Positions 1 through 64,000 of a DNA stretch of 64,000 bases are shown piece after piece (within the stretch, counting starts at the first letter, position 1; each line of letters opens with the position of its first letter). This stretch comes from Oscillospiraceae bacterium (lineage in GTDB: Bacteria > Bacillota > Clostridia > Oscillospirales > Oscillospiraceae), in contig SVLV01000002.1 in the NCBI GenBank assembly GCA_015067765.1, positions 62,001-126,000 of the forward strand, written 5' to 3'. Below the pieces are notes generated by a model. That model did not search any database. It was not told the origin of the DNA and saw only the letters and a list, made by a program, of their open reading frames with translations. The translations under genes were made by a program, and so were the position numbers.

Positions 1-819
1 GGCCTTCTGCCAGTAGGAATAACCTTCAGAGGAGTCGATGCACAGCACATCGGCACCGGCCTCGATCAGAGCGGGAACACGCTGGGCGTAGTCACGGGAG
101 TTGATGCCGGCACCCACCAAATAACGCTTCTCGGCGTCCTGCAGAGCCAGAGGATGTTCTTTGCGATCGGCATAGTCCTTGCGGAACACGAAATACATCA
201 GGCAGCCGTTGTCGTCCACGATGGGCAGGGTATTCAGTTTGTTGTCCCAGATGATGTTGTTGGCTTCCTTCAGGGTGGTGGAGGCAGGTGCGGTCACCAG
301 CTTCTCCAAAGGAGTCATGAACTCGCGGACGGGAGTGGACAGCTCCATGCGGCTAACACGATAGTCACGGCTGGTGACAATGCCCAGCAGTTTGCCGTTG
401 GGGCTGGCATCTTCAGTGATGGCCACGGTGGAGAAGCCGTTCTTTTCCTTCAGCGCCAGAATATCGGCCAGAGTGTTATCGGGAGTCAGGTTGGAAGCAC
501 TGACCACGAAACCGGCCTTGTGACTCTTAACGCGACGGACCATGGCGGCCTCATCCTCGATAGACTGAGAACCGTAGATGAAGGAGAGACCACCCTCCTT
601 GGCCAGTGCAATGGCCAGCGTATCATTGGAGACGGACTGCATGATAGCGGAGACCATGGGGATATTCAGGCTGATGGGACACTCTTCCTGACCCTTGCGA
701 AATTTTACCAGAGGAGTTTTAAGAGACACGGCATCGGGAATGCAGTGCTCGCTGGTGTAACCGGGGACCAGCAGGTACTCACTAAAAGTGTGAGAGGGCT
801 CGGAATAATAGAAAGCCAT
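1..819 (-). CDS. guaB: IMP dehydrogenase (5' part, runs off window edge)
   Basis: Reverse-strand translation [40 protein letters not shown]...[15 protein letters not shown]... with CBS-like stretch; ATG at 819, RBS aaggagg just upstream; 15 nt after purL stop. Confidence 0.9.
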
Positions 820-833
820 AGGATGATTCCTCC

Positions 834-3800
834 TTACTTAAAATACTTAACAGCGGAAGTGAACAGATGCATATCGTACTGATCGGGTACATTGCGATAC
901 AGAGCGGGGCCGATGCGCTCACTATGACCCATCTTGCCCAGCACGCGGCCATCGGGGGAGAGAATGCCTTCAATGGCGCAGATGGAGCCGTTGGGGTTGT
1001 AAGCAGTATCCATGGAGGGCTGACCGGCCAGGTCCACATACTGGGTAGCGATCTGACCGTTCTTGGCCAGCTGCTCCACCAGTTCAGGGGAGGCCAGGAA
1101 GCGTCCCTCACCATGGGAGATCGGCACGGTATAGATCTGACCAACCTCCACGCCGGAGAGCCAGGGGGACTTGGTGGAGCAGATCCGGGTGCGTACCAGC
1201 TTGGACTGGTGGCGGCCGATGGTGTTATAAGTCAGAGTGGGGCAGGTATCGTCCATATCCAGAATCTTGCCGTAGGGAACCAGGCCCAGCTTGATCAGCG
1301 CCTGGAAACCGTTGCAGATACCCAGCATCAGGCCGTCGCGCTGCTCCAGCAGAGCGGTGACCTGCTCCTTCACGGAGGGATTGCGGAAGAATGCGGTGAT
1401 AAACTTGGCAGAGCCATCGGGCTCGTCACCGCCGGAGAAACCGCCGGGGATGACCACCATCTGCGCGGTCTCCAGTGCCTTGGCAAAATCTTCTACGCTG
1501 CGGGATACATCGTCAGCAGTCAGGTTGCGGATCACCTTGATTTCAGCATCGGCACCGGCCAGCATCAGGGCGCGCTGGGTATCGTACTCGCAGTTGGTGC
1601 CGGGGAAGACAGGGATCAGCGCCTTGGGACGGGCCACCTTCACGGCAGGTGCTGCGGGAGTGAACTCTGCGGTGTAAGCGAATGCGGGGGCATCCTTGGT
1701 GGGAGCCACGGCCTTGGTGGGATAGATATCCTCCAGAACGGCATCGTTGATATCGCGCAGCTCCAGCAGGCAGACCTTGTCCTCGCCCAGAGCGATAACG
1801 GGCTCTGCGGTGGTGGTACCCAGTACGGGCAGACCGGCCACAGACTCGGTCAGTTCGGCCACCAGAGCACCGGGCATGGGGGAGTACCAGTCGAAAGCAT
1901 TCTCGGCAGCGGAGAAGCCGATCTCATTACCGAAGGACATCTTCATGACGGCCTCGGCCAGCCCCTGCTCCACAGCCCAGGCAGCGGCAACCTTGCCCTG
2001 CTGTGCCAGTGCGTGGAACTGTTCCCAGGCGGCCTTCTGTGCCTCAGGCGTCTCACCGTAGAACAGGCAAACGGGATGATCGGCCTGCTTGAATTCACAG
2101 GTCAGCACATCGCTGGCCAGTGCGGGAGCCACGGCGAAGGAGATGAGGGTGGGGGGGACATCCTTATCCAGGAAGGAGCCAGACATGGAGTCTTTACCAC
2201 CGATGGCAGCGGCGCCCAGCTCCAGCTGTGCATCCAGTGCACCCAGCAGAGCGGCGAAGGGCTTGCCCCAGCGCAGGGACTCGTTGCGCAGCTTCTCAAA
2301 GAACTCCTGCAGAGACAGGTATGCCTTCTTATAATCTGCACCGGCAGCCACGATCTTGGCCACAGAGGTGTAGATGGAGCTATGTGCGCCGGTATAGGGA
2401 TCGGCGGACATCTGCTCGGGATCGAAACCCCAAGCCATGATGCTGCCCTGCTGCGTGGCCTGACCGGGCAGAACCGGGAGCAGAGCGGCCATTGCCTGAG
2501 CGGGGGTGGTCTGGGTGCGGCCGCCGAAAGGCATCAGCAGACTGCCGGCACCGATGGAACCGTCGAAACGTTCCACCAGACCGCGGCGGCTGGCGCTGGC
2601 CAGATTACCGGCCATCTCGCGCAGAGAGGCGGGGCGGGTGGGAAGTTCCTTCTTATTTTCGGGAACGGCAACGGTAGCATGCTTGGCAGCACCGTTGGTA
2701 TCCAGGAATGCGCGGGAGAGGTTGGTGATGGTCTGGCCCTTCCAGTGCATCACCATGCGGGGAGACTCGGTGACCACGGCCACACGGTAGGCCTCCAGGT
2801 TTTCGGCCTGCGCAGCGGAGATGAAGGCGGCTTCATCCTCAGCAGCAACTACAACGGCCATGCGCTCCTGAGATTCGGAGATGGCCAGCTCCGTGCCGTC
2901 CAGACCCTCGTACTTCTTGCGTACGGCGTCCAACTCGATCTCCAGACCGGCAGCCAACTCACCGATGGCAACGGAAACACCACCGGCACCGAAGTCGTTG
3001 CAGCGCTTGATGAGACGGGTCACATCGCCGTTGCGGAACAGGCGCTGCAGCTTGCGCTCCTCGGGAGCGTTACCCTTCTGCACCTCACTGGCCATGGTGG
3101 TCAAGGACTTGAGGTTGTGGCTCTTGGAGGAGCCGGTGGCACCACCGATACCGTCACGGCCGGTGCGGCCGCCCAGCAGGATCACCACATCGCCGGGTGC
3201 CGGACGCTCACGGCGCACATTGGCAGCAGGAGCGGCAGCCACAACTGCGCCGCACTCCAGGCGCTTGGCGATGTAGCCCTCGTGGTAGACCTCGGCCACA
3301 TGACCGGTGGCCAGACCGATCTGGTTGCCGTAGGAGGAGTAACCTGCAGCGGCGGTCTGTGCCAGCTTACGCTGAGGCAGCTTGCCGGGCAGGGTATCTG
3401 CCAGAGCCTTGCGGGGATCGCCGCCGCCGGTGACGCGCATGGCCTGATGAACATAGGCGCGGCCGGACAGAGGATCGCGGATGCAGCCGCCGATACAGGT
3501 GGCAGCTCCGCCGAAAGGCTCGATCTCCGTGGGATGGTTGTGGGTCTCGTTCTTGAACATCAGCAGCCAGTCCTGTGCCTCGTCATTGACTTCGGCGGTC
3601 ACATGGATGGAGCAGGCATTGATTTCCTCGGACTCATCCAGCTCAGGCAGCATACCGCGCTTTTTCAGCACCTTGGTGCCGATGGTGGCGATGTCCATTA
3701 GAGTCTGAGGCCGCTTGGCAGCCTTCTCCTCACCGTAGACCTCCACGCGGGCAGCCAGATAACGCTGGTAGGCCTCAGCCACCTGAGCGGACTGGATGTC

Positions 3801-4508
3801 AGTGGAATCGATATGGGTGGAGAAGGTGGTGTGACGGCAATGGTCAGACCAGTAAGTATCCACCACACGGACCTCGGTGATGGTGGGGTCGCGCTTCTCT
3901 TCATCGCGGAAATAGGCCTGCAGGAACTTCAGATCATCCAGGTCCATGGCCAGACCCAGCTGATCCAGCAGATCGGCCAGACCGGCCTCGTCCAAGCCGA
4001 TGAAGCCCTCCACTGTCTGCACGGAATCCGGCTGGTGATAGGGGATCACCAGAGTCTCGGGCAGTTCCAGTGCAGCCTCACGGCTCTCCACGGGGTTGAT
4101 TACATGATGCTTGATGGCGGCAATGTCCTCCTCGGACAGAGTACCGTACAGAGCATAGACCTTAGCGGAGCAGATCAGGGGACGCTCACCCTGGCTCAGC
4201 ATCTGGATGCACTGGGCGGCGGAGTCGGCGCGCTGATCAAACTGACCGGGCAGGGGTTCCACGGCAAATACAGCAGCAGCACCCTCTGCATCGATCTCAT
4301 CGCTGACCAGATCAATCTGGGGCTCGGAGAACACCGTGCCCTTGGCATAGTCAAAGAGAGCGGCATCAATGCCCTCGGCATCGTAGCGATTCCAGAGGCG
4401 AATATCCTCCAGCTGCTGCAGACCGAGGAAGGAGCGGCAGTCCGCCAGCAGGCTGGCGGCTTCGGGAGCAAGTCCCGGCTTTTTCGTTACATATACCCGA
4501 TAAACCAT
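834..4508 (-). CDS. purL: Phosphoribosylformylglycinamidine synthase, single-chain (synthetase + glutaminase)
   Basis: 1224 aa; [54 protein letters not shown] motifs. Confidence 0.95.
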
Positions 4509-5785
4509 TATTTCTTTCCCTCCAGAGCGGCAAGCGCCTTTTTACCAATATCGTCACGACAATATTTGTTATCAAAATGAACCTGTTCCGCCAGCGCATA
4601 AGCCTCGCGGATCGCATCCGGCAGAGTTGCTGCGGTGGCGGTAACACCCAGCACGCGGCCGCCGGAGGTCAGCAGCTGACCATCCTTGCTGACGGCACCG
4701 GCCACATAGGTGCAGGCAGCGGCCGCTTCACTCATGGTGATGGGATAGCCCTTCTCATAGGAGAGGGGATAGCCATTGGAGGCCAGCACCACACAGCAGG
4801 CGGAATCGTCGGAGAATTCCACAGGAGTCTCGGCCAGGGTGCCGTTGGTGGTGGCCTGCATGATCTGCAGCAGATCGCTCTTGAGAAGCGGCAGGACCAC
4901 CTGCGTCTCCGGATCGCCGAAGCGGCAGTTATACTCAATGACCTTGGGGCCATCAGGCGTCAGCATCAGGCCGAAATAGAGGCAGCCGCGGAAGGGACGA
5001 CCCTCCTGCGCCATGGCATCGATGGTGGGACGGAAGATAGTGTCCATACAGATCTGAGCGATCTCATCCGTGTAGTAGGGGTTGGGAGCGATGGTGCCCA
5101 TACCGCCGGTATTGGGGCCCACATCACCGCTGCCTACGCGCTTGTGGTCCATGGAGGATACCATAGGAACCACCGTCTTGCCGTCGGTGAAGCTGAGCAC
5201 AGAGACCTCGGGGCCGGTGAGAAACTCCTCAATGACCACGCAATTACCGGAATCACCGAAGATCTTATCCTCCATCATGGAGCGGACAGCCTCCTTGGCT
5301 TCTTCCAGCGTCTGGGCAATGATCACACCCTTACCCAGAGCAAGACCATCGGCCTTCACCACCACAGGGATGGAGCAGGTATCCAGATAGGCGTGTGCCT
5401 TCTCCAGCTCCGTAAAGGTCTCATAACGGGCGGTAGGGATGTTATACTTCTTCATCAGGTCCTTGGAGAAGGCCTTGCTGCTTTCGATGACAGCAGCCTT
5501 GGCGTCCGGACCGAAACAGGGGATACCGGCTGCAGTCAGCGCATCGACAGCGCCCAGAGCCAGAGGATCGTCGGGAGCGACGATAGCATAATCCACCTGA
5601 TGGGCCAGTGCAAATTCCACCTGTGCGGAAATGTCCTTGGCACCGATAGAGGGCACACAGACGGCATCGGCAGCAATGCCGCCATTGCCGGGCAAAGCAT
5701 AGATCTGTGCATCGGGATGATGCTTGCGCAGCGCCTTGATGATGGCGTGCTCGCGGCCTCCGCCGCCAATTACAAGAAGGTTCAT
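4508..5785 (-). CDS. purD: Phosphoribosylamine-glycine ligase
   Basis: MNLLVIGGGGREHAIIKAL...ATP-grasp, GPNTGGMG, CRFGDPETQ. Confidence 0.96.
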   Translation of the reverse strand: MNLLVIGGGGREHAIIKALRKHHPDAQIYALPGNGGIAADAVCVPSIGAKDISAQVEFALAHQVDYAIVAPDDPLALGAVDALTAAGIPCFGPDAKAAVIESSKAFSKDLMKKYNIPTARYETFTELEKAHAYLDTCSIPVVVKADGLALGKGVIIAQTLEEAKEAVRSMMEDKIFGDSGNCVVIEEFLTGPEVSVLSFTDGKTVVPMVSSMDHKRVGSGDVGPNTGGMGTIAPNPYYTDEIAQICMDTIFRPTIDAMAQEGRPFRGCLYFGLMLTPDGPKVIEYNCRFGDPETQVVLPLLKSDLLQIMQATTNGTLAETPVEFSDDSACCVVLASNGYPLSYEKGYPITMSEAAAACTYVAGAVSKDGQLLTSGGRVLGVTATAATLPDAIREAYALAEQVHFDNKYCRDDIGKKALAALEGKK

Positions 5786-5816
5786 AGCAGATCTCCTATA
5801 TATTTATGTACCAAAA

Positions 5817-5839
5817 GAAGAGGGACAGAGTCCCTCTTC
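5817..5839 (-). terminator. Intra-operon hairpin between the AICARFT gene and purD (possible attenuator/terminator)
   Basis: Perfect 10-bp stem GAAGAGGGAC/GTCCCTCTTC with 3-nt loop; only 4 U follow on the minus strand. Confidence 0.45.
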
Positions 5840-5845
5840 AGTTTT

Positions 5846-7024
5846 TTAGTGGTGGAACAACCGCATACCGGTGAAGCACATCACCATGCCATACTTATCG
5901 GCAGTGGAGATGACATGATCATCGCGGATGGATCCGCCGGGCTCGGCGATATACTGCACGCCGGACTTGCGGGCGCGTTCTACATTGTCACCGAAGGGGA
6001 AGAAGGCATCAGAACCAACCACCACACCGGACTGGGTGGCGATCCATGCTTTCTTTTCTTCGGCGGTCAGCACTTCGGGCTTGACCTTAAAGGTGTTCTG
6101 CCATACGCCTTCTGCCAGCACATCCTCATACTCATCGGAGGTATAGATGTCGATGGCATTGTCGCGATCGGCGCGGCGGATATTGTCTACGAACTGCAGA
6201 CCCAGTACTTTGGGATGCTGACGCAGATACCAGTTGTCGGCCTTCTGACCGGCCAGACGGGTGCAGTGGATGCGGCTCTGCTGCCCGGCGCCAACACCGA
6301 TGGCCTGACCGTCCTTCACATAGCAGACGGAGTTGGACTGGGTATACTTCAGGGTAATGAGAGCCACGATCATATCGATCTTGGCCTGCTGAGGCAGCTC
6401 TTTCTCCTGGGTCACAATGTTGCTCAGCAGGGACTCGTCGATTTTGAAATCGTTATGACCCTGCTCAAAGGTGATACCAAACACATCCTTGCACTCCTGT
6501 GCAGGAGCTTCATAGCAGGGATCGATCTTGATCACATTGTAACCGCCCTTTTTCTTGCTCTTCAGAATTTCCAGGGCTTCATCGGTATAGCCGGGGGCAA
6601 TGATACCGTCAGACACCTCATCCTTCAGATAACGGGCAGTGTCACCATCACAGATGTCGGACAGAGCGGCCCAGTCACCGTAGGAGCACAGACGGTCTGC
6701 ACCGCGTGCGCGGATATAGGCGCAGGCGATGGGGGAGAGTTCCTTCTCCTGATCCACAAAGTAGATCTTCTTGTCCGTCTCACTCAGGGGCAGGCCCACT
6801 GCGGCACCTGCGGGAGAGACATGCTTGAAGCTGGCGGCGGCGGGCAGGCCGGTGGCCTCCTTCAGCTCCTTGACCAGCTGCCAGGAGTTGAAGGCGTCCA
6901 GCAGATTGATATAACCGGGCCGGCCATTGAGCACCTCAAAGGGCAGATCGGAACCGTCCTTGCAGTAGACACTGGCAGGCTTCTGGTTGGGATTACAGCC
7001 GTATTTCAATTCCAAATGTGTCAT
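5846..7024 (-). CDS. purH: Stand-alone AICAR formyltransferase (PurH C-terminal-type domain only)
   Basis: MTHLELKYGCNPNQKPA...SFKHVSPAGAAVG...; no N-terminal MGS-like IMP cyclohydrolase domain. Confidence 0.9.
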   Translation of the reverse strand: MTHLELKYGCNPNQKPASVYCKDGSDLPFEVLNGRPGYINLLDAFNSWQLVKELKEATGLPAAASFKHVSPAGAAVGLPLSETDKKIYFVDQEKELSPIACAYIRARGADRLCSYGDWAALSDICDGDTARYLKDEVSDGIIAPGYTDEALEILKSKKKGGYNVIKIDPCYEAPAQECKDVFGITFEQGHNDFKIDESLLSNIVTQEKELPQQAKIDMIVALITLKYTQSNSVCYVKDGQAIGVGAGQQSRIHCTRLAGQKADNWYLRQHPKVLGLQFVDNIRRADRDNAIDIYTSDEYEDVLAEGVWQNTFKVKPEVLTAEEKKAWIATQSGVVVGSDAFFPFGDNVERARKSGVQYIAEPGGSIRDDHVISTADKYGMVMCFTGMRLFHH

Positions 7025-7028
7025 ATTA

Positions 7029-7661
7029 TCAATCTCCCAAATTCTTGTTAAACAGCGTTACCTGACCCTGTACATTGGCGTACAGGGAGACCTTGTTGTC
7101 ACCGTTCAAAGCGGCCCAGACCTCATCGGGCTCGGGCATGCTGACGGCTACCGGCTCACCAGCGAAGGTGGGCAGAGGAGTTCCATCACCCTGATAGGTG
7201 CTGATGAAATAACCCATTCCCTCATCGCAGCCCTCATAGCAGAAGAACTCACGCAGGCAGCGGCCGTCCTTATGCTTCAGGATGGACATCTCAAAGCTGC
7301 CATCGGAATGAATGAGGGCGGAGATGCGGGGCGTCCAGTTGGGCTCGTCCGGCTCGTAGGCACGGGTCATCAATGCGGCCCGGAAATCGCCGTGATCGCG
7401 GATGGTATCGGTCTGGTCGCCGTTGGTAACGATCAGATCATCCCCCATCTTGCGGACGGGATGATAGATGATCAGGGAGGGGTCCTGCAGCTTGGCGGGG
7501 TCATGGGCCTCGGTACGGATACCGTCTTCCGTGGGAACGAACACGCGGTTGCGGCTGTTCTCGCTGCGGCCCATAATGAAATAATAAACACGGTCCTTGC
7601 CCACCACGATGCCGCGGCCGGGATAGGAAGTATTTTTCAGAAGAGTCAGAAGATCAGTCAT
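7029..7661 (-). CDS. IMP cyclohydrolase, archaeal PurO-like family
   Basis: SYPGRGIVVGKD...VTNGDQTDTIRDHGDFRAALMTRAYEPDEPNWTPRISALI resembles PurO; lies between the AICARFT gene and purN. Confidence 0.8.
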   Translation of the reverse strand: MTDLLTLLKNTSYPGRGIVVGKDRVYYFIMGRSENSRNRVFVPTEDGIRTEAHDPAKLQDPSLIIYHPVRKMGDDLIVTNGDQTDTIRDHGDFRAALMTRAYEPDEPNWTPRISALIHSDGSFEMSILKHKDGRCLREFFCYEGCDEGMGYFISTYQGDGTPLPTFAGEPVAVSMPEPDEVWAALNGDNKVSLYANVQGQVTLFNKNLGD

Positions 7662-8277
7662 GGTTTTGCTCCTTTTCCTTCAGAATATTGGCGCTGACCT
7701 GCTGTGCGGCCTGAGGGAGCAGCAGCCATTCGGCTTGCTGCATGACACGCAGCTGCAGCGTTTCGGGCGTATCATCGGGCTGGATCTCCACTGCCTTCTG
7801 CAGCAGGATCCGACCGCCATCGGGGATCTCGTTGACAAAATGTACCGTAGCACCGGTGACTTTGACACCCTTTTCCAGTGCGGCCTCATGGACTTTCAGA
7901 CCATACATGCCTTTTCCACAGAAGGAGGGGATCAAAGAGGGGTGCACATTGAGGATCCGCTCCGGCCAACGGGAGGTAAAGCCCTCACTGAGGATACTCA
8001 TAAAGCCGGCCAGAATGATCAAATCAATGTGATACTCCTCCAGCAGGGCCTGGATCCCGGCCTCAAAGGCGGTTTGAGAACCGGTTTCTTTCCGGGAGAC
8101 CACATGGCCGGGGACGCCGGCATTGGCGGCCCGCTGCAGTGCATAGGCACCGGGCTGGGAAGAGATGACCAGGGAGATCTTGCCGCTGGTGAGCTTTCCT
8201 GCGGCCTGAGCATCCAGCAGGGCCTGCAGATTGGTGCCGCCGCCAGAGACAAACACAGCGATATTGACACAGTTCAT
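7654..8277 (-). CDS. purN: Phosphoribosylglycinamide formyltransferase
   Basis: MNCVNIAVFVSGGGTNLQALLDAQ..., ILAGFMSILS, NVHPSLIPSFCGKGMYG; track ORF extends to 8307 but ATG at 8277 is preferred. Confidence 0.94.
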   Translation of the reverse strand: MNCVNIAVFVSGGGTNLQALLDAQAAGKLTSGKISLVISSQPGAYALQRAANAGVPGHVVSRKETGSQTAFEAGIQALLEEYHIDLIILAGFMSILSEGFTSRWPERILNVHPSLIPSFCGKGMYGLKVHEAALEKGVKVTGATVHFVNEIPDGGRILLQKAVEIQPDDTPETLQLRVMQQAEWLLLPQAAQQVSANILKEKEQNHD

Positions 8278-8303
8278 GTACGATCCTCCTGTTTCCATCA
8301 GGA

Positions 8304-9341
8304 TCAATACAACTCGATCTTCTCGCTGCCTTCAACGATCTCACCGATCACATAGGCATCACAGCCATTGGCCTGGAAGGAGGCGATGGCCTTCTCAGCC
8401 GTCTCGGCGCTGACCACGACGGCCATGCCCACACCCATGTTATAGGTGTTGAACATATCACGCTCGGAGATGCCGCCTTTTTCCTGCAGCAGCTTGAAGA
8501 TGGCAGGAATACGGATGTTGTCCTTCTTGATTTTGGCACAGAGGCCGTCGGGCATCACGCGGGGCACATTCTCATAGAAGCCGCCGCCGGTAATGTGGCT
8601 GATGCCGTGGATCTCGGAGACCTCCAGAGCAGCCAGCACAGGCTTGACATAGATAATGGTGGGAGTCAGCAGAGCCTCGCCCAGAGTTTTGCCCAGCTGG
8701 GGATAGAACTCGTTGAGATCGCAGTTCTCCACATCGAAGACCTTGCGGACCAGAGAATATCCGTTGGAATGGAAACCGGAGGAGGGCAGGGCCAACACCA
8801 CATCACCGGCCTTCATCTGATTCTGGTCGATGATCTTGGACTTGTCCACAATACCCACAGAGAAACCGGCCAGATCATAGTCCTCGGCAGTCATGGTGCC
8901 GGGATGCTCTGCAGTCTCACCGCCGATCAGAGCGCAGCCGGCCTGCACGCAGCCTTCTGCGACACCGGAGACCAGCGTAGCCACTTTCTCGGGCTCATTC
9001 TTGCCAATGGCAATATAGTCCAGGAAAAACAGGGGCTTTGCACCGCAGCAGACGATGTCGTTAACACACATGGCTACACAGTCGATACCCACTGTGTCAT
9101 GGCGATCCATCAGCTGGGCGATGCGCTGCTTGGTGCCGACACCATCGGTGCCGGAGATCAGCACAGGCTCCTTCATACCGGTCAGATCGGGGGCAAACAG
9201 GCCGCCGAAACCGCCCAGATCGGAGACAACACCGGGGATCATGGTACGGGCCACATGCTTCTTCATCAGCTTGACGCCCTCATAGCCGGCCTCGATATTG
9301 ACACCTGCAGCTGCGTAGGCAGCGGAATGCGAATTATTCAT
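8304..9341 (-). CDS. purM: Phosphoribosylformylglycinamidine cyclo-ligase
   Basis: MNNSHSAAYAAAGVNIEAGYE...GTDGVGTKQRIAQ, GGETAEHPG. Confidence 0.96.
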   Translation of the reverse strand: MNNSHSAAYAAAGVNIEAGYEGVKLMKKHVARTMIPGVVSDLGGFGGLFAPDLTGMKEPVLISGTDGVGTKQRIAQLMDRHDTVGIDCVAMCVNDIVCCGAKPLFFLDYIAIGKNEPEKVATLVSGVAEGCVQAGCALIGGETAEHPGTMTAEDYDLAGFSVGIVDKSKIIDQNQMKAGDVVLALPSSGFHSNGYSLVRKVFDVENCDLNEFYPQLGKTLGEALLTPTIIYVKPVLAALEVSEIHGISHITGGGFYENVPRVMPDGLCAKIKKDNIRIPAIFKLLQEKGGISERDMFNTYNMGVGMAVVVSAETAEKAIASFQANGCDAYVIGEIVEGSEKIELY

Positions 9342-9347
9342 AATAAA

Positions 9348-10772
9348 TTATTCCTTTCCGGTCCAGCAGTAGGTGCAGACCTTATCACGATCGATACCAA
9401 TGGACTCCAGAAGTCCCTCCAGAGACTGATAGCCCAGAGAGTCGAAGCCCAGTTTTTTGCAGATGCTCTTGAGCAGGCACTGGCCGCGCTCGGTAGAACT
9501 GTCGGCATATTCCTCAATATGCTTTTGCCCTTCGTCACCCTCCAACTCCTGAATGGTGCGCCGTGCCAGAAGATCCATATCGGAATTACCGCGGGAGAAA
9601 TTCAGGTACTTGCAGCTATACATGATGGGCGGGCAGGCAGAACGCATATGCACTTCCTTGGCACCGGATTCATAGAGGAATTCCACCGTCTCCTGCAGCT
9701 GCGTACCACGGACGATAGAGTCATCCACAAACAGCAGCTTTTTGCCCTGGATCAGTTCGGGAACAGGGATCTGCTTCATTTTAGCCACCTGATTGCGCAC
9801 CTGCTGATTGGCGGGTGTGAAAGAACGGGGCCAGGTAGGGGTATACTTGACAAAGGGGCGTGCAAAGTCTTTGTCACATTCATTGGCATAGCCGATGGCG
9901 TGGGGAACGCCGGAATCGGGGACGCCGGCCACATAGTCCACATCGGGCATGGTACCCCGCTCCCGCTCATTCCGGGCCATAATGTGACCGTTGCGATAAC
10001 GCATCACTTCCACATTAACGCCCTCATAGTTGGAGTTAGGGTAGCCGTAATAGGTCCACAGGAAACCGCAGATCTTCATATCCTTGCCGGCCGGGGAGAT
10101 GGTCTCATAGCCGTCACGGGAGATGCGCACGATTTCACGGGGACCCAACTCATAGGCATCATCGTAGTCCAGCTTGTGATAGGCGAAGGACTCGAAGGAA
10201 ACGCAATAGGCATCCTCCCGCTTGCCGATAAGAACAGGCAGGCGGCCCATCTTATCGCGGGCGGCAATGATCTCGTCATTGGCCGTCAGCAACAGGATGG
10301 TCATAGAACCGTCGATCACATCCTGCGCGTGCAGGATGCCGGAAACCAAATCATCCTTCTGGTTGATCAGCGCGGCGGTCAGTTCCGTGGAATTGACCTT
10401 GCCGGAACTCATAGCCATAAACTGATGGCCGTGGTCGGAGTAGTAACGCTCCACCAGTTCCTCGGCATTGTTGATGATGCCGACAGTGGTGATGGCATAC
10501 AGGCCCAGATGGGAACGGACCAGCAGAGGCTGGGGATCACTGTCACTGATGCAGCCGATACCACTGCAGCCGCAGACCTCAGACAAAGAATCCTCAAATT
10601 TGGTGCGGAAGGGAGTGTTTTCAATGTTATGAATCTCCCGCTGGAACCCCCGATTGGTATCGTGAAGTACCATTCCACCTCGGCGGGTGCCGAGGTGGGA
10701 ATGATAGTCAGTACCAAAAAATACATCCAGAGTGATGTCGCGGCTGGATACCGCGCCGAAGAAACCGCCCAT
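9348..10772 (-). CDS. purF: Amidophosphoribosyltransferase family protein; N-terminus MGGFFG lacks the catalytic Cys
   Basis: PRTase motif LLFVDDSIVRGTQL; N-terminal Ntn-amidotransferase-like domain starting [10 protein letters not shown]. Confidence 0.88.
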   Translation of the reverse strand: MGGFFGAVSSRDITLDVFFGTDYHSHLGTRRGGMVLHDTNRGFQREIHNIENTPFRTKFEDSLSEVCGCSGIGCISDSDPQPLLVRSHLGLYAITTVGIINNAEELVERYYSDHGHQFMAMSSGKVNSTELTAALINQKDDLVSGILHAQDVIDGSMTILLLTANDEIIAARDKMGRLPVLIGKREDAYCVSFESFAYHKLDYDDAYELGPREIVRISRDGYETISPAGKDMKICGFLWTYYGYPNSNYEGVNVEVMRYRNGHIMARNERERGTMPDVDYVAGVPDSGVPHAIGYANECDKDFARPFVKYTPTWPRSFTPANQQVRNQVAKMKQIPVPELIQGKKLLFVDDSIVRGTQLQETVEFLYESGAKEVHMRSACPPIMYSCKYLNFSRGNSDMDLLARRTIQELEGDEGQKHIEEYADSSTERGQCLLKSICKKLGFDSLGYQSLEGLLESIGIDRDKVCTYCWTGKE

Positions 10773-11467
10773 TATGCAAAGAACAGACCGTTCAGGGTCA
10801 TGGGATCGATATACTGACCGTCCTTATATACACGCATATTGCCGGAGGCCACTTCATCGATCAGCATGACGCTTCCATCGGGAGCATAGCCGAACTCAAA
10901 CTTGATGTCATACAGTTCCAGACCCTTTTCGGCCAGATCGTCAGCCACGATTTTGGTGATCTGCTGGGTCATAGCCTTCAGATCCTCATACTGCTGCTCG
11001 GTCATCACGCCGATGGCAACCAGAGCATCCTTGGTGATCAGGGGATCACCCTTCTCGTCGTCCTTCAGGGTGGTCTCCACATAGTAGGGCAGAGGGGAGC
11101 CGGACTCAATCAGAGCACCGTAGCGGCGAATGAAGGAACCCACAGCGCGGGTGCGGCAGATGACCTCCAGGCCCTTACCGAACACCTTGGCAGGAAGAAC
11201 TTCCATGGTGGTATTGGCCAGATCGGCAGTGACATAGTGGGTCTTGATGCCGGCGGCATTGATTTTCTCGAAGAAATAGATGGACATACGCAAATTCACA
11301 TCGCCCACACCCTCGATGGTCAGGCCGACAGAGTTTTCGCCGGGATCAAACACGCCGTCCTTGCCGGTGCAGTCATCCTTAAACTTCAGCAGATAGTTGC
11401 CGTTATCCAGTGCAAAGACGTCCTTGGTTTTGCCAGTGTAAACAGGTTTCATTGTGATATCCTCCAT
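10772..11467 (-). CDS. purC: Phosphoribosylaminoimidazole-succinocarboxamide synthase
   Basis: [27 protein letters not shown]...; [18 protein letters not shown]. Confidence 0.95.
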
Positions 11468-11503
11468 GTCAAATTAATTGATTTATAAAAATGGTTTGTG
11501 AAC

Positions 11504-11995
11504 TTACTGATAGCGTGCACGCAGCTCAGCATCGGCCTCCAAAACGGCAGCGGTATCCTTGGCACGGCCCTGAGCCAGCTTCTCGGCCAGTGCGGCATCG
11601 GTAACAGCCATGATTTGAATGGCAAGCAGAGCGGCGTTCTTGGCGCCGTTGATACCGACAGTGGCCACAGGGATACCGGGAGGCATCATAACGGTAGAAA
11701 GGAGGGCATCCGTTCCATCCAGATTGCTGGAGGAACAGGGGATGCCGATCACGGGCAAAGTGGTGTTGGCAGCCAGGGCGCCAGCCAGATGTGCGGCCAT
11801 GCCTGCAGCAGCAATGAGAACAGAAAAGCCGCTCTCCCGCGCCGTAGCAGCAAACTCTCTTGCCTGGTCCGGACAACGGTGAGCGGATAAAACGCGCACT
11901 TCAATAGACACACCATACTCCTGCAGCACGGTGATGGCTTTTTCGACAATGGGCAGATCGGATTTGCTTCCCATGACGATACCAACTTTGCTCAT
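11504..11995 (-). CDS. purE: 5-(carboxyamino)imidazole ribonucleotide mutase
   Basis: VGIVMGSKSDLPIVEKAI...LSAHRCPDQ...AAAGMAAHLAGALAANTTLPVIGIP. Confidence 0.95.
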   Translation of the reverse strand: MSKVGIVMGSKSDLPIVEKAITVLQEYGVSIEVRVLSAHRCPDQAREFAATARESGFSVLIAAAGMAAHLAGALAANTTLPVIGIPCSSSNLDGTDALLSTVMMPPGIPVATVGINGAKNAALLAIQIMAVTDAALAEKLAQGRAKDTAAVLEADAELRARYQ

Positions 11996-12024
11996 GAAAG
12001 AACCCTCCTCAAGATATAAAATAG

Positions 12025-12058
12025 GCGCTCCAACATCAAACGGATGGTGGAACGCCTA
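12025..12058 (-). promoter_or_regulatory. Long hairpin in the 5' UTR of the purine operon (candidate attenuator)
   Basis: AGGCG.TCCA.CATC/GATG.TGGA.CGCCT stem with two mismatches, about 30 nt upstream of purE ATG, followed by ATTTTAT on the minus strand. Confidence 0.4.
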
Positions 12059-12150
12059 AATGGTCGGCATCAGATATAATCAGACGCCCTCTCTTTGATC
12101 CATTTTGGTACTCCGCTGCTCCGCTTGTTACAAAGAATATAACTGCAATT

Positions 12151-12178
12151 AGTATAGCATACAGAATCCTTTTTGCAA
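12151..12178 (-). promoter_or_regulatory. Candidate sigma-A promoter of the purine operon
   Basis: TTGCAA-N16-TATACT on the minus strand. Confidence 0.6.
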
Positions 12179-12340
12179 AGACAAAAAAGCGGAAAACCTG
12201 TCAAAAGGAACCACTTGGAATTTGTTAGGAATATACAACAAAAACCGGGAAAATCGATAGCGGACATTAAGGTTGCTAATGTCACTAAAAACAAGTTCGG
12301 AAAGAGAGGAAAAACTGTCGAAAAAGAAGGTTGGTTATTC

Positions 12341-12370
12341 TTGACTTATTCCTTCTAATTGTGTTATCCT
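12341..12370 (+). promoter_or_regulatory. Candidate sigma-A promoter of the pyrimidine operon
   Basis: TTGACT-N17-TTATCC. Confidence 0.55.
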
Positions 12371-12424
12371 GTTAAAAATTATGCGTATCGATACAAGATA
12401 TAGATGGGGAGAGAGGAAGGAACT

Positions 12425-13693
12425 ATGGAAGGCCTGTTCAAGCATGCATCTGTTTATGTGGCAGAAAATGGTGCGTTTGAAACGCGTGATATGGCTGTTG
12501 TTTCCGGTATCTTGGATTGTGCAGGGGATACTATTTTCTCCACCCCTGTGTATGATGCCTCTACCTGTGTGATATTACCCGGTTTCGTGGATGTTCATGT
12601 GCATCTGCGGGAGCCGGGCTTTTCTTATAAAGAGACCATCACATCCGGTACAAAAGCGGCAGCCAGAGGCGGATATACGGTGGTTTGTGCCATGCCGAAC
12701 CTGAATCCTGTTCCGGACGAAATGTCCACGCTGCAGCCCCAACTGGACCTGATCCGGCAGGGGGCACTGGTGCGTGTGATCCCCTATGGTGCCATTACCC
12801 GCGGTGAGCACGGGAAGGAACTGGCTGACATGGAGGCGATGGCTCCCTATGTGGTGGGTTTTTCCGATGACGGACGCGGCGTGCAGAGCGATGAAATGAT
12901 GTGCGCAGCCATGAGAAAGGCGAAGGAACTGGGTAAGCTGATCGTAGCCCACTGCGAGGACAATTCCCTGCTGCGGGGCGGCTATATTCATGACGGTGCC
13001 TATGCAGCGGCCCACGGACATCGCGGGATCTGCTCAGAGTCCGAGTGGCGGCAGATCCAGCGGGATATTGAGCTGGTGCGCCGTACCGGATGCGGATATC
13101 ATGTCTGCCACATCTCCACCAAGGAGAGTGTGGAGCTGATCCGTCAGGCAAAACGTGAAGGATTGGATGTCACCTGTGAGACCGGGCCCCACTACCTGCT
13201 GATGGATGACAGTATGCTGCAGGAGGATGGCCGCTTTAAGATGAACCCCCCTTTGCGTGACAGGGCAGATCGTGAGGCACTGCTGGCCGGCATCTGCGAC
13301 GGCACCATCGATATGATCGCCACCGACCACGCACCCCATAGTGCCGATGAGAAGGGGAGAGGTCTGGAGAAGAGCGCCATGGGTATCGTGGGCCTGGAGA
13401 CTGCGTTCCCGCTGCTGTACACCTATCTGGTCAAACCCGGCGTGATCACCATGGAAAAATTGATGGAGCTGATGTATGTCAATCCCTGCCGCCGGTTCGG
13501 GATCGAGAACAGCATGAAGCACGGCAATTTTACGGTATTTGATCTGGAGAAAACCTATAAGATCGATCCGGCAGAATTCTTGTCTGCTGGCAAGGCGACC
13601 CCCTTTACAGGTTGGGATGTGAGCGGAAGATGCCTGTTGACTGTGTCGCAGGGCAAGGTCGTGTGGGACAGCGGCGAACTGCAGCCTGTATGA
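12425..13693 (+). CDS. pyrC: Dihydroorotase
   Basis: GFVDVHVHLREPGF; TDHAPHS; start chosen at ATG 12425 after gaggaagg (track start 12404). Confidence 0.94.
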   Translation: MEGLFKHASVYVAENGAFETRDMAVVSGILDCAGDTIFSTPVYDASTCVILPGFVDVHVHLREPGFSYKETITSGTKAAARGGYTVVCAMPNLNPVPDEMSTLQPQLDLIRQGALVRVIPYGAITRGEHGKELADMEAMAPYVVGFSDDGRGVQSDEMMCAAMRKAKELGKLIVAHCEDNSLLRGGYIHDGAYAAAHGHRGICSESEWRQIQRDIELVRRTGCGYHVCHISTKESVELIRQAKREGLDVTCETGPHYLLMDDSMLQEDGRFKMNPPLRDRADREALLAGICDGTIDMIATDHAPHSADEKGRGLEKSAMGIVGLETAFPLLYTYLVKPGVITMEKLMELMYVNPCRRFGIENSMKHGNFTVFDLEKTYKIDPAEFLSAGKATPFTGWDVSGRCLLTVSQGKVVWDSGELQPV

Positions 13694-13744
13694 GAAGGAA
13701 GTAAATTAAATTTTTAGATATATCGCGAAAAGGGAGTATGCATT

Positions 13745-16700
13745 ATGGCAAAGAGAACTGACATCAAAAAGATCATGATCATCGGCTCCGGCCCCATCGT
13801 TATCGGTCAGGCTGCGGAGTTCGACTATGCAGGCACCCAGGCCTGCCTGGCACTGAAGGAAGAGGGCTATGAGGTGGTTCTGGTGAACTCCAACCCCGCC
13901 ACCATCATGACCGATACCAGCATTGCGGACAAGGTCTATATGGAGCCTCTGACGCTGGAGTATGTGGCCCGTATCCTGCGCCACGAGCGTCCCGACGCCA
14001 TCATTCCCGGCATCGGCGGCCAGACCGGTCTGAACCTGGCCATGCAGCTGGAGGCTAAGGGTGTTTTGAAGGAGTGCCGCGTGGAGCTGCTGGGTACCCC
14101 CAGCGCCAGCATTGAGCGCGCTGAGGACCGTGAGCTGTTCAAAGAACTGTGCCAGGAGATCGGTGAGCCGGTCATCCCCTCCGAGATCACCTATAATCTG
14201 GACGAGGCCATCCGTGCTGCTGAGGAGATCGGCTATCCCGTGGTGCTGCGCCCGGCCTTTACGCTGGGCGGTACCGGCGGTGGCTTTGCTTACAACCGTG
14301 AGGAACTGATCGAGGTCGGTACCAATGCCTTCCGTCTGTCTCCCGTGCATCAGGTGCTGATCGAAAAGAGCGTGAAGGGCTATAAGGAGATCGAGTTCGA
14401 GGTGATGCGCGACGGCAACGACCATGCCATCACCATCTGCGGCATGGAAAATATCGATCCTGTGGGTGTCCACACCGGCGACTCCATTGTGGTGGCCCCC
14501 ATCATGACCCTCAATGAGCACGATCTGAAGATGCTCAACGACAGCGCCATCAAGATCATCCGTGCCCTGAAGATCGAGGGCGGCTGTAACGTGCAGTTTG
14601 CACTCAATCCCACCACCTCCGAGTACTTCCTTATTGAGGTCAATCCCCGCGTCTCCCGCTCCTCCGCACTGGCTTCCAAGGCATCCGGCTATCCCATCGC
14701 CCGTGTGACGGCCAAGATCGCCGTTGGTATGAGCCTGGAGGAGATCTCTATTGCCAATACCAATGCCGCCTTTGAGCCCCGCCTGGACTATGTGGTGGCC
14801 AAGCTGCCCCGCTTCCCCTTTGATAAGTTCGCTGCCGCCAGCAACCTGCTGGGTACCCAGATGAAGGCCACCGGCGAGGTCATGGGCATCGGTAATACGC
14901 TGGAGGAGTGCCTGCTGAAGGCAGTGCGCTCCCTGGAAATCGGTGTGTGCCATTTCCATATGCCCAAGTTTGATCAGAAGACCAAGGAGGAACTGATGGA
15001 GTATATCTCCCAGTTCCGCGACGATACCATCTATGCAGTGGCCCAGCTGATGCGCATGGGCGTTTCTGTGGAGGAACTGCATAAGATCACCGCCATCACC
15101 CCATTCTTCCTGGAGTCCATCCAGAAGATCATCCGCTTTGAGGATGTGGTCCGTGCCAATCCCGGCGATCTGGAGACGCTGCGTGAGGCCAAGAAGATGG
15201 GCTTCTCTGATCCCTTCATTGCCAAGCTCTGGAACACTACCGAGGCAATGGTCTACGGTATGCGTAAGGAGAATCAGCTGTTCCCCGCCTTCTGCATGGT
15301 GGATACCTGCCATACCGGTGCCTATATCCCTTACTTCTACTCCAGCTACAGCGGTGAGAATCAGTCCATCCGCACCGAGAAGGAGAAGAAGGTGGTGCTG
15401 GGCGCAGGTCCCATCCGTATCGGTCAGGGTGTGGAGTTCGACTACTCCACCGTCCATGCCGTGCAGACCATCAAGAAGGCCGGCTATGAGTCCATCATCA
15501 TCAACAACAATCCCGAGACCGTTTCTACCGACTACACCACCGCCGATAAGCTGTACTTTGAGCCTCTGACTCCCGAGGATGTCAGCAACGTGCTGTGGTT
15601 TGAGCAGTGCGATGAGGTGATCGCCTCTCTGGGCGGCCAGACGGCCATCAATTTGGCAGCACCGCTGATGAATCGCGGTGCCAAGATCATCGGTACTGAT
15701 GTGGCCGCCATTGACCGCGCCGAGAACCGCGATGCCTTTGAGAAGCTGCTGAGCTCTCTGAATATTCCCCAGCCCAAGGGCACTGCCGTGACCACTCTGG
15801 AAGATGGCCTGAAGGCCGCTGAGCAGATCGGTTATCCTGTGCTGGTGCGTCCCAGCTTCGTGCTGGGTGGCCGCGCTATGGAGATCGTGTCCAACGAGGA
15901 TATGCTGCGCCACTATCTGAAGAATGCTGTAGAGATCGATGCCGATAAGCCCGTGCTGGTGGATAAGTACATCTCCGGCCGCGAGGTGGAGGTGGATGCC
16001 ATCTGCGATGGCAGCAATGTCTTCGTGCCCGGTATCATGGAGCTGGTCGAGCGTACCGGTGTCCACTCCGGTGACTCCATCAGTGTCTATCCCTCCTTCA
16101 GCATCTCCGACAAGGTGAAGGGCACCATCCTGACCTATGCCAAGAAGCTGGGTCTGGGCATTGGCATCGTGGGCCTGTATAACATTCAGTTCATCGTGGA
16201 CGCCAATGATGATGTCTATATCATCGAGGTGAACCCCCGTTCTTCCCGTACCGTACCCTTCCTGTCCAAGGTCACCGGCTACTCTTTGGCGGATATTGCC
16301 ACGGAAGTGATCCTGGGCAGAAGCCTGAAGGAGCAGGGTATCTTCGATCTGTATCCGGAGGAGAAGAAGCGTTGGTATGTAAAGACCCCCGTGTTCTCCT
16401 TCGCCAAGATCCGCGGTCTGGATACCTATCTGTCCCCCGAGATGAAGTCCACCGGTGAGGCCATCGGTTATGATAAGAAGCTGCACCGCGCCATGTACAA
16501 GGCACTGGATGCGGCCGGTATGCACCTGCAGAACTACGGTACTGTGCTGGTGACTCTGGCAGATGAAGATAAGAAGGAGGCCCTGCCTCTGGTCCGTCGT
16601 TTCTATGACATGGGCTTTAATATTGAGGCCACTGCCGGTACTGCCGCCTTCCTGAAGGAGAACGGTATCCGTACCCGCGTGCGCGGCAAGATCTCCGAAG

Positions 16701-16921
16701 GCAGCGAGGAGATTCTGGAGTCCATCCGTGCCGGCTATGTCAGCTATGTGATCAATACCCGCGGCATCTTCGCCGGCAACCATCTGGCAGACGGTGCTGC
16801 AATCCGCCGCTGCGCTGTGGAAAATGCAGTGACCACGTTTACCTCTCTGGATACGGTCCGTATCGTACTGGACGTGCTGGAGGAGATCACCAACAAGGTC
16901 TCCACCATCGATGCAGAGTAA
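13745..16921 (+). CDS. carB: Carbamoyl-phosphate synthase large subunit
   Basis: 1058 aa; MAKRTDIKKIMIIGSGPIVIGQAAEFDYAGTQAC; duplicated ATP-grasp; C-terminal MGS-like domain. Confidence 0.97.
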   Translation: MAKRTDIKKIMIIGSGPIVIGQAAEFDYAGTQACLALKEEGYEVVLVNSNPATIMTDTSIADKVYMEPLTLEYVARILRHERPDAIIPGIGGQTGLNLAMQLEAKGVLKECRVELLGTPSASIERAEDRELFKELCQEIGEPVIPSEITYNLDEAIRAAEEIGYPVVLRPAFTLGGTGGGFAYNREELIEVGTNAFRLSPVHQVLIEKSVKGYKEIEFEVMRDGNDHAITICGMENIDPVGVHTGDSIVVAPIMTLNEHDLKMLNDSAIKIIRALKIEGGCNVQFALNPTTSEYFLIEVNPRVSRSSALASKASGYPIARVTAKIAVGMSLEEISIANTNAAFEPRLDYVVAKLPRFPFDKFAAASNLLGTQMKATGEVMGIGNTLEECLLKAVRSLEIGVCHFHMPKFDQKTKEELMEYISQFRDDTIYAVAQLMRMGVSVEELHKITAITPFFLESIQKIIRFEDVVRANPGDLETLREAKKMGFSDPFIAKLWNTTEAMVYGMRKENQLFPAFCMVDTCHTGAYIPYFYSSYSGENQSIRTEKEKKVVLGAGPIRIGQGVEFDYSTVHAVQTIKKAGYESIIINNNPETVSTDYTTADKLYFEPLTPEDVSNVLWFEQCDEVIASLGGQTAINLAAPLMNRGAKIIGTDVAAIDRAENRDAFEKLLSSLNIPQPKGTAVTTLEDGLKAAEQIGYPVLVRPSFVLGGRAMEIVSNEDMLRHYLKNAVEIDADKPVLVDKYISGREVEVDAICDGSNVFVPGIMELVERTGVHSGDSISVYPSFSISDKVKGTILTYAKKLGLGIGIVGLYNIQFIVDANDDVYIIEVNPRSSRTVPFLSKVTGYSLADIATEVILGRSLKEQGIFDLYPEEKKRWYVKTPVFSFAKIRGLDTYLSPEMKSTGEAIGYDKKLHRAMYKALDAAGMHLQNYGTVLVTLADEDKKEALPLVRRFYDMGFNIEATAGTAAFLKENGIRTRVRGKISEGSEEILESIRAGYVSYVINTRGIFAGNHLADGAAIRRCAVENAVTTFTSLDTVRIVLDVLEEITNKVSTIDAE

Positions 16922-16931
16922 AGGAGCAGTT

Positions 16932-17666
16932 ATGCAGCAGAGCATTTTTGAGATCTGCGTGAACCGTCCGCTCACGGAAACTACCTGGGAGATGGTGCTT
17001 CGGGGCGATACCTCCGCCATCACCCATCCCGGTCAGTTTATCAACATCAAGCTGGAGGGCTATTATCTGCGCAGACCCATCTCCGTCTGTGACTGGAACG
17101 GGGAGACCGTCACCATCCTGTATAAGATTCTGGGTCATGGCACTGAGGCAATGACCCATATGACTCCCGGCCAGAAGCTGGATATTCTCACAGGTCTCGG
17201 CAACGGCTACGATCCGGAGAAGAGCGGGGATGCACCCCTGCTGGTAGGCGGCGGTGTGGGAATTCCTCCGCTGTACGGTCTGGCCCGCCGCCTGCGTGGA
17301 GAGGGAAAGACTGTCACTGCCGTATTGGGCTACAATACGGCCAGTGAACGGTTCTATGTAGAGAAGTTTGAGGAGTTGGGCGTGTCCGTCCATGTGCTGA
17401 CGGCGGACGGCACTGCCGGCGCAAAGGGACTGGTAACCGACGGTATGGAGCAGGTGGAGGAGTATACCCATCTGTATACCTGTGGTCCGGAGCCTATGCT
17501 GAAGGCGGTGTATGCCCATTGCCGCACCTCCGGCCAGTTCAGCTTTGAAGAACGCATGGGCTGCGGTTTTGGCGCCTGTATGGGCTGCACCTGCAAGACC
17601 AAGTATGGCAATAAGCGCATCTGTAAGGATGGCCCTGTGCTGGAGAAGGAGGAGATCGTATGGTAA
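16932..17666 (+). CDS. pyrK: Dihydroorotate dehydrogenase electron transfer subunit
   Basis: FAD/NAD-binding fold plus C-terminal GCGFGACMGCTCKT 2Fe-2S motif; RBS aaggag at 16921. Confidence 0.93.
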   Translation: MQQSIFEICVNRPLTETTWEMVLRGDTSAITHPGQFINIKLEGYYLRRPISVCDWNGETVTILYKILGHGTEAMTHMTPGQKLDILTGLGNGYDPEKSGDAPLLVGGGVGIPPLYGLARRLRGEGKTVTAVLGYNTASERFYVEKFEELGVSVHVLTADGTAGAKGLVTDGMEQVEEYTHLYTCGPEPMLKAVYAHCRTSGQFSFEERMGCGFGACMGCTCKTKYGNKRICKDGPVLEKEEIVW

Positions 17667-18577
17667 ATACCAAGGTCAATCTCTGCGGGATCCAGCTGGA
17701 TAATCCGGTGATCCCTGCCAGCGGTACATTTGGCTACGGTTATGAGTTTGCGGAACTCTATGATATCAATTGCCTGGGTACTTTCTCCTTCAAGGGGACC
17801 ACGGCCCAGCCCCGTTATGGAAATCCCACGCCCCGTATTGCTGAGTATGCAGGCGGCCTGCTGAACGCGGTTGGTCTGCAGAATCCCGGCGTGGATGCCG
17901 TAATAGCAGAGGAACTGCCCAAGCTGGCAAAGTGCTTTCATAAGCCGGTGATGGCCAATATCAGCGGATTCTCCGTGGAGGAATATGTGGAGGTCTGCCG
18001 CAAGCTGGATGCCTGCCAGCAGGTGGGTTGGCTGGAGGTCAATATCTCCTGCCCCAATGTCCATGGCGGCGGCATGAGTTTTGGTACGGACCCCAAGGCT
18101 GCGGCTGAGGTGACCAAGGCAGTGCGTGCCGTGACCACCAAACCGCTGATTCTGAAGCTGTCCCCCAATGTGACGGATATCGTCACTATCGCCAAAGCCT
18201 GTGAGGATGCCGGCGCCGATGCCGTCAGCCTGATCAATACGGTGATGGGCATGCGCATTGATCTAAGGCGCCGTGCACCCCTGCTGCACAATACTACCGG
18301 CGGTATGTCCGGTCCCGGCATCTTCCCGCTGGCAGTTCGTATGGTCTACCAGGTTTCCAGTGCAGTGAAGATCCCTGTGGTGGGTATGGGCGGCGTTTCC
18401 AGCGCAGAGGATGTGCTGGAACTGATGATGGCCGGTGCTACGGCTGTAGAGGTGGGTGCTGCCAATCTGGTGGAGCCCTATGCCTGCAAGAAGATTTTGG
18501 AGGATCTTCCTGTTGTGATGGAACACTACGGAATCTGCGATATCAACGAGATCATAGGAGGAGTACATCATGGGTAA
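17660..18577 (+). CDS. pyrD: Dihydroorotate dehydrogenase (class 1B catalytic subunit)
   Basis: [22 protein letters not shown]...[11 protein letters not shown]. Confidence 0.95.
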
Positions 18578-19268
18578 GGATGTTATCATCGCACTGGATT
18601 TTGAAAACAGAGAGAAGACGCTCTCTTTCCTGGACCGTTTCACCGAGGAGAAGCCCTTTGTGAAGATCGGCATGGAACTGTACTATGCAGAGGGACCCGC
18701 AATCGTGCGGGAGATCAAGGCCCGGGGCCACAAGATCTTCTTGGATCTGAAGCTGCACGATATTCCCAATACGGTGAAGAAGTCCATGGCTGTTCTGTCC
18801 GGCCTGGATATTGATATGTGCAATCTCCATGCTGCCGGCACCAAAGCCATGATGGAGGCCGCACTGGAGGGGCTGACCCGTCCCGACGGCACCCGTCCCA
18901 TGCTGATTGCCGTTACGCAGCTGACCTCCACCAGCCAGGAACGGATGCAGGAGGATCTGCTGATCCGCGAGCCGCTGGATCAGGTGGTCATGCACTATGC
19001 CAAGTGCGCTGCCGATGCCGGTCTGGACGGTGTTGTCTGCTCCCCGCTGGAGGCAGGAAAGGTCCATGAGACTTGTGGCAGCAGCTTTGTGACCGTGACC
19101 CCCGGTGTCCGCTTTGCCGGCGGCGATGTGGGGGATCAGGTTCGTATCACTACCCCCGAAAAGGCTAAGGAGATCGGCTCTGACTACATCGTGGTAGGTC
19201 GTCCCATTACTGCCAGCGAGGATCCCGTGGCTGCCTATCGCCGCTGCGTGGCAGAGTTTGTCGGCTAA
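18570..19268 (+). CDS. pyrF: Orotidine 5'-phosphate decarboxylase
   Basis: [14 protein letters not shown]...[35 protein letters not shown]. Confidence 0.95.
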
Positions 19269-19271
19269 ACC

Positions 19272-19925
19272 ATGGGCTGGGATACCATACTGTTTGACCT
19301 GGATGGCACGCTGACGGATTCCCACAGAAGTATTACCGAATCTACTGCCTATGCCCTCAGCTGTTATGGCATCCATGTGGAGGACACTTCCACCCTGAAG
19401 GATTTTATCGGACCGCCATTGCAGGATAGTTTTATGACCCGTTATGGCTTTTCTGCCCAGCAGGCCATTGAGGCGATCGGTAAGTTTCGGGAATATTTCA
19501 ACCGGGAAGGCTGGCAAAAGGATGTGCCCTATGCCGGGATTGCCCAGGTGCTGAAGCGGCTGCAGGCGGCGGGAAAGACCCTGCTGATCGCCACCTCCAA
19601 ACCGGAGGTCTATGCCATCCGGATTTTGGAGTATCTTGACTTGCTGCAGTATTTTTCTCTGGTCTGCGGTGCGCCTCTTGCAGAGCACACCGGTGCCCGA
19701 AAGGATCTGATCGTTGCCCGCGCACTGCGAGAGAGCGGTGTTGCGGATCTGAGCCGTGCGGTGATGGTGGGAGACCGGAGTCACGATGTGATTGGTGGCC
19801 AAAAGGCGGGCCTTGAGACCATTGGAGTCCTCTACGGCTATGGCAGCCGGGAAGAGCTGCTGGAAGCCGGTGCCATGACCTTGGCCCAGGATCCGGAAGA
19901 ACTGTGTGCAATCCTTCTGTCCTGA
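19272..19925 (+). CDS. HAD-superfamily phosphatase (phosphoglycolate phosphatase-like) inside the pyr operon
   Basis: ILFDLDGTLTDS; MVGDRSHDVIGG. Confidence 0.85.
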   Translation: MGWDTILFDLDGTLTDSHRSITESTAYALSCYGIHVEDTSTLKDFIGPPLQDSFMTRYGFSAQQAIEAIGKFREYFNREGWQKDVPYAGIAQVLKRLQAAGKTLLIATSKPEVYAIRILEYLDLLQYFSLVCGAPLAEHTGARKDLIVARALRESGVADLSRAVMVGDRSHDVIGGQKAGLETIGVLYGYGSREELLEAGAMTLAQDPEELCAILLS

Positions 19926-19956
19926 ACAGAAATTTCAACATAAAGGAGATCGAGTT

Positions 19957-20601
19957 ATGAAAGAGATGCAGACCCTGATCGCAAAAGATCTGTTGTCTAT
20001 CCGTGCTGTTTTCTTCCGTCCGGAAGAACCTTTCACCTGGGCCAGCGGCATCAAAAGCCCTGTATACTGTGACAACCGTTTGACCTTGACAGCTCCCAAA
20101 GTACGCGACGATGTGGAGAATGCTCTGGCAGAAACCATCCGCCGCGAGTACCCTGATGTGGAGGTGCTGATGGGTACTTCCACTGCCGGTATTGCCCATG
20201 CTGCAATCGTCGGCCACATCATGGGCCTGCCCATGGGTTATGTGCGCTCCGGCAGCAAGGACCACGGCCGTCAGAACCAGATCGAGGGTAAACTGGAGAA
20301 AGGGCAGAAGGTCGTGGTGGTGGAGGACCTGATCTCCACCGGCGGTAGTGTCATTGAGGTCGTCAATGTGCTGCGCGCTGCAGGCGCCGAGGTGCTTGGT
20401 GTTGTGAGCATCTTCACCTATGGCATGAAGAAGGGCCTGGAGCGTCTGGCTGAGGCAGAGGTGAAGAATATCAGCCTCACCAATTTTGACATCATCGCTC
20501 AGGTGGCGGCTGATGAGAATTACATCAAGACTGAGGACATCGCCCGCCTGATCGCCTTCCGAAACAATCCTTCTGATGAGAGCTGGATTGGAGGCAAGTA
20601 A
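19957..20601 (+). CDS. pyrE: Orotate phosphoribosyltransferase
   Basis: [33 protein letters not shown] at 19957 after taaaggag (track start 19906). Confidence 0.94.
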
Positions 20602-20602
20602 A

Positions 20603-21517
20603 ATGAGATGCCTGATCGACATTCTGGATCTGTCCACGCAGGAGATCGATGAACTGGTAGCCGTTGCTACCGATATCATCGCCAACCCCTCCGCCTACGC
20701 CCATAAGTGCGATGGCAAGATCCTGGCAACCCTGTTTTTTGAGCCCTCCACCCGTACCCGCCTCAGCTTTGAGTCTGCCATGCTGAGTCTGGGCGGACAG
20801 ACCCTGGGCTTTTCCGAGGCCAACAGCAGTTCTGCCGCTAAGGGCGAGAGTGTTGCCGATACGGTGCGCACGGTCAGCTGCTACAGTGACATCATTGCTA
20901 TGCGCCATCCCAAGGAGGGTGCTCCGCTGGTGGCATCCATGAAGTCCGGCGTGCCCATCATCAATGCCGGTGACGGCGGTCACAATCATCCCACCCAGAC
21001 GCTGGCGGATTTGCTGACCATCCACCATGAGAAAGGCCGTTTTGAGAATTTGACGGTCGGCTTCTGCGGCGATCTGAAGTTTGGCCGTACGGTCCACTCC
21101 CTCATCAACGCCCTGAGCCGCTATGCCGGAATTCGTGTGGTGCTGATCTCCCCAGAGGAACTGAAACTGCCCGACTATGTGAAGAAGGAAGCGCTGCTGA
21201 AAAATCAGATCCCCTATGAGGAGACCACCGATCTGGAAGAGGCAATGCCTCAGCTGGATATCCTCTACATGACCCGCGTGCAGAGAGAGCGTTTCTTCAA
21301 CGAAGAGGATTATCTGCGTCTGAAGGACAGCTATATCCTGACCCCCGATAAGCTGAAGGCCGCCAAAGCGGATCTGAGCATCCTGCATCCGCTGCCCCGC
21401 GTCAACGAGATCTCGATAGCGGTGGATGATGATCCCAGAGCCTGCTACTTCAAGCAGGTCCGCTACGGAAGATTCATTCGCATGGCTTTGATTTTGAAGC
21501 TGTTGGGCATTCAGTAA
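20603..21517 (+). CDS. pyrB: Aspartate carbamoyltransferase catalytic subunit
   Basis: [30 protein letters not shown] at 20603 after ggaggcaag. Confidence 0.95.
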
Positions 21518-21530
21518 GGGAGGCGAGAGT

Positions 21531-21950
21531 ATGGTAATTGATGCCATTAAAAACGGTATTGTGATCGATCATATTACGGCGGGCAAGGCCATGGACCTGT
21601 ATCAAATCCTCGGTCTGGACCAGCTGGAATGCACGGTGGCGATCCTGAAGAATGTTCCCAGCAAGAAGCATGGCCGCAAGGACATCATCAAGATCGACAG
21701 TGTGCTGGATCTGGATTGGGATGTTCTGGGTTATGTGGATCCCAACATCACCGTGAATATCATCCGGGAAAACCAGCGGGTGGAAAAGCGGAAGCTGAAG
21801 CTGCCGGAGCGGCTGGTGGATGTGATCCGCTGCAAGAATCCCCGCTGCATCACCTCGGTGGAGCAGGAACTCCAGCAGGTGTTCCTGTTGGCAGATGAAC
21901 AGGAACGTACCTATCGCTGCCTCTACTGTGAGGCAGAAGCCGGAAAATAA
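21531..21950 (+). CDS. pyrI: Aspartate carbamoyltransferase regulatory subunit
   Basis: IKNGIVIDHITAGKAMDLYQIL; C-terminal CKNPRCI...YRCLYCE zinc site. Confidence 0.94.
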   Translation: MVIDAIKNGIVIDHITAGKAMDLYQILGLDQLECTVAILKNVPSKKHGRKDIIKIDSVLDLDWDVLGYVDPNITVNIIRENQRVEKRKLKLPERLVDVIRCKNPRCITSVEQELQQVFLLADEQERTYRCLYCEAEAGK

Positions 21951-21959
21951 GTGTGAGAA

Positions 21960-21998
21960 AACAGGCTGTTCTCTTTTGAGAACAGCCTGTTTTTTTGT
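21960..21998 (+). terminator. Rho-independent terminator of the pyr operon
   Basis: ACAGGCTGTTCTC-TTTT-GAGAACAGCCTGT followed by TTTTTTT. Confidence 0.92.
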
Positions 21999-22004
21999 TT
22001 TACT

Positions 22005-22439
22005 TTATTTGCTGAGATACTCTTTCAGGTAGAGGATCGCCTGACGATAGCCCTCAAGACCGAGTCCCATATAGGTCTTGATGCAGGCCATCCCGGCATA
22101 GGAAATCTGGCGGAATGCCTCACGGGCCTTCACATCGGAGATATGAACTTCCACAGCGGGCAGAGCCACGGCCTTCAATGCATCCAGAATGGCGATGCTG
22201 GTGTGGGTATAAGCAGCGGGATTGATCACGATGCCGTCCACACAGCCGTAAGCAGCCTGGATCCGGTCCACGATGACCCCCTCGTGGTTGGACTGAAACA
22301 ACTCCACCTCGATCCCCTCAGCCTGACAGGTTTCCCGTACCAGCTTCTGCAGAGTCTCGTAGTTTTCGTGGCCATAGATGGCGGGCTCACGCAGGCCCAG
22401 CATATTGATGTTGGGGCCATTGATGACAAGCAGTTTCAT
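22005..22439 (-). CDS. aroQ: 3-dehydroquinate dehydratase, type II
   Basis: MKLLVINGPNINMLGLREPAIYG; INPAAYTHTS; VEVHISD. Confidence 0.95.
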   Translation of the reverse strand: MKLLVINGPNINMLGLREPAIYGHENYETLQKLVRETCQAEGIEVELFQSNHEGVIVDRIQAAYGCVDGIVINPAAYTHTSIAILDALKAVALPAVEVHISDVKAREAFRQISYAGMACIKTYMGLGLEGYRQAILYLKEYLSK

Positions 22440-23659
22440 TTCAGCACCTCCAGAATCTGTTGGATCGTGTTCTCCAACTTGCCGTTGTTGTCCACGATGT
22501 AGTCAGCAAACCGGGCATAGTGGGGCGCGCGAATGGCGGCCATTTGATCCAGATCACTGCCTTGAGACAGGGGACGACCCTTACGGGCCAATTTCTTTGT
22601 GTCACATTTGATTTGGATGATGACGCCGTTTTGATGGAGCAGGGGATAATTTTCCTCCCGCATCACGCAGCCACCGCCGGTGGAAAGAATGGCGCCGGAC
22701 CCTTTGCCCAACTGAGCCAGAGCTTTGGTTTCCCACTGACGGAAAGCCTCTTCCCCCTGTGTGCGAAAGATCTCCGGAATGGACATGCCGGCCTGCTCCT
22801 CAACCCACGCATCCGAGTCAAAGACCGGGCGGTTGAGCACCTCTGCCAATTTGCGGGCAACCGTGCTCTTGCCACTGCCGGGCATTCCCACCAGAACGAT
22901 GTTTTCCATCTGGCGGCGCAGCATTCGTTCGATCCTTTGAATCTCAGTGGGAGGGATCATGCGGCCGGTAAACTGTTCGCTGCTTCCGGCGGCCTGCGCC
23001 ACCAGCATATACAGACCGCTGCAGCAGGGAATCTTCAGGGCTTCTGCCTCCAGGATCAGCGCAGTGCGGGCAGGGTTATAGACCACATCCAAAACACCTT
23101 CGCAGTGGGGGAAGAGGGAGAGGGAGAGGGGGGCAACTCCGGTATTGGGATACATTCCCACCGGTGTGGCATTGACGATGATCTGTGCATCGGCATGGCG
23201 ATCCAGATAGTCATAGTTGTCCGGGCCGCTGCGGGAGATCATCACCACGGCAGATGCCCCCATCTGCTGCAAACAGGTTCGGACCGTCAGAGCGGCACCA
23301 CCGGTACCAAGCACCAGTGCCTTTTTCCCGGAGATCGCAATGCCGCTTTGCTGCACCATGGCAGTGAAGCCCATGGCATCGGTGTTGTCTCCATAGAGAG
23401 TACCATCCGATCGGCGAACGATGGTATTGACGCTGCCCATCCGTTGAGCCGTGGGAGACAGCTCCTTGCAGTAAGGGATAACCGCCTTTTTGTAGGGAAT
23501 CGTTACATTCAGACCATCGAAGCTTTGGGAGGTAAGAAACGAACCCAGTTCGTCAGGGGACTTCTCATAGAGCAGGTATTCATAGTTGCCCAACTCATGA
23601 TGGATGCGGGGGGAATAGCTATGTCCCAGCTTTTCACCCAAGAGACCGCAGCGCAGCAT
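22436..23659 (-). CDS. Fused shikimate dehydrogenase - shikimate kinase
   Basis: N-term GLLGEKLGHSYSPRIH...NVTIPYK...NTDAMGF; C-term ENIVLVGMPGSGKSTVARKLAE...STGGGCV. Confidence 0.93.
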   Translation of the reverse strand: MLRCGLLGEKLGHSYSPRIHHELGNYEYLLYEKSPDELGSFLTSQSFDGLNVTIPYKKAVIPYCKELSPTAQRMGSVNTIVRRSDGTLYGDNTDAMGFTAMVQQSGIAISGKKALVLGTGGAALTVRTCLQQMGASAVVMISRSGPDNYDYLDRHADAQIIVNATPVGMYPNTGVAPLSLSLFPHCEGVLDVVYNPARTALILEAEALKIPCCSGLYMLVAQAAGSSEQFTGRMIPPTEIQRIERMLRRQMENIVLVGMPGSGKSTVARKLAEVLNRPVFDSDAWVEEQAGMSIPEIFRTQGEEAFRQWETKALAQLGKGSGAILSTGGGCVMREENYPLLHQNGVIIQIKCDTKKLARKGRPLSQGSDLDQMAAIRAPHYARFADYIVDNNGKLENTIQQILEVLK

Positions 23660-24801
23660 CAGATCACCTCACTGTAACTGCCGAGATAGGAGAATTCTTC
23701 GGACAACTCAGGAAGTTCACCCATCAGCTGAATGAACTGAGGGGAGTAGACAGAGGTATCCAGATCGAAATAGAACATAAACTCAAAGTTCCGCTCCGGA
23801 ATGGGCCGGCTCTCCAACTTGTTGAGGTTGATGCCCAGAGCATAGAACCGGGAGAGCACCTTATACAGGGAGCCGGGACGGTGGGGGACGATCATCATCA
23901 GGCTGGTGCAGTTGGCGCCGGGATAGATCTCCAGGTCCTTGGAGATGCAGATGAAGCGGGTGAAGTTATTACCCTGATCCTGCACCGAGGAGGCAAGGCA
24001 CTTCAGACCATAGAGTTCAATACAGGAGCGGGAGGACAGGGCGGCCACATCCTTGCGGTCAGACTCGGCCACCATCTGTGCAGCCATGGCCGTATTTTCG
24101 CAGCAGGTGACCTTCACATTGGGCATACTGCGCAGGAATTCCGTGCACTGGCTGATGGCCTGCTCATGAGAATAGATCTCGCGGATCTGAGACAGTTCCG
24201 TTCCGGGCTTAGCCAGCAGGTTGTGGTCGATCTTGATACGAACACTGCGGACAATGCGGAAGTTGTGCTTGCGCATCAGGTCATACACCATATTCACAGA
24301 GCCGGCGGTGCTGTTTTCCAGCGGGATCAGACCATAACGGCACAGGCCCTTTTCCACGGCACTGAACACGGCATCAAAGGAGGAGAAGTACAGGAGATTG
24401 GGCATCCGGAACAGCTTGTCGCAGGCAATCTGAGAGTAAGCACCTTCCACACCCTGGCAGGCCACCGTAGCCTCCACAGGGAACAGGGGAGGCGTATGGG
24501 CAATGGCCTCCTCGATCTGCTGGGCAATTGCAGTGCGGCCGCCCAAAACGCGGTGCTGGTTACTGCGGCTCAGTTCAAACAGCAGTGAGTAGAGGGAAAC
24601 GGCATATTCCTTGTAGGCATCAGGGGTCATCGTATAGATGGATTGGAGCTTTTCCCGTTCCCGGATAACATCCATCACGGGCAGCTGATTTTTCCGCTTA
24701 TACTCGGCAATTTGAACGGCGGTATCCATGCGCTGGGCGAACAGCCTGACCAGCTCCTGATCGATGGAATCCATCTGCAGTCTCAATTCTTTCAGATCCA
24801 T
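23659..24801 (-). CDS. pheA: Bifunctional chorismate mutase / prephenate dehydratase (P-protein) with ACT domain
   Basis: N-term MDLKELRLQMDSIDQELVRLFAQRM; VACQGVEGAYSQIA; C-term HRPGSLYKVLSRFYALGINLNKLESRP. Confidence 0.94.
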   Translation of the reverse strand: MDLKELRLQMDSIDQELVRLFAQRMDTAVQIAEYKRKNQLPVMDVIREREKLQSIYTMTPDAYKEYAVSLYSLLFELSRSNQHRVLGGRTAIAQQIEEAIAHTPPLFPVEATVACQGVEGAYSQIACDKLFRMPNLLYFSSFDAVFSAVEKGLCRYGLIPLENSTAGSVNMVYDLMRKHNFRIVRSVRIKIDHNLLAKPGTELSQIREIYSHEQAISQCTEFLRSMPNVKVTCCENTAMAAQMVAESDRKDVAALSSRSCIELYGLKCLASSVQDQGNNFTRFICISKDLEIYPGANCTSLMMIVPHRPGSLYKVLSRFYALGINLNKLESRPIPERNFEFMFYFDLDTSVYSPQFIQLMGELPELSEEFSYLGSYSEVI

Positions 24802-24810
24802 ATGTTAACC

Positions 24811-25872
24811 TCAACCTTTCATATTTTCCAGGATAGCGTCATACAGGGCAATGGCGGCAGCAGCCTCCATACAGGGGACCGCCCGCGGCACAATACAGGG
24901 ATCATGCCGACCGCCGATGGTAAGGGTGGTGGGTGTCATAGTAGACAGATCCACCGTGTTTTGCTCCTTCGAAATGGAGGGTGTGGGCTTGATAGCGGTA
25001 CGGAATACAATGGGCATGCCATTGCTGATACCGCCCAGAATACCGCCGCAGTGGTTGGTGACGGTGGCTACCTGCCCGTCCTGCAGATAGAAGGCATCAT
25101 TGCTTTCGCTGCCACGCATCTGCGCTACCGCAAAGCCTGCACCGAACTCAATGCCCTTAACGGCGGGGATCCCGAATACAATGGATGCGATTCGATTCTC
25201 CATACCGTCAAACATAGGATCACCCAGGCCGAGAGGGGGATTGCACACCATGCACTCAATTACGCCGCCCAAAGAGTCGTTCTGACTTTTGGCCTCGGCG
25301 ATGGCCAGACGCATCTGTTCACCAATGGCATCATCTACTACAGGGAACTCCTTTTCAGCAGTGGAGGCCAGCAGAGGAGCGTTATCGCAAATTCCGCCGA
25401 TGGAAACGATGCGGGAGAGAATGGTAACACCCATCTGCTCCAACAACTGCACGCAGATGCCTCCGGCGATGCAAAGGGGGGCTGTGAGTCGCCCGGAAAA
25501 TTGACCGCCGCCGGCCGCATCGAATGCGTCACCGTATTTAACACGGGCGGTATAGTCCGCATGTCCGGGCCGGGGAGTATTGCGAAGAGATTCGTAATCC
25601 TGAGACCGTGTGTTGGTGTTGCGGATGATCGCAGTGATGGGTGCACCGCAGGTTACATTTCCAACAAGACCGGAGAGGAATTCCGGGAGATCGGCTTCCT
25701 TGCGGGGGGTAGAATAGGTATTTCGGCCGGGTGCGCGACGCTGAAGAAACTGCTGCAGCTTCTCCATATCAATGGCAAAACCGGCGGGGATTCCCTCCAG
25801 TGTCATGCCGATGGCGGGGGAGTGGGATTGGCCGAAAATCGTCAGCTTCAAACAGTTGCCGTAGTGATTCAT
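24811..25872 (-). CDS. aroC: Chorismate synthase
   Basis: LKLTIFGQSHSPAIGMTLEGIPAG; RPGHADYTARVKYGD. Confidence 0.95.
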   Translation of the reverse strand: MNHYGNCLKLTIFGQSHSPAIGMTLEGIPAGFAIDMEKLQQFLQRRAPGRNTYSTPRKEADLPEFLSGLVGNVTCGAPITAIIRNTNTRSQDYESLRNTPRPGHADYTARVKYGDAFDAAGGGQFSGRLTAPLCIAGGICVQLLEQMGVTILSRIVSIGGICDNAPLLASTAEKEFPVVDDAIGEQMRLAIAEAKSQNDSLGGVIECMVCNPPLGLGDPMFDGMENRIASIVFGIPAVKGIEFGAGFAVAQMRGSESNDAFYLQDGQVATVTNHCGGILGGISNGMPIVFRTAIKPTPSISKEQNTVDLSTMTPTTLTIGGRHDPCIVPRAVPCMEAAAAIALYDAILENMKG

Positions 25873-27128
25873 AGGCTGTCTTCTCCTTTCAGACCCTCAA
25901 GATCTTCCCAGAAACGGGGGTAGGATTTTTCGGTGCATTGACTGTCTTCAATGACAACCGGCTCCCGGCACAATCCTGCTGCAACGGCAGCAGACATAGC
26001 AATGCGATGATCATTCCAGGAGGATACGGTGCCGCCCTGCAGATAAGGCTTGCCGTGGATGATCAGAGCGTCCGCCAATTCGTGGATCTCTGCACCAAGG
26101 GTGGTCAGCATTTGCGTGGTACTGGCCAAGCGGTCCGACTCCTTCAGCCGAAGTCGGCCGGCATTTTGGATATAGGTAGTTCCGTCCGCGCCGGCAGCTA
26201 CCACCGACAGGACAGGGATCAGATCAGGAATGGGAGCGGCATCGATCTCAATGCCGTGGAGTGCCCCATGTTTGACGGTGACACCGTCCTCATTCTCAAT
26301 CACCTGGGCGCCAAAGCGCTGCAGAATTTCAAGAATCTGTCGATCTCCCTGAGCCGAATGGGGGGACAAGCCCTTAACAGTAATGCCTTCCCGGGACAGG
26401 GCGCCGCTGCAGAGAAAAAATGCAGCATTGGAATAATCCCCTTCCACCGGGCAGTTTCGCGGCAGCTGATAGCTTTGATTGCCGGGAATGTGATAGGTGT
26501 TCTCTGATTTCTCGAATCGGATCCCGGCCATACGCAGTGCATCTTCGGTCATCGTAATGTATGCCTGAGATTCTACCGTGCCGGTTACCGTCAGACGACT
26601 GTCGCCATTCAAAAGCGGCAGCGCCAACAGAAGTCCGGAGATATACTGGGAGGAAATGTTGCCGGGAATGGAGAAATCACCGGCACACAATGTTCCGCCT
26701 GCGTGAAGCAGGTCGGCCTCCTGACGGATATGCATGCCGTGAAGACACAGCAATTCATCCAAAGGGGCAAGAGGGCGCTGGGGGAGGCGACCCTCCATGT
26801 GGAAAGTGACCTCACGGTTCAAAGCACCGATCACCGGCAGCAGAAAACGGAGGGTAGAGCCGCTTTCCCCACAGAAAAGCTGGCAGAGGCTATCCTTATT
26901 GGCGATGGGAGTAACCTCCAAAATACCGGAGGAAGATTCGCGGATGGAAGCGCCCAGTCCATTAAGACATTCCATAGTAGCGGTAATGTCCCGGGACAGC
27001 CCGTCGCAGGGGATGGTGACAGGGGTATGGCCCAGCGCAGCGCAGATCAGCAGGCGGTGTGCCTGGGATTTGGAGGCCGGGATTCTGATCAGCCCGGTGC
27101 GTGTGCCGGGCAGTACGGTTCTTGTCAT
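25869..27128 (-). CDS. aroA: 3-phosphoshikimate 1-carboxyvinyltransferase (EPSP synthase)
   Basis: IRIPASKSQAHRLLICAAL; GESGSTLRFLLPV; start at ATG 27128 overlaps aroB stop (ATGA); track start 27191. Confidence 0.94.
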   Translation of the reverse strand: MTRTVLPGTRTGLIRIPASKSQAHRLLICAALGHTPVTIPCDGLSRDITATMECLNGLGASIRESSSGILEVTPIANKDSLCQLFCGESGSTLRFLLPVIGALNREVTFHMEGRLPQRPLAPLDELLCLHGMHIRQEADLLHAGGTLCAGDFSIPGNISSQYISGLLLALPLLNGDSRLTVTGTVESQAYITMTEDALRMAGIRFEKSENTYHIPGNQSYQLPRNCPVEGDYSNAAFFLCSGALSREGITVKGLSPHSAQGDRQILEILQRFGAQVIENEDGVTVKHGALHGIEIDAAPIPDLIPVLSVVAAGADGTTYIQNAGRLRLKESDRLASTTQMLTTLGAEIHELADALIIHGKPYLQGGTVSSWNDHRIAMSAAVAAGLCREPVVIEDSQCTEKSYPRFWEDLEGLKGEDSL

Positions 27129-28183
27129 AGCGAGCACCCATCCTTGATCCACTCTGCCAGTTCTGCAGAGGGAACGGGCAGGATATCGCATCGACCGATT
27201 TCGCGGGGAACGATCAGGTGGATGGTTCCGGCAGAAATCTTCTTATCGGACAAACTTGCCTGGAACAGATCATTCAAAGGATACTCCGTGGCAACCGGCA
27301 GGTGATAAGCCTCCAAAAGGGAAATCAGTTGCATGAGAACCTCTTCATCACACAGACCACGCTTTACTGCAGCGCGGGTGATGGCTGCCATGCCAATGGA
27401 AACAGCATATCCGTGGGTCAGAGTAAACTGGCTGCAGCGCTCAATGGCATGGCCGATGGAATGGCCCAAATTCAGAAGCTGGCGATCTCCATGGTCGAAT
27501 TCATCACGGCATACGATATCCCGCTTCATCTCCACGCAGGTGGTGATGACCTCCTCCAACTGTGTTCTTACAGAATGCTCAGACAACTGCTGGAAAAATG
27601 CTGCATTGCCCAACATACCGTATTTGATGACCTCCGCACAACCGCTCCCGAATTCTTCTGCAGGGAGGGTGTGGAGCAGCTGCGGATCACAGATGACCAG
27701 TACAGGCTGGCAGAAGCACCCTACCAGGTTCTTTCCGGCATCCAGATCCACGGCGGTCTTTCCACCAACAGAGGAGTCCACAGCGGCCAGCAGTGTAGTG
27801 GGGATCTGCACAAAGGGGATTCCTCGCAGATAGGTGGCAGCGGCAAAGCCTGCCATGTCGCCGGTGACACCGCCGCCCAGCGCCACCAGAATATCGCCGC
27901 GGCTTACGCGGTGCGTGGCCATGCAATTGAGAATATCGGCATAGGTGGTCAGATTCTTGGAGGATTCTCCTGCAGGGAAGGTGCAGCATACCACCTGAAA
28001 GCCGGCTGCTTCTAATGATTCTACTGTGCGTTTGCCGTAAAGTGAAAATACTTGATCGTCCGCTACAAGAGCAGCGGTACAGGGTTTATGGACCTGTGCG
28101 ATCAGCTGTCCTGTCCGATCCAGGCAACCGGACTCAATATGGACATCATAAGGGTGTGCGGTAGGAACATGTACAGTCGTCAT
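27125..28183 (-). CDS. aroB: 3-dehydroquinate synthase
   Basis: ALGGGVTGDMAGFAAATYLRGIPFVQIPTTLLAAVDSSVGGKTAVD. Confidence 0.96.
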   Translation of the reverse strand: MTTVHVPTAHPYDVHIESGCLDRTGQLIAQVHKPCTAALVADDQVFSLYGKRTVESLEAAGFQVVCCTFPAGESSKNLTTYADILNCMATHRVSRGDILVALGGGVTGDMAGFAAATYLRGIPFVQIPTTLLAAVDSSVGGKTAVDLDAGKNLVGCFCQPVLVICDPQLLHTLPAEEFGSGCAEVIKYGMLGNAAFFQQLSEHSVRTQLEEVITTCVEMKRDIVCRDEFDHGDRQLLNLGHSIGHAIERCSQFTLTHGYAVSIGMAAITRAAVKRGLCDEEVLMQLISLLEAYHLPVATEYPLNDLFQASLSDKKISAGTIHLIVPREIGRCDILPVPSAELAEWIKDGCSL

Positions 28184-29013
28184 CTTCCATCAACCTCTTC
28201 CTTGCGTTTTTTTCCGTCCTCCAGAAGCGTGGTCAGCTGCTCCAGATCGTCCTGAGAAATGGCCTCACGATACTGCTGCAGAGCGGCGATGAAGGTATCC
28301 AACTCCGAGAGCATATAGTCCTTGTTTTCCAAAAATAGCTGAGCCCACATGGGGGAATTGAGCCAGGCCACACGGGTCAGATCCCGGTAACTGCCGGCAG
28401 AGAATCCCTTCCGCTTGCTGGCAGTCGGACTCTTGATGAAAGCATTGGAGACCACATGGGCCATCTGTGAGGTGAATGCAATGATCTCATCATGACTGTC
28501 TGCAGTTGTTACAGAGATCCGGCCAAAGCGGGCAGGGGCCAGCAAGGTCTTTACACGATCCAAAAGGGTGATATCATCGAATGTCGGAGGCACAATGACC
28601 ATTGGAGCACCCTTAAACATGGTGGGCGTGGCATACTTAAAACCGGATTGGTGAATGCCTGCCATGGGATGACCGCCGATATAGGTGAAATGATGTTCCT
28701 GAGCCAACTGAAAGCCCAGAGCACAGATGCTTCGCTTGGTGCCGCAGCAATCGATTACCACAGGTTTTGCTCCAAAGAAGGGGGCCATTTCTTGCAGATA
28801 CCTGCGTGCAGGCTCGGGATTGACGGCAATCAGGATAATATCGCATTCTGCGGCAGTTTCCATCGTCAGTTCCCCGGATACTGTGCCGCTGACCATGGCA
28901 AACTGCAGGATGGAACGGTCCGTATCATGGGCGAGGACCGTGTGTCCTGCTTCACTGTAAGCCTTGGCGAAGGAGCCGCCGATAAGGCCCAGCCCAACGA
29001 TTCCGGCGATCAT
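28180..29013 (-). CDS. tyrA: Prephenate dehydrogenase
   Basis: IAGIVGLGLIGGSFAKAY; GGHPMAGIHQSGF. Confidence 0.92.
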   Translation of the reverse strand: MIAGIVGLGLIGGSFAKAYSEAGHTVLAHDTDRSILQFAMVSGTVSGELTMETAAECDIILIAVNPEPARRYLQEMAPFFGAKPVVIDCCGTKRSICALGFQLAQEHHFTYIGGHPMAGIHQSGFKYATPTMFKGAPMVIVPPTFDDITLLDRVKTLLAPARFGRISVTTADSHDEIIAFTSQMAHVVSNAFIKSPTASKRKGFSAGSYRDLTRVAWLNSPMWAQLFLENKDYMLSELDTFIAALQQYREAISQDDLEQLTTLLEDGKKRKEEVDGR

Positions 29014-30014
29014 GCGTTGATAACCTCGCGAATCTGCCGTACCTTGTGTGCAAGGACCGCGTACTCTTCAGGACGCAGGGACTGGGCACCATCGCACAGG
29101 GCATGCATGGGATCGTTGTGCACCTCAATGATCAGACCGTCTGCACCGCAGGCGGCGCCGGAGAGGGCCATGGGGGGCACCAGACGAGCAATGCCGGTTG
29201 CATGGCTGGGGTCGACGATGATGGGAAGGTGGGTCAGTTCGCGCAGCATGGGAACGGCGGCCAGATCCAGCGTGTTTCTGGTGTAGTCATCAAAAGTACG
29301 GATACCACGCTCACAGAGGATGACCTGCTCATTGCCGCCGGCCATGATGTATTCGGCGCTCATGAGCAATTCCTTCAGAGTGTTGGCCAGACCGCGCTTA
29401 AGCAGAATGGGCTTGCGTAGACGGCCCAGTTCCTTCAGCAGGTCGAAGTTCTGCATATTGCGGGCGCCCACCTGGATGATATCCACATCTTCAAAGAGAG
29501 ACAGGTGCTTTATGCCCATGATCTCGGTAACGATGGGAAGACCGGTCTCCTGACGGGCAATTTTCAGCAGCTCGATGCCGTCGGCCTGCATGCCCTGGAA
29601 ATCATAGGGGGAGGTGCGGGGCTTGAAAGCACCGCCGCGCAGGATATTGGCGCCGGCTTCCTTCACAGATTTCGCAATCGAGACGATCTGCTCCTCGGAT
29701 TCGACAGAGCAGGGGCCAGCGATCATACAGAAATTGCCGGAACCAATTTTTACATCACCGACTTCAACGATGGTATCCTCAGGATGGAACTTGCGGTTGC
29801 AGCACTTGAAAGGCTCGCTGACGCGCTTTACGGAATCAACAATCTCCAGGCTGGCGATCAGGTCGATATCCACATGGCTGGTGTCGCCAATCAGACCGAG
29901 CACCGTTTGAAAGCTACCATCAGAGATGTGAACACCCAGATGGAGAGTCTTCAGCCAGTTGATCAGCTGCTCCTTTTTTTCTTCCTTAACACCATGTTTG
30001 AGAATAACGATCAT
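29010..30014 (-). CDS. aroF: 3-deoxy-7-phosphoheptulonate synthase (DAHP synthase, AroF type)
   Basis: N-terminal ferredoxin-like extension then MIAGPCSVESEEQI, LRGGAFKPRTSPY, PIIVDPSHATG. Confidence 0.95.
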   Translation of the reverse strand: MIVILKHGVKEEKKEQLINWLKTLHLGVHISDGSFQTVLGLIGDTSHVDIDLIASLEIVDSVKRVSEPFKCCNRKFHPEDTIVEVGDVKIGSGNFCMIAGPCSVESEEQIVSIAKSVKEAGANILRGGAFKPRTSPYDFQGMQADGIELLKIARQETGLPIVTEIMGIKHLSLFEDVDIIQVGARNMQNFDLLKELGRLRKPILLKRGLANTLKELLMSAEYIMAGGNEQVILCERGIRTFDDYTRNTLDLAAVPMLRELTHLPIIVDPSHATGIARLVPPMALSGAACGADGLIIEVHNDPMHALCDGAQSLRPEEYAVLAHKVRQIREVINA

Positions 30015-30047
30015 AACAACAGCCTCCTAAGCCTCTGTTCGTATCTG

Positions 30048-30085
30048 TAAAAATAAAATGCGCCACAGGATAACCTGCGGCGCAT
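30048..30085 (-). terminator. Leader terminator of the aromatic operon attenuator
   Basis: Minus strand ATGCGCCGCAGG-TTAT-CCTGTGGCGCAT followed by TTTATTTTT, 44 nt upstream of aroF. Confidence 0.88.
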
Positions 30086-30128
30086 CTGAATGCTTTGATA
30101 AGCCCCTTTAACGCATCACAAATTACCC

Positions 30129-30185
30129 TTACCACGAAAATGCAGTAAAGTAAAAGTAATAGGCGTTAAACAGGAAGTTGGTCAT
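30129..30185 (-). CDS. Attenuator leader peptide MTNFLFNAYYFYFTAFSW
   Basis: 18-codon ORF, 9/18 aromatic residues (5 F, 3 Y, 1 W); RBS CTGGAG 7 nt upstream; consensus promoter upstream, terminator hairpin downstream, then aroF. Confidence 0.88.
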   Translation of the reverse strand: MTNFLFNAYYFYFTAFSW

Positions 30186-30216
30186 ATCAATACTCCAGAG
30201 AAAAATTATTGTAATG

Positions 30217-30245
30217 ATTATATGCAACTTTGTCGGCAAAGTCAA
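30217..30245 (-). promoter_or_regulatory. Sigma-A promoter of the aromatic operon
   Basis: TTGACT-N17-TATAAT on the minus strand. Confidence 0.88.
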
Positions 30246-30363
30246 CAGGGTTCCCGAAAAAATCTCTCCGCATGAAAAACTGTTTGCAGCAAGGATCGGT
30301 TGACAGTTTGAAAAACTTAAGGCATCATAAAGCAAATGGAAGAAAAAACGGGAGAAGATTTCT

Positions 30364-31731
30364 ATGACAGACAGACCGGAAAACAGAAATTTTACAACGG
30401 GGCCGATCCTTGCACCACTGCTGCGATTTGCGTTCCCCGTCCTGCTGGCATTGGTGTTGCAGGCGATGTATGGGGCCGTAGATCTGCTGGTGGTGGGACA
30501 ATTCGGCACATCTGCCGATGTATCAGCCGTCTCCACCGGCTCGCAGCTGATGACGACCGTAACCGGCATGATCGCCAGCTTTTCCATGGGTACAACGATT
30601 TTGTTGGGTCAGCAAATCGGACAGGGGAGAGGGCAGGAAGGCGGAAAGACCATCGGTACCAGCATTCTGTTGTTTTTTCTGGTGGGATGCGCGGTAACCC
30701 TGGGTGTGGTCCTGGGTGCGGAGGTGCTTGCCAATACCCTGCATGCCCCGGCAGCGGCTTTTGAAAAGACCGTCAATTATATCCGCATCTGTGGCGGTGG
30801 TGCATTGATCATCATTTTCTACAACCTGATTGGTTCGGTATTTCGTGGAATCGGCGATTCCCGTACACCGCTGATCACCGTAGCCATTGCCTGTGTGGTC
30901 AATATTGTGGGAGATCTGTTGCTCTGCGCAATATTCAAAATGGGAACGGAGGGCGCGGCGATTGCTACGGTTGCGGCACAGGCTGTCAGTGTGGTGATGT
31001 CGCTGCTGATGATCCGGAAAAAGAGTCTTTCATTCACATTCTCCCGCAAGGATATTCGGTTCCATCGGAAGCTTATGCGGCAAATCATTGTGTTTGGTTT
31101 TCCGGTAGCGCTGCAGGACTTACTGGTGGGCATATCCTTTCTGGTGATCAATGCCATCGTCAACGGTCTGGGACTGATTCCTTCCGCCGGTGTAGGGGTT
31201 GCGGAAAAGGTCTGCATGTTTATCATGCTGGTCCCATCCGCCTTTATGCAGTCGCTCTCCGCCGTTGTGGCCCAGAATTTCGGCGCGCAGAAGTATGACA
31301 GAGCATACAAGACGCTGCGCATTGCCATAACCCTTTCGCTGATTGCCGGTGTGATCATGGGTGTCTTTTCCTTCTTCCGCGGAGATCTGCTGGCTGGCAT
31401 ATTCTCTAAAGACCCCCCAGTGATTGAGGCAGCGGCCGACTACCTGAAAGCCTATGCGATAGATTGTCTGCTGACGGCGTTTTTGTTCTGTTTTGTTGGA
31501 TTCTACAATGGAATTGGCAGGACCAAGTTTGTGATGCTGCAAGGTTTGTGCGGAGCATTTTTGGTGCGTGTACCGGCCTCTTTTCTGCTCAGCAAGATGC
31601 AGCCCGTATCCCTGTTTCGTATCGGACTGGCAACGCCATGCTCTACATTGGTGCAGATCCTGCTTTGCGGCGGATTTCTTCTGTGCATCCGTAAAAGGCT
31701 AAAAGGATCCGGGTTCCAGGAAATTGCATAA
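30364..31731 (+). CDS. MATE family efflux transporter
   Basis: 455 aa polytopic protein; VLLALVLQAMYGAVDLLVVGQFG; NGIGRTKFVMLQGL. Confidence 0.92.
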   Translation: MTDRPENRNFTTGPILAPLLRFAFPVLLALVLQAMYGAVDLLVVGQFGTSADVSAVSTGSQLMTTVTGMIASFSMGTTILLGQQIGQGRGQEGGKTIGTSILLFFLVGCAVTLGVVLGAEVLANTLHAPAAAFEKTVNYIRICGGGALIIIFYNLIGSVFRGIGDSRTPLITVAIACVVNIVGDLLLCAIFKMGTEGAAIATVAAQAVSVVMSLLMIRKKSLSFTFSRKDIRFHRKLMRQIIVFGFPVALQDLLVGISFLVINAIVNGLGLIPSAGVGVAEKVCMFIMLVPSAFMQSLSAVVAQNFGAQKYDRAYKTLRIAITLSLIAGVIMGVFSFFRGDLLAGIFSKDPPVIEAAADYLKAYAIDCLLTAFLFCFVGFYNGIGRTKFVMLQGLCGAFLVRVPASFLLSKMQPVSLFRIGLATPCSTLVQILLCGGFLLCIRKRLKGSGFQEIA

Positions 31732-31733
31732 GG

Positions 31734-31774
31734 AAAGAGCGGTCAACTCCATTGGAGTTGACCGCTCTTTTGTC
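31734..31774 (+). terminator. Convergent (bidirectional) terminator
   Basis: AAAGAGCGGTCAACTCC-ATT-GGAGTTGACCGCTCTTT between MATE gene and GH2 gene. Confidence 0.88.
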
Positions 31775-31788
31775 ACAGGGAAAAGAAC

Positions 31789-34023
31789 TTACTTCTTCTT
31801 GATCTTGTTCAGCTGGGCATTCATCTCCAGCAGCTGCTCCTTGGTCATTTCCATGCCCATCATGCCGCCGGCCATGGAGATCAGGCGCAGAACGGTGAAA
31901 CCGCCCATCATCTGCATCATGTTGTCGTTCAGTTCGAAGCCGGCAACCTTCTCGCCCTTCTTGGGCATCATCTTGGCAACCATACCCATAAAGAACAGCT
32001 TGCCCTTCATGGTAGCCATGATGTCGCCGATCTTATCGTTGAGGGAGAAGTAGCCCTCAACCTCATTGATGTCAAACCAGTTAAGGATGGCACCCTTCTC
32101 CTGCAGGCGGTAGGCATTGTTGAACTCAGCAACCTTGCGGATGACACTCTCGTCCTGATAGTCGCCGGCAACGGCCACCAGCTTGGTCTCCTCAGCGGTG
32201 TTGGGCACGTCGAAGTAGAAGAAATGATCCTCAGCGGCCTTCTTCCCCAGGGAAACACCATTGGCGAACAGCTCCACCTCAGGCAGGTTGGAATAAACGG
32301 TGACCTTGGTCACATCTTCCACACGGTCGATGTAACGCTTGCCGCACAGGTGAACGAAGGGATCATCAGACAGCCATGCCTTGTAGGCATAGAAGGAATC
32401 CTTCTTGTACTTGCGGTCGAAGGTCATCAGACCCTTGTGGTTCTGGCCGTTCTCGCCGCCCTCATTACGGGCGTCAGCACCGAAGTCGAACATGTTCCAC
32501 ACATGGGTGGCCCAGATGTACTTACGGGTGAACAGTTGCTTGATCAGCTCCTCATGATAATAGGCCTGATATTCCTCGGTGTAGTCACCCTGGGTGGGCT
32601 TGGAGGTGTGCCAGTTCAGGGCCTCGCAGCCATACTCGGAGCAGCCGATGGGAATATTGGGATAAGTGGCATGGAACTTATCGAACCAGGGGCCGTTCAT
32701 GGAGGTGTCACCGCCGTACCAGCCGAAGTAGTGGTTGTAGGAGACCACATCGGGGATCTGGATATAGGGATCGGTAATGGGGCACATGGAGACGGAAGCG
32801 ATGGTGGTCAGACGGGTCTTATCCATCTCATGGCACATATCGTTCAGGATGTTGTGATTTTCCAGCAGATCCTCGGTAGAGCCGGCAATGGTGATCTCGT
32901 TGGACAGACCCCAAACAACGATGGAGGGGTGGTTGTAGTTCTGAACAACCAGTTCCTTCATCTGGGAGATGGTGTTTTCCCGTGCGGTAGGCATATGTTT
33001 GGAGATGTAGGGGATCTCAGCCCAGATGACCAGACCCTTCTCATCGCACAGATCGTAGAAATACTGGTCGTGCTGATAGTGGGCCAGACGGATGGTGGTG
33101 CAGCCCACTTCGCAGATCAGCTCGATATCCTCCTCGTGATGCTCGGGCAGCAGGGCATTACCAATGCCCCACCGGTCCTGATGACGGGAAACACCGCGCA
33201 GAGGATACTCCTCACCGTTGAGGATGAAGCCATTCTCAGGATCAATCTTGAAGGTACGGCAGCCAAAGCGGGTGCTGACGCAGTCAATCACATTGCCATC
33301 TTCCAGCAGCTCGATCTTGGCGGTATAAAGATAGGGATCTTTGCGGCCGTGCCACAGATGTACCTCAGGGATATACAGCTCCACCATGGTGTCATCGCAC
33401 TCCACACTGGCAACCTCGCAGCCGCAGGCGGAGGAGATGGTGTAGCGCAGGGACTGACCCATCTTGCTGTTGGTGAGCCAGGTCTCGATGGTGACACGGG
33501 CATCCTTGTCCTCCACGATGGGGGTAACAGCAAGGCCAGGGCCGCCGTAGTAATCCAGATCAAAGTGGGAATTGGCCACACAAATCAGGTTCACATTGCG
33601 GTACAGGCCGCCATAGAAGGTGAAGTCAGCAGTCTGGGGATAAACCGTCTCGTTGGCGCTGTTGTCCACCGCGATGACCAGCAGGCTGGAGACACCCAGA
33701 TGCTCGGTGATATTGACACGCCAGGTGGAGTAGCCGCCGTCGTGGTGAGCCAGATGCTTGCCATCCAGATACACATCGGCGGAGGAGTTGGCACCGCACA
33801 GCTCCAGATAATACTGGTCTGCCACGGGCAGGTCAGCCTTTACGATGGTCTTGGCATAGTAGGCAGTACCGCGGAAATAGTCGTTGTCGCCGTCCTGGCC
33901 GTCGATGGCATTCCAGGAGTGGGGCAGATTGACCCAGTTCCAGTCAGCGGGCATGGAAGCGGGCACAGCGGAAGCTTGCTTGGTGAATGCCCACTTGCTG
34001 TTCAGATTCAGTACAGTTCTCAT
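31789..34023 (-). CDS. GH2 glycosidase, likely beta-glucuronidase/beta-galactosidase, with Met-rich C-terminal extension
   Basis: NLPHSWNAIDGQDG, WGLSNEIT acid/base, GCSEYG nucleophile, QNHKGLMTFDRKYKKDSFYAYKAW; ATG at 34023 with RBS aaggagg (track start 34116). Confidence 0.88.
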   Translation of the reverse strand: MRTVLNLNSKWAFTKQASAVPASMPADWNWVNLPHSWNAIDGQDGDNDYFRGTAYYAKTIVKADLPVADQYYLELCGANSSADVYLDGKHLAHHDGGYSTWRVNITEHLGVSSLLVIAVDNSANETVYPQTADFTFYGGLYRNVNLICVANSHFDLDYYGGPGLAVTPIVEDKDARVTIETWLTNSKMGQSLRYTISSACGCEVASVECDDTMVELYIPEVHLWHGRKDPYLYTAKIELLEDGNVIDCVSTRFGCRTFKIDPENGFILNGEEYPLRGVSRHQDRWGIGNALLPEHHEEDIELICEVGCTTIRLAHYQHDQYFYDLCDEKGLVIWAEIPYISKHMPTARENTISQMKELVVQNYNHPSIVVWGLSNEITIAGSTEDLLENHNILNDMCHEMDKTRLTTIASVSMCPITDPYIQIPDVVSYNHYFGWYGGDTSMNGPWFDKFHATYPNIPIGCSEYGCEALNWHTSKPTQGDYTEEYQAYYHEELIKQLFTRKYIWATHVWNMFDFGADARNEGGENGQNHKGLMTFDRKYKKDSFYAYKAWLSDDPFVHLCGKRYIDRVEDVTKVTVYSNLPEVELFANGVSLGKKAAEDHFFYFDVPNTAEETKLVAVAGDYQDESVIRKVAEFNNAYRLQEKGAILNWFDINEVEGYFSLNDKIGDIMATMKGKLFFMGMVAKMMPKKGEKVAGFELNDNMMQMMGGFTVLRLISMAGGMMGMEMTKEQLLEMNAQLNKIKKK

Positions 34024-34057
34024 GGGAAGGGACCTCCTTGTTAGAAATATGATTGCG

Positions 34058-34093
34058 AAAAAACGGCAGGCAGACCATATGACCTGCCTGCCG
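34058..34093 (-). terminator. Terminator/attenuator between GPH transporter and GH2 gene
   Basis: CGGCAGGCAG...CTGCCTGCCG followed by TTTTTT on the minus strand. Confidence 0.75.
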
Positions 34094-34134
34094 CTTTGAT
34101 TGGACGATAGCAGCAAAATGTTTATACGATTTGC

Positions 34135-35613
34135 TTAGTTGGATGCCTTGCGTGCAGCCAGCTCCTCGTTCATCTTGGCCATGGTCTTCTTGTCCAGGTT
34201 GTAGATGACGGCAATGCCGATGAACTGCATAACAGCGGAGAACAGGTACAGGCCTGCAACCAGCCAGCACATGTTGTAGGAGGTAGCAGCAGACTGACCG
34301 CCGGTACCCAGATCGGACACATAACCCAGAGCGCCCATGATCAGCAGAACGATGGAGGGGCCAACGCCCTGAGCCAGCTTACGGAAGAAGGAATGCAGGG
34401 AGTAAACGGTACCCTCTTCGCGCTTGCCGGTCTTCCACTCGTTGTAGTCGATAGCATCGGCCATCAGAGCCCAGGACACGCAGGTGTACACGCCCATACC
34501 GACACCGAAGACAACCAGACCCAGCATGTAGAGAATCAGAGCAACGCTCTTGTTGGGGACCATGGGGAATACCAACATGATCACACCGCCGACCATGGAA
34601 ACGATGGTACCGGCAACAGAGGCTTCCTTCTTACCGAACTTGTTAACGATCTTCTTAATGAAGGGCATGAACAGGAACATGGGCAGGAAGCCGATCAGCA
34701 TAACAACACCGGACAGCTGAGCCATACCGAAGTAGGTAGCGAACATGATGGTGTTGGCGGTGGAAGCGGACTGCATACCCAGGAACATACCCATAGCAGC
34801 CAGAGTGGCACCGACAGCGGGACGGTTCTTCATGAAGTTGGCAAAAGCGGAAACAACGCTGAACTTCTCGCCGCCCTCACCGGCCTTGACGGAGTTCTCG
34901 TCGACGCGGATAGTGATATTCTTCAGCATGAACTGGAAGGCGATGAAGCCCAGACCGCCCATCAGCAGAGCAGCCAGGAACACGCGGTCACCCAGCAGAG
35001 TCTCAACCTGAACACCAGTCTCAGGATTCAGAATGGGGTTGCCGGCAGCGTCAACTTCCTTGCGCCAAATGATCATGGGCAGGATGATGCCGGGGATCAT
35101 ACCACCGACCATGGAGCCCACGGAACGCCAAGTGGACAGCTGAGCGCGCTCACCGGGATCCTCAGTGACCAGAGACAGCATGGAGCCGTACGGAACGTTA
35201 GCAACCGTGTAAGCAGCATCCCAAATGATATAGCCAACGATGAACAGGACGGCCTTGATCACAACGGGAGCGTTGGGGAAGGGCAGGAACACAGCGGCGC
35301 CGGCAAACAGCAGGCCGCAGGAACCCACGAAGATGTACTGCTTGAACTTGCCACGCTTGTAAGCTCTTCTGTCGGCGTCGATCATGGAGCCGATGATGGG
35401 ATCGTTGACAGCGTCCCAGATCTGCACCAGCAGCAGCAGGATGGACAGCAGACCGGTTTCCAGCATCATGTAGACCAGCCAGAAGGTCTGAACGGTGCCC
35501 TTCAGGGCGAAGCTCATGTTACAACCAAAGTCACCGGCAGCATAAGCGACCTTGTCGCGCATGCCAAACTTGCGGTAACCCTTGGCGTCGAGCTGTACGG
35601 GTTTCTTTGCCAT
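34135..35613 (-). CDS. GPH-family (glycoside-pentoside-hexuronide:cation) symporter
   Basis: MAKKPVQLDAKGYRKFGMRDKVAYAAGDFGCNMSFALKG...; MelB-like; ATG at 35613 (track start 35754). Confidence 0.88.
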   Translation of the reverse strand: MAKKPVQLDAKGYRKFGMRDKVAYAAGDFGCNMSFALKGTVQTFWLVYMMLETGLLSILLLLVQIWDAVNDPIIGSMIDADRRAYKRGKFKQYIFVGSCGLLFAGAAVFLPFPNAPVVIKAVLFIVGYIIWDAAYTVANVPYGSMLSLVTEDPGERAQLSTWRSVGSMVGGMIPGIILPMIIWRKEVDAAGNPILNPETGVQVETLLGDRVFLAALLMGGLGFIAFQFMLKNITIRVDENSVKAGEGGEKFSVVSAFANFMKNRPAVGATLAAMGMFLGMQSASTANTIMFATYFGMAQLSGVVMLIGFLPMFLFMPFIKKIVNKFGKKEASVAGTIVSMVGGVIMLVFPMVPNKSVALILYMLGLVVFGVGMGVYTCVSWALMADAIDYNEWKTGKREEGTVYSLHSFFRKLAQGVGPSIVLLIMGALGYVSDLGTGGQSAATSYNMCWLVAGLYLFSAVMQFIGIAVIYNLDKKTMAKMNEELAARKASN

Positions 35614-35836
35614 AATGATTTCCTCTTTTCCTTTTTTTGTAATCTGCCGCAACTGTATACAGAATGGCAGAAATATACAAATATATAGTACCAAAAAGAC
35701 ATGAAAGACGTGAGTAATATTTTTGGCCATTTCTGCAAAAATTTCACATGACATCTTGCAAATGAGGCCGAATTATATGATAATAAAAAATAAATGCTGG
35801 AAAATCTGTGCAGACTATCCAAAAGGAGGGTGCAGG

Positions 35837-37081
35837 ATGTTTTACCAAACCGAGATCACATATCTGACCAGAGCATTGAAGAAGCTGCATTTGGACACCA
35901 CACAGATCAGAATCGACGATTCGGCACAGCAGCATCTCTCGTTCGGCCTGGAACCGGCATCCCTGCAGGACGCATCCTTTGAGCGGGCATTTTATGAGAT
36001 GCTGCACCGCGCAAAAGATCGTACCATCTATAAGATGTCGGATGCGCTGATGTCTACCTATCTTGTTATCCTGCTTCCCCAGACAGAAGAGAGAGTTGCC
36101 CTGGTGATTGGGCCGTATTTGACCAGTGAACCCACAAGAGAGCAGCTTTTTGAGGCAGCTGAGCGCATAAAGCTTCCCACGGCAGAGATTTCAAAACTGG
36201 AAACCTATTTTGGGCGGACTCCTGTTATCCGGGAGGAGAATCTCCTCCTGGCAATGTTACACACACTGGGCGAGACCATGTGGGGAGAAGAGAATGCCTA
36301 TGAGACTATGGATCTGAACTGGGAACTGGGCGAGTACTCCCAACGGAATATGGATCACAATCCTCATCGTGCGGAAGAGATGCTGGAACGGATGAGACAG
36401 ATGGAGCAGCGCTATGCCTTTGAAAATGAGCTGATGGACCGCGTGTCCCGGGGAATGACCCACCGCGCAGAAGTGATGATCAGCGGGATTGCCACAGGAA
36501 TGATGGAGCAGAGGCAGGCAGATCCGGTGCGCAATATCAAAAACTATGGAATCATCGCCAATACCCTACTGCGCAAGGCGGCCGAGCGAGGAGGGGTACA
36601 CCCGGTGCACCTGGATGCCGTGTCGGCCAAGTTCAGTTCCCGGCTGGAGAATGTGATGAAGGTCACCGAGGGACATGAACTGCTGGGAGAGATGGTGCGG
36701 AGTTATTGCCGTCTGGTGCGCAAGCATGCGACGCAGCAGTATTCGCCGCTGATCCAGAAGACGATCGCCTATATGGAGGCGGATCTCTCTGCCGATCTGA
36801 GTCTCAGCCATTTGGCGCAGGTGCAGAATATCAATGCCAGCTATTTATCCGGCCTGTTTCGTCGGGAAACCGGAAAAACCATCACGGAACATGTCAACGA
36901 AAAGCGTATGGAACTGGCTGCTCATTTGCTGCGCAGTACACACCTGCAGATTCAGACAATTGCACAGCACTGTGGTATCTCTGATGCCAATTATTTCTCC
37001 AAAGTGTTTAAGCGCATCTATTTGGTTACACCGAAAGAATTCCGGGAAAGCACCCAAAATTATTTTCGGCGCAAGGAGTAG
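35837..37081 (+). CDS. AraC-family transcriptional regulator
   Basis: C-terminal LSLSHLAQVQNINASYLSGLFRRETGKTITEHVNEKRM...IQTIAQHCGISDANYFSKVFKRIYLVTPKEFR. Confidence 0.92.
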   Translation: MFYQTEITYLTRALKKLHLDTTQIRIDDSAQQHLSFGLEPASLQDASFERAFYEMLHRAKDRTIYKMSDALMSTYLVILLPQTEERVALVIGPYLTSEPTREQLFEAAERIKLPTAEISKLETYFGRTPVIREENLLLAMLHTLGETMWGEENAYETMDLNWELGEYSQRNMDHNPHRAEEMLERMRQMEQRYAFENELMDRVSRGMTHRAEVMISGIATGMMEQRQADPVRNIKNYGIIANTLLRKAAERGGVHPVHLDAVSAKFSSRLENVMKVTEGHELLGEMVRSYCRLVRKHATQQYSPLIQKTIAYMEADLSADLSLSHLAQVQNINASYLSGLFRRETGKTITEHVNEKRMELAAHLLRSTHLQIQTIAQHCGISDANYFSKVFKRIYLVTPKEFRESTQNYFRRKE

Positions 37082-37084
37082 GCC

Positions 37085-37912
37085 CTATTCGATATGAGGG
37101 GCATCCTCCCGGGGCGCATGGCCGAAATGTGCCCGGTAGGCACGGTAGAAGGAGGAGTAGTCCAAAAAGCCGCAGGCAATGCAGGCGTTGCCTGCAGATT
37201 CCCCGCGCTGGATCATAGCGCGTGCCGCCAGAAGCCGCTTGATGGTCACATATTCCCAGAAGGAGGATCCGGTGGTTTGCTGGAAGATCCGGCTGATCTG
37301 CGACCTGCTGCGGTAAAAGGTGTCCGCAAGAAACTGCAGGGAGAGGGGCTCGAAGAGATGCTCGTTCACATAGGAGACCACTTTTCCATGGAGTGATTGC
37401 GATTCAAATGATGTGAAGCTATTATCCTTGTCATAGAAACTTTGTAATGTGGTGAGAAAAAGCATCAGTCGGGCAGTCAGATTCAAGCGGACATTGGGAA
37501 TATCCGCAAAGGAAAAACCGGAAAAAGCAGCCCGGAGGCGACCTTCGGGGTCCTCAGAAGCCGGGTAGCAGTTGTGCTGCCCCAGGGGGCGATCCAGGAA
37601 TGGACGAAGAAGATGACTGTCCGGAGCCAGCTGCTCTAAAAGAGCGGGAGAGAAGTGGATGGCGATCCGCTCGTAGGGCTCATCAGGGCTGATGGTCAGC
37701 GTATGGGTCTCTGCACTGCGCATGATCAGAATGTCCCTGGGCTGCAAGGGATAGGAGGTTCCTTCTATCAGATAGCTGCCATGGCCGGAGAGAAAATAAT
37801 AGATCTCCATCCACTCATGGGCATGCATCACATAGTCTTCCTGGCGGGGAGCGGGATCCAATGTGTGGTGACTGTACAAGCGGTCGTCACGATAGGAAAA
37901 AATATGTGGCAT
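37085..37912 (-). CDS. AraC-family transcriptional regulator with cupin-type N-terminus
   Basis: HAHEWMEIYYFLSGHGSYLIEGTSYPL...; C-terminal HTH FLDYSSFYRAYRAHFGHAP. Confidence 0.92.
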   Translation of the reverse strand: MPHIFSYRDDRLYSHHTLDPAPRQEDYVMHAHEWMEIYYFLSGHGSYLIEGTSYPLQPRDILIMRSAETHTLTISPDEPYERIAIHFSPALLEQLAPDSHLLRPFLDRPLGQHNCYPASEDPEGRLRAAFSGFSFADIPNVRLNLTARLMLFLTTLQSFYDKDNSFTSFESQSLHGKVVSYVNEHLFEPLSLQFLADTFYRSRSQISRIFQQTTGSSFWEYVTIKRLLAARAMIQRGESAGNACIACGFLDYSSFYRAYRAHFGHAPREDAPHIE

Positions 37913-37984
37913 GTGTTCACCTCCGTCATTTTTTAATTACCATAGCATATAATGCGCCATTTTGCAATGTCAGATGATGGAAAA

Positions 37985-38025
37985 TGCAATTCCATTGTAA
38001 ATTGTATTGCGGTACAATGATTGCA
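37985..38025. promoter_or_regulatory. Dyad-symmetric operator candidate upstream of the uronate operon
   Basis: TGCAAT-tcc-ATTGTA ... TACAAT-g-ATTGCA between the divergent AraC gene and the sugar kinase. Confidence 0.45.
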
Positions 38026-38078
38026 TAAAAAGTAAAATACATTAAATTTAAAATAGTTTAAGAAGGGAATGTATTGTT

Positions 38079-39158
38079 ATGGAACTGAATCTGCGCAAAA
38101 ACTGCCGTTACGCCATTGCATGTCCCACCAGCATGGGTGTGCGCATCACTCCGGACAACCGTATGGCTGTCCATGCCAGCAACCACTTCTACATGCAGGC
38201 CACCAGCGCTGAGAGCAATGTGCTGAATGTGGCATCTTCCCTGGGCAATGAGTGCCTGGTGCTGACCAAGTTTGTCAAGGGCAGCCCCATCGCTCAGTTT
38301 ATCAAGAATGATCTGCGCTCCCGCAATATCAACTTTGAGGGGGTTGAGGTGGATCAGGGCGGCCCCTGGGGCTATCGCCATCAGTTCAACATTGCAGATA
38401 GTGGCTTCGGTATGCGTGCTCCCCGCGTGTGGAACGACCGCGCCGGTGAGGTTGGCACCACGCTGAGTGCTGACGAGTTTGATTTTGAGCGCATCTTTGG
38501 TGCCGAGGGTGTTGCCATCCTGCACATCTCCGGTCTGATTGCCGCTATGAGCCGCTCCACCACCGAGTTCTGCCTGGCTTGCGCCCGCGCTGCCAAGGAG
38601 CACGGTACCCTCGTCTCCTTTGACCTGAATCACCGCGCTACTTTCTGGAAGGGCCGCGAGGAGGAACTGCATGCTGCATTCCACGAGATCGCTTCCGTGG
38701 CCGATATTCTGGTGGGCAACGAAGAGGACTTCCAGCTGTGCCTGGGCTTTACCGGTCCTGAAGCCGGCGGCAAGGATCTGTCCGGCAAGATCGAGAGTTT
38801 CAAGGGTATGATCCGCGAGGTCAAGGCCAAGTATCCCAACGCAAAGGTATATGGCACCACCCTGCGCCAGGTCATCAGTGCCAACGAGCACATGTGGGGC
38901 TGCCTGCTCCATGCTGACGACGAGTGGTGCGTGGAGGAACCCCGCAACATTCAGGTGATGGATCGTATCGGCGGCGGCGACGGCTTTACCGGCGGCCTGC
39001 TGTACGGTCTGCTGCAGGGCTGGGAGCCCGCCAAGTGCGCTCAGTTCGGTTGGGCCACTGGTGTTCTGGCCGCCAGCAGTCTCAACGACTATGCCCAGCC
39101 CGCCGATGAGAAGCAGGTTTGGGATATCTATGCCGGCAATGCCCGCGTACAGAGATAA
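38079..39158 (+). CDS. PfkB-family sugar-acid kinase (2-keto-3-deoxygluconate kinase-like; substrate uncertain)
   Basis: SFDLNHRATFWKG; DRIGGGDGFTGGLLYGLLQG ribokinase signature. Confidence 0.88.
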   Translation: MELNLRKNCRYAIACPTSMGVRITPDNRMAVHASNHFYMQATSAESNVLNVASSLGNECLVLTKFVKGSPIAQFIKNDLRSRNINFEGVEVDQGGPWGYRHQFNIADSGFGMRAPRVWNDRAGEVGTTLSADEFDFERIFGAEGVAILHISGLIAAMSRSTTEFCLACARAAKEHGTLVSFDLNHRATFWKGREEELHAAFHEIASVADILVGNEEDFQLCLGFTGPEAGGKDLSGKIESFKGMIREVKAKYPNAKVYGTTLRQVISANEHMWGCLLHADDEWCVEEPRNIQVMDRIGGGDGFTGGLLYGLLQGWEPAKCAQFGWATGVLAASSLNDYAQPADEKQVWDIYAGNARVQR

Positions 39159-39176
39159 CAGAGGAGGAAGAGAAAC

Positions 39177-40628
39177 ATGAAGAAAGCTGATATTGGTCTG
39201 GTCGGTCTGGCCGTCATGGGTGAAAACCTGGTCATGAATATGGAGTCCAAGGGCTTCACCGTGGCCGTCTATAACCGTACTACTGAGAAGGTCAAGGCCT
39301 TTGTGGAAGGCCGCGCTGCCGGTAAGAATATCATCGGATGCTACAGCATCGAGGAACTGGTTTCCAATTTGGAGAAGCCCCGCAAGGTCTTTATGATGGT
39401 CAAGGCCGGTCAGGCAGTGGACCAGTTGATCGAGCAGCTGCTGCCCCTGCTGGAGGAGGGCGACATCCTTATCGACGGCGGCAACAGCCATTTCCCCGAC
39501 ACCATCCGCCGCACCGAGTATGTGGAGAGCAAGGGTCTGCTGTATGTGGGCTGCGGCGTCTCCGGCGGTGAGGAGGGTGCACTGAAGGGTCCCTCCATGA
39601 TGCCCGGTGGTTCTGTGGCTGCCTGGCCCTTCGTGAAGCCCATCTTCCAGGGCGTCTGCGCCAAGGTGGAAGACGGCGCTGCCTGCTGCGATTGGGTTGG
39701 CGAGAATGGTGCCGGTCACTTCGTCAAGATGGTCCATAACGGCATTGAGTATGGTGATATGCAGTTGATCTGCGAGGCTTACCAGCTGATGCGTGACGGT
39801 CTCGGCATGAGCCCCGAGGAGATGCACGAGGTGCTGACTGCTTGGAACGAGACCGAACTGGACAGCTATCTGATCGAGATCACCCGCGACATCCTGGGCT
39901 ACAAGGATGAAAACGGTGAGACCACGGTAAACTACATCCTGGATACTGCCGGCCAGAAGGGTACCGGCAAGTGGACTGCTGTTGCTGCTCTGGATGAGGG
40001 TGTGCCTCTGACCCTGATCGGCGAGGCTGTCTTCTCCCGCTGCCTGTCCGCCATGAAGTCTGAACGTGTGAATGCGGCCAAGGTGTTCCCCAAGAGTATC
40101 CCTGCTTTCGAGGGCGATAAGGCTGCCTTTATCGAGTGCATCCGTAAGGCTCTGTATGCCTCCAAGATCATCTCCTATGCCCAGGGCTATACCCTGATGC
40201 GTACGGCAGCCAAGACCTATGGCTGGAACCTGAACTACGGCGGCATCGCCCTCATGTGGCGCGGCGGCTGCATCATCCGCAGCGTGTTCCTGGGCAAGAT
40301 CAAGGAAGCTTACGATAAGAACCCCGCTCTGGAGAATCTGCTGCTGGATGACTACTTCGCCGAAACCATCAAGACTCTGGTGGATGCATGGCGCGAGGTG
40401 GTTGCCTATGCCGTGAAGATCGGCGTTCCCATGCCCGCATTCTCTTCTGCACTGAACTATTTCGACGGCTACACCACTGAGTGCCTGCCCGCTAACCTGC
40501 TGCAGGCTCAGCGTGATTACTTCGGCGCCCATACCTATGAGCGTATCGATCAGCCCCGCGGAAAGTTCTTCCATACCAACTGGACCGGCCACGGTGGCAA
40601 CACCTCTGCAGGTACCTATAATGCATAA
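39177..40628 (+). CDS. gnd: 6-phosphogluconate dehydrogenase (decarboxylating)
   Basis: IGLVGLAVMGENLVMNMESKGFTVAVYNRT; IDGGNSHFPDT; GVSGGEEGALKGPSMMPGG; FHTNWTGHGG. Confidence 0.96.
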   Translation: MKKADIGLVGLAVMGENLVMNMESKGFTVAVYNRTTEKVKAFVEGRAAGKNIIGCYSIEELVSNLEKPRKVFMMVKAGQAVDQLIEQLLPLLEEGDILIDGGNSHFPDTIRRTEYVESKGLLYVGCGVSGGEEGALKGPSMMPGGSVAAWPFVKPIFQGVCAKVEDGAACCDWVGENGAGHFVKMVHNGIEYGDMQLICEAYQLMRDGLGMSPEEMHEVLTAWNETELDSYLIEITRDILGYKDENGETTVNYILDTAGQKGTGKWTAVAALDEGVPLTLIGEAVFSRCLSAMKSERVNAAKVFPKSIPAFEGDKAAFIECIRKALYASKIISYAQGYTLMRTAAKTYGWNLNYGGIALMWRGGCIIRSVFLGKIKEAYDKNPALENLLLDDYFAETIKTLVDAWREVVAYAVKIGVPMPAFSSALNYFDGYTTECLPANLLQAQRDYFGAHTYERIDQPRGKFFHTNWTGHGGNTSAGTYNA

Positions 40629-41445
40629 GGGCATTATTGCCCTGGATCTGGACGGAACACTGCTGAACTCCGATAAGCAGTTGACTCCCGGTAATTTAAG
40701 CGCTTTGGAGCGTGCTGCGGCGGTGGGCTACGTAATCGTGCCCACCACCGGCCGCTTTTTCGGTGCCATGCCGGAGGTGATCCGTCAGCTTCCGTTTTTG
40801 CGCTATGCCATTACCATCAACGGTGCGCAGGTGGAGGATCTGAAAACCGGGGAAGTGATCTATCGGGCCGAGATGCCATGGCAGCAATGCATTGAACTGA
40901 TGCAGCTGCTGGATACGCTGCCGGTGATCTATGACTGTTATATGGACAACGATGCCTTTATGACAGAGGAGCTGAAGCAGTATATCGATGAGTTTATCTC
41001 CAGTCCCCATTACCGCAAGATGTTCCATGATCTGCGAAAGCCGGTCCCTGAACTGAAGGCTTATCTGGCACAGCGGAAAACGGATATCCAGAAGGTGCAG
41101 TTTTTTATGAAGGATCCTCAGCTGCGTCTGCAGTTGCTGGAGGAGTTGCCCCAACGCTTCGCGGATATCTGCGTGTCTAGCTCGGTACCCGGCAACCTGG
41201 AGGTCAATCAGGCCCGGGCCAATAAGGGAGAGGCGTTGCTGGCTCTTGCGGCGCATCTGGGCCTGAAGAGGGAGGATACCATCTCCTTCGGTGACGGACT
41301 CAACGATATCTCCATGCTGAAGACAGCCGGTATCGGTGTGGCAATGGCCAACGCCTGTCCGGAAGCTCTTGCGGCAGCCGATCGAACGACCCTGTCCTGT
41401 GACGAGGACGGTGTGGCATATGCAATTGATCAAATCTGTTTTTGA
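40621..41445 (+). CDS. Cof-type HAD hydrolase
   Basis: MHKGIIALDLDGTLLNSDKQLTPGN; SFGDGLNDISML; overlaps gnd 3' end (track start 40513). Confidence 0.9.
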   Translation: MHKGIIALDLDGTLLNSDKQLTPGNLSALERAAAVGYVIVPTTGRFFGAMPEVIRQLPFLRYAITINGAQVEDLKTGEVIYRAEMPWQQCIELMQLLDTLPVIYDCYMDNDAFMTEELKQYIDEFISSPHYRKMFHDLRKPVPELKAYLAQRKTDIQKVQFFMKDPQLRLQLLEELPQRFADICVSSSVPGNLEVNQARANKGEALLALAAHLGLKREDTISFGDGLNDISMLKTAGIGVAMANACPEALAAADRTTLSCDEDGVAYAIDQICF

Positions 41446-41470
41446 TGAATGAACGAAAGAGGGTAATGAT

Positions 41471-42319
41471 ATGAATCTTTCTCTGAAGCCGGATATGACC
41501 GGTAAGGTAGTTGTTATCACCGGTGGCGCAGGCGTTCTGTGCCGCGAGTTCGCCAAGGCACTGGCCCTGTGCGGTGCCAAGGTTGCTATTTTGAATCGCA
41601 CCCTGTCCAAGGCAGAGGAAGTGGCTGCCGAGATCTGTGCTATGGGCGGCGAGGCTGCTGCCGTGCAGGTGGATGTGACCGATAAGCAGAGCGTAGAGGC
41701 TGCTCACGAGGCAGTTCTGGCCCGCTACGGCAAGTGCGATATCCTCATCAACGGCGCAGGCGGCAACCATCCCCGTGCCACTACCGATCAGGAGTATTTC
41801 TCTGCTGAGGGTCTGGACAATGATACCAAGACCTTCTTTGATCTGGACCAGGATGACATCCAGTTCGTGATGAATCTGAACTTCATCGGCACTCTGCTGC
41901 CGACCCAGGCCTTTGCCCGCGATATGCTGGGCCGCCAGGGCTGCAGCATTCTGAATGTCAGCTCCATGAACGCATTTACTCCCCTGACCAAGATCCCCGC
42001 TTATTCCGGCGCCAAGGCAGCCATCTCCAACTTTACGCAGTGGCTGGCCGTCCACTTCAGCAAGGAGGGCATTCGCGTCAACGCAATTGCTCCCGGTTTC
42101 TTCTCCACCGAGCAGAACAAGAAACTGCTGTGGAATGAGGATGGTACGCCCACTGCCCGTACCGGTAAGATCCTGGCTGCCACCCCCATGGGTCGTTTCG
42201 GCGCTCCTGAGGAACTGCTGGGTGCCCTGATGTTCCTGGCAGATGACAAGGCGTCCTCCTTCGTTACCGGTATTGTCATCCCCGTGGATGGCGGCTTCAG
42301 CGCCTACAGCGGCGTGTAA
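41471..42319 (+). CDS. SDR-family D-mannonate oxidoreductase (fructuronate reductase)-like
   Basis: VVVITGGAGVLCREFAKAL; YSGAKAAISNFTQWLAVHF; resembles Bacillus UxuB/YjmF-type SDRs; uronate context. Confidence 0.82.
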   Translation: MNLSLKPDMTGKVVVITGGAGVLCREFAKALALCGAKVAILNRTLSKAEEVAAEICAMGGEAAAVQVDVTDKQSVEAAHEAVLARYGKCDILINGAGGNHPRATTDQEYFSAEGLDNDTKTFFDLDQDDIQFVMNLNFIGTLLPTQAFARDMLGRQGCSILNVSSMNAFTPLTKIPAYSGAKAAISNFTQWLAVHFSKEGIRVNAIAPGFFSTEQNKKLLWNEDGTPTARTGKILAATPMGRFGAPEELLGALMFLADDKASSFVTGIVIPVDGGFSAYSGV

Positions 42320-42331
42320 GGAGGCCTTTGG

Positions 42332-43606
42332 ATGGAACAGTTTCTCTATTCTCCCCGTGAAGAGGGGTTGACCGCTGAAGAGATCCGCGGCGCGCTGCTG
42401 CAGACTCTGGAGGGCCGTCAGCTGAAGCATGTGCTGATCATTCCTCCGGACTATACCCGTTTCCATTCCAACTCCGGTTTTATCACCAATGTTTATTACC
42501 ACGCACTGACCGATATGGGGTGCGAGGTGGACATCCTTCCTGCCCTGGGCACCCATGTGCCTGTTACGCAGGAGGAGGCCGCCCATATGTTTGGCGACAT
42601 CCCCTATGAGAAGTTCATTCCCCACAACTGGCGCACCGATGTGGTGAAACTGGGCGAGGTGCCCGCCTCCTATCTGGAGGAGATCACCGATGGCCTGTGG
42701 CATGATCCTGTTTCTGTGGAGATCAATCGTCTCGTCATGGATGAGAAGTACGATCTGATCCTGTCCGTGGGTCAGGTGGTGCCCCATGAGGTGATCGGCA
42801 TGGCAAACCATGCCAAGAACCTCTTTGTGGGTGTGGGCGGCAGCGATATGATCAACAAGAGCCATATGGTCGGAGCTGTCTATGGCATGGAGAAGGTGAT
42901 GGGCAAGGACCATGCTCCCGTCCGCAAGATCTTTGATTACGGCATGGAGCACTTCCTGAACCAGCGCCCCATCCTGTTTGTACTGACTGTGACTACGGCA
43001 CCCGGTGGAAACATCAAGACCCACGGCCTGTTTATCGGCGATACCCGCAAGGTGCTGGAAAATGCCATTGAGCTGGCCCAGAAGAAGAATATCGACTTCG
43101 TGGAGACCGGCATCAAGAAGTGCGTGGTTTACCTGAATCCGGAGGAATTCCACAGCACCTGGCTGGGCAATAAGTCTGTGTACCGTACTCGTATGGCCAT
43201 CGCCGATGGCGGCGAGCTGCTGGTACTGGCCCCCGGTGTAGAGCGTTTCGGTGAGGACGATACGGTGGATCTGCTGATCCGCAAGTATGGTTACCGCGGA
43301 CGTGAGTATACGCTGGAGCAGTTTGAAAAGCCGGAGAACCAGGATCTGCGCGATAATATGGGCGCTGCAGCACACCTGATCCACGGCTCTGCCGATGGAC
43401 GCTTTACCATTACCTATGCAGTGAAGGACATCACCAAAGAAGAGGTGGAGGGCGTCGGTTTCCAAGCCGCTGACTATGAGCAGATGGTGCAGCGCTATGA
43501 TCCCGAAAAGCTGCAGCCCGGGTATAACACCATGCCCGATGGCGAAGAGATTTATTATATCCCCAACCCCGCTCTGGGTTTGTGGATCAATAGGGAGAAG
43601 TTCTGA
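42332..43606 (+). CDS. LarA-superfamily (nickel pincer) hydroxyacid racemase/epimerase-like protein
   Basis: PPDYTR, GTHVPVTQEE, VPHEVIGMANHAKNL...KSH; spacing H-x9-K-x15-H matches LarA H174/K184/H200. Confidence 0.85.
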   Translation: MEQFLYSPREEGLTAEEIRGALLQTLEGRQLKHVLIIPPDYTRFHSNSGFITNVYYHALTDMGCEVDILPALGTHVPVTQEEAAHMFGDIPYEKFIPHNWRTDVVKLGEVPASYLEEITDGLWHDPVSVEINRLVMDEKYDLILSVGQVVPHEVIGMANHAKNLFVGVGGSDMINKSHMVGAVYGMEKVMGKDHAPVRKIFDYGMEHFLNQRPILFVLTVTTAPGGNIKTHGLFIGDTRKVLENAIELAQKKNIDFVETGIKKCVVYLNPEEFHSTWLGNKSVYRTRMAIADGGELLVLAPGVERFGEDDTVDLLIRKYGYRGREYTLEQFEKPENQDLRDNMGAAAHLIHGSADGRFTITYAVKDITKEEVEGVGFQAADYEQMVQRYDPEKLQPGYNTMPDGEEIYYIPNPALGLWINREKF

Positions 43607-44985
43607 TGAAAGCTTTTATGAATGAGGAGTTTCTGCTCTCCAATGAGACGGCCAGCCGGCTCTTCCATGAGCATGCAGAGCATTGCCCCATTATCGATTA
43701 CCACAATCATCTGTCCCCGAAGGATATTTTCAACCGTCGCCGCTATGAGAATCTGACTCAGCTGTGGTTGGAGGGTGACCACTATAAGTGGCGCTGCATG
43801 CGTGTGTGCGGTGTGCCAGAGGAGTATGTAACCGGTAATGCGTCCGATTGGGAGAAGTTTGAGCAGTTTGCGACCATCATGCCCCGGCTGATCGGTAGCC
43901 CTGTTTATCACTGGGCGCATTTGGAACTGCAGCGCTACTTCGGTATTCACACGCCTCTGACGGCCGATACCGCCAAGGAAATCTGGGAGAAAACAGCTGA
44001 GCAGCTGAAGGGTGAGGGCTTTGATGCTGTTTCTCTTCTGCAGAAGATGCATGTACAGATCCTCTGTACCACCGACGATCCCGCCGATGATCTGCAGTGG
44101 CATCGTAAGCTGGCAGGGGAGGATGTGGGCTTCCGGACGCTGCCGTCCTTCCGCCCTGACCGTTTCCTGCACATTGATCAGCCGGCATGGTCCACTGCGC
44201 TGCAGCAGTTGAGTGAGCGCTATGGTGCGATCACCGACTGGGCAAGCCTGTTGGAAGCGCTGAAGAAGTCCCTGGATTTCTTCTGCGACAGCGGCTGCCG
44301 TGTGACGGACCACGGTTTCCTGCGTTTCCGCTATGGCACAGGCGATCCTACTGCTGTAATGGAAAAAGCCTTAACAGGTGCTGTGCTGACTGAGGAGGAG
44401 GTGTCTGCCTATCAGGGTGCGCTCCTTCGCTTCCTGGCAGGTGAGTATACTGCTCGCGGCCTGACCATGCAGCTGCATCTGGGACCCATCCGAAACAATT
44501 CTCCGAAACTGTACCAATCCTTTGGCGCGGATGCCGGCGGTGACAGCATTGGTGCTGCCACGGATGCATTCCTGCTGAGTGCCTTTTTGGGCGATCTGGA
44601 GGGTGCAGATCAGCTGCCGAAGACGATCCTGTATAACCTCAATCCGGTGGATAGTGCCATGCTCTCCACCATGGCAGTCAACTTCGCCTCCAACGGTGCC
44701 AAGGTACAGTATGGTGCAGCCTGGTGGCTGTTGGACCATATCCGCGGTATCCGTGAGCAGATGGATCAGCTGCTGGAGACCGGTCTGCTTTCCGGTTCTG
44801 TCGGTATGCTGACGGACTCCCGCGCCTTTACGTCCTTTGTCCGCCATGAATATTTCCGCCGCATCCTTTGCGATAAGCTGGGTGTACTGGTGGAACAGGG
44901 GCAATATCCCTGTGACATGGAGACTTTGGGCAATATGGTGGAGGATATCTGCTGGCGCAATGCAGTGTCCTATTTTGGATTCTAA
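43606..44985 (+). CDS. uxaC: Glucuronate isomerase
   Basis: ASRLFHEHAEHCPIIDYHNHLSPKDI; LCTTDDPADDL; MLTDSRAFTSFVRHEYFRRILCD. Confidence 0.96.
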   Translation: MKAFMNEEFLLSNETASRLFHEHAEHCPIIDYHNHLSPKDIFNRRRYENLTQLWLEGDHYKWRCMRVCGVPEEYVTGNASDWEKFEQFATIMPRLIGSPVYHWAHLELQRYFGIHTPLTADTAKEIWEKTAEQLKGEGFDAVSLLQKMHVQILCTTDDPADDLQWHRKLAGEDVGFRTLPSFRPDRFLHIDQPAWSTALQQLSERYGAITDWASLLEALKKSLDFFCDSGCRVTDHGFLRFRYGTGDPTAVMEKALTGAVLTEEEVSAYQGALLRFLAGEYTARGLTMQLHLGPIRNNSPKLYQSFGADAGGDSIGAATDAFLLSAFLGDLEGADQLPKTILYNLNPVDSAMLSTMAVNFASNGAKVQYGAAWWLLDHIRGIREQMDQLLETGLLSGSVGMLTDSRAFTSFVRHEYFRRILCDKLGVLVEQGQYPCDMETLGNMVEDICWRNAVSYFGF

Positions 44986-45004
44986 GGCCTTAGTTTGACA
45001 TTGT

Positions 45005-45037
45005 AAAACCCCATTCGACATTGTCGAATGGGGTTTT
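45005..45037 (+). terminator. Bidirectional terminator at the end of the uronate operon
   Basis: AAAACCCCATTCGA-CATTG-TCGAATGGGGTTTT. Confidence 0.85.
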
Positions 45038-45039
45038 GA

Positions 45040-45954
45040 TCATTTACTCTGTGATTGCAGATGCTCCAGTAATTCCTGTCGCAAGGTAAGAATCTGTTCC
45101 ACATGATAGTTGGTGATGATGTCCCGCTCTGTGACCGAATCCAATGTGCGGGGATCGCAGATCACGGCACCGTGGGAGATCAGGCGCTGTCGGTTTCGGT
45201 CGTTGAGCCGACCGGGGCGATCCATTTGACTGAGCACCTGCAGATGGGTGACCAACTGCCGTGCGTTCTTTCGATAGGCCTGATAATTGGCCAACTGCTG
45301 CTTCTGCCGGCGGGGGCGCATCAGCAGCTTTTGATTGGCGAATATCTTCAGCTGCCGATCAATGGCATCCACCTTGCCGCTGAGTTTCTTGGTTTCAGGA
45401 AGAATGTCATCGCCGTCGAAGGTCTCTTCCATGAAGCGAAGAATCTCTGAGTCCAGACTCTCCATGGTAGAGGCAATTTGATTGCGGTTATCATAGGGGA
45501 AGATGAGGGTATTGATCAGCATACCTACGCCCAGACCAATGGCAGTATCCCAGATGCGGCCCAATGCATAGGAGACAGGCTCCACCCCCGGGGTGGTGCA
45601 GAGCAGAACCACGATAAAGCTGGGGAGAGACGGGGAATAGCGGATGTGAAGAACATTATATAATGTGATCACAAGAATGATGCCAATGCCTGCGGCAGTC
45701 AGGGAAGGGATCGGCATGGCCAAAAGAAGAATTCCGACCAAGCCGCCAAAGAGAACACCGACGATCTGCGTCAGGCAGGAAGTAAGGGAGTCCTTAAAGG
45801 TGGGCTGAACGGCAGCCATAGCACCCAGCATGGCGAAAATCAGCTTAGAGGACGTGGTGCCATAGGAATTCACGATCATCATTGCGATCACAACGGCAAC
45901 CGCAGTTTTCAGAGTGCGTAATCCGATATGGAGTGCAAATTTTTTGTGTTTCAA
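45040..45954 (-). CDS. Aromatic acid exporter / FUSC-like membrane protein
   Basis: IGLRTLKTAVAVVIAMMIVNSYG...AVQPTFKDSL; N-terminal TM bundle and C-terminal helical domain. Confidence 0.8.
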   Translation of the reverse strand: MKHKKFALHIGLRTLKTAVAVVIAMMIVNSYGTTSSKLIFAMLGAMAAVQPTFKDSLTSCLTQIVGVLFGGLVGILLLAMPIPSLTAAGIGIILVITLYNVLHIRYSPSLPSFIVVLLCTTPGVEPVSYALGRIWDTAIGLGVGMLINTLIFPYDNRNQIASTMESLDSEILRFMEETFDGDDILPETKKLSGKVDAIDRQLKIFANQKLLMRPRRQKQQLANYQAYRKNARQLVTHLQVLSQMDRPGRLNDRNRQRLISHGAVICDPRTLDSVTERDIITNYHVEQILTLRQELLEHLQSQSK

Positions 45955-46152
45955 AGTGAAATCTCCTCTTTTGCATTTTACAAACCGATTCTATCACAAA
46001 TCCAGCTAAAATTCCATAGTGGTGAAATAGATTGTTCAGATGACATCTGTTCTCTGTGACCGTTGGGAATCCATTCCTGCACATAATACGGCCTGCTTGC
46101 ATAGGATTTCATGAGAAGTGTGCCGCTTCTCAATTTTGCAGGAGGTAGGATC

Positions 46153-47013
46153 ATGGCAACCTTTTATAATAGCGCAACACTTTCCTATAACGGGACGATC
46201 ACCAACTCCAATGTGGTCAGCGGAGAACTGGTGGAAGCACTGGCCGTCACCAAGACTGCGACCCGGGATGAGTATGCGCTGGATGAGAACATCGTATATG
46301 TGATCAGTATGGTCAATACCAGCGGAGCAAGTATTTCGGGGCTGACCATCACAGATGATCTGGGTGCCTACACCTTTGGTGCGGGGACCACCACACTGAC
46401 GCCTATGGATTATGTTCCCGATTCTGTTTTGTATTATGCCGACGGTGTGCTGCAGGCAGCTCCGTCAGTAGTAGCTGGTCCTCCGTTGGAGATCAGCGGG
46501 ATCACTGTCCCGGCCAATGGGAGTGCAGTAGTGGTCTATGAGGCGACACCCAACCAGTATGCACCGCGTGGGCTGGAGGGGACGATCGTCAATACTGCCA
46601 CTGTTGCAGGTGAGGATTTGACCAACCCGGTTACGGCAACCGAGACGGTTGCGTCCGCTACCGGACCGAATTTGACCATTAGTAAGGCGCTGTCTCCGGC
46701 TACGGTAACGGAAAACGGTCAGCTGACCTACACCTTCACCATTCAGAACTATGGTAACGCACCCGCAGACACGGAGGATTCCGTTGCACTGCAGGATACC
46801 TTCAATCCGATTCTGGAGGGGCTGACGGTTACCTTCAACGGAGCGGTTTGGACCGAACCGGGGCAGTACACCTATGCCGACACCACCGGCGTCTTTGCTA
46901 CGGTTCCCGGACAGATTACGGTACCTTCCGCCACCTATGCACAGGATCCTGTGACGGGGGCATGGTCTGTAGTGCCTGGTGTGAGTACCCTGGTGGTTAC
47001 GGGAACGGTGTAA
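46153..47013 (+). CDS. DUF11-repeat protein without recognisable signal peptide
   Basis: MATFYNSATLSYNGTITNSNVVSGELVEALAVTKTAT...; two DUF11-like repeats; RBS ggaggt at 46141. Confidence 0.8.
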   Translation: MATFYNSATLSYNGTITNSNVVSGELVEALAVTKTATRDEYALDENIVYVISMVNTSGASISGLTITDDLGAYTFGAGTTTLTPMDYVPDSVLYYADGVLQAAPSVVAGPPLEISGITVPANGSAVVVYEATPNQYAPRGLEGTIVNTATVAGEDLTNPVTATETVASATGPNLTISKALSPATVTENGQLTYTFTIQNYGNAPADTEDSVALQDTFNPILEGLTVTFNGAVWTEPGQYTYADTTGVFATVPGQITVPSATYAQDPVTGAWSVVPGVSTLVVTGTV

Positions 47014-47032
47014 TTGCAGGATTTGTGCACGC

Positions 47033-47071
47033 ATAAAAGAGCCGCCGCTGACCTCGTGTCGGCGGCGGCTG
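47033..47071 (-). terminator. Terminator of the AKR gene
   Basis: AGCCGCCGC(T/C)GAC stem pair followed by CTTTTAT on the minus strand. Confidence 0.75.
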
Positions 47072-47082
47072 TCTTGTATTCG

Positions 47083-48201
47083 TTAAGAGAGAGCCTCCAT
47101 GCAGCGCTGAAGTTCTTCGCGGATGGAGATATGCTGCGGGCAGACCTGTTCGCACTGTCCGCACCGGATGCAGGCATCTGCCATTTTGTGGCCGTGCCGG
47201 GTTACCAGCCAATCCATCTCACCCCGGGCCGACTCCTTGTTGCGATAGAGCGTCAGCAGGTTCATGGAATTAAATGTGCCGGAAATGCCGATATCCACCG
47301 GGCAGACCTTGGCGCAGTAGTTGCAGGTGGTACAGGGGATCAGGGGGATCTTGCGCATGGCTTCCTGTGCCTGCTGGATGGTATCCCGCTGCTTCTGCGT
47401 GAGGCTGCGGAAGTCCTTCATGTAAGAGATGTTGTCCTCCATTTGCTCTACATTGCTCATACCGGACAGGACGGTAATGACCCCGTCCAGATCGGCAGCA
47501 TAGCGGATGGCCCAACTGGCAAGGGAGGCATCCTTGTCGGCAGCACGGAAGATCTCCTGCACAGATTCCGGGGGATTGGCCAGCATACCGCCCTTGACCG
47601 GCTCCATGATCACAACGGAGCAGCCGTGGGCGCGGGCTACCTCATAGCAGGCACGGGATTGAATGGCCGGATTCTCCCAATCCGCGTAATTGATCTGTAG
47701 CTGCACGAATTCCACTTCGGGATGCTTCCTGAGAATATCCTCCAGTTCCTCGGGAGTGGAATGGAAGGAGAAACCGATATGACGGATCAGACCTTCCGCC
47801 TTTTTCTCCCGGACAAAGCTCCACATATCAAATTTGTCAAAGGCTTTGGTGCGCTCGCCGCCCAGATTGTGCAGCAGATAGAAGTCGAAATAACCGGCAC
47901 CGGTCCGCTGCAGGGATTCCTCAAACTGCGCCACAGCATCCTCGCGGGTTTTGCAGTTGGCCCAGGCAGCATTCTTGGTAGCCAGTTGATAGGAGGCTCT
48001 GGGATAACGATCCACCAGTGCCTCGCGGGTGGCCTGCTCACTGCCGTCATAGACCCAAGCCGTATCAAAATAAGTGAAACCGGCAGCCAGGAAACGATCG
48101 ACCATCTCCTTGACCTGTTCCACATCGATCACATTGTCCTTCTTGGGCAGTCGCATCAACCCAAAGCCGAGTTTCTTGATCTCTTCCCCTAAGTATGCCA
48201 T
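47083..48201 (-). CDS. Aldo/keto reductase with C-terminal 4Fe-4S ferredoxin domain
   Basis: LGFGLMRLPKKDN...; CTTCNYCAKVCPVDIGI, CIRCGQCEQVCPQHI. Confidence 0.92.
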   Translation of the reverse strand: MAYLGEEIKKLGFGLMRLPKKDNVIDVEQVKEMVDRFLAAGFTYFDTAWVYDGSEQATREALVDRYPRASYQLATKNAAWANCKTREDAVAQFEESLQRTGAGYFDFYLLHNLGGERTKAFDKFDMWSFVREKKAEGLIRHIGFSFHSTPEELEDILRKHPEVEFVQLQINYADWENPAIQSRACYEVARAHGCSVVIMEPVKGGMLANPPESVQEIFRAADKDASLASWAIRYAADLDGVITVLSGMSNVEQMEDNISYMKDFRSLTQKQRDTIQQAQEAMRKIPLIPCTTCNYCAKVCPVDIGISGTFNSMNLLTLYRNKESARGEMDWLVTRHGHKMADACIRCGQCEQVCPQHISIREELQRCMEALS

Positions 48202-48219
48202 AGAATACCTCCAATCAAT

Positions 48220-49362
48220 TTATGAGATTTGCATGCCGCCCTGAGGACGGATGGAGAGGACATGGCAGCAGCCTTGTCCTAAAAGTGCTTCCATGGTGGA
48301 ACGGAAATCTTCCAGCTGATCCTGCGGAACAAAGGCCTGGATCGTACCGGCAAATCCGCCGCCGTGTACACGGACCGCACCCCGGCCGGCAAGCTGCTTG
48401 CGCGCCACTGTGAGTGCCAGCGCCAACTCTTGGTGGGCAGCGGCGCCGCAGGGTGTGATGTTTTGCAGAAGCTGCCAGGAGGATTGGCCGGATTCATTGG
48501 TCAGATGCAGGAACGCATGAAAATCGTTTTTCTTCAGGGCAAGGGCCTGCAGACGGACGCGACGATTTTCATCAAAGAAGTGGATGCACCGCAGCACCGC
48601 ACGATCTCCGTATTCCTTCCGCAGCTGCGGAAGATGGCGATAGAAGAGTTCCTCCTCCACTTCACGCAGAACCGATTTACCAAAATACCCGGCAACAGCG
48701 GACATTTCCCGGGGAATGGCAGCATACTCATCCGTCAGATCTGCATGATCGGCGCCACTGTCGATGATGCAGAGGCAGTAGCCGGAGGATGCAAAATCAA
48801 AGGGAATCGATTCCACATAGGGCTGATCGGGATGATAGAAATCAAGGAACACCATGCCGCCCACGGAGGAGGCCATCTGATCCATCAAACCACAGGGTTT
48901 TCCGAAATAATGATTCTCTGCCCACTGGCCCATCTGTGCGATTTCTACAGGGGTGCAGCGGGAATCAAAGAACAGCTCATTCATGATGGTGCCCAGCAAT
49001 ACTTCAAACGCGGCGGAGGAACTGAGTCCGGAGCCGGGAAGGACACTGGATTGCACCCGCGCATCAAAGCCTTGCAGGACAGCGCCCCGTTGCGTGAATG
49101 CCTTTGCCATTCCACGCACCAGTGCAGCAGAGGTGTTTCTTTCATTCTCCTGCATGTCAAGAGAGGATAATGATACAGAGAAGGGGGCATAGCCCTGTGA
49201 GTAGATGCGGATCTCATTGGAATCATTGCAGGATACCTGTGCCGTGATTTCCAAATCCACGGCAGCAGCCAACACGCAGCCGCGCTGATGATCGGTATGG
49301 TTACCGGAAAGCTCTGTGCGGCCCGGTGCAGAGAAGAGCAAGGTGTTTTCCTTTACATTCAT
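48220..49362 (-). CDS. galK: Galactokinase
   Basis: SAPGRTELSGNHTDHQRGCVLAAAV; SVLPGSGLSSSAAFEVLLG; VRVHGGGFAGTIQAFVP. Confidence 0.92.
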   Translation of the reverse strand: MNVKENTLLFSAPGRTELSGNHTDHQRGCVLAAAVDLEITAQVSCNDSNEIRIYSQGYAPFSVSLSSLDMQENERNTSAALVRGMAKAFTQRGAVLQGFDARVQSSVLPGSGLSSSAAFEVLLGTIMNELFFDSRCTPVEIAQMGQWAENHYFGKPCGLMDQMASSVGGMVFLDFYHPDQPYVESIPFDFASSGYCLCIIDSGADHADLTDEYAAIPREMSAVAGYFGKSVLREVEEELFYRHLPQLRKEYGDRAVLRCIHFFDENRRVRLQALALKKNDFHAFLHLTNESGQSSWQLLQNITPCGAAAHQELALALTVARKQLAGRGAVRVHGGGFAGTIQAFVPQDQLEDFRSTMEALLGQGCCHVLSIRPQGGMQIS

Positions 49363-49413
49363 AAATGAAGCCTCACATAGAAAGAATCGAAATAATGGGG
49401 TCCTGAACTCAGA

Positions 49414-50547
49414 TCAGGAGGAAATAAAAAAACCAAACAGAAGCAGAATCATTAGTACTGCGATGTTTACAACGGTAAAGAGGAACAGATACCGACCGCG
49501 CTGCTGGGGATAGAGCCGTCCAATTTGCTTATAGGAGATCAAACTGGCCATGGATGCAATCAGCGTGCCAAGGCCGCCCAGATTGGTGCCGATGATGAGG
49601 GCTTCCCAATTTTCAGTGAAGCCGGAAAGGAGAAGTGCTGCCGGGACATTGCTGATCACCTGGCTGGCCAGTATGGCAACTAACTGCTCATGACCCTCCA
49701 GAACACTGGAAAGGAGGGAGCGGAAGGCCTCGATCCGGCCCATGTTTCCGATAAAGACGAAGAAACCGATAAAGGTGCCCAAAAGGGCATAGTCAACACG
49801 AAGGAGAATACTGCGGTCCAAAAGGAGGATCACCAAAGCGACCGCAAGAGCCAGGGGAAGGGGAGGGAGCACCTTGGCAACGCTGAGAAGGCAAAGAAGG
49901 AAGAGCAGTGCATACAACATCAACTGCCGCTTTTCAGAAGAACTCATGGAGGAGTCGGATACCGGACTATAGGTGATCTTTCCGTTTTTAAACAGGAACA
50001 CAGCAGCAAAAAGAACTGCCGCAGAAACGATGGTATAGGGCAGTGTCAACCGAAGAAAATCCGGAAGGGACATGCCGCACTGCGCATAGAGATAGAGATT
50101 TTGGGGATTGCCCATGGGCGTAAGCATACTGCCGAGGTTTGCTGCAACGGTCTGTAGAACCACAACAGGAACAGCCAGAGATTCCTGCCCAGCCAGTCTG
50201 AGAACGATCAAACCGAAGGGAACGAAAGTGATCAGGCCTACATCATTTGTGATCAGCATACTGAACACAAAGGGAAGGAAGATCAGCGTCCACAACAGTG
50301 CCCGTTTTCCACGGATATTCCGCAGCAACCCGTTGCCGATGCGGCTGAATACGCCCAGCTTTTGCAGGCCTGCCATGACGGCCATCAGACTGAAGAGCAG
50401 CAGAAGGGTATCCCAGTCGATATAATCCCAGTAAGCCTGGTCCGGAGGAACGATCAGGGAGGAGACGGCAGCCAATAGTACCGCAACCGTAAGAACAATT
50501 TCCGATTTTAAAAATTTCAAAAAGCTCGAAATACTGTGTGCCATCAT
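49414..50547 (-). CDS. SLC13/ArsB-like (IT superfamily) anion permease
   Basis: Polytopic; WDTLLLLFSLMAVMAGLQKLGVFSRIG; LITNDVGLITFVPFG; GSMLTPMGNPQNLYLY; start near 50547 (track 50697). Confidence 0.85.
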   Translation of the reverse strand: MMAHSISSFLKFLKSEIVLTVAVLLAAVSSLIVPPDQAYWDYIDWDTLLLLFSLMAVMAGLQKLGVFSRIGNGLLRNIRGKRALLWTLIFLPFVFSMLITNDVGLITFVPFGLIVLRLAGQESLAVPVVVLQTVAANLGSMLTPMGNPQNLYLYAQCGMSLPDFLRLTLPYTIVSAAVLFAAVFLFKNGKITYSPVSDSSMSSSEKRQLMLYALLFLLCLLSVAKVLPPLPLALAVALVILLLDRSILLRVDYALLGTFIGFFVFIGNMGRIEAFRSLLSSVLEGHEQLVAILASQVISNVPAALLLSGFTENWEALIIGTNLGGLGTLIASMASLISYKQIGRLYPQQRGRYLFLFTVVNIAVLMILLLFGFFISS

Positions 50548-50683
50548 ATGCCTCACCAATTGTGCAAAATGTATGCAAGAAAGAATCTTATACACAATTA
50601 TTATAGCGGCCGGGAAGAATAATAGCAACCGTTTCCGTATAAAGCAGATGACTTTTGCATATGCTATTGCAGGTGATGAAAGT

Positions 50684-51160
50684 ATGAAAAAACGCACTTG
50701 GAAACTCTATGCCGTCTGGATTCTTCTGACGGAGGCTGTGGGATTCCTCTCCGGTTGGTTGACGCGGGAGGGAACGGAGATCTACAATGCAACGGTCGTG
50801 CAGCCGCCGCTGTCCCCGCCCAGCGAAGTGTTTCCCATTGTTTGGGGAATTTTGTATGCACTGATGGGGATCGGCGCGGCACGAATCTATTCGGAGACGC
50901 CTTCACGGGCGCGCATGCAGGGGCTGCGGCTTTTCTTTCTGCAGCTGGCATTCAACTTTGTATGGAGTCTGATTTTCTTCAATCTGCAGGCATTTTCCTT
51001 TGCCTTCTTTTGGCTGCTCGCCCTGTGGGGCCTGATCATTTGGATGATTCTGACATTCCGGAAAGTGGATCCGCCGGCGGCATGGATGCAGCTTCCGTAT
51101 CTTCTGTGGGTCACCTTTGCCGCCTATCTGAATTTGGGCGTCTGGATGCTGAATCGATGA
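50684..51160 (+). CDS. TspO/MBR family protein
   Basis: PPLSPPSEVFPIVWGILYALMGIGAARIY; five TM; start at ATG 50684. Confidence 0.92.
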   Translation: MKKRTWKLYAVWILLTEAVGFLSGWLTREGTEIYNATVVQPPLSPPSEVFPIVWGILYALMGIGAARIYSETPSRARMQGLRLFFLQLAFNFVWSLIFFNLQAFSFAFFWLLALWGLIIWMILTFRKVDPPAAWMQLPYLLWVTFAAYLNLGVWMLNR

Positions 51161-51172
51161 AGCGACAAACAG

Positions 51173-51212
51173 AAAATCCCCCATGACCAATCGGCCATGG
51201 GGGATTTTGTTT
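51173..51212 (+). terminator. Bidirectional terminator downstream of tspO
   Basis: AAAATCCCCCATG...CCATGGGGGATTTT followed by GTTT. Confidence 0.85.
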
Positions 51213-51248
51213 GAAGGGATATGCTCGGAAGATGCAGAAGAATCGAAA

Positions 51249-51521
51249 TCAGCAGTACTTATCCCGGTGGGACTTGATCTGTCCTGTCAGAGGGACGATG
51301 TCGTAATACATCGGCTTGTGCAGGGCAATACATTCTCTTGTTGCTTCGATATGCTCCGGCTCGATCAGCAGCGACATACCGCAGCTAAGCTTGCCCTGAA
51401 TGGCTCTGGGGGCCGGTGCAATCCGGTTTTTGATCCCATTTTTGGAGAGCAGATCATGGAGGGCGAGACCATGTTCATAGGTCTCAAAGAGAATGTAGTA
51501 CCGGATGTCAGAATCAGCCAT
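51249..51521 (-). CDS. DUF3343 putative Se/S carrier-like protein
   Basis: YYILFETYEHGLALHDLLSKNGIKNRIAPAPRAIQGKLSCGMSL. Confidence 0.85.
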   Translation of the reverse strand: MADSDIRYYILFETYEHGLALHDLLSKNGIKNRIAPAPRAIQGKLSCGMSLLIEPEHIEATRECIALHKPMYYDIVPLTGQIKSHRDKYC

Positions 51522-52786
51522 TGAGCATTTCCACGAAAGCGCCGATACGGGTGCGCAGCTGCTCAGCATCGGTGTCGGTGTAGTCGGTCTCCAGGCTCAG
51601 AACGGGGATGCCGGCTTCCTTCAGTGCACGGCTGACGCTGTACTTCTCGGTGTCATACAGGCAGCAGAACTTCAGGCTGCAGTCGATCACACCGTCCACC
51701 TTGTACTCCTTGGCCAGGCAGGATATCGTCGATACGGCCGGTGTTGGGAGTGAAGCAGGCGCAGTTGGTCTTCATGTAGCGCTCGGACAGAGCCATGAAC
51801 TGCTCATCCAGAGTGGTCTTGGACTCATCCACCAGATTCTCGAAGTAGCGGGTACCGGTGCACATCTCCTCGCAGACAACAGCGGCGCCGCTGGTCTCAA
51901 TGATGTTATGCAGCTTCCAGTTGGGAACTGCCAGAGGAGTACCGGTGATCAGGATGCGCTTGGTGCCGGCGGGAACCACGGATACGCCATCCTTGATACG
52001 CTGTTCCAGTTCGTCGGCCAGACGGTTGCACATCTGAGCGCAGCGGACGGGATCATCAAAGAAGGAGATCTGGGTCATCAGCAGAGCATCGCGGCCGGAG
52101 ATGGGCAGGCACTCGGACTTGCGGCAGTCATAGACGCGCTGCAGAGCCTTGCGCTTCTCGTTGATGATATGAATGGCCTCAGCCAGCTTCTCGGAAGTGA
52201 TCTCGTTGCCGGTGAACTCCTCGACGGTCTTGGCAAACTCAGCGATCTCTTCCTTCCACTTGAGGATATCCTTTTCGCGCTTCATCTGAGGGACATCCAT
52301 GATGTACATGGGAACATCCTCGCCCAGGATCTCATAGGCCTTCTTCTTGCCATCGCAGGTGGTCTCACCAACATACATATCAGCAATGCGGAAGAAGGGG
52401 CAGGTCTTACCCAGGCGTGCGCCAACAGAAGCCTTGACCAGAGGGCAGGTGCTCTTGGGCAGAACGGCCTCGCCATCGGGGACCCAGAACTGAGAACCGC
52501 CGCACAGACCGGTCACAATGCCGTTGGCAGCGATCACGACTTCATCGGGAACATAAACACAGAAGGTGCCGAAGACCTTGCGGCCCTCTTTCTGAGCCTC
52601 GATCAGCTCAGCGGGACGGATACCATGCACCTCGGAGATCACCAGATCCCAGAAATCCATAGCGGCGGGGCGGTTTTCCTGGCTCAGATAGACATCACCG
52701 ACAGCGGTGGGGAGTACCTGGCAGAGCAGGTCGTGGGTTTCCAGATCCATACCGAGATCTTTCCACATCTGTACATAATCAGCCAT
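51514..52786 (-). pseudogene. 2-hydroxyacyl-CoA dehydratase (HgdB/double-cubane)-family protein, apparent 1-nt frameshift near 51717-51722
   Basis: Frame 1 MADYVQMWKDLGMDLETHDLL...NTGRIDDILPGQ diverges; the other frame continues LAKEYKVDGVIDCSLKFCCLYDTEKYSVSRALKEAGIPVLSLETDYTDTDAEQLRTRIGAFVEMLNG. Confidence 0.82.
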
Positions 52787-52813
52787 TATAAGAACCTCCT
52801 TTAAGATTTGGCA

Positions 52814-52842
52814 ATATTAGCTTAGCATGAAAAACTTTCCAA
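52814..52842 (-). promoter_or_regulatory. Candidate promoter of the first dehydratase-like gene
   Basis: TTGGAA-N17-TAATAT on the minus strand. Confidence 0.6.
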
Positions 52843-52889
52843 GTTAAATACGGATTTTGGATAAAACGGTCGAGGTCATAGCCATGAGA

Positions 52890-52923
52890 AATAAAAGACC
52901 CTCCCGCCTAAATGACGGGAGGG
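52890..52923 (-). terminator. Terminator after the class V aminotransferase gene
   Basis: CCCTCCCG...CGGGAGGG followed by TCTTTTAT on the minus strand. Confidence 0.85.
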
Positions 52924-52931
52924 TAAAATGC

Positions 52932-54065
52932 TTATTCAGCCAACTGCCGGATGGCGGAGACGGCGGCATGGACATCTTCTTCCGTATTGAACCAGGAGAA
53001 GCTGAACCGGACGGCGCCCTGCTCCGTAGTACCCAATGCCTCGTGCATCAGGGGCGCACAGTGGGCACCGGCGCGGGTAGCGATGCCGTAATCGGCATAC
53101 AGTGTATCCGAAACAATGGCGGAATCCTCATCGTAAAGATTCAGCGTCACCACAGCGGTGCGTTCACCGGTGAAATCACCGTATACCGTAATGCCGGGAA
53201 TCTGGGAAACCGCATCATAGAACTGCTTCATCAATGCAGTCTCTTTTTCGCGGATGGTCTCAATGCCAACCTCATTCAGATAATCCAGTGCGGCAGAGAG
53301 CCCTGCAATACCGTGGGAATTCAGTGTGCCTGCTTCTAGCCGGGTGGGGTAGGGTTTGGGCTGCTCCTTATCATAGGAATGGATGCCGGAGCCGCCGACC
53401 TTAAAGGGTCGAATCTCCACACCCTCGCGAATGCAGAGTCCGCCGGTGCCCTGGGGTCCCATCAGGCCCTTGTGGCCGGTGAAACAGAGGATATCGATGT
53501 TCATAGCCTCCATGTCGATGGGGACGGCGCCGGCCGTCTGGGAGGCATCTACCACAAAGAGGAGCCCGTGCTGATGAGCAATCGAGCCGACCTGCGCCAC
53601 ATCGATCATATTGCCGGTGAGGTTGGAGGCATGCGTGCAGACGATGGCGCGGGTATTGGGCTGGATCAGGGCGGTGAAGGCATCATAATCCGGGCGGCCC
53701 TGTTTATCTGCAGGGACAATGCTCATGGAGATGATATTTTCCTTTTCCAAACGGTACAGAGGACGCAGAACGGAATTGTGCTCCAGAGCAGTGGTGATCA
53801 CATGGTCACCGGACTGGAAGATGCCGTTGAGGGCAATATTCAGCGCCTCGGTGGAGTTGCAGGTAAATACCACGTGATCCGCCCGCTTGCAGCCAAAAAG
53901 AGCGGCCAGCTTGCAGCGGGTATCATATACCACACGGGATGCAGAAAGAGAACTGCTGTGGGCGCCGCGGGATGCGTTGCCCATGGAATTCATTGCACGG
54001 AAGACGGCATCCGCAACACACGGGGGCTTTTGCAGGGTGGTAGCTGCATTATCAAGATAGATCAT
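52932..54065 (-). CDS. Class V aminotransferase / cysteine desulfurase family protein (TIGR01977-like)
   Basis: MIYLDNAATTLQKPPCVADAV; CFTGHKGLMGPQGTGGL; TRAGAHCAPLMHEALGT. Confidence 0.9.
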   Translation of the reverse strand: MIYLDNAATTLQKPPCVADAVFRAMNSMGNASRGAHSSSLSASRVVYDTRCKLAALFGCKRADHVVFTCNSTEALNIALNGIFQSGDHVITTALEHNSVLRPLYRLEKENIISMSIVPADKQGRPDYDAFTALIQPNTRAIVCTHASNLTGNMIDVAQVGSIAHQHGLLFVVDASQTAGAVPIDMEAMNIDILCFTGHKGLMGPQGTGGLCIREGVEIRPFKVGGSGIHSYDKEQPKPYPTRLEAGTLNSHGIAGLSAALDYLNEVGIETIREKETALMKQFYDAVSQIPGITVYGDFTGERTAVVTLNLYDEDSAIVSDTLYADYGIATRAGAHCAPLMHEALGTTEQGAVRFSFSWFNTEEDVHAAVSAIRQLAE

Positions 54066-54076
54066 TTGCTTCCTCC

Positions 54077-54865
54077 TTACTTGCGCAGTGCCGCAGCGCT
54101 CAGTGCAGCGCCGATGGCACCTGCATAGCGGCCATCCGGACAGGCCAGTACCGATGCGCCGATGGATTTCTCCAGCCGGGCCTTCAGATACTCAAATTCA
54201 CAAAGACCGCCGGTGAGGCAAACGGTGCTGCCTTTGAGATCCAGTCGGCCGGCCTGTGTGGAAACCTTCTGGCAGATGGAATCCACCACGGCAAAAGCAA
54301 TATTTTCCTGTTTTTCACCACGGCCGATGAGACTGATGACCTCGGATTCGGCAAAGACTGTGCACATGGAGCTGATGGTGGTGTTTCCGCCGGTGGCCGC
54401 CAGTTTGCACAGATCCTCCGGCCGAACACCAAGCGTGTTGGCCATGATCTCCAGGAAACGGCCGGTACCGGCAGAGCACTTGTCATTCATAATGAAGTCC
54501 TTCACCATGCCGTCCTCCACGCAGATCAGCTTGGTGTCCTGCCCGCCGATATCGATCACGGTCAGATTCTGCGTGCCAAAAATGTGGCAGGCACCGCGGC
54601 CATGACAGGTGATCTCAGTAACGGATTTGTCGGCGTAGGGGACAGAGATCCGCCCGTACCCGGTGGCTACAACAGCGGCCTGCTCCCAATCCACACCAAG
54701 CTCGGACAGTTTTGTGTGAATTGCCTCTGCCGTATCCACACTGCTCCAGCCGGTGGGCTGCAGCAGACGGTGCAGAATATTCTTGTTTTCATCCAGCACG
54801 ACGGTCTTGGCACAGGTGGAGCCAATATCGATACCAATGTTGTACTTCATGGGAGGCAACCTCAA
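54077..54865 (-). CDS. Acyl-CoA dehydratase activase (HgdC/BadFG-type ATPase)
   Basis: NIGIDIGSTCAKTVVLDENK; VIDIGGQDTKLI; NDKCSAGTGRFLEIMANTLG. Confidence 0.93.
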   Translation of the reverse strand: MRLPPMKYNIGIDIGSTCAKTVVLDENKNILHRLLQPTGWSSVDTAEAIHTKLSELGVDWEQAAVVATGYGRISVPYADKSVTEITCHGRGACHIFGTQNLTVIDIGGQDTKLICVEDGMVKDFIMNDKCSAGTGRFLEIMANTLGVRPEDLCKLAATGGNTTISSMCTVFAESEVISLIGRGEKQENIAFAVVDSICQKVSTQAGRLDLKGSTVCLTGGLCEFEYLKARLEKSIGASVLACPDGRYAGAIGAALSAAALRK

Positions 54866-55098
54866 ATTTCCAAAATGTGCATGGATTCCCAGCCGAGACC
54901 GCTGCTCTGCAGGGCATCGGTAAGGGCCTGCTGGTCCTCAGGCGCGGCCTTCCAGGAGAGACCGCAGCCGGCAGTAATCTCCCGGGGGACCGGGATGATT
55001 CTGCCGGGAAGGCCATTTTCCGTGCAGTATTTCTCCACAGCCATAGCCTGCGTGGTGGAGGCGAAGGTAATGATCAGCGTGGGTTTCTTCTGTCTCAT
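54862..55098 (-). CDS. DUF3343 putative Se/S carrier-like protein
   Basis: TLIITFASTTQAMAVEKYCTENGLPGRIIPVPREITAGCGLSWK. Confidence 0.88.
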   Translation of the reverse strand: MRQKKPTLIITFASTTQAMAVEKYCTENGLPGRIIPVPREITAGCGLSWKAAPEDQQALTDALQSSGLGWESMHILEI

Positions 55099-55102
55099 GG
55101 AA

Positions 55103-55723
55103 TCAGGGCTTGACGATCAGGTCGGCCTGCGTCATCTTCTCCACGATGGCGTACATATTGGTGACCTCGCCGACAGCCAGCTTATCGGTCAGACCGTAGA
55201 AGTTCAGGCAGGTACCGCAGGTCAGGATTTCAACACCCTGAGCGGCCATATTCTGCAGATCCTCCAGAGAAACGGAGCCCTCACAGGGGATGGAAGCGCC
55301 GCCGTTATAGAACAGAATGGTGGTGGGCAGCTGCTCCTGCTGGCTCAGGGCATAGATGAAACCCTTCATCAGAGAGGTACCCAGCTCGTCACCGCCATGG
55401 CCCATGACCTTGGAGGAGATAACAACAACCGTATTCTTCTTACCGCTGCGGGGCAGGTCGCAGATCACTTCAGCATCCATATCGGTAGCCTGAGACAGGG
55501 AGGCCTCACCCACAGTGATGGTGACCCTATACTCCTTCTCACCCAGCTGCTCGGTCTGGATGGCGCAGCCCTTCTTGTCGGCCATACGGGTCAGGTTCTC
55601 TACGGCGATGGCATTATCCACCATCGTTTCGATCACATCGGGCCCCTTCAACTCACGGATGGCATTGAGGGTCTTAACAACAGGAATGGGGCAGGCATCG
55701 CCGATAGCATTGACTTTGATCAT
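55103..55723 (-). CDS. yedF: Sulfurtransferase-like selenium metabolism protein (YedF type)
   Basis: TusA-like N-term VNAIGDACPIPVVKTLNAI; C-terminal DsrE-like domain with EILTCGTCLNFYG. Confidence 0.9.
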   Translation of the reverse strand: MIKVNAIGDACPIPVVKTLNAIRELKGPDVIETMVDNAIAVENLTRMADKKGCAIQTEQLGEKEYRVTITVGEASLSQATDMDAEVICDLPRSGKKNTVVVISSKVMGHGGDELGTSLMKGFIYALSQQEQLPTTILFYNGGASIPCEGSVSLEDLQNMAAQGVEILTCGTCLNFYGLTDKLAVGEVTNMYAIVEKMTQADLIVKP

Positions 55724-55755
55724 GATAATTCTCCTTTAAAATTAGTGTGTATGGG

Positions 55756-56910
55756 TTAACCCAAAAGTTCAATAAAAGCACCCAGACGGGTGTCGATCTG
55801 ACCTTGATCGGTGGTGGAATAGTCCGTGGTAATGGAGAGGAAGGGAATCCCCTTTTCCTTGGTCACAAACTGCTTCATGTTGTCCGACTCAATGGCGAAG
55901 GTGTGGCAGGCCATCAGCACTACTTCGATCACACCATCCACCTGATAGTCGTCGATCTGCTGGGAGAGGGCCTCCAGGCGGCCGGGATTGGGACTCATAA
56001 CGGAGCAGTTGACCCGAAGATACTTTTCGGCAATGGCGGTAATGGGGTCCTTGCTCTCATCCACCGGATCCTTTTTCTCGCGGGGACCGCAGCAGTTTTC
56101 AAAACCTACCACATCTGCGCCCAGTTCCTCGATCCGGCGAATCACCTTATCGATGACGCCGTGTGTGGGGCAACCGGAGATCAGGATGCGGGGACGGGAG
56201 GGCTTGCCTTTGCATTCGGTTTCATACTTCTCCTTCAGCTCCGCAGTGCGCTTCTCCAGAAAAGCGATCTTCTTTTCAATATCGAAAGCATATTCATTGG
56301 AGGTGATGATGGTGTTCAACTCATAGCCGGAGATAGGGGAGGGCTTCAGGCAGCCCACCTCATAATAGTCCAGGATCGCCTTGCGCTCCCGGTTGCGCAG
56401 GTGGATAGCCTCCCGCAGTTTCTCATCGGAAATGGTGATCCCATAAAAGGACTCCAGATCTTTACGCAGCGCCTCGATCTCCAGTTTCCAAAAAGCCAAA
56501 GCACCCGCGCCGGTCTGACCGGGGGGCAGCTGCATCACATGAGTGTGTTTCAGCTTTCCCAAATACTCGTACATCTTCTTCTTTCCATCGCAGGTGGTTT
56601 CAGCAAGTACCATGTCGGAAAAATAGAAGAAGGGGCAGCGATCCGTAATGGCACCGCCATAGCTGGCTTTGATCAGGGGACACAGGTTTTTAGGTAGTTC
56701 CTTTTCCGCAGGAGGAATATTTTCCTCACCAATGGCGCAAAGACTGACCGGAGTAGCATCAGCGGCATCCACCAACTCCTGCGGGGTATAGGTGCAGAAG
56801 GTGCCAACAACACGGCGCCCCTGCTCTTTCAGCTGCTTCAGCGCCATAAAGGCGTTTTTTCGGGCTTCCGGATAGGTGACAAAGTCCTCCGGAAGTTTGA
56901 TTGGTTGCAT
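55756..56910 (-). CDS. 2-hydroxyacyl-CoA dehydratase / double-cubane cluster family protein
   Basis: MQPIKLPEDF...VGTFCTYTPQELVDAA...NLCPLIKASYGGAITDRCPFFYFSDMVLAETTCDGKKKMYEYL; ATG at 56910 (track 56946). Confidence 0.88.
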   Translation of the reverse strand: MQPIKLPEDFVTYPEARKNAFMALKQLKEQGRRVVGTFCTYTPQELVDAADATPVSLCAIGEENIPPAEKELPKNLCPLIKASYGGAITDRCPFFYFSDMVLAETTCDGKKKMYEYLGKLKHTHVMQLPPGQTGAGALAFWKLEIEALRKDLESFYGITISDEKLREAIHLRNRERKAILDYYEVGCLKPSPISGYELNTIITSNEYAFDIEKKIAFLEKRTAELKEKYETECKGKPSRPRILISGCPTHGVIDKVIRRIEELGADVVGFENCCGPREKKDPVDESKDPITAIAEKYLRVNCSVMSPNPGRLEALSQQIDDYQVDGVIEVVLMACHTFAIESDNMKQFVTKEKGIPFLSITTDYSTTDQGQIDTRLGAFIELLG

Positions 56911-57054
56911 GGAATCACCCCATTTATATTTTATTAAGTGTACCATAGGCGAGATAAAATGTTAAATTACAAAGAGTTATGGAAGTGAAAGCATTATTAT
57001 CAATTTCAATAATTGGGAGGTTGATGATCATGGGATTCTACCGGGAAAATGATC

Positions 57055-57094
57055 GGATAAAAAAGTACGATGGCCGGAAAAACCATCGTACTTT
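57055..57094 (-). terminator. Terminator of the TSUP gene
   Basis: AAAGTACGATGG...CCATCGTACTTT followed by TTTATC on the minus strand. Confidence 0.78.
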
Positions 57095-57126
57095 GAAGGA
57101 GATTGCAGTTTGATATGTGGTGGGGA

Positions 57127-57909
57127 TCAGGCTACGCCAAAGAGCTCCAGCAGCATCTTTGCGGTCAGAATCACCAGCACAAATAAGATAACAGGCCGCA
57201 CAATTTTGGAGCCGTTTTTCAGCGCCAGACCTGCCCCGATATACTGACCGGCAATGGCAAAAACCGCGGCCAGCAGACCGATGGGGACAAGAACTTTTCC
57301 AGCCGCAAGGGAGGTGGCCAACCCGCCAATGTTGGAGGAGAGATTGACCAGTTTCACATTACCGGAGGCGGTGCGCACATCAATTTTGGCAAGATAGCAG
57401 AAGGAGAGCAGGAGAAAGGTGCCGGTTCCGGGACCGTAGAAACCGTCGTAAGTACCGACAAGAATAGAGGTGCCCCAGACGATGGCTCTGCGGCGCCATT
57501 CGTTGATGGGTTCTCTCGTCTCGGGTAAGTCCTTCTTCTTCAGCAGGATCACGGCGATGACAGGCAGCACCAGCAGAAGGAGAAATTTCAGATACCGCTC
57601 GTCCACCGTTAGCTGGAGCCTTGTGCCAATATGTGCACCCAACAGCGCCAGACCGATAGACGGTATAGCCAGGAGCCAATCCACGCATCCATTCTTCACA
57701 TAGCGGATCGTGGAAGCTACCGTACCGATACAGGCAGAGAGCTTATTGGTTCCCAAAGCAAAATGGACGGGAAGGCCGGCCAGCAGGTAACAGGGGAGTG
57801 AGATAATGCCTCCTCCGCCGCCGATGGCATCCATAAAGGAGGCACAGAACACTCCCAGACAGATGAAGATCACGATCCATATGGGATAACCGAAAATATC
57901 CATATCCAA
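57127..57909 (-). CDS. TSUP (TauE/SafE) family sulfite/anion exporter
   Basis: FMDAIGGGGGIISLPCYLLAGLPVHFALGTNKLSACIGT; GTYDGFYGPGTGTF. Confidence 0.9.
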   Translation of the reverse strand: MDMDIFGYPIWIVIFICLGVFCASFMDAIGGGGGIISLPCYLLAGLPVHFALGTNKLSACIGTVASTIRYVKNGCVDWLLAIPSIGLALLGAHIGTRLQLTVDERYLKFLLLLVLPVIAVILLKKKDLPETREPINEWRRRAIVWGTSILVGTYDGFYGPGTGTFLLLSFCYLAKIDVRTASGNVKLVNLSSNIGGLATSLAAGKVLVPIGLLAAVFAIAGQYIGAGLALKNGSKIVRPVILFVLVILTAKMLLELFGVA

Positions 57910-58014
57910 TTCCTCACAACATTTTCCAGCAGATCAACAGGGACTGTAATCTGACAAAATATAGGAAGTGTTTTTGCAATAAGGAAGCCCCAAAGGCTTT
58001 CGCCTCTGGAGCTT

Positions 58015-58091
58015 TGGTCGGAGTGTCGGGATTCGAACCCGAGGCCTCTTGGACCCGAACCAAGCGCGATACCAAACTTCGCCACACCCCG
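58015..58091 (-). tRNA. tRNA-Pro(CGG)
   Basis: Cloverleaf: acceptor CGGGGTG/CACTCCG, anticodon arm CTTGG-TTCGGGT-CCAAG, T arm CGGGTTCGAATCCCG, encoded CCA. Confidence 0.95.
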
Positions 58092-58102
58092 TTATCCAAG
58101 CC

Positions 58103-58131
58103 ATTATATGTGGTTTTTCCGGCACTGTCAA
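58103..58131 (-). promoter_or_regulatory. Consensus promoter of tRNA-Pro
   Basis: TTGACA-N17-TATAAT on the minus strand, ending 12 nt before the tRNA 5' end; -35 lies in a CCGGCACT/AGTGCCGG inverted repeat. Confidence 0.88.
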
Positions 58132-58208
58132 GAGGAAAAGTGCCGGGAGAAGATCAGTCTATCCCCGACATCCGGTGCATAAAATTGTGCCTACAGGGAG
58201 GTGGACAA

Positions 58209-59072
58209 ATGAAAGAGCAGGGGTATTCAACCGCGCGGCAGCGCAGGAGAAATTCCGAATCCGGTCAGCGAGTGTCCGTGCAGGGGAAGCGGGCTGCTAC
58301 GGCGCGGATCCATTACCGGGGCCGTCATGAACAGAAACCGGTCAGGAAAGAGCGGAAAATTTGGCAGTTGACCGTCAGCGGAATGGTGCTCGTGGCGGTC
58401 ATTGCCGCAAAGTTGACAATGCCGCAGCTGACGGCGGAATATGGCGGCATGCTGATGGGCCTGATCGGGAAGGATACGGATTTTGTGGCCGCCTTTTCCG
58501 CAGCGGGACGTACCTTTTCCGGGGAAGGCGGTGTAGGAGAAGCTCTTGAGGATGCCTATACGGCCGTATTTGGCAGTCAGGAAGTGACCGATCCTGAGGG
58601 GTTGCCCCAGGAGGAAAGAGGAGAGACGGCAGCCGTATATGGCCCCGGAACGACCCCGGAGGATGCAGTGATGCTGCAGGAAGTGCTGGGGTTTGCTTAC
58701 GCTGCGCCTGTATCGGGCACATTGACCTCCTGCTTTGGTTATCGGGATCATCCGGTGGACGGGGACAATAAGTTTCACTATGGATTGGATCTGGCTGCGG
58801 AGAGTGGTACGGTGATCACAAGCTTTGGAAACGGAATTGTTACGGTGGTGGGCGAGAGCTCGGACCTTGGAAAGTATGTTATGGTCAGCCATGCCAATGG
58901 CTATGTGACCCTCTATGCCCACTGCAGCAGGATCACGGCCTCCTCCGGACAGACGGTACAATGCGGCGATCCTATCGCAGAGGTGGGGCAGACGGGTCAG
59001 GCAACCGGTCCGCATCTGCATTTTGAATTGCACCGCGGAGACATCTATCTCAATCCAATCTATTATGTCTAA
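58209..59072 (+). CDS. M23 (LytM) peptidase, SpoIVFA-like
   Basis: Single TM; FHYGLDLAAESGT, LYAHCS, GPHLHFEL; directly upstream of a SpoIVFB-like gene. Confidence 0.85.
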   Translation: MKEQGYSTARQRRRNSESGQRVSVQGKRAATARIHYRGRHEQKPVRKERKIWQLTVSGMVLVAVIAAKLTMPQLTAEYGGMLMGLIGKDTDFVAAFSAAGRTFSGEGGVGEALEDAYTAVFGSQEVTDPEGLPQEERGETAAVYGPGTTPEDAVMLQEVLGFAYAAPVSGTLTSCFGYRDHPVDGDNKFHYGLDLAAESGTVITSFGNGIVTVVGESSDLGKYVMVSHANGYVTLYAHCSRITASSGQTVQCGDPIAEVGQTGQATGPHLHFELHRGDIYLNPIYYV

Positions 59073-59682
59073 GAGAGGGCGGACCGAGATCCGCATTTCT
59101 CCCACAGTCCCGCTGCTGCTGGCACTCTTTGTGCTGTTGTCGCCGGCAGAATTGCTGGCCGCTCTGCTATTGGCGGCATTGCTGCACGAGTTGGGGCACT
59201 ACGGGGTATTGCATCACTTCGGTGGGGAGATTTCCTGCATTGACATCACGGCATCGGGAGCAAGGATGCAGATCAGGAATCAACACAGACTCTCCTATGG
59301 GGCAGAGGGTCTTTCCGTACTGGCCGGTCCGCTGATGAATCTGTTTGCAGCCATTATATTGGGGCAATTGGGTAACTTCTCCGAGGTGTTTTATACCTTT
59401 GCCGGAGCAAATCTTGTGTTGGGAGGATTCAATCTGCTGCCCGGACGGACGCTGGATGGCGGAAGATTGCTGTGGTTATGGATGGCCTGGTGCACCGATC
59501 CGTTTGCGGCAGACCGGGTATGCGCAGCGGTCAGCGCCGTCGTTATGTCAGTTTTGTTGCTGGGCGGTGGCACACTGCTGTGGCTGCAGGGAGGAAGTCC
59601 CTTCCTTTTGGTGGCGGCGATTGCACTGATGGCGCAGAGTCTGCGGCAAAAAGGGCTTGTCAAACACAGGGACAAAAGGTAA
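59065..59682 (+). CDS. M50 site-2 protease, SpoIVFB-like
   Basis: LLAALLHELGHYGVLHHFGGEI; NLLPGRTLDGGRLL; ATG at 59065 overlaps previous stop (track 58915). Confidence 0.88.
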   Translation: MSKRGRTEIRISPTVPLLLALFVLLSPAELLAALLLAALLHELGHYGVLHHFGGEISCIDITASGARMQIRNQHRLSYGAEGLSVLAGPLMNLFAAIILGQLGNFSEVFYTFAGANLVLGGFNLLPGRTLDGGRLLWLWMAWCTDPFAADRVCAAVSAVVMSVLLLGGGTLLWLQGGSPFLLVAAIALMAQSLRQKGLVKHRDKR

Positions 59683-59724
59683 AATAAACTGTCAAGGAAA
59701 TACCTACAGACAGGAGAGCAAGCT

Positions 59725-61557
59725 GTGGATAAGAGATTGGAACGTATCCTGCCCCGGGTACAGAAGCCGGCCCGTTATGTGGGCGGCGAATATAATGCGG
59801 TCGTAAAAGAGAAGGCAGAGGTGGATACCCGTATCGCATTCTGTTTCCCCGATACCTATGAGATCGGTATGTCCAATTTGGGTATGCGGATTCTCTACGG
59901 GATTATGAATGAGATGCCAGGTGTGTGGTGTGAGCGCGTGTTTGCCCCCTGGGGGGACATGGAAGAGGAAATGCGCAAGGCAGGCATTCCCTTGTTTGGC
60001 CTGGAATCCGGTGAGCCCATTACCAACCATGATATTGTGGCTTTTTCTGTTGGCTATGAGATGGCGTTTCCCGCCATCCTCAATATGCTGGATTTGGCCG
60101 GAATTCCCATGCGAGCTGCAGAGCGCACAGGACTGACGCCCCTTGTCATTGCCGGAGGTACTGCCATGTATAATGCAGAGCCTATGGCCGATTTTCTGGA
60201 TCTGGTCAGTCTGGGTGAGGGTGAGGAGATCACCGTGGAGTTGGTGGAGCTGCACCGGAAGGCACGCCGCGAAGGCTGGAGTAAACAGGAGTTTTTGAAG
60301 GCTGCCGCGCAGCTGGACGGTATCTACGTTCCCAGCCTGTATGACATTACCTACCACGAGGATGGCACGGTTGCCGCTATCGTGGCGAAGGACGGCGCAC
60401 CGCAGGTGGTAACCAAGCGCATTGTCCGGGATATGGACAAGTCCTATTTCCCGGCCAAGACTATTGTGCCCAGCACGGAGATCGTACAGGACCGCGTGAC
60501 ACTGGAGCTGTTCCGTGGCTGCATCCGTGGCTGCCGTTTCTGCCAGGCCGGTTATGTGTACCGTCCGGTACGCAACCGCAGCAAGGATTTGTGTGCCCAG
60601 TATGCGGTGGAGGCCTGCAACGATTCCGGATATCAGGAGATCACCCTCTCCAGCCTGTCCACCAGCGATTATCCGCCACTGACGGAGCTGTGCGATCAGC
60701 TGGAGGACTTCTGTGACGAGCGCCATGTGAATCTGTCGCTGCCCAGTCTGCGTGCGGATAACTTCTCGATGGGGCTGATGCAGCGGCTGGCCAAGGGCCG
60801 CAAGACCGGTCTGACCTTTGCGCCGGAGGCCGGTACTCAGCGTCTGCGTGATGTGATCAATAAGAATGTGACTCTGGAGGATTTGCTCCAGTCCTGCCGC
60901 ACCGCGTTTGCCGGCGGCTACAATGCAGTGAAGCTGTACTTCATGCTGGGCTTACCCACGGAAACGGACGAAGATGTACTGGGGATCGCTGATATTGCTG
61001 CCCGCGTGATGCACACCTGGCGCGAGAGTGCCAGCAATAAGAACCGCGGTGTGCGCATTACGGTGTCTACCTCCTGGTTTGTGCCCAAGCCCCATACGGC
61101 ATTCCAGTGGGAACCGCAGATCTCCAAGGAGGAATACGAGCGGCGCGTTAAGCTGCTGCGTGAGGCGATCCTCACCAAGACGGTCACCTATAACTGGCAT
61201 GACTCGGATACCAGCTTCCTGGAAGCTGTGTTGGCCCGCGGTGACCGCAGAATGGGTAAGGTACTGGAGACGGCGTGGCGCAAGGGCGCCAAGCTGGATG
61301 CCTGGGAGGAGTATTTCAGCCTGGATCGCTGGATGGAAGCCTTTGCGGAATGTGGTTTGGATCCCCATTTCTACGCCAACCGTACCCGGCAGCGGGATGA
61401 AGTGATGCCCTGGAGCATGATCTCCAGCGGTGTAACAGAGAACTATCTGTGGCGGGAGTGGGAGAATGCTCAGGCAGGAGTCACCACACCGGATTGCCGC
61501 ACCCACTGCAACGGCTGCGGTGCAAATCGGCTGGTAGGGGGGAAGTGCGATGTCTAA
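59725..61557 (+). CDS. TIGR03960-family B12-binding radical SAM protein
   Basis: GTG start; IAFCFPDTYEIGMSNLGMRILY; GCIRGCRFCQAGYVYRPVRNRS radical SAM Cys motif. Confidence 0.9.
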   Translation: MDKRLERILPRVQKPARYVGGEYNAVVKEKAEVDTRIAFCFPDTYEIGMSNLGMRILYGIMNEMPGVWCERVFAPWGDMEEEMRKAGIPLFGLESGEPITNHDIVAFSVGYEMAFPAILNMLDLAGIPMRAAERTGLTPLVIAGGTAMYNAEPMADFLDLVSLGEGEEITVELVELHRKARREGWSKQEFLKAAAQLDGIYVPSLYDITYHEDGTVAAIVAKDGAPQVVTKRIVRDMDKSYFPAKTIVPSTEIVQDRVTLELFRGCIRGCRFCQAGYVYRPVRNRSKDLCAQYAVEACNDSGYQEITLSSLSTSDYPPLTELCDQLEDFCDERHVNLSLPSLRADNFSMGLMQRLAKGRKTGLTFAPEAGTQRLRDVINKNVTLEDLLQSCRTAFAGGYNAVKLYFMLGLPTETDEDVLGIADIAARVMHTWRESASNKNRGVRITVSTSWFVPKPHTAFQWEPQISKEEYERRVKLLREAILTKTVTYNWHDSDTSFLEAVLARGDRRMGKVLETAWRKGAKLDAWEEYFSLDRWMEAFAECGLDPHFYANRTRQRDEVMPWSMISSGVTENYLWREWENAQAGVTTPDCRTHCNGCGANRLVGGKCDV

Positions 61558-62212
61558 GCTGAGACTGTTGTTTTCCAAGGAGGGGACAGCCTCCTATATT
61601 TCCCATCTGGATCTGCTGCGTACCATTCAGCGGGCATTTCCCCGCACAGAACTGGAGATTCGCCATTCCCAGGGATATCATCCCCATCCCATCATTTCCA
61701 TTGTGCTGCCCCTGCCGGTAGGCCAGAGCAGTGTGTGCGAACTGGTGGATTTCGAGGTGACTCAGACGACAGATGGCAGCGGCATTGCAGAAAAGCTCAA
61801 TACCGGCATGCCTGCCGGATTGAAGGTATTGGATTGCTATGAGGCCAAACGCCCGGTGCGTGAGCTGGCCGCTTTGGAGGCTGCACTGGAATTGGAGTAT
61901 GATCAAGGTGTGCCTGCCGGAGCCTGCGCAAAGCTGCAGGAACTCTTTGGCCGGGATCAGCTGGTGATTCAGAAGCGCACAAAGCGCAAGGAACTGGCCG
62001 ATGTGGATATTGCGCCGATGATCCATTCCGTGGAGCTGACCGAGGAATCCCACCGGATTTGTGGAAAGGTACGGGTGCAGGCACAGAATCCCGGTCTGAA
62101 TCCGCAGCTGTTGGGCAAGGCCATTGAGATGCATTTGCCGGAACTGACCCCGGATTTTCTCCGCGTCCGGAGATTGGCGATTTTGGATGCCGACGGGAAG
62201 GATTTCCGCTGA
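61550..62212 (+). CDS. TIGR03936-family (DUF2344) protein partner of the radical SAM gene
   Basis: KLRLLFSKEGTASYISHLDLLRTIQRAFPRTELEIRHSQGYHPHPIISI. Confidence 0.9.
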   Translation: MSKLRLLFSKEGTASYISHLDLLRTIQRAFPRTELEIRHSQGYHPHPIISIVLPLPVGQSSVCELVDFEVTQTTDGSGIAEKLNTGMPAGLKVLDCYEAKRPVRELAALEAALELEYDQGVPAGACAKLQELFGRDQLVIQKRTKRKELADVDIAPMIHSVELTEESHRICGKVRVQAQNPGLNPQLLGKAIEMHLPELTPDFLRVRRLAILDADGKDFR

Positions 62213-62241
62213 AAAACTTTGAAAAAATATAGAAAAAGCAC

Positions 62242-62270
62242 TTGCATTGCAAAAGAATCTGTGATATTCT
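62242..62270 (+). promoter_or_regulatory. Candidate rplS promoter
   Basis: TTGCAT-N17-TATTCT. Confidence 0.6.
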
Positions 62271-62276
62271 ATCATG

Positions 62277-62373
62277 GCATGAAAAGGGTAGTCCTCTGTC
62301 GCTGGTGCTCCGAACTGGAGAGAGTACCGCAGATATGGCGGCATGAACACCTATAATTTAGGAGGAAATATCC
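62277..62373 (+). promoter_or_regulatory. Structured 5' leader of rplS (candidate L19 autoregulatory leader)
   Basis: About 97-nt UTR with CTCC-GAACT-GGAG and CCGC...GCGG hairpins before RBS aggagg. Confidence 0.4.
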
Positions 62374-62712
62374 ATGGATCTGATCAAAGCATTGAACGAA
62401 AAGCAGCTGAAGGAAGTGCCTCAGGTGGAAGTGGGCGATACCGTCCGCGTCCATGTCAAGGTCAAGGAAGGCTCCCGTGAGCGTATCCAGGTCTTTGAGG
62501 GCACCGTTATCGCCAAGAAGCATGGCGGTATCGAGGAGACCATCACCGTTCGCCGCCTGTCCTATGGCGTCGGCGTGGAGAAGGTGTTCCCCCTGCATTC
62601 TCCCTCCATCGAGACCATCGAGACCGTTCGTCACGGTTTTGTGCGTCGCGCCAAGCTGTACTACCTGCGTGACCGCGTTGGTAAGGCTGCCAAGGTCAAG
62701 GAGAAGCTGTAA
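62374..62712 (+). CDS. rplS: 50S ribosomal protein L19
   Basis: [60 protein letters not shown]. Confidence 0.97.
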
Positions 62713-62737
62713 GCGATTACTGCAAGGCAATCCCGAA

Positions 62738-62767
62738 AAGAACCGTCCTATGGGACGGTTCTTTTTT
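62738..62767 (+). terminator. Rho-independent terminator after rplS
   Basis: AAGAACCGTCC-TATG-GGACGGTTCTT followed by TTTT. Confidence 0.92.
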
Positions 62768-62857
62768 GTTGGTAAAATACCAATTTGCCATTCCTTTCTG
62801 TTGCAAAAGATGATATAATTATCTTAATTTTGAAAGAACCGTATGAGGTGAGCATTT

Positions 62858-63727
62858 ATGCAGATTGAGGGTTTGAGCTGGTTTCCCGGCCATATGACAA
62901 AGACAAAGCGGATGATCGTCAAGGAAATTGGCAACATGGATGCAGTGTGCGAGATCCTGGATGCCAGAATCCCGATCTCCAGCCGGAATCCGGATGTGGA
63001 TGAGATGACCGCAGGGAAACCCCGGCTGATCGTACTGAACCGCGTGGATCAGGCCGATCCGGGTCAGACCAAACGCTGGGCTGCCTATTTCCGCAGCAAG
63101 GGCTATGCAGTCCTGGAGGCAAATGCCAAAGGAGGCGTGGGCACCGCTCAGTTTGCCGCGGCGGTGCGGGAACTGCTGAAGGAAAAGCTAGCTGCTTATG
63201 CGGAGAAAGGGCAGGTTGGCCGCATGGTCCGCGTGATGGTGCTGGGTATCCCCAATGTGGGCAAGTCTACATTTATCAATAAAGTTGCCAAGAGAAAAAC
63301 AGCAAAAGCGGAAGACCGCCCCGGTGTGACTCGTACCAAACAGTGGGTTCCGGTGGATAATACGCTGGAGCTGCTGGATACCCCGGGTATCCTTTGGCCC
63401 AAGTTCGATGATGTGAATGTGGGTATGCGCCTGGCATTTACCGGAGCCATCAAGGACGATGTCATGGACATTGAGGAGCTGGCCTGCTATCTGATGGAGT
63501 ATTTGGGTGCCCACTATGCAGATACGATCCTTGAGCGCTACAAGGTGCAGGCGGATGAAGGTGACAGCGGTTATGACCTGCTGATTAAGGCCGGCCGCAA
63601 GCGCGGATTCCTGATGCGCGGTGCAGAAGTGGATACCGAGCGCATGAGCAGGATCCTTCTGGACGAGTTCCGCGCTGGCAAGTTGGGACGCTTTACACTC
63701 GAGACGGTGGAAGATGTAGAAGGATGA
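62858..63727 (+). CDS. rbgA: Ribosome biogenesis GTPase RbgA (YlqF)
   Basis: Circularly permuted GTPase; [39 protein letters not shown]. Confidence 0.94.
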
Positions 63728-64000
63728 TAGAGTTGACACAGGATATTTGGAATTTCGATGATCAATTCCGGGAAGGCGGTATGTGTATCTGCGGCTGTGA
63801 TGAAGCGGGTGCAGGGCCATTGGCGGGACCTGTCTATGCCGCTGCAGTGATTTTGCCGCCGGATTGCCGGATTGATGGCCTGAATGATTCGAAGAAACTG
63901 ACGGAAAAGAAAAGGGAACTGCTCTACGATGTGATTCTGGAGCATGCTTTGGCCTGGTCGGTTGCTGCGGTCAGCGCCAGGGAGATTGATGAGACAGATA
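63724..64000 (+). CDS. rnhB: Ribonuclease HII (5' part, runs off window edge)
   Basis: Translation ...[47 protein letters not shown]. Confidence 0.92.

Follow-up and report, generated by a model that had tools for sequence, protein, structure and literature searches.

Organization of the aro operon and its leader

The window (the whole stretch of 64,000 nucleotides of Oscillospiraceae DNA that was analysed) carries on its minus strand eight overlapping or tightly spaced genes in the order aroF-tyrA-aroB-aroA-aroC-pheA-aroE/aroK fusion-aroQ, preceded by a leader with a promoter, a short open reading frame (ORF) and an intrinsic terminator. The source genome is a 1.54-Mb draft that is 79% complete, and its close relatives are mostly Oscillospiraceae metagenome assemblies. 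The promoter boxes, both Shine-Dalgarno (SD) sequences, the leader ORF, the terminator arms, the U-rich tract and the aroF start codon were read from the sequence, the leader ORF also having homologous leaders in relatives, while region 1 was defined by the 1:2 pairing and its compensatory changes and the genes by the family models given with them:

30240-30245, minus strand: -35 box TTGACT of the leader promoter
30217-30222, minus strand: -10 box TATAAT, spacer 17 bp
30193-30196, minus strand: SD sequence GGAG of the leader ORF
30129-30185, minus strand: leader ORF of 18 codons, MTNFLFNAYYFYFTAFSW and stop
30145-30161, minus strand: region 1, UAUUACUUUUACUUUAC, the Tyr/Phe codons themselves
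30112-30132, minus strand: region 2, GUAAGGGUAAUUUGUGAUGCG, starting at the leader stop codon
30128-30112, minus strand: 5′ strand of the antiterminator, inside region 2
30068-30084, minus strand: region 3, UGCGCCGCAGGUUAUCC, terminator 5′ arm and loop, also the 3′ strand of the antiterminator
30058-30085, minus strand: intrinsic terminator hairpin (3:4), 12 bp, loop UUAU
30085-30074 and 30069-30058, minus strand: the two arms of the terminator
30049-30057, minus strand: U-rich tract UUUAUUUUU
30028-30023, minus strand: SD sequence of aroF
30014, minus strand: ATG start codon of aroF
29010-30014, minus strand: aroF, DAHP synthase (NF006421, TIGR01361)
28180-29013, minus strand: tyrA, prephenate dehydrogenase (family matches under equivalog cut-offs)
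27125-28183, minus strand: aroB (TIGR01357)
25869-27191, minus strand: aroA (TIGR01356)
24811-25872, minus strand: aroC (TIGR00033)
23659-24801, minus strand: pheA, chorismate mutase/prephenate dehydratase (under curated cut-offs)
22436-23659, minus strand: aroE-aroK fusion (profile matches)
22005-22439, minus strand: aroQ, type II dehydroquinase (TIGR01088)

The promoter, ribosome binding site, 18-codon leader, 12-bp terminator with its U-rich tract and aroF all lie where an initial annotation of this DNA had placed them. The short ORF between the promoter and the first gene is translatable, having both an SD sequence and an ATG, and encodes 5 Phe, 3 Tyr and 1 Trp such that 8 of its 18 codons specify Phe or Tyr, with Phe4, Phe6, Tyr9, Tyr10, Phe11, Tyr12 and Phe13 as the predicted sensing codons. 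At congeneric loci (e.g. L003-L006, L019 and L020) TTGAC(A)-N17-TATAWT-like boxes occupy the equivalent position. The leader RNA folds well beyond expectation when compared with dinucleotide shuffles (z = -6.2), with 0 of 200 shuffles folding as well. In the fold of positions 30201-30080 without a ribosome, the SD and start region of the leader pairs with the pre-terminator stretch UAUCAAAGCAUUCAGA, a predicted pairing that could act as a brake on leader translation. At its 3′ end the operon is convergent with a pyrimidine cluster, carB-pyrK-pyrD-pyrF-phosphatase-pyrE-pyrB-pyrI (13745-21950, assigned by inspection).

Conservation and distribution of the leader

In an unbiased test, 80 AroF orthologues of the family were picked by protein similarity only and the 500 bases upstream were read. 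An aromatic (Phe/Tyr-rich) leader ORF with an intrinsic terminator within 120 bases was present at 73 of the 80, the terminator lying between the leader and the first gene. At least five of seven consecutive codons were aromatic, with a terminator downstream, at 71 of the 80 loci as compared with 0.13% of shuffled sequences and 0/80 on the antisense strand. The initial annotation had named the lack of a conserved aromatic-rich leader in relatives as a possible refutation and had regarded a mixed Phe/Tyr sensor over an entire shikimate operon as apparently unusual; the leader is conserved, and within this lineage the arrangement is the rule. AroF homologues of 50-60% identity from the same genus are without the leader. 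Three distant aroF loci of that genus (L007, L008 and L009) have another, terminator-ended leader lacking an aromatic ORF, with CATGGCCTGTAAC...GGCCGGCCACCGCTGTCCGACCTTGCCGCAC common to L007 and L008.

An exact search of GTDB genomes for the core of the leader RNA gave 23 matches, all with a preceding aromatic leader and all located 5′ of aroF or pheA/CM. A covariance model was built from 19 training sequences, mostly from the exact-core search so that its matches lean to that core, and found matches in 129 of 401 family genomes at E<=0.01 and, at E<=0.001, in 46 of the 397 genomes from the order and 22 of the 292 from the class. Leaders of the Trp type were recovered even though absent from the 19 training sequences. 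Ten weak matches (L110, L115, L119, L124, L131, L154, L155, L159, L161 and L162) had no aromatic leader and were rejected as false positives. Clear aroF leaders were found in other families of the class (L246-L250, L253, L255 and L257), and Lachnospiraceae pheA genes have Phe-rich leaders that share the RNA core. As judged by eye, their antiterminator seems to be displaced (GACCGAUGUAAG:CUUACAGCGGUC), and in L030 and L041 both of its strands carry changes.

Individual loci showed further variation. In L002 and L004 some 200 extra bases containing a common GC-rich element (GATTTGAGTGCGTGG...CCGCAC) separate the attenuator from aroF. In one draft genome with 5% contamination (G007), aroF operons occur on three contigs, C1, C29 and C53 (L002, L020 and L019 respectively), and each is preceded by a distinct version of the leader; mixed strains are the probable reason.

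The RNA core is translated in differing frames or located past the stop codon and, being kept irrespective of frame or stop, is conserved as RNA. This bears on the possibility that the product of the leader ORF is itself functional, as a small hydrophobic peptide, with the RNA pairing being secondary, for which the retention of the start codon, SD sequence and aromatic core (ASYYFYFT) in close relatives could be taken to speak. Beyond close relatives, however, aromatic richness is all that is kept, neither sequence nor length being maintained, and both the conservation of the nucleotide core across reading frames and past the stop codon and the way in which leader composition tracks the downstream gene (see below) argue against a peptide function, which is considered very improbable. 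A leader conserved for RNA-based attenuation is the preferred reading.

Alternative pairings of the leader RNA

Pairing statistics were drawn from an alignment of 98 distinct diverse sequences, which had been fitted to the 1:2 and 3:4 helices but not to 2:3, making the antiterminator the cleaner test. For the 3:4 terminator 94% of cells were paired and all 12 pairs showed two-sided changes, and for the 1:2 helices, in which region 1 is the codon run UAUUACUUUUACUUUAC, 86% of cells were paired, with compensatory changes. For the 2:3 antiterminator 79.9% of cells were paired compared with 33-55% when it was slid, and its covariation exceeded that of all 500 shuffles. Compensatory changes across related genomes, the check that had been proposed for the initial annotation, therefore support all three helices and with them the mutually exclusive 1:2, 2:3 and 3:4 logic. 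Duplex tests independent of the alignment gave p<=0.05 in 58-60% of loci and, as they are only moderately decisive singly, the weight rests on the alignment and on the switch tests described below.

Congeneric loci have in common TAAGGGTAATTTGTGATGC 3′ of the leader and, within the arm and loop of the terminator, GCGGCACAGGTTATCC, and these two stretches pair. In the window the antiterminator is formed by GGGUAAUUUGUGAUGCG with UGCGCCGCAGGUUAUCC, 16 of 17 positions being paired at about -20 kcal/mol. The loop stretch UUAUCC of the terminator belongs to the antiterminator, which explains why the loop is conserved. By using the 5′ arm of the terminator the antiterminator excludes it, and it likewise cannot coexist with the 1:2 pairing, which takes in or borders on the regulatory codons. 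Region 1 had originally been placed at codons 6-8 (UUUAACGC, 30170-30163), the perfect complementarity of which to GCGUUAAA (30114-30107) was confirmed; as a conserved region 1 this stretch was rejected, because its pairing, at 52% of cells, did not rise above that of shuffles, and the helix is an extension found in the window and some close relatives. Likewise, the proposed GUGAUGCGU:AUGCGCCGC pairing holds at 8 of 9 positions but fell short of the full extent of the antiterminator, which is longer and takes in the loop.

Attenuation might alternatively act via aroF translation or Rho and not via the intrinsic terminator, as the leader could in principle influence downstream aroF initiation too. 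The conservation of the terminator and U-rich tract, with two-sided changes in every pair of the hairpin, and the location of the aroF SD sequence outside the alternative structures both count against such a route, making it highly unlikely, and read-out by the intrinsic terminator is preferred. A conserved UGU|G has its U 9 bases past the 1:2 hairpin in 87 of 99 aligned members, a spacing partly fixed by the covariance model; around it, G or A is usual at position -10, U at -3, and G at both -2 and +1. This context resembles the elemental-pause consensus, and a polymerase pause at this point, keeping ribosome and polymerase in step, is offered as a suggestion only.

Ribosome position and the predicted choice of structure

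Folding of truncated transcripts, comprising the RNA up to the terminator loop with the ribosome footprint masked codon by codon, gave a predicted antiterminator probability for the window of 0.00 without a ribosome and 0.96-0.98 when any of codons 4-13 occupied the A site, returning to 0.00 at Phe16, Ser17, Trp18 and the stop codon. With a transcript four bases longer the probability for codons 4-13 was 0.84-0.98. In these truncated transcripts a ribosome mask at codons 4-13 switched the fold to the antiterminator. The E. coli trpL leader showed the same folding behaviour by the same procedure, with 0.05 both without a ribosome and at stop as compared with 0.64 and 0.74 at two Trp codons. Averaged over 108 family members, antiterminator occupancy fell from 0.70 at aromatic codons to 0.49 with no ribosome and 0.46 with the ribosome at stop, the aromatic-codon stall exceeding the no-ribosome state in 86/108 members (p 7e-13, paired test) and the stop state in 90/108 (p 7e-14, paired test). 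In several members the no-ribosome or stop state leaves an upstream pairing of the terminator arm possible in this simple model.

With the full leader folded at equilibrium under ribosome masks, the terminator prevailed at every position and no switch was seen. As equilibrium always favours the terminator, the decision must be kinetic and made during transcription, which is likewise assumed for trp. By computation, the position of the stall would select the structure.

Amino acids predicted to be sensed

The codons of the leader differ with the gene that follows. The 80 aroF leaders contain on average 3.9 Phe, 3.5 Tyr and 0.1 Trp, with Trp present in 8/80, and the pheA/CM leaders 5.1 Phe and 0.7 Tyr with Trp in 0/7. 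By comparison, the leaders of trpB-like genes (TIGR01415 type), such as MRKHSGIAFWWFWFRFTD, contain Trp in 12/12 cases, two of them assigned from partial sequence. A TrpX-like binding protein is preceded by the leader MPFVNFVVAYYYYYFVTR and genes of the sodium/solute symporter family by mixed leaders such as MKTLKTAANRYWFWFYFTM. As far as sequences can tell, leader codon content tracks the controlled gene, and the leader of the window has an excess of codons for the end products of its operon. The W/Y/F-rich leader attenuators of the sodium/solute symporter family (L093, L100, L103 and L116) suggest that these symporters may move aromatic amino acids.

Sensing of Trp, for which the leader has a single codon, is contradicted on three counts. 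In the folding a ribosome stalled at Phe16 or Trp18 hides region 2, so that no antiterminator forms; Trp is rare in aroF leaders; and no chorismate-binding (anthranilate-synthase-type) gene was found in the 79% complete genome of the window, so that the aromatic amino acids expected as products are Phe and Tyr, in keeping with a Phe/Tyr sensor. With Trp18 positioned where stalling would terminate, it is Phe and Tyr that would be sensed by this leader and not Trp.

In the same genome a T-box with an apparent UGG specifier (L244, 1062-1308 of contig C48) lies 5′ of a TrpB-like gene, while in relatives a Trp-bearing leader peptide of the attenuator family precedes the same TrpB-like gene. In these arrangements the T-box and the leader attenuator coexist and substitute for each other between relatives.

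Comparison with known regulatory systems

Textbooks treat leader-peptide attenuation as a device of proteobacteria and give T-boxes and TRAP as the regulators of Firmicutes. The trp and pheA attenuators of E. coli, the pheL leader being of the same kind as trpL, resemble the clostridial leader in being rich in the sensed amino acid, in the 1:2, 2:3 and 3:4 alternatives, and in that a stall leads to antitermination and the stop codon or lack of translation to termination. They differ in that the present system is clostridial, places a mixed Phe/Tyr sensor over a joint shikimate, tyrA and pheA operon, and has regulatory codons that are region 1 itself.

The T-box (RF00230), present elsewhere in the genome of the window, is alike in responding to charged tRNA with read-out by a terminator, but binds tRNA directly and has no leader peptide. 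None of the Rfam families matched the aroF leader; RF00230 in particular gave no match either at the gathering score or at E up to 10, and the same was true of the Rfam amino-acid leader families (Phe_leader, Trp_leader etc.), while no Pfam or NCBIfam model matched the leader peptides, for which, being so short, the filters are weak. It could be argued that it is a protein or ligand that governs the terminator (a TRAP-like protein, a repressor, or an undescribed riboswitch or T-box variant) with the aromatic codons being incidental, given the textbook place of T-boxes and TRAP in aromatic regulation in Firmicutes and the 12 T-box matches in the genome of the window. Against this, matches of the leader at E up to 10 were chance-level and mostly to snoRNA models, the T-box motif was found in none of the 80 aroF upstream regions, and the aromatic codon enrichment is far above chance and gene-specific, such that control of this kind deserves very little credence compared with control by the translating ribosome.

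Leader peptides have been reported from other Firmicutes. Histidine leader-peptide attenuators are found in bacilli (PMC2965389) and in the B. cereus group, Peptostreptococcaceae and Erysipelotrichales, with 17 genomes in a 2022 survey (PMC9413887). These likewise represent Gram-positive leader-peptide attenuation in place of T-boxes but concern histidine genes in other lineages, and 17 genomes compare with most sampled members of a whole family here. The uORFC-13-1 motif, with 24 representatives and at least one Phe codon, lies 5′ of aroF, was reported only from Acholeplasma and environmental sequences, and has been proposed to act by attenuation (PMC8632094). As judged from the published description and not from sequence, it is like the clostridial family in having a uORF with Phe codon(s), a promoter and an RBS directly before a terminator and aroF, and differs from it in the reported hosts and in the at least one Phe codon of its description. 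A literature search, in which subscription journals were little covered, yielded no account of leader-peptide attenuators for clostridial aromatic operons; for Firmicutes the amino-acid leader peptides that it brought up were chiefly those for His and the small aroF motif of Acholeplasma. Systems of this kind are known, while the family and its clostridial distribution are apparently undescribed in the literature covered.

Proposed mechanism and significance

Comparative sequence analysis establishes the leader, an RNA core kept regardless of frame, the three helices and the correspondence between codons and genes; use of the promoter, stalling of the ribosome, termination and readthrough as such, and the possible UGU|G pause are inferred. 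The initial reading of the locus as a classical leader-peptide attenuator over the whole operon is upheld by the conserved leaders, gene-matched codons and exclusive pairings, and control of the aroF-to-aroQ operon by ribosome-mediated transcription attenuation of the classical type, with charged tRNA-Phe and tRNA-Tyr as the signals, is assigned a probability of roughly 0.93.

Transcription would start near 30210 and a ribosome would translate the leader. With ample Phe and Tyr the ribosome would reach the stop codon at the start of region 2 and cover region 2, leaving region 3 to pair with region 4 such that the terminator forms and the operon is off. When Phe- or Tyr-tRNA is scarce the ribosome would stall on the Tyr/Phe codons that constitute region 1, blocking 1:2, and the free region 2 would capture the nascent terminator 5′ arm and loop, giving antitermination with the operon on. 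Without translation 1:2 would form and the terminator would be the default. Transcription-translation coupling is reportedly doubted for some Firmicutes (B. subtilis), which counts against the attenuator reading.

With moderate confidence, it is proposed that a single homologous attenuator family with the core UUUGUG-N-UGC and exchangeable codons (Phe/Tyr, Phe, Trp or mixed) is a main means by which many Clostridia control their aromatic amino-acid genes, taking the place of T-boxes one gene at a time. If true, such a family would mean that coupling in these bacteria is close enough for ribosome-timed decisions, perhaps via a hairpin-assisted pause at the conserved core. The family is ready for a covariance model and is absent from Rfam, its leader codons predict the substrates of orphan transporters, and it provides a natural test case for whether Clostridia couple translation to transcription. 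In a large family of gut Clostridia this attenuator is apparently how the Phe/Tyr pathway is normally controlled, and its use seems to reach other families of the class.

Follow-up and report, generated by a model that had tools for sequence, protein, structure and literature searches.

The gene at positions 42332..43606 (+ strand) of the 64-kb stretch of Oscillospiraceae DNA analysed here (hereafter, the window) raises the question of what reaction a LarA-like protein could catalyze among genes of sugar-acid metabolism, and from where it could obtain its cofactor, the nickel-pincer nucleotide (NPN). The reading frame starts with ATG and encodes a 424-residue group 18 LarA homolog (LarAH18), which we predict to be an NPN-dependent D-mannonate/D-gluconate 2-epimerase. 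A preliminary description of the locus had proposed a LarA homolog with intact catalytic residues, and the reading frame proved to be real: the protein contains the Pfam domain Lar_N (5e-14) and matches GntE2, the D-gluconate 2-epimerase of Thermotoga maritima (LarAH20, PDB 4NAR), in phmmer (1.4e-31). From the alignment to GntE2 and LarA, we predicted seven catalytic or NPN residues, D40, R43, H75, H152, K162, H178, and K281, whose equivalents in GntE2 are D38, R41, the histidine of GTH, H154, K164, H180, and K287, respectively. R43, K162 (the tether), and H178 (the nickel ligand) are invariant in 48 homologs, as are the two catalytic histidines, H75 and H152, together with D40 and K281. The offsets read earlier from the sequence, 10 residues from His to Lys and 16 from Lys to His, are exact (H152-K162 and K162-H178) and equal those of GntE2 and of H174/K184/H200 in LarA (LarA residue numbers from PMC7583248).

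An AlphaFold2 model of LarAH18, built from 48 window and locus sequences (pLDDT 95.1, pTM 0.91), has the two-domain fold of LarA. When the model was searched with Foldseek, 4NAR ranked first (E 3.9e-30, TM 0.81), lactate racemases came next (TM 0.69-0.75), and all 19 matches below 0.001 were LarA-type. The residues singled out in the preliminary description fall on the active-site positions of GntE2 and LarA, and because the phmmer match to 4NAR, the model, and the Foldseek matches agree, the resemblance to LarA and GntE2 is homology and not chance. LarAH18 and GntE2 share the fold, the catalytic and NPN residues, a glutamate at the first specificity position, and alanine and histidine at the α14 positions. 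They differ in that the structural alignment has only ~23% identity, and in that LarAH18 has V where GntE2 has S after HE, GMxNxxK in place of GFSGGLK, N rather than G ahead of the catalytic lysine, and a PfkB-family kinase in its operon. With the lactate racemase LarA of Lactiplantibacillus plantarum (5HUQ, 6C1W; TM 0.70-0.75), LarAH18 shares the fold, the H-10-K-16-H spacing, and the proposed chemistry, whereas the pocket residues F175, F176, W358, and T359 of LarA are E, V, A, and H in LarAH18, and the genes around LarAH18 are carbohydrate genes.

LarAH18 is a clear member of a known family. The NCBIfam profile NF052594 (LarAH group 18, "putative hexonate epimerase") scored 632.6 bits (cut-off, 500) over nearly the full length (residues 10-419 on profile positions 2-410), and LarAH18 has the same loop, catalytic residues, and NPN residues as this group, with nothing that excludes membership. 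Group 18 was predicted to be a hexonate epimerase, without an assay, by Desguin et al. 2020 (PMC7583248), and we found no assayed group 18 enzyme in the literature examined. The lactate racemase profile NF033504 scored 26.4 bits against a cut-off of 460, and the F, F, W pocket of lactate racemases is absent, with E, V, and A in its place. The preliminary description had called this pocket divergent, but within its own family it is not: E153, V154, A347, and H348 match the published D-gluconate 2-epimerase (GntE) signature, for which the usual residues at the four specificity positions, equivalent to F175, F176, W358, and T359 of LarA, are E, V, A, and H (2024 study, PMC11770544). These four residues are invariant in the 48 homologs; the placement of A347 and H348 rests on the alignment to A351 and H352 of 4NAR. 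The earlier argument that a change from GFSGGAK to GMANHAK indicates a non-lactate substrate stands in its conclusion, since LarAH18 is very probably not a lactate racemase, but not in its evidence: the gluconate epimerase GntE2 has GFSGGLK at the aligned loop, and therefore the loop does not separate lactate enzymes from sugar-acid enzymes. We also considered GMANHAK as the sign of a novel pocket and rejected this, as the motif is common to the whole of group 18, essentially throughout which GMxNxxK is found.

The gene neighborhood, which the preliminary description did not mention, points to the likely substrate: LarAH18 sits in a glucuronide operon. Six genes on the + strand follow one another with gaps of 18, 1, 25, 12, and -1 bases. 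They encode a PfkB-family kinase resembling 2-keto-3-deoxygluconate (KDG) kinase (38079..39158; PF00294; best PDB match, the KDG kinase 2AFB, 3.7e-32), the decarboxylating NADP 6-phosphogluconate dehydrogenase Gnd (39177..40628; TIGR00873, 761 bits, cut-off 427), a Cof-type HAD phosphatase (40630..41445; TIGR00099, 167 bits, cut-off 137), an SDR-type D-mannonate oxidoreductase (fructuronate reductase; 41471..42319; NF006132/PRK08277, 449 bits, cut-off 281), LarAH18, and the glucuronate isomerase UxaC (43606..44985; NF002794, 534 bits, cut-off 387; PF02614, 577 bits), which overlaps the LarAH18 stop codon by 1 base. An AraC-type regulator (37085..37912, - strand; PF12833, PF02311) diverges from the operon, and a second one lies at 35723..37081 (+ strand; PF12833). 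Upstream and on the opposite strand are a GPH-family glycoside/hexuronide cation symporter resembling glucuronide transporters (34135..35754; TIGR00792, 224 bits, cut-off 231; PRK09848, 156 bits, cut-off 528) and a GH2 β-glucuronidase (31789..34116; NF050095, 561 bits, below the cut-off of 950) that is very close to the solved enzymes 6MVH and 6MVG (1286 and 1215 bits in phmmer, respectively).

The PfkB-Gnd-SDR-LarAH18 order is retained in related genera. Among the best 80 genome loci plus the window, which were drawn from Clostridia, Spirochaetes, Mollicutes, and others and in which many contigs end early, we found Gnd within 8 kb of LarAH18 in 61, PfkB in 43, the SDR in 31, UxaC in 23, and, in 11, a reductase of the mannitol dehydrogenase type that is closest to fructuronate reductase; the Cof-type HAD phosphatase is kept in 17 of the ~80. 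A Saccharobesus litoralis plasmid (L160:11419-13188) carries a natural fusion in which a gluconokinase domain of the GntK/IdnK type (184.8 bits; cut-off, 113.75) precedes a group 18 domain (618.9 bits); larE, larB, a gene of the tagaturonate epimerase family, gnd, and uxaC come after it. A plasmid of Catenovulum adriaticum carries, in sequence, uxaC, a TRAP transporter, the gluconokinase gene gntK, LarAH18 (620.9 bits), larC, larE, and larB, and in a Kiritimatiellae locus (L109) larB lies beside LarAH18. The fused or adjacent kinases and the linked lar genes tie group 18 to NPN and to gluconate phosphorylation. A Pseudoflavonifractor locus (L123) contains an FGGY kinase that is closest to gluconokinase, though below the cut-off. 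Different kinase families at one place would support our proposal that the operon PfkB is a gluconate (or mannonate) kinase. As a separate observation, the PfkB, Gnd, SDR, and group 18 operon also occurs in Mollicutes-type genomes, those of Peloplasma aerotolerans and Acholeplasmataceae UBA6235 (L131:10001-11260 and L125:10001-11263).

We then compared LarAH18 with the mannonate dehydratase UxuA, which was not found in the window genome, across 401 genomes of the family, of which 115 have UxaC and 83 have UxuA; LarAH18 is carried by 36 above the cut-off and by 3 more as partial matches. Among the UxaC-positive genomes, UxuA is absent from 25 of the 29 LarAH18 carriers (present in 4) and is present in 66 of the 86 genomes without LarAH18 (Fisher P = 2.2e-9). 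Shared descent of the genomes makes this value optimistic, but the trend itself is plain. In three genomes from the same genus as the window, all without LarAH18, UxuA is present instead. A plain comparison over all 401 genomes gives little signal (UxuA in 5 of 36 carriers vs 83 of 401 overall) because most have neither gene. This mutual exclusion points to a replacement of UxuA by LarAH18. UxaC is also found in genomes with neither UxuA nor LarAH18 (G011, G029, G035, and 17 other family genomes). The KDG-kinase-like PfkB (38079-39158) adjoins Gnd in a genome in which UxuA was not found and may be an unrecognized gluconate or mannonate kinase.

The GntE signature, the fold of 4NAR, the operon partners, the kinase linkage, and the exclusion of UxuA lead us to the reading that LarAH18 is an NPN-dependent C2 epimerase converting D-mannonate to D-gluconate and bypassing UxuA, to which we assign a probability of roughly 0.7. 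Glucuronate would be converted to D-mannonate by UxaC and then the SDR oxidoreductase, and LarAH18 would invert C2 to give D-gluconate. The chemistry would be a proton-coupled hydride transfer as for LarA, with H75 and H152 as the acid/base pair, NPN tethered on K162, and H178 as the nickel ligand; we infer the substrate, the occupancy by NPN, and the specificity of the kinase. The gluconate would be phosphorylated, most likely by the operon PfkB, and Gnd would oxidize the product to ribulose-5-phosphate. The operon would thus replace the route through UxuA, KdgK, and KDPG aldolase, and glucuronate freed from drug- or plant-glucuronides would probably be rerouted into the pentose phosphate pathway. 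This bypass fits the T. maritima pathway of the same type proposed by Rodionova 2012, as far as it is cited in PMC6978723, and would extend it to gut and rumen bacteria. A named branch of the nickel-pincer enzymes, for which assays were not found in the literature examined, now has a specific predicted reaction. Its operon, its fusion to gluconokinase, and its mutual exclusion with UxuA assign group 18 to the use of glucuronides by gut bacteria, at a step after a β-glucuronidase of the type by which drug glucuronides are reactivated. The locus is of value for this pathway, which can be tested, and for the cofactor puzzle described below.

Some observations count against the epimerase reading: the operon kinase resembles KDG kinase and not the known gluconokinases, larB, larC, and larE were not found in the window genome (79% complete), and in Lactobacillus suebicus extracts the kinase acts first and the epimerase second (PMC6978723). 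The last of these suggests an alternative in which PfkB is a mannonate kinase and LarAH18 epimerizes 6-phosphomannonate to 6-phosphogluconate, an orphan activity of L. suebicus, whose extracts contain both the mannonate kinase and the 6-phosphomannonate epimerase with the genes unidentified (PMC6978723). R285, R287, and R357, which are invariant in group 18 and are K, Q, and T in GntE2, could hold the phosphate, and 6-phosphogluconate is the substrate of Gnd whichever order applies. However, LarAH18 carries the specificity residues of GntE, an enzyme that acts on free mannonate; in the two plasmids, the kinase fused to group 18 or next to it belongs to the GntK/IdnK type (gluconate kinase family); and mannonate is not a substrate of E. 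coli GntK (PMC6978723). With the GntE signature and the GntK fusion weighed against it, we consider the kinase-first order unlikely and favor the order through free gluconate. The L. suebicus pathway (Valk et al. 2020) and the operon would both join the uronate isomerase route to Gnd without UxuA; in L. suebicus, the kinase and epimerase steps come in the opposite order to that of our reading.

Somewhat less probable still, with a probability of about a tenth, is that LarAH18 epimerizes C2 of a different hexonate, or of a uronic or aldaric acid in the same pathway (e.g. altronate or glucarate), with gluconate as only a side activity. Desguin et al. 2020 suspected the same of group 19, which has a high Km for mannonate (PMC7583248), and some group 18 loci in Kiritimatiellae and Verrucomicrobia lack the Gnd/PfkB context, but the conserved partners UxaC, mannonate oxidoreductase, and Gnd, together with the replacement of UxuA, point to mannonate.

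That no cofactor genes are adjacent to LarAH18, as noted earlier, was borne out and extends to an apparent absence from the window genome and many related genomes. In searches of the window genome (1.54 Mb, 79% complete), larC had no match and larB and larE had none above the cut-off. Among the 36 group 18 genomes of the family, larC was found in 17 and missing in 19 (the piece of larC in G124, L064, is a short fragment of the C-terminal part, and G124 was counted among those lacking it). Of the 17 with a completeness of 94% or more, larC was not found in 7 (G005, G061, G038, G008, G374, G286, and G165), and in the first four of these larB and larE were also not above the cut-off. Incompleteness alone would give 7 losses in 17 with P ~2e-7 if losses were random; all assemblies are drafts, and the main caution is the loss of an accessory block in binning. 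In 15 of the 17 group 18 genomes checked for larB and larE, the three genes are all present or all absent together; G139 (larE and a partial larC, with no larB above the cut-off) and G057 (larE only) depart from this pattern. The active site is unchanged, and the NPN residues are invariant in genomes with and without larBCE. We considered whether group 18 contains a distinct clade that is independent of NPN and rejected this, since the presence and absence of larC are scattered on the LarAH18 tree: the larC label changes 11 times, at least 5 of which are forced by starred branches, and is no more clustered than shuffled labels. In the four larC-minus LarAH18 pairs with measurable dS, dN/dS is 0.07-0.24; the other pairs are saturated. 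A racemase of lactate or another small 2-hydroxyacid, or a protein that no longer performs NPN chemistry, is very improbable, for although the NPN synthesis genes were not found in the window genome, the LarA profile score is 26 against a cut-off of 460, all NPN residues are invariant with or without larBCE, and dN/dS is well below 1 where measurable.

If the absence is real, the candidate explanations are uptake of NPN or a precursor, another synthesis route, or a gene that does not function; the intact residues and the low dN/dS speak against this last candidate. We suggest, tentatively and at odds well short of even, that group 18 carriers unable to make NPN take the cofactor or a late precursor from other members of the community, or that a second NPN route exists. 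In the former case, NPN would serve gut and rumen bacteria as a nickel cofactor shared like a vitamin. Such sharing can be tested directly, given that larC (and, where checked, larB and larE) is repeatedly absent beside an unchanged active site. A literature search for NPN salvage gave no match, and the opposite mismatch, larBCE without larA, has been published (PMC11796402). Two weak matches were examined and set aside: a larB-like match in the window (about 11609-11995, - strand), which scored 40 (LarB cut-off, 175) and probably represents PurE, and a second LarA-like match elsewhere in the window genome (L002; 22 bits, below the cut-off), whose reading frame, judged by eye, encodes a 4Fe-4S ferredoxin-type protein, probably DUF362.
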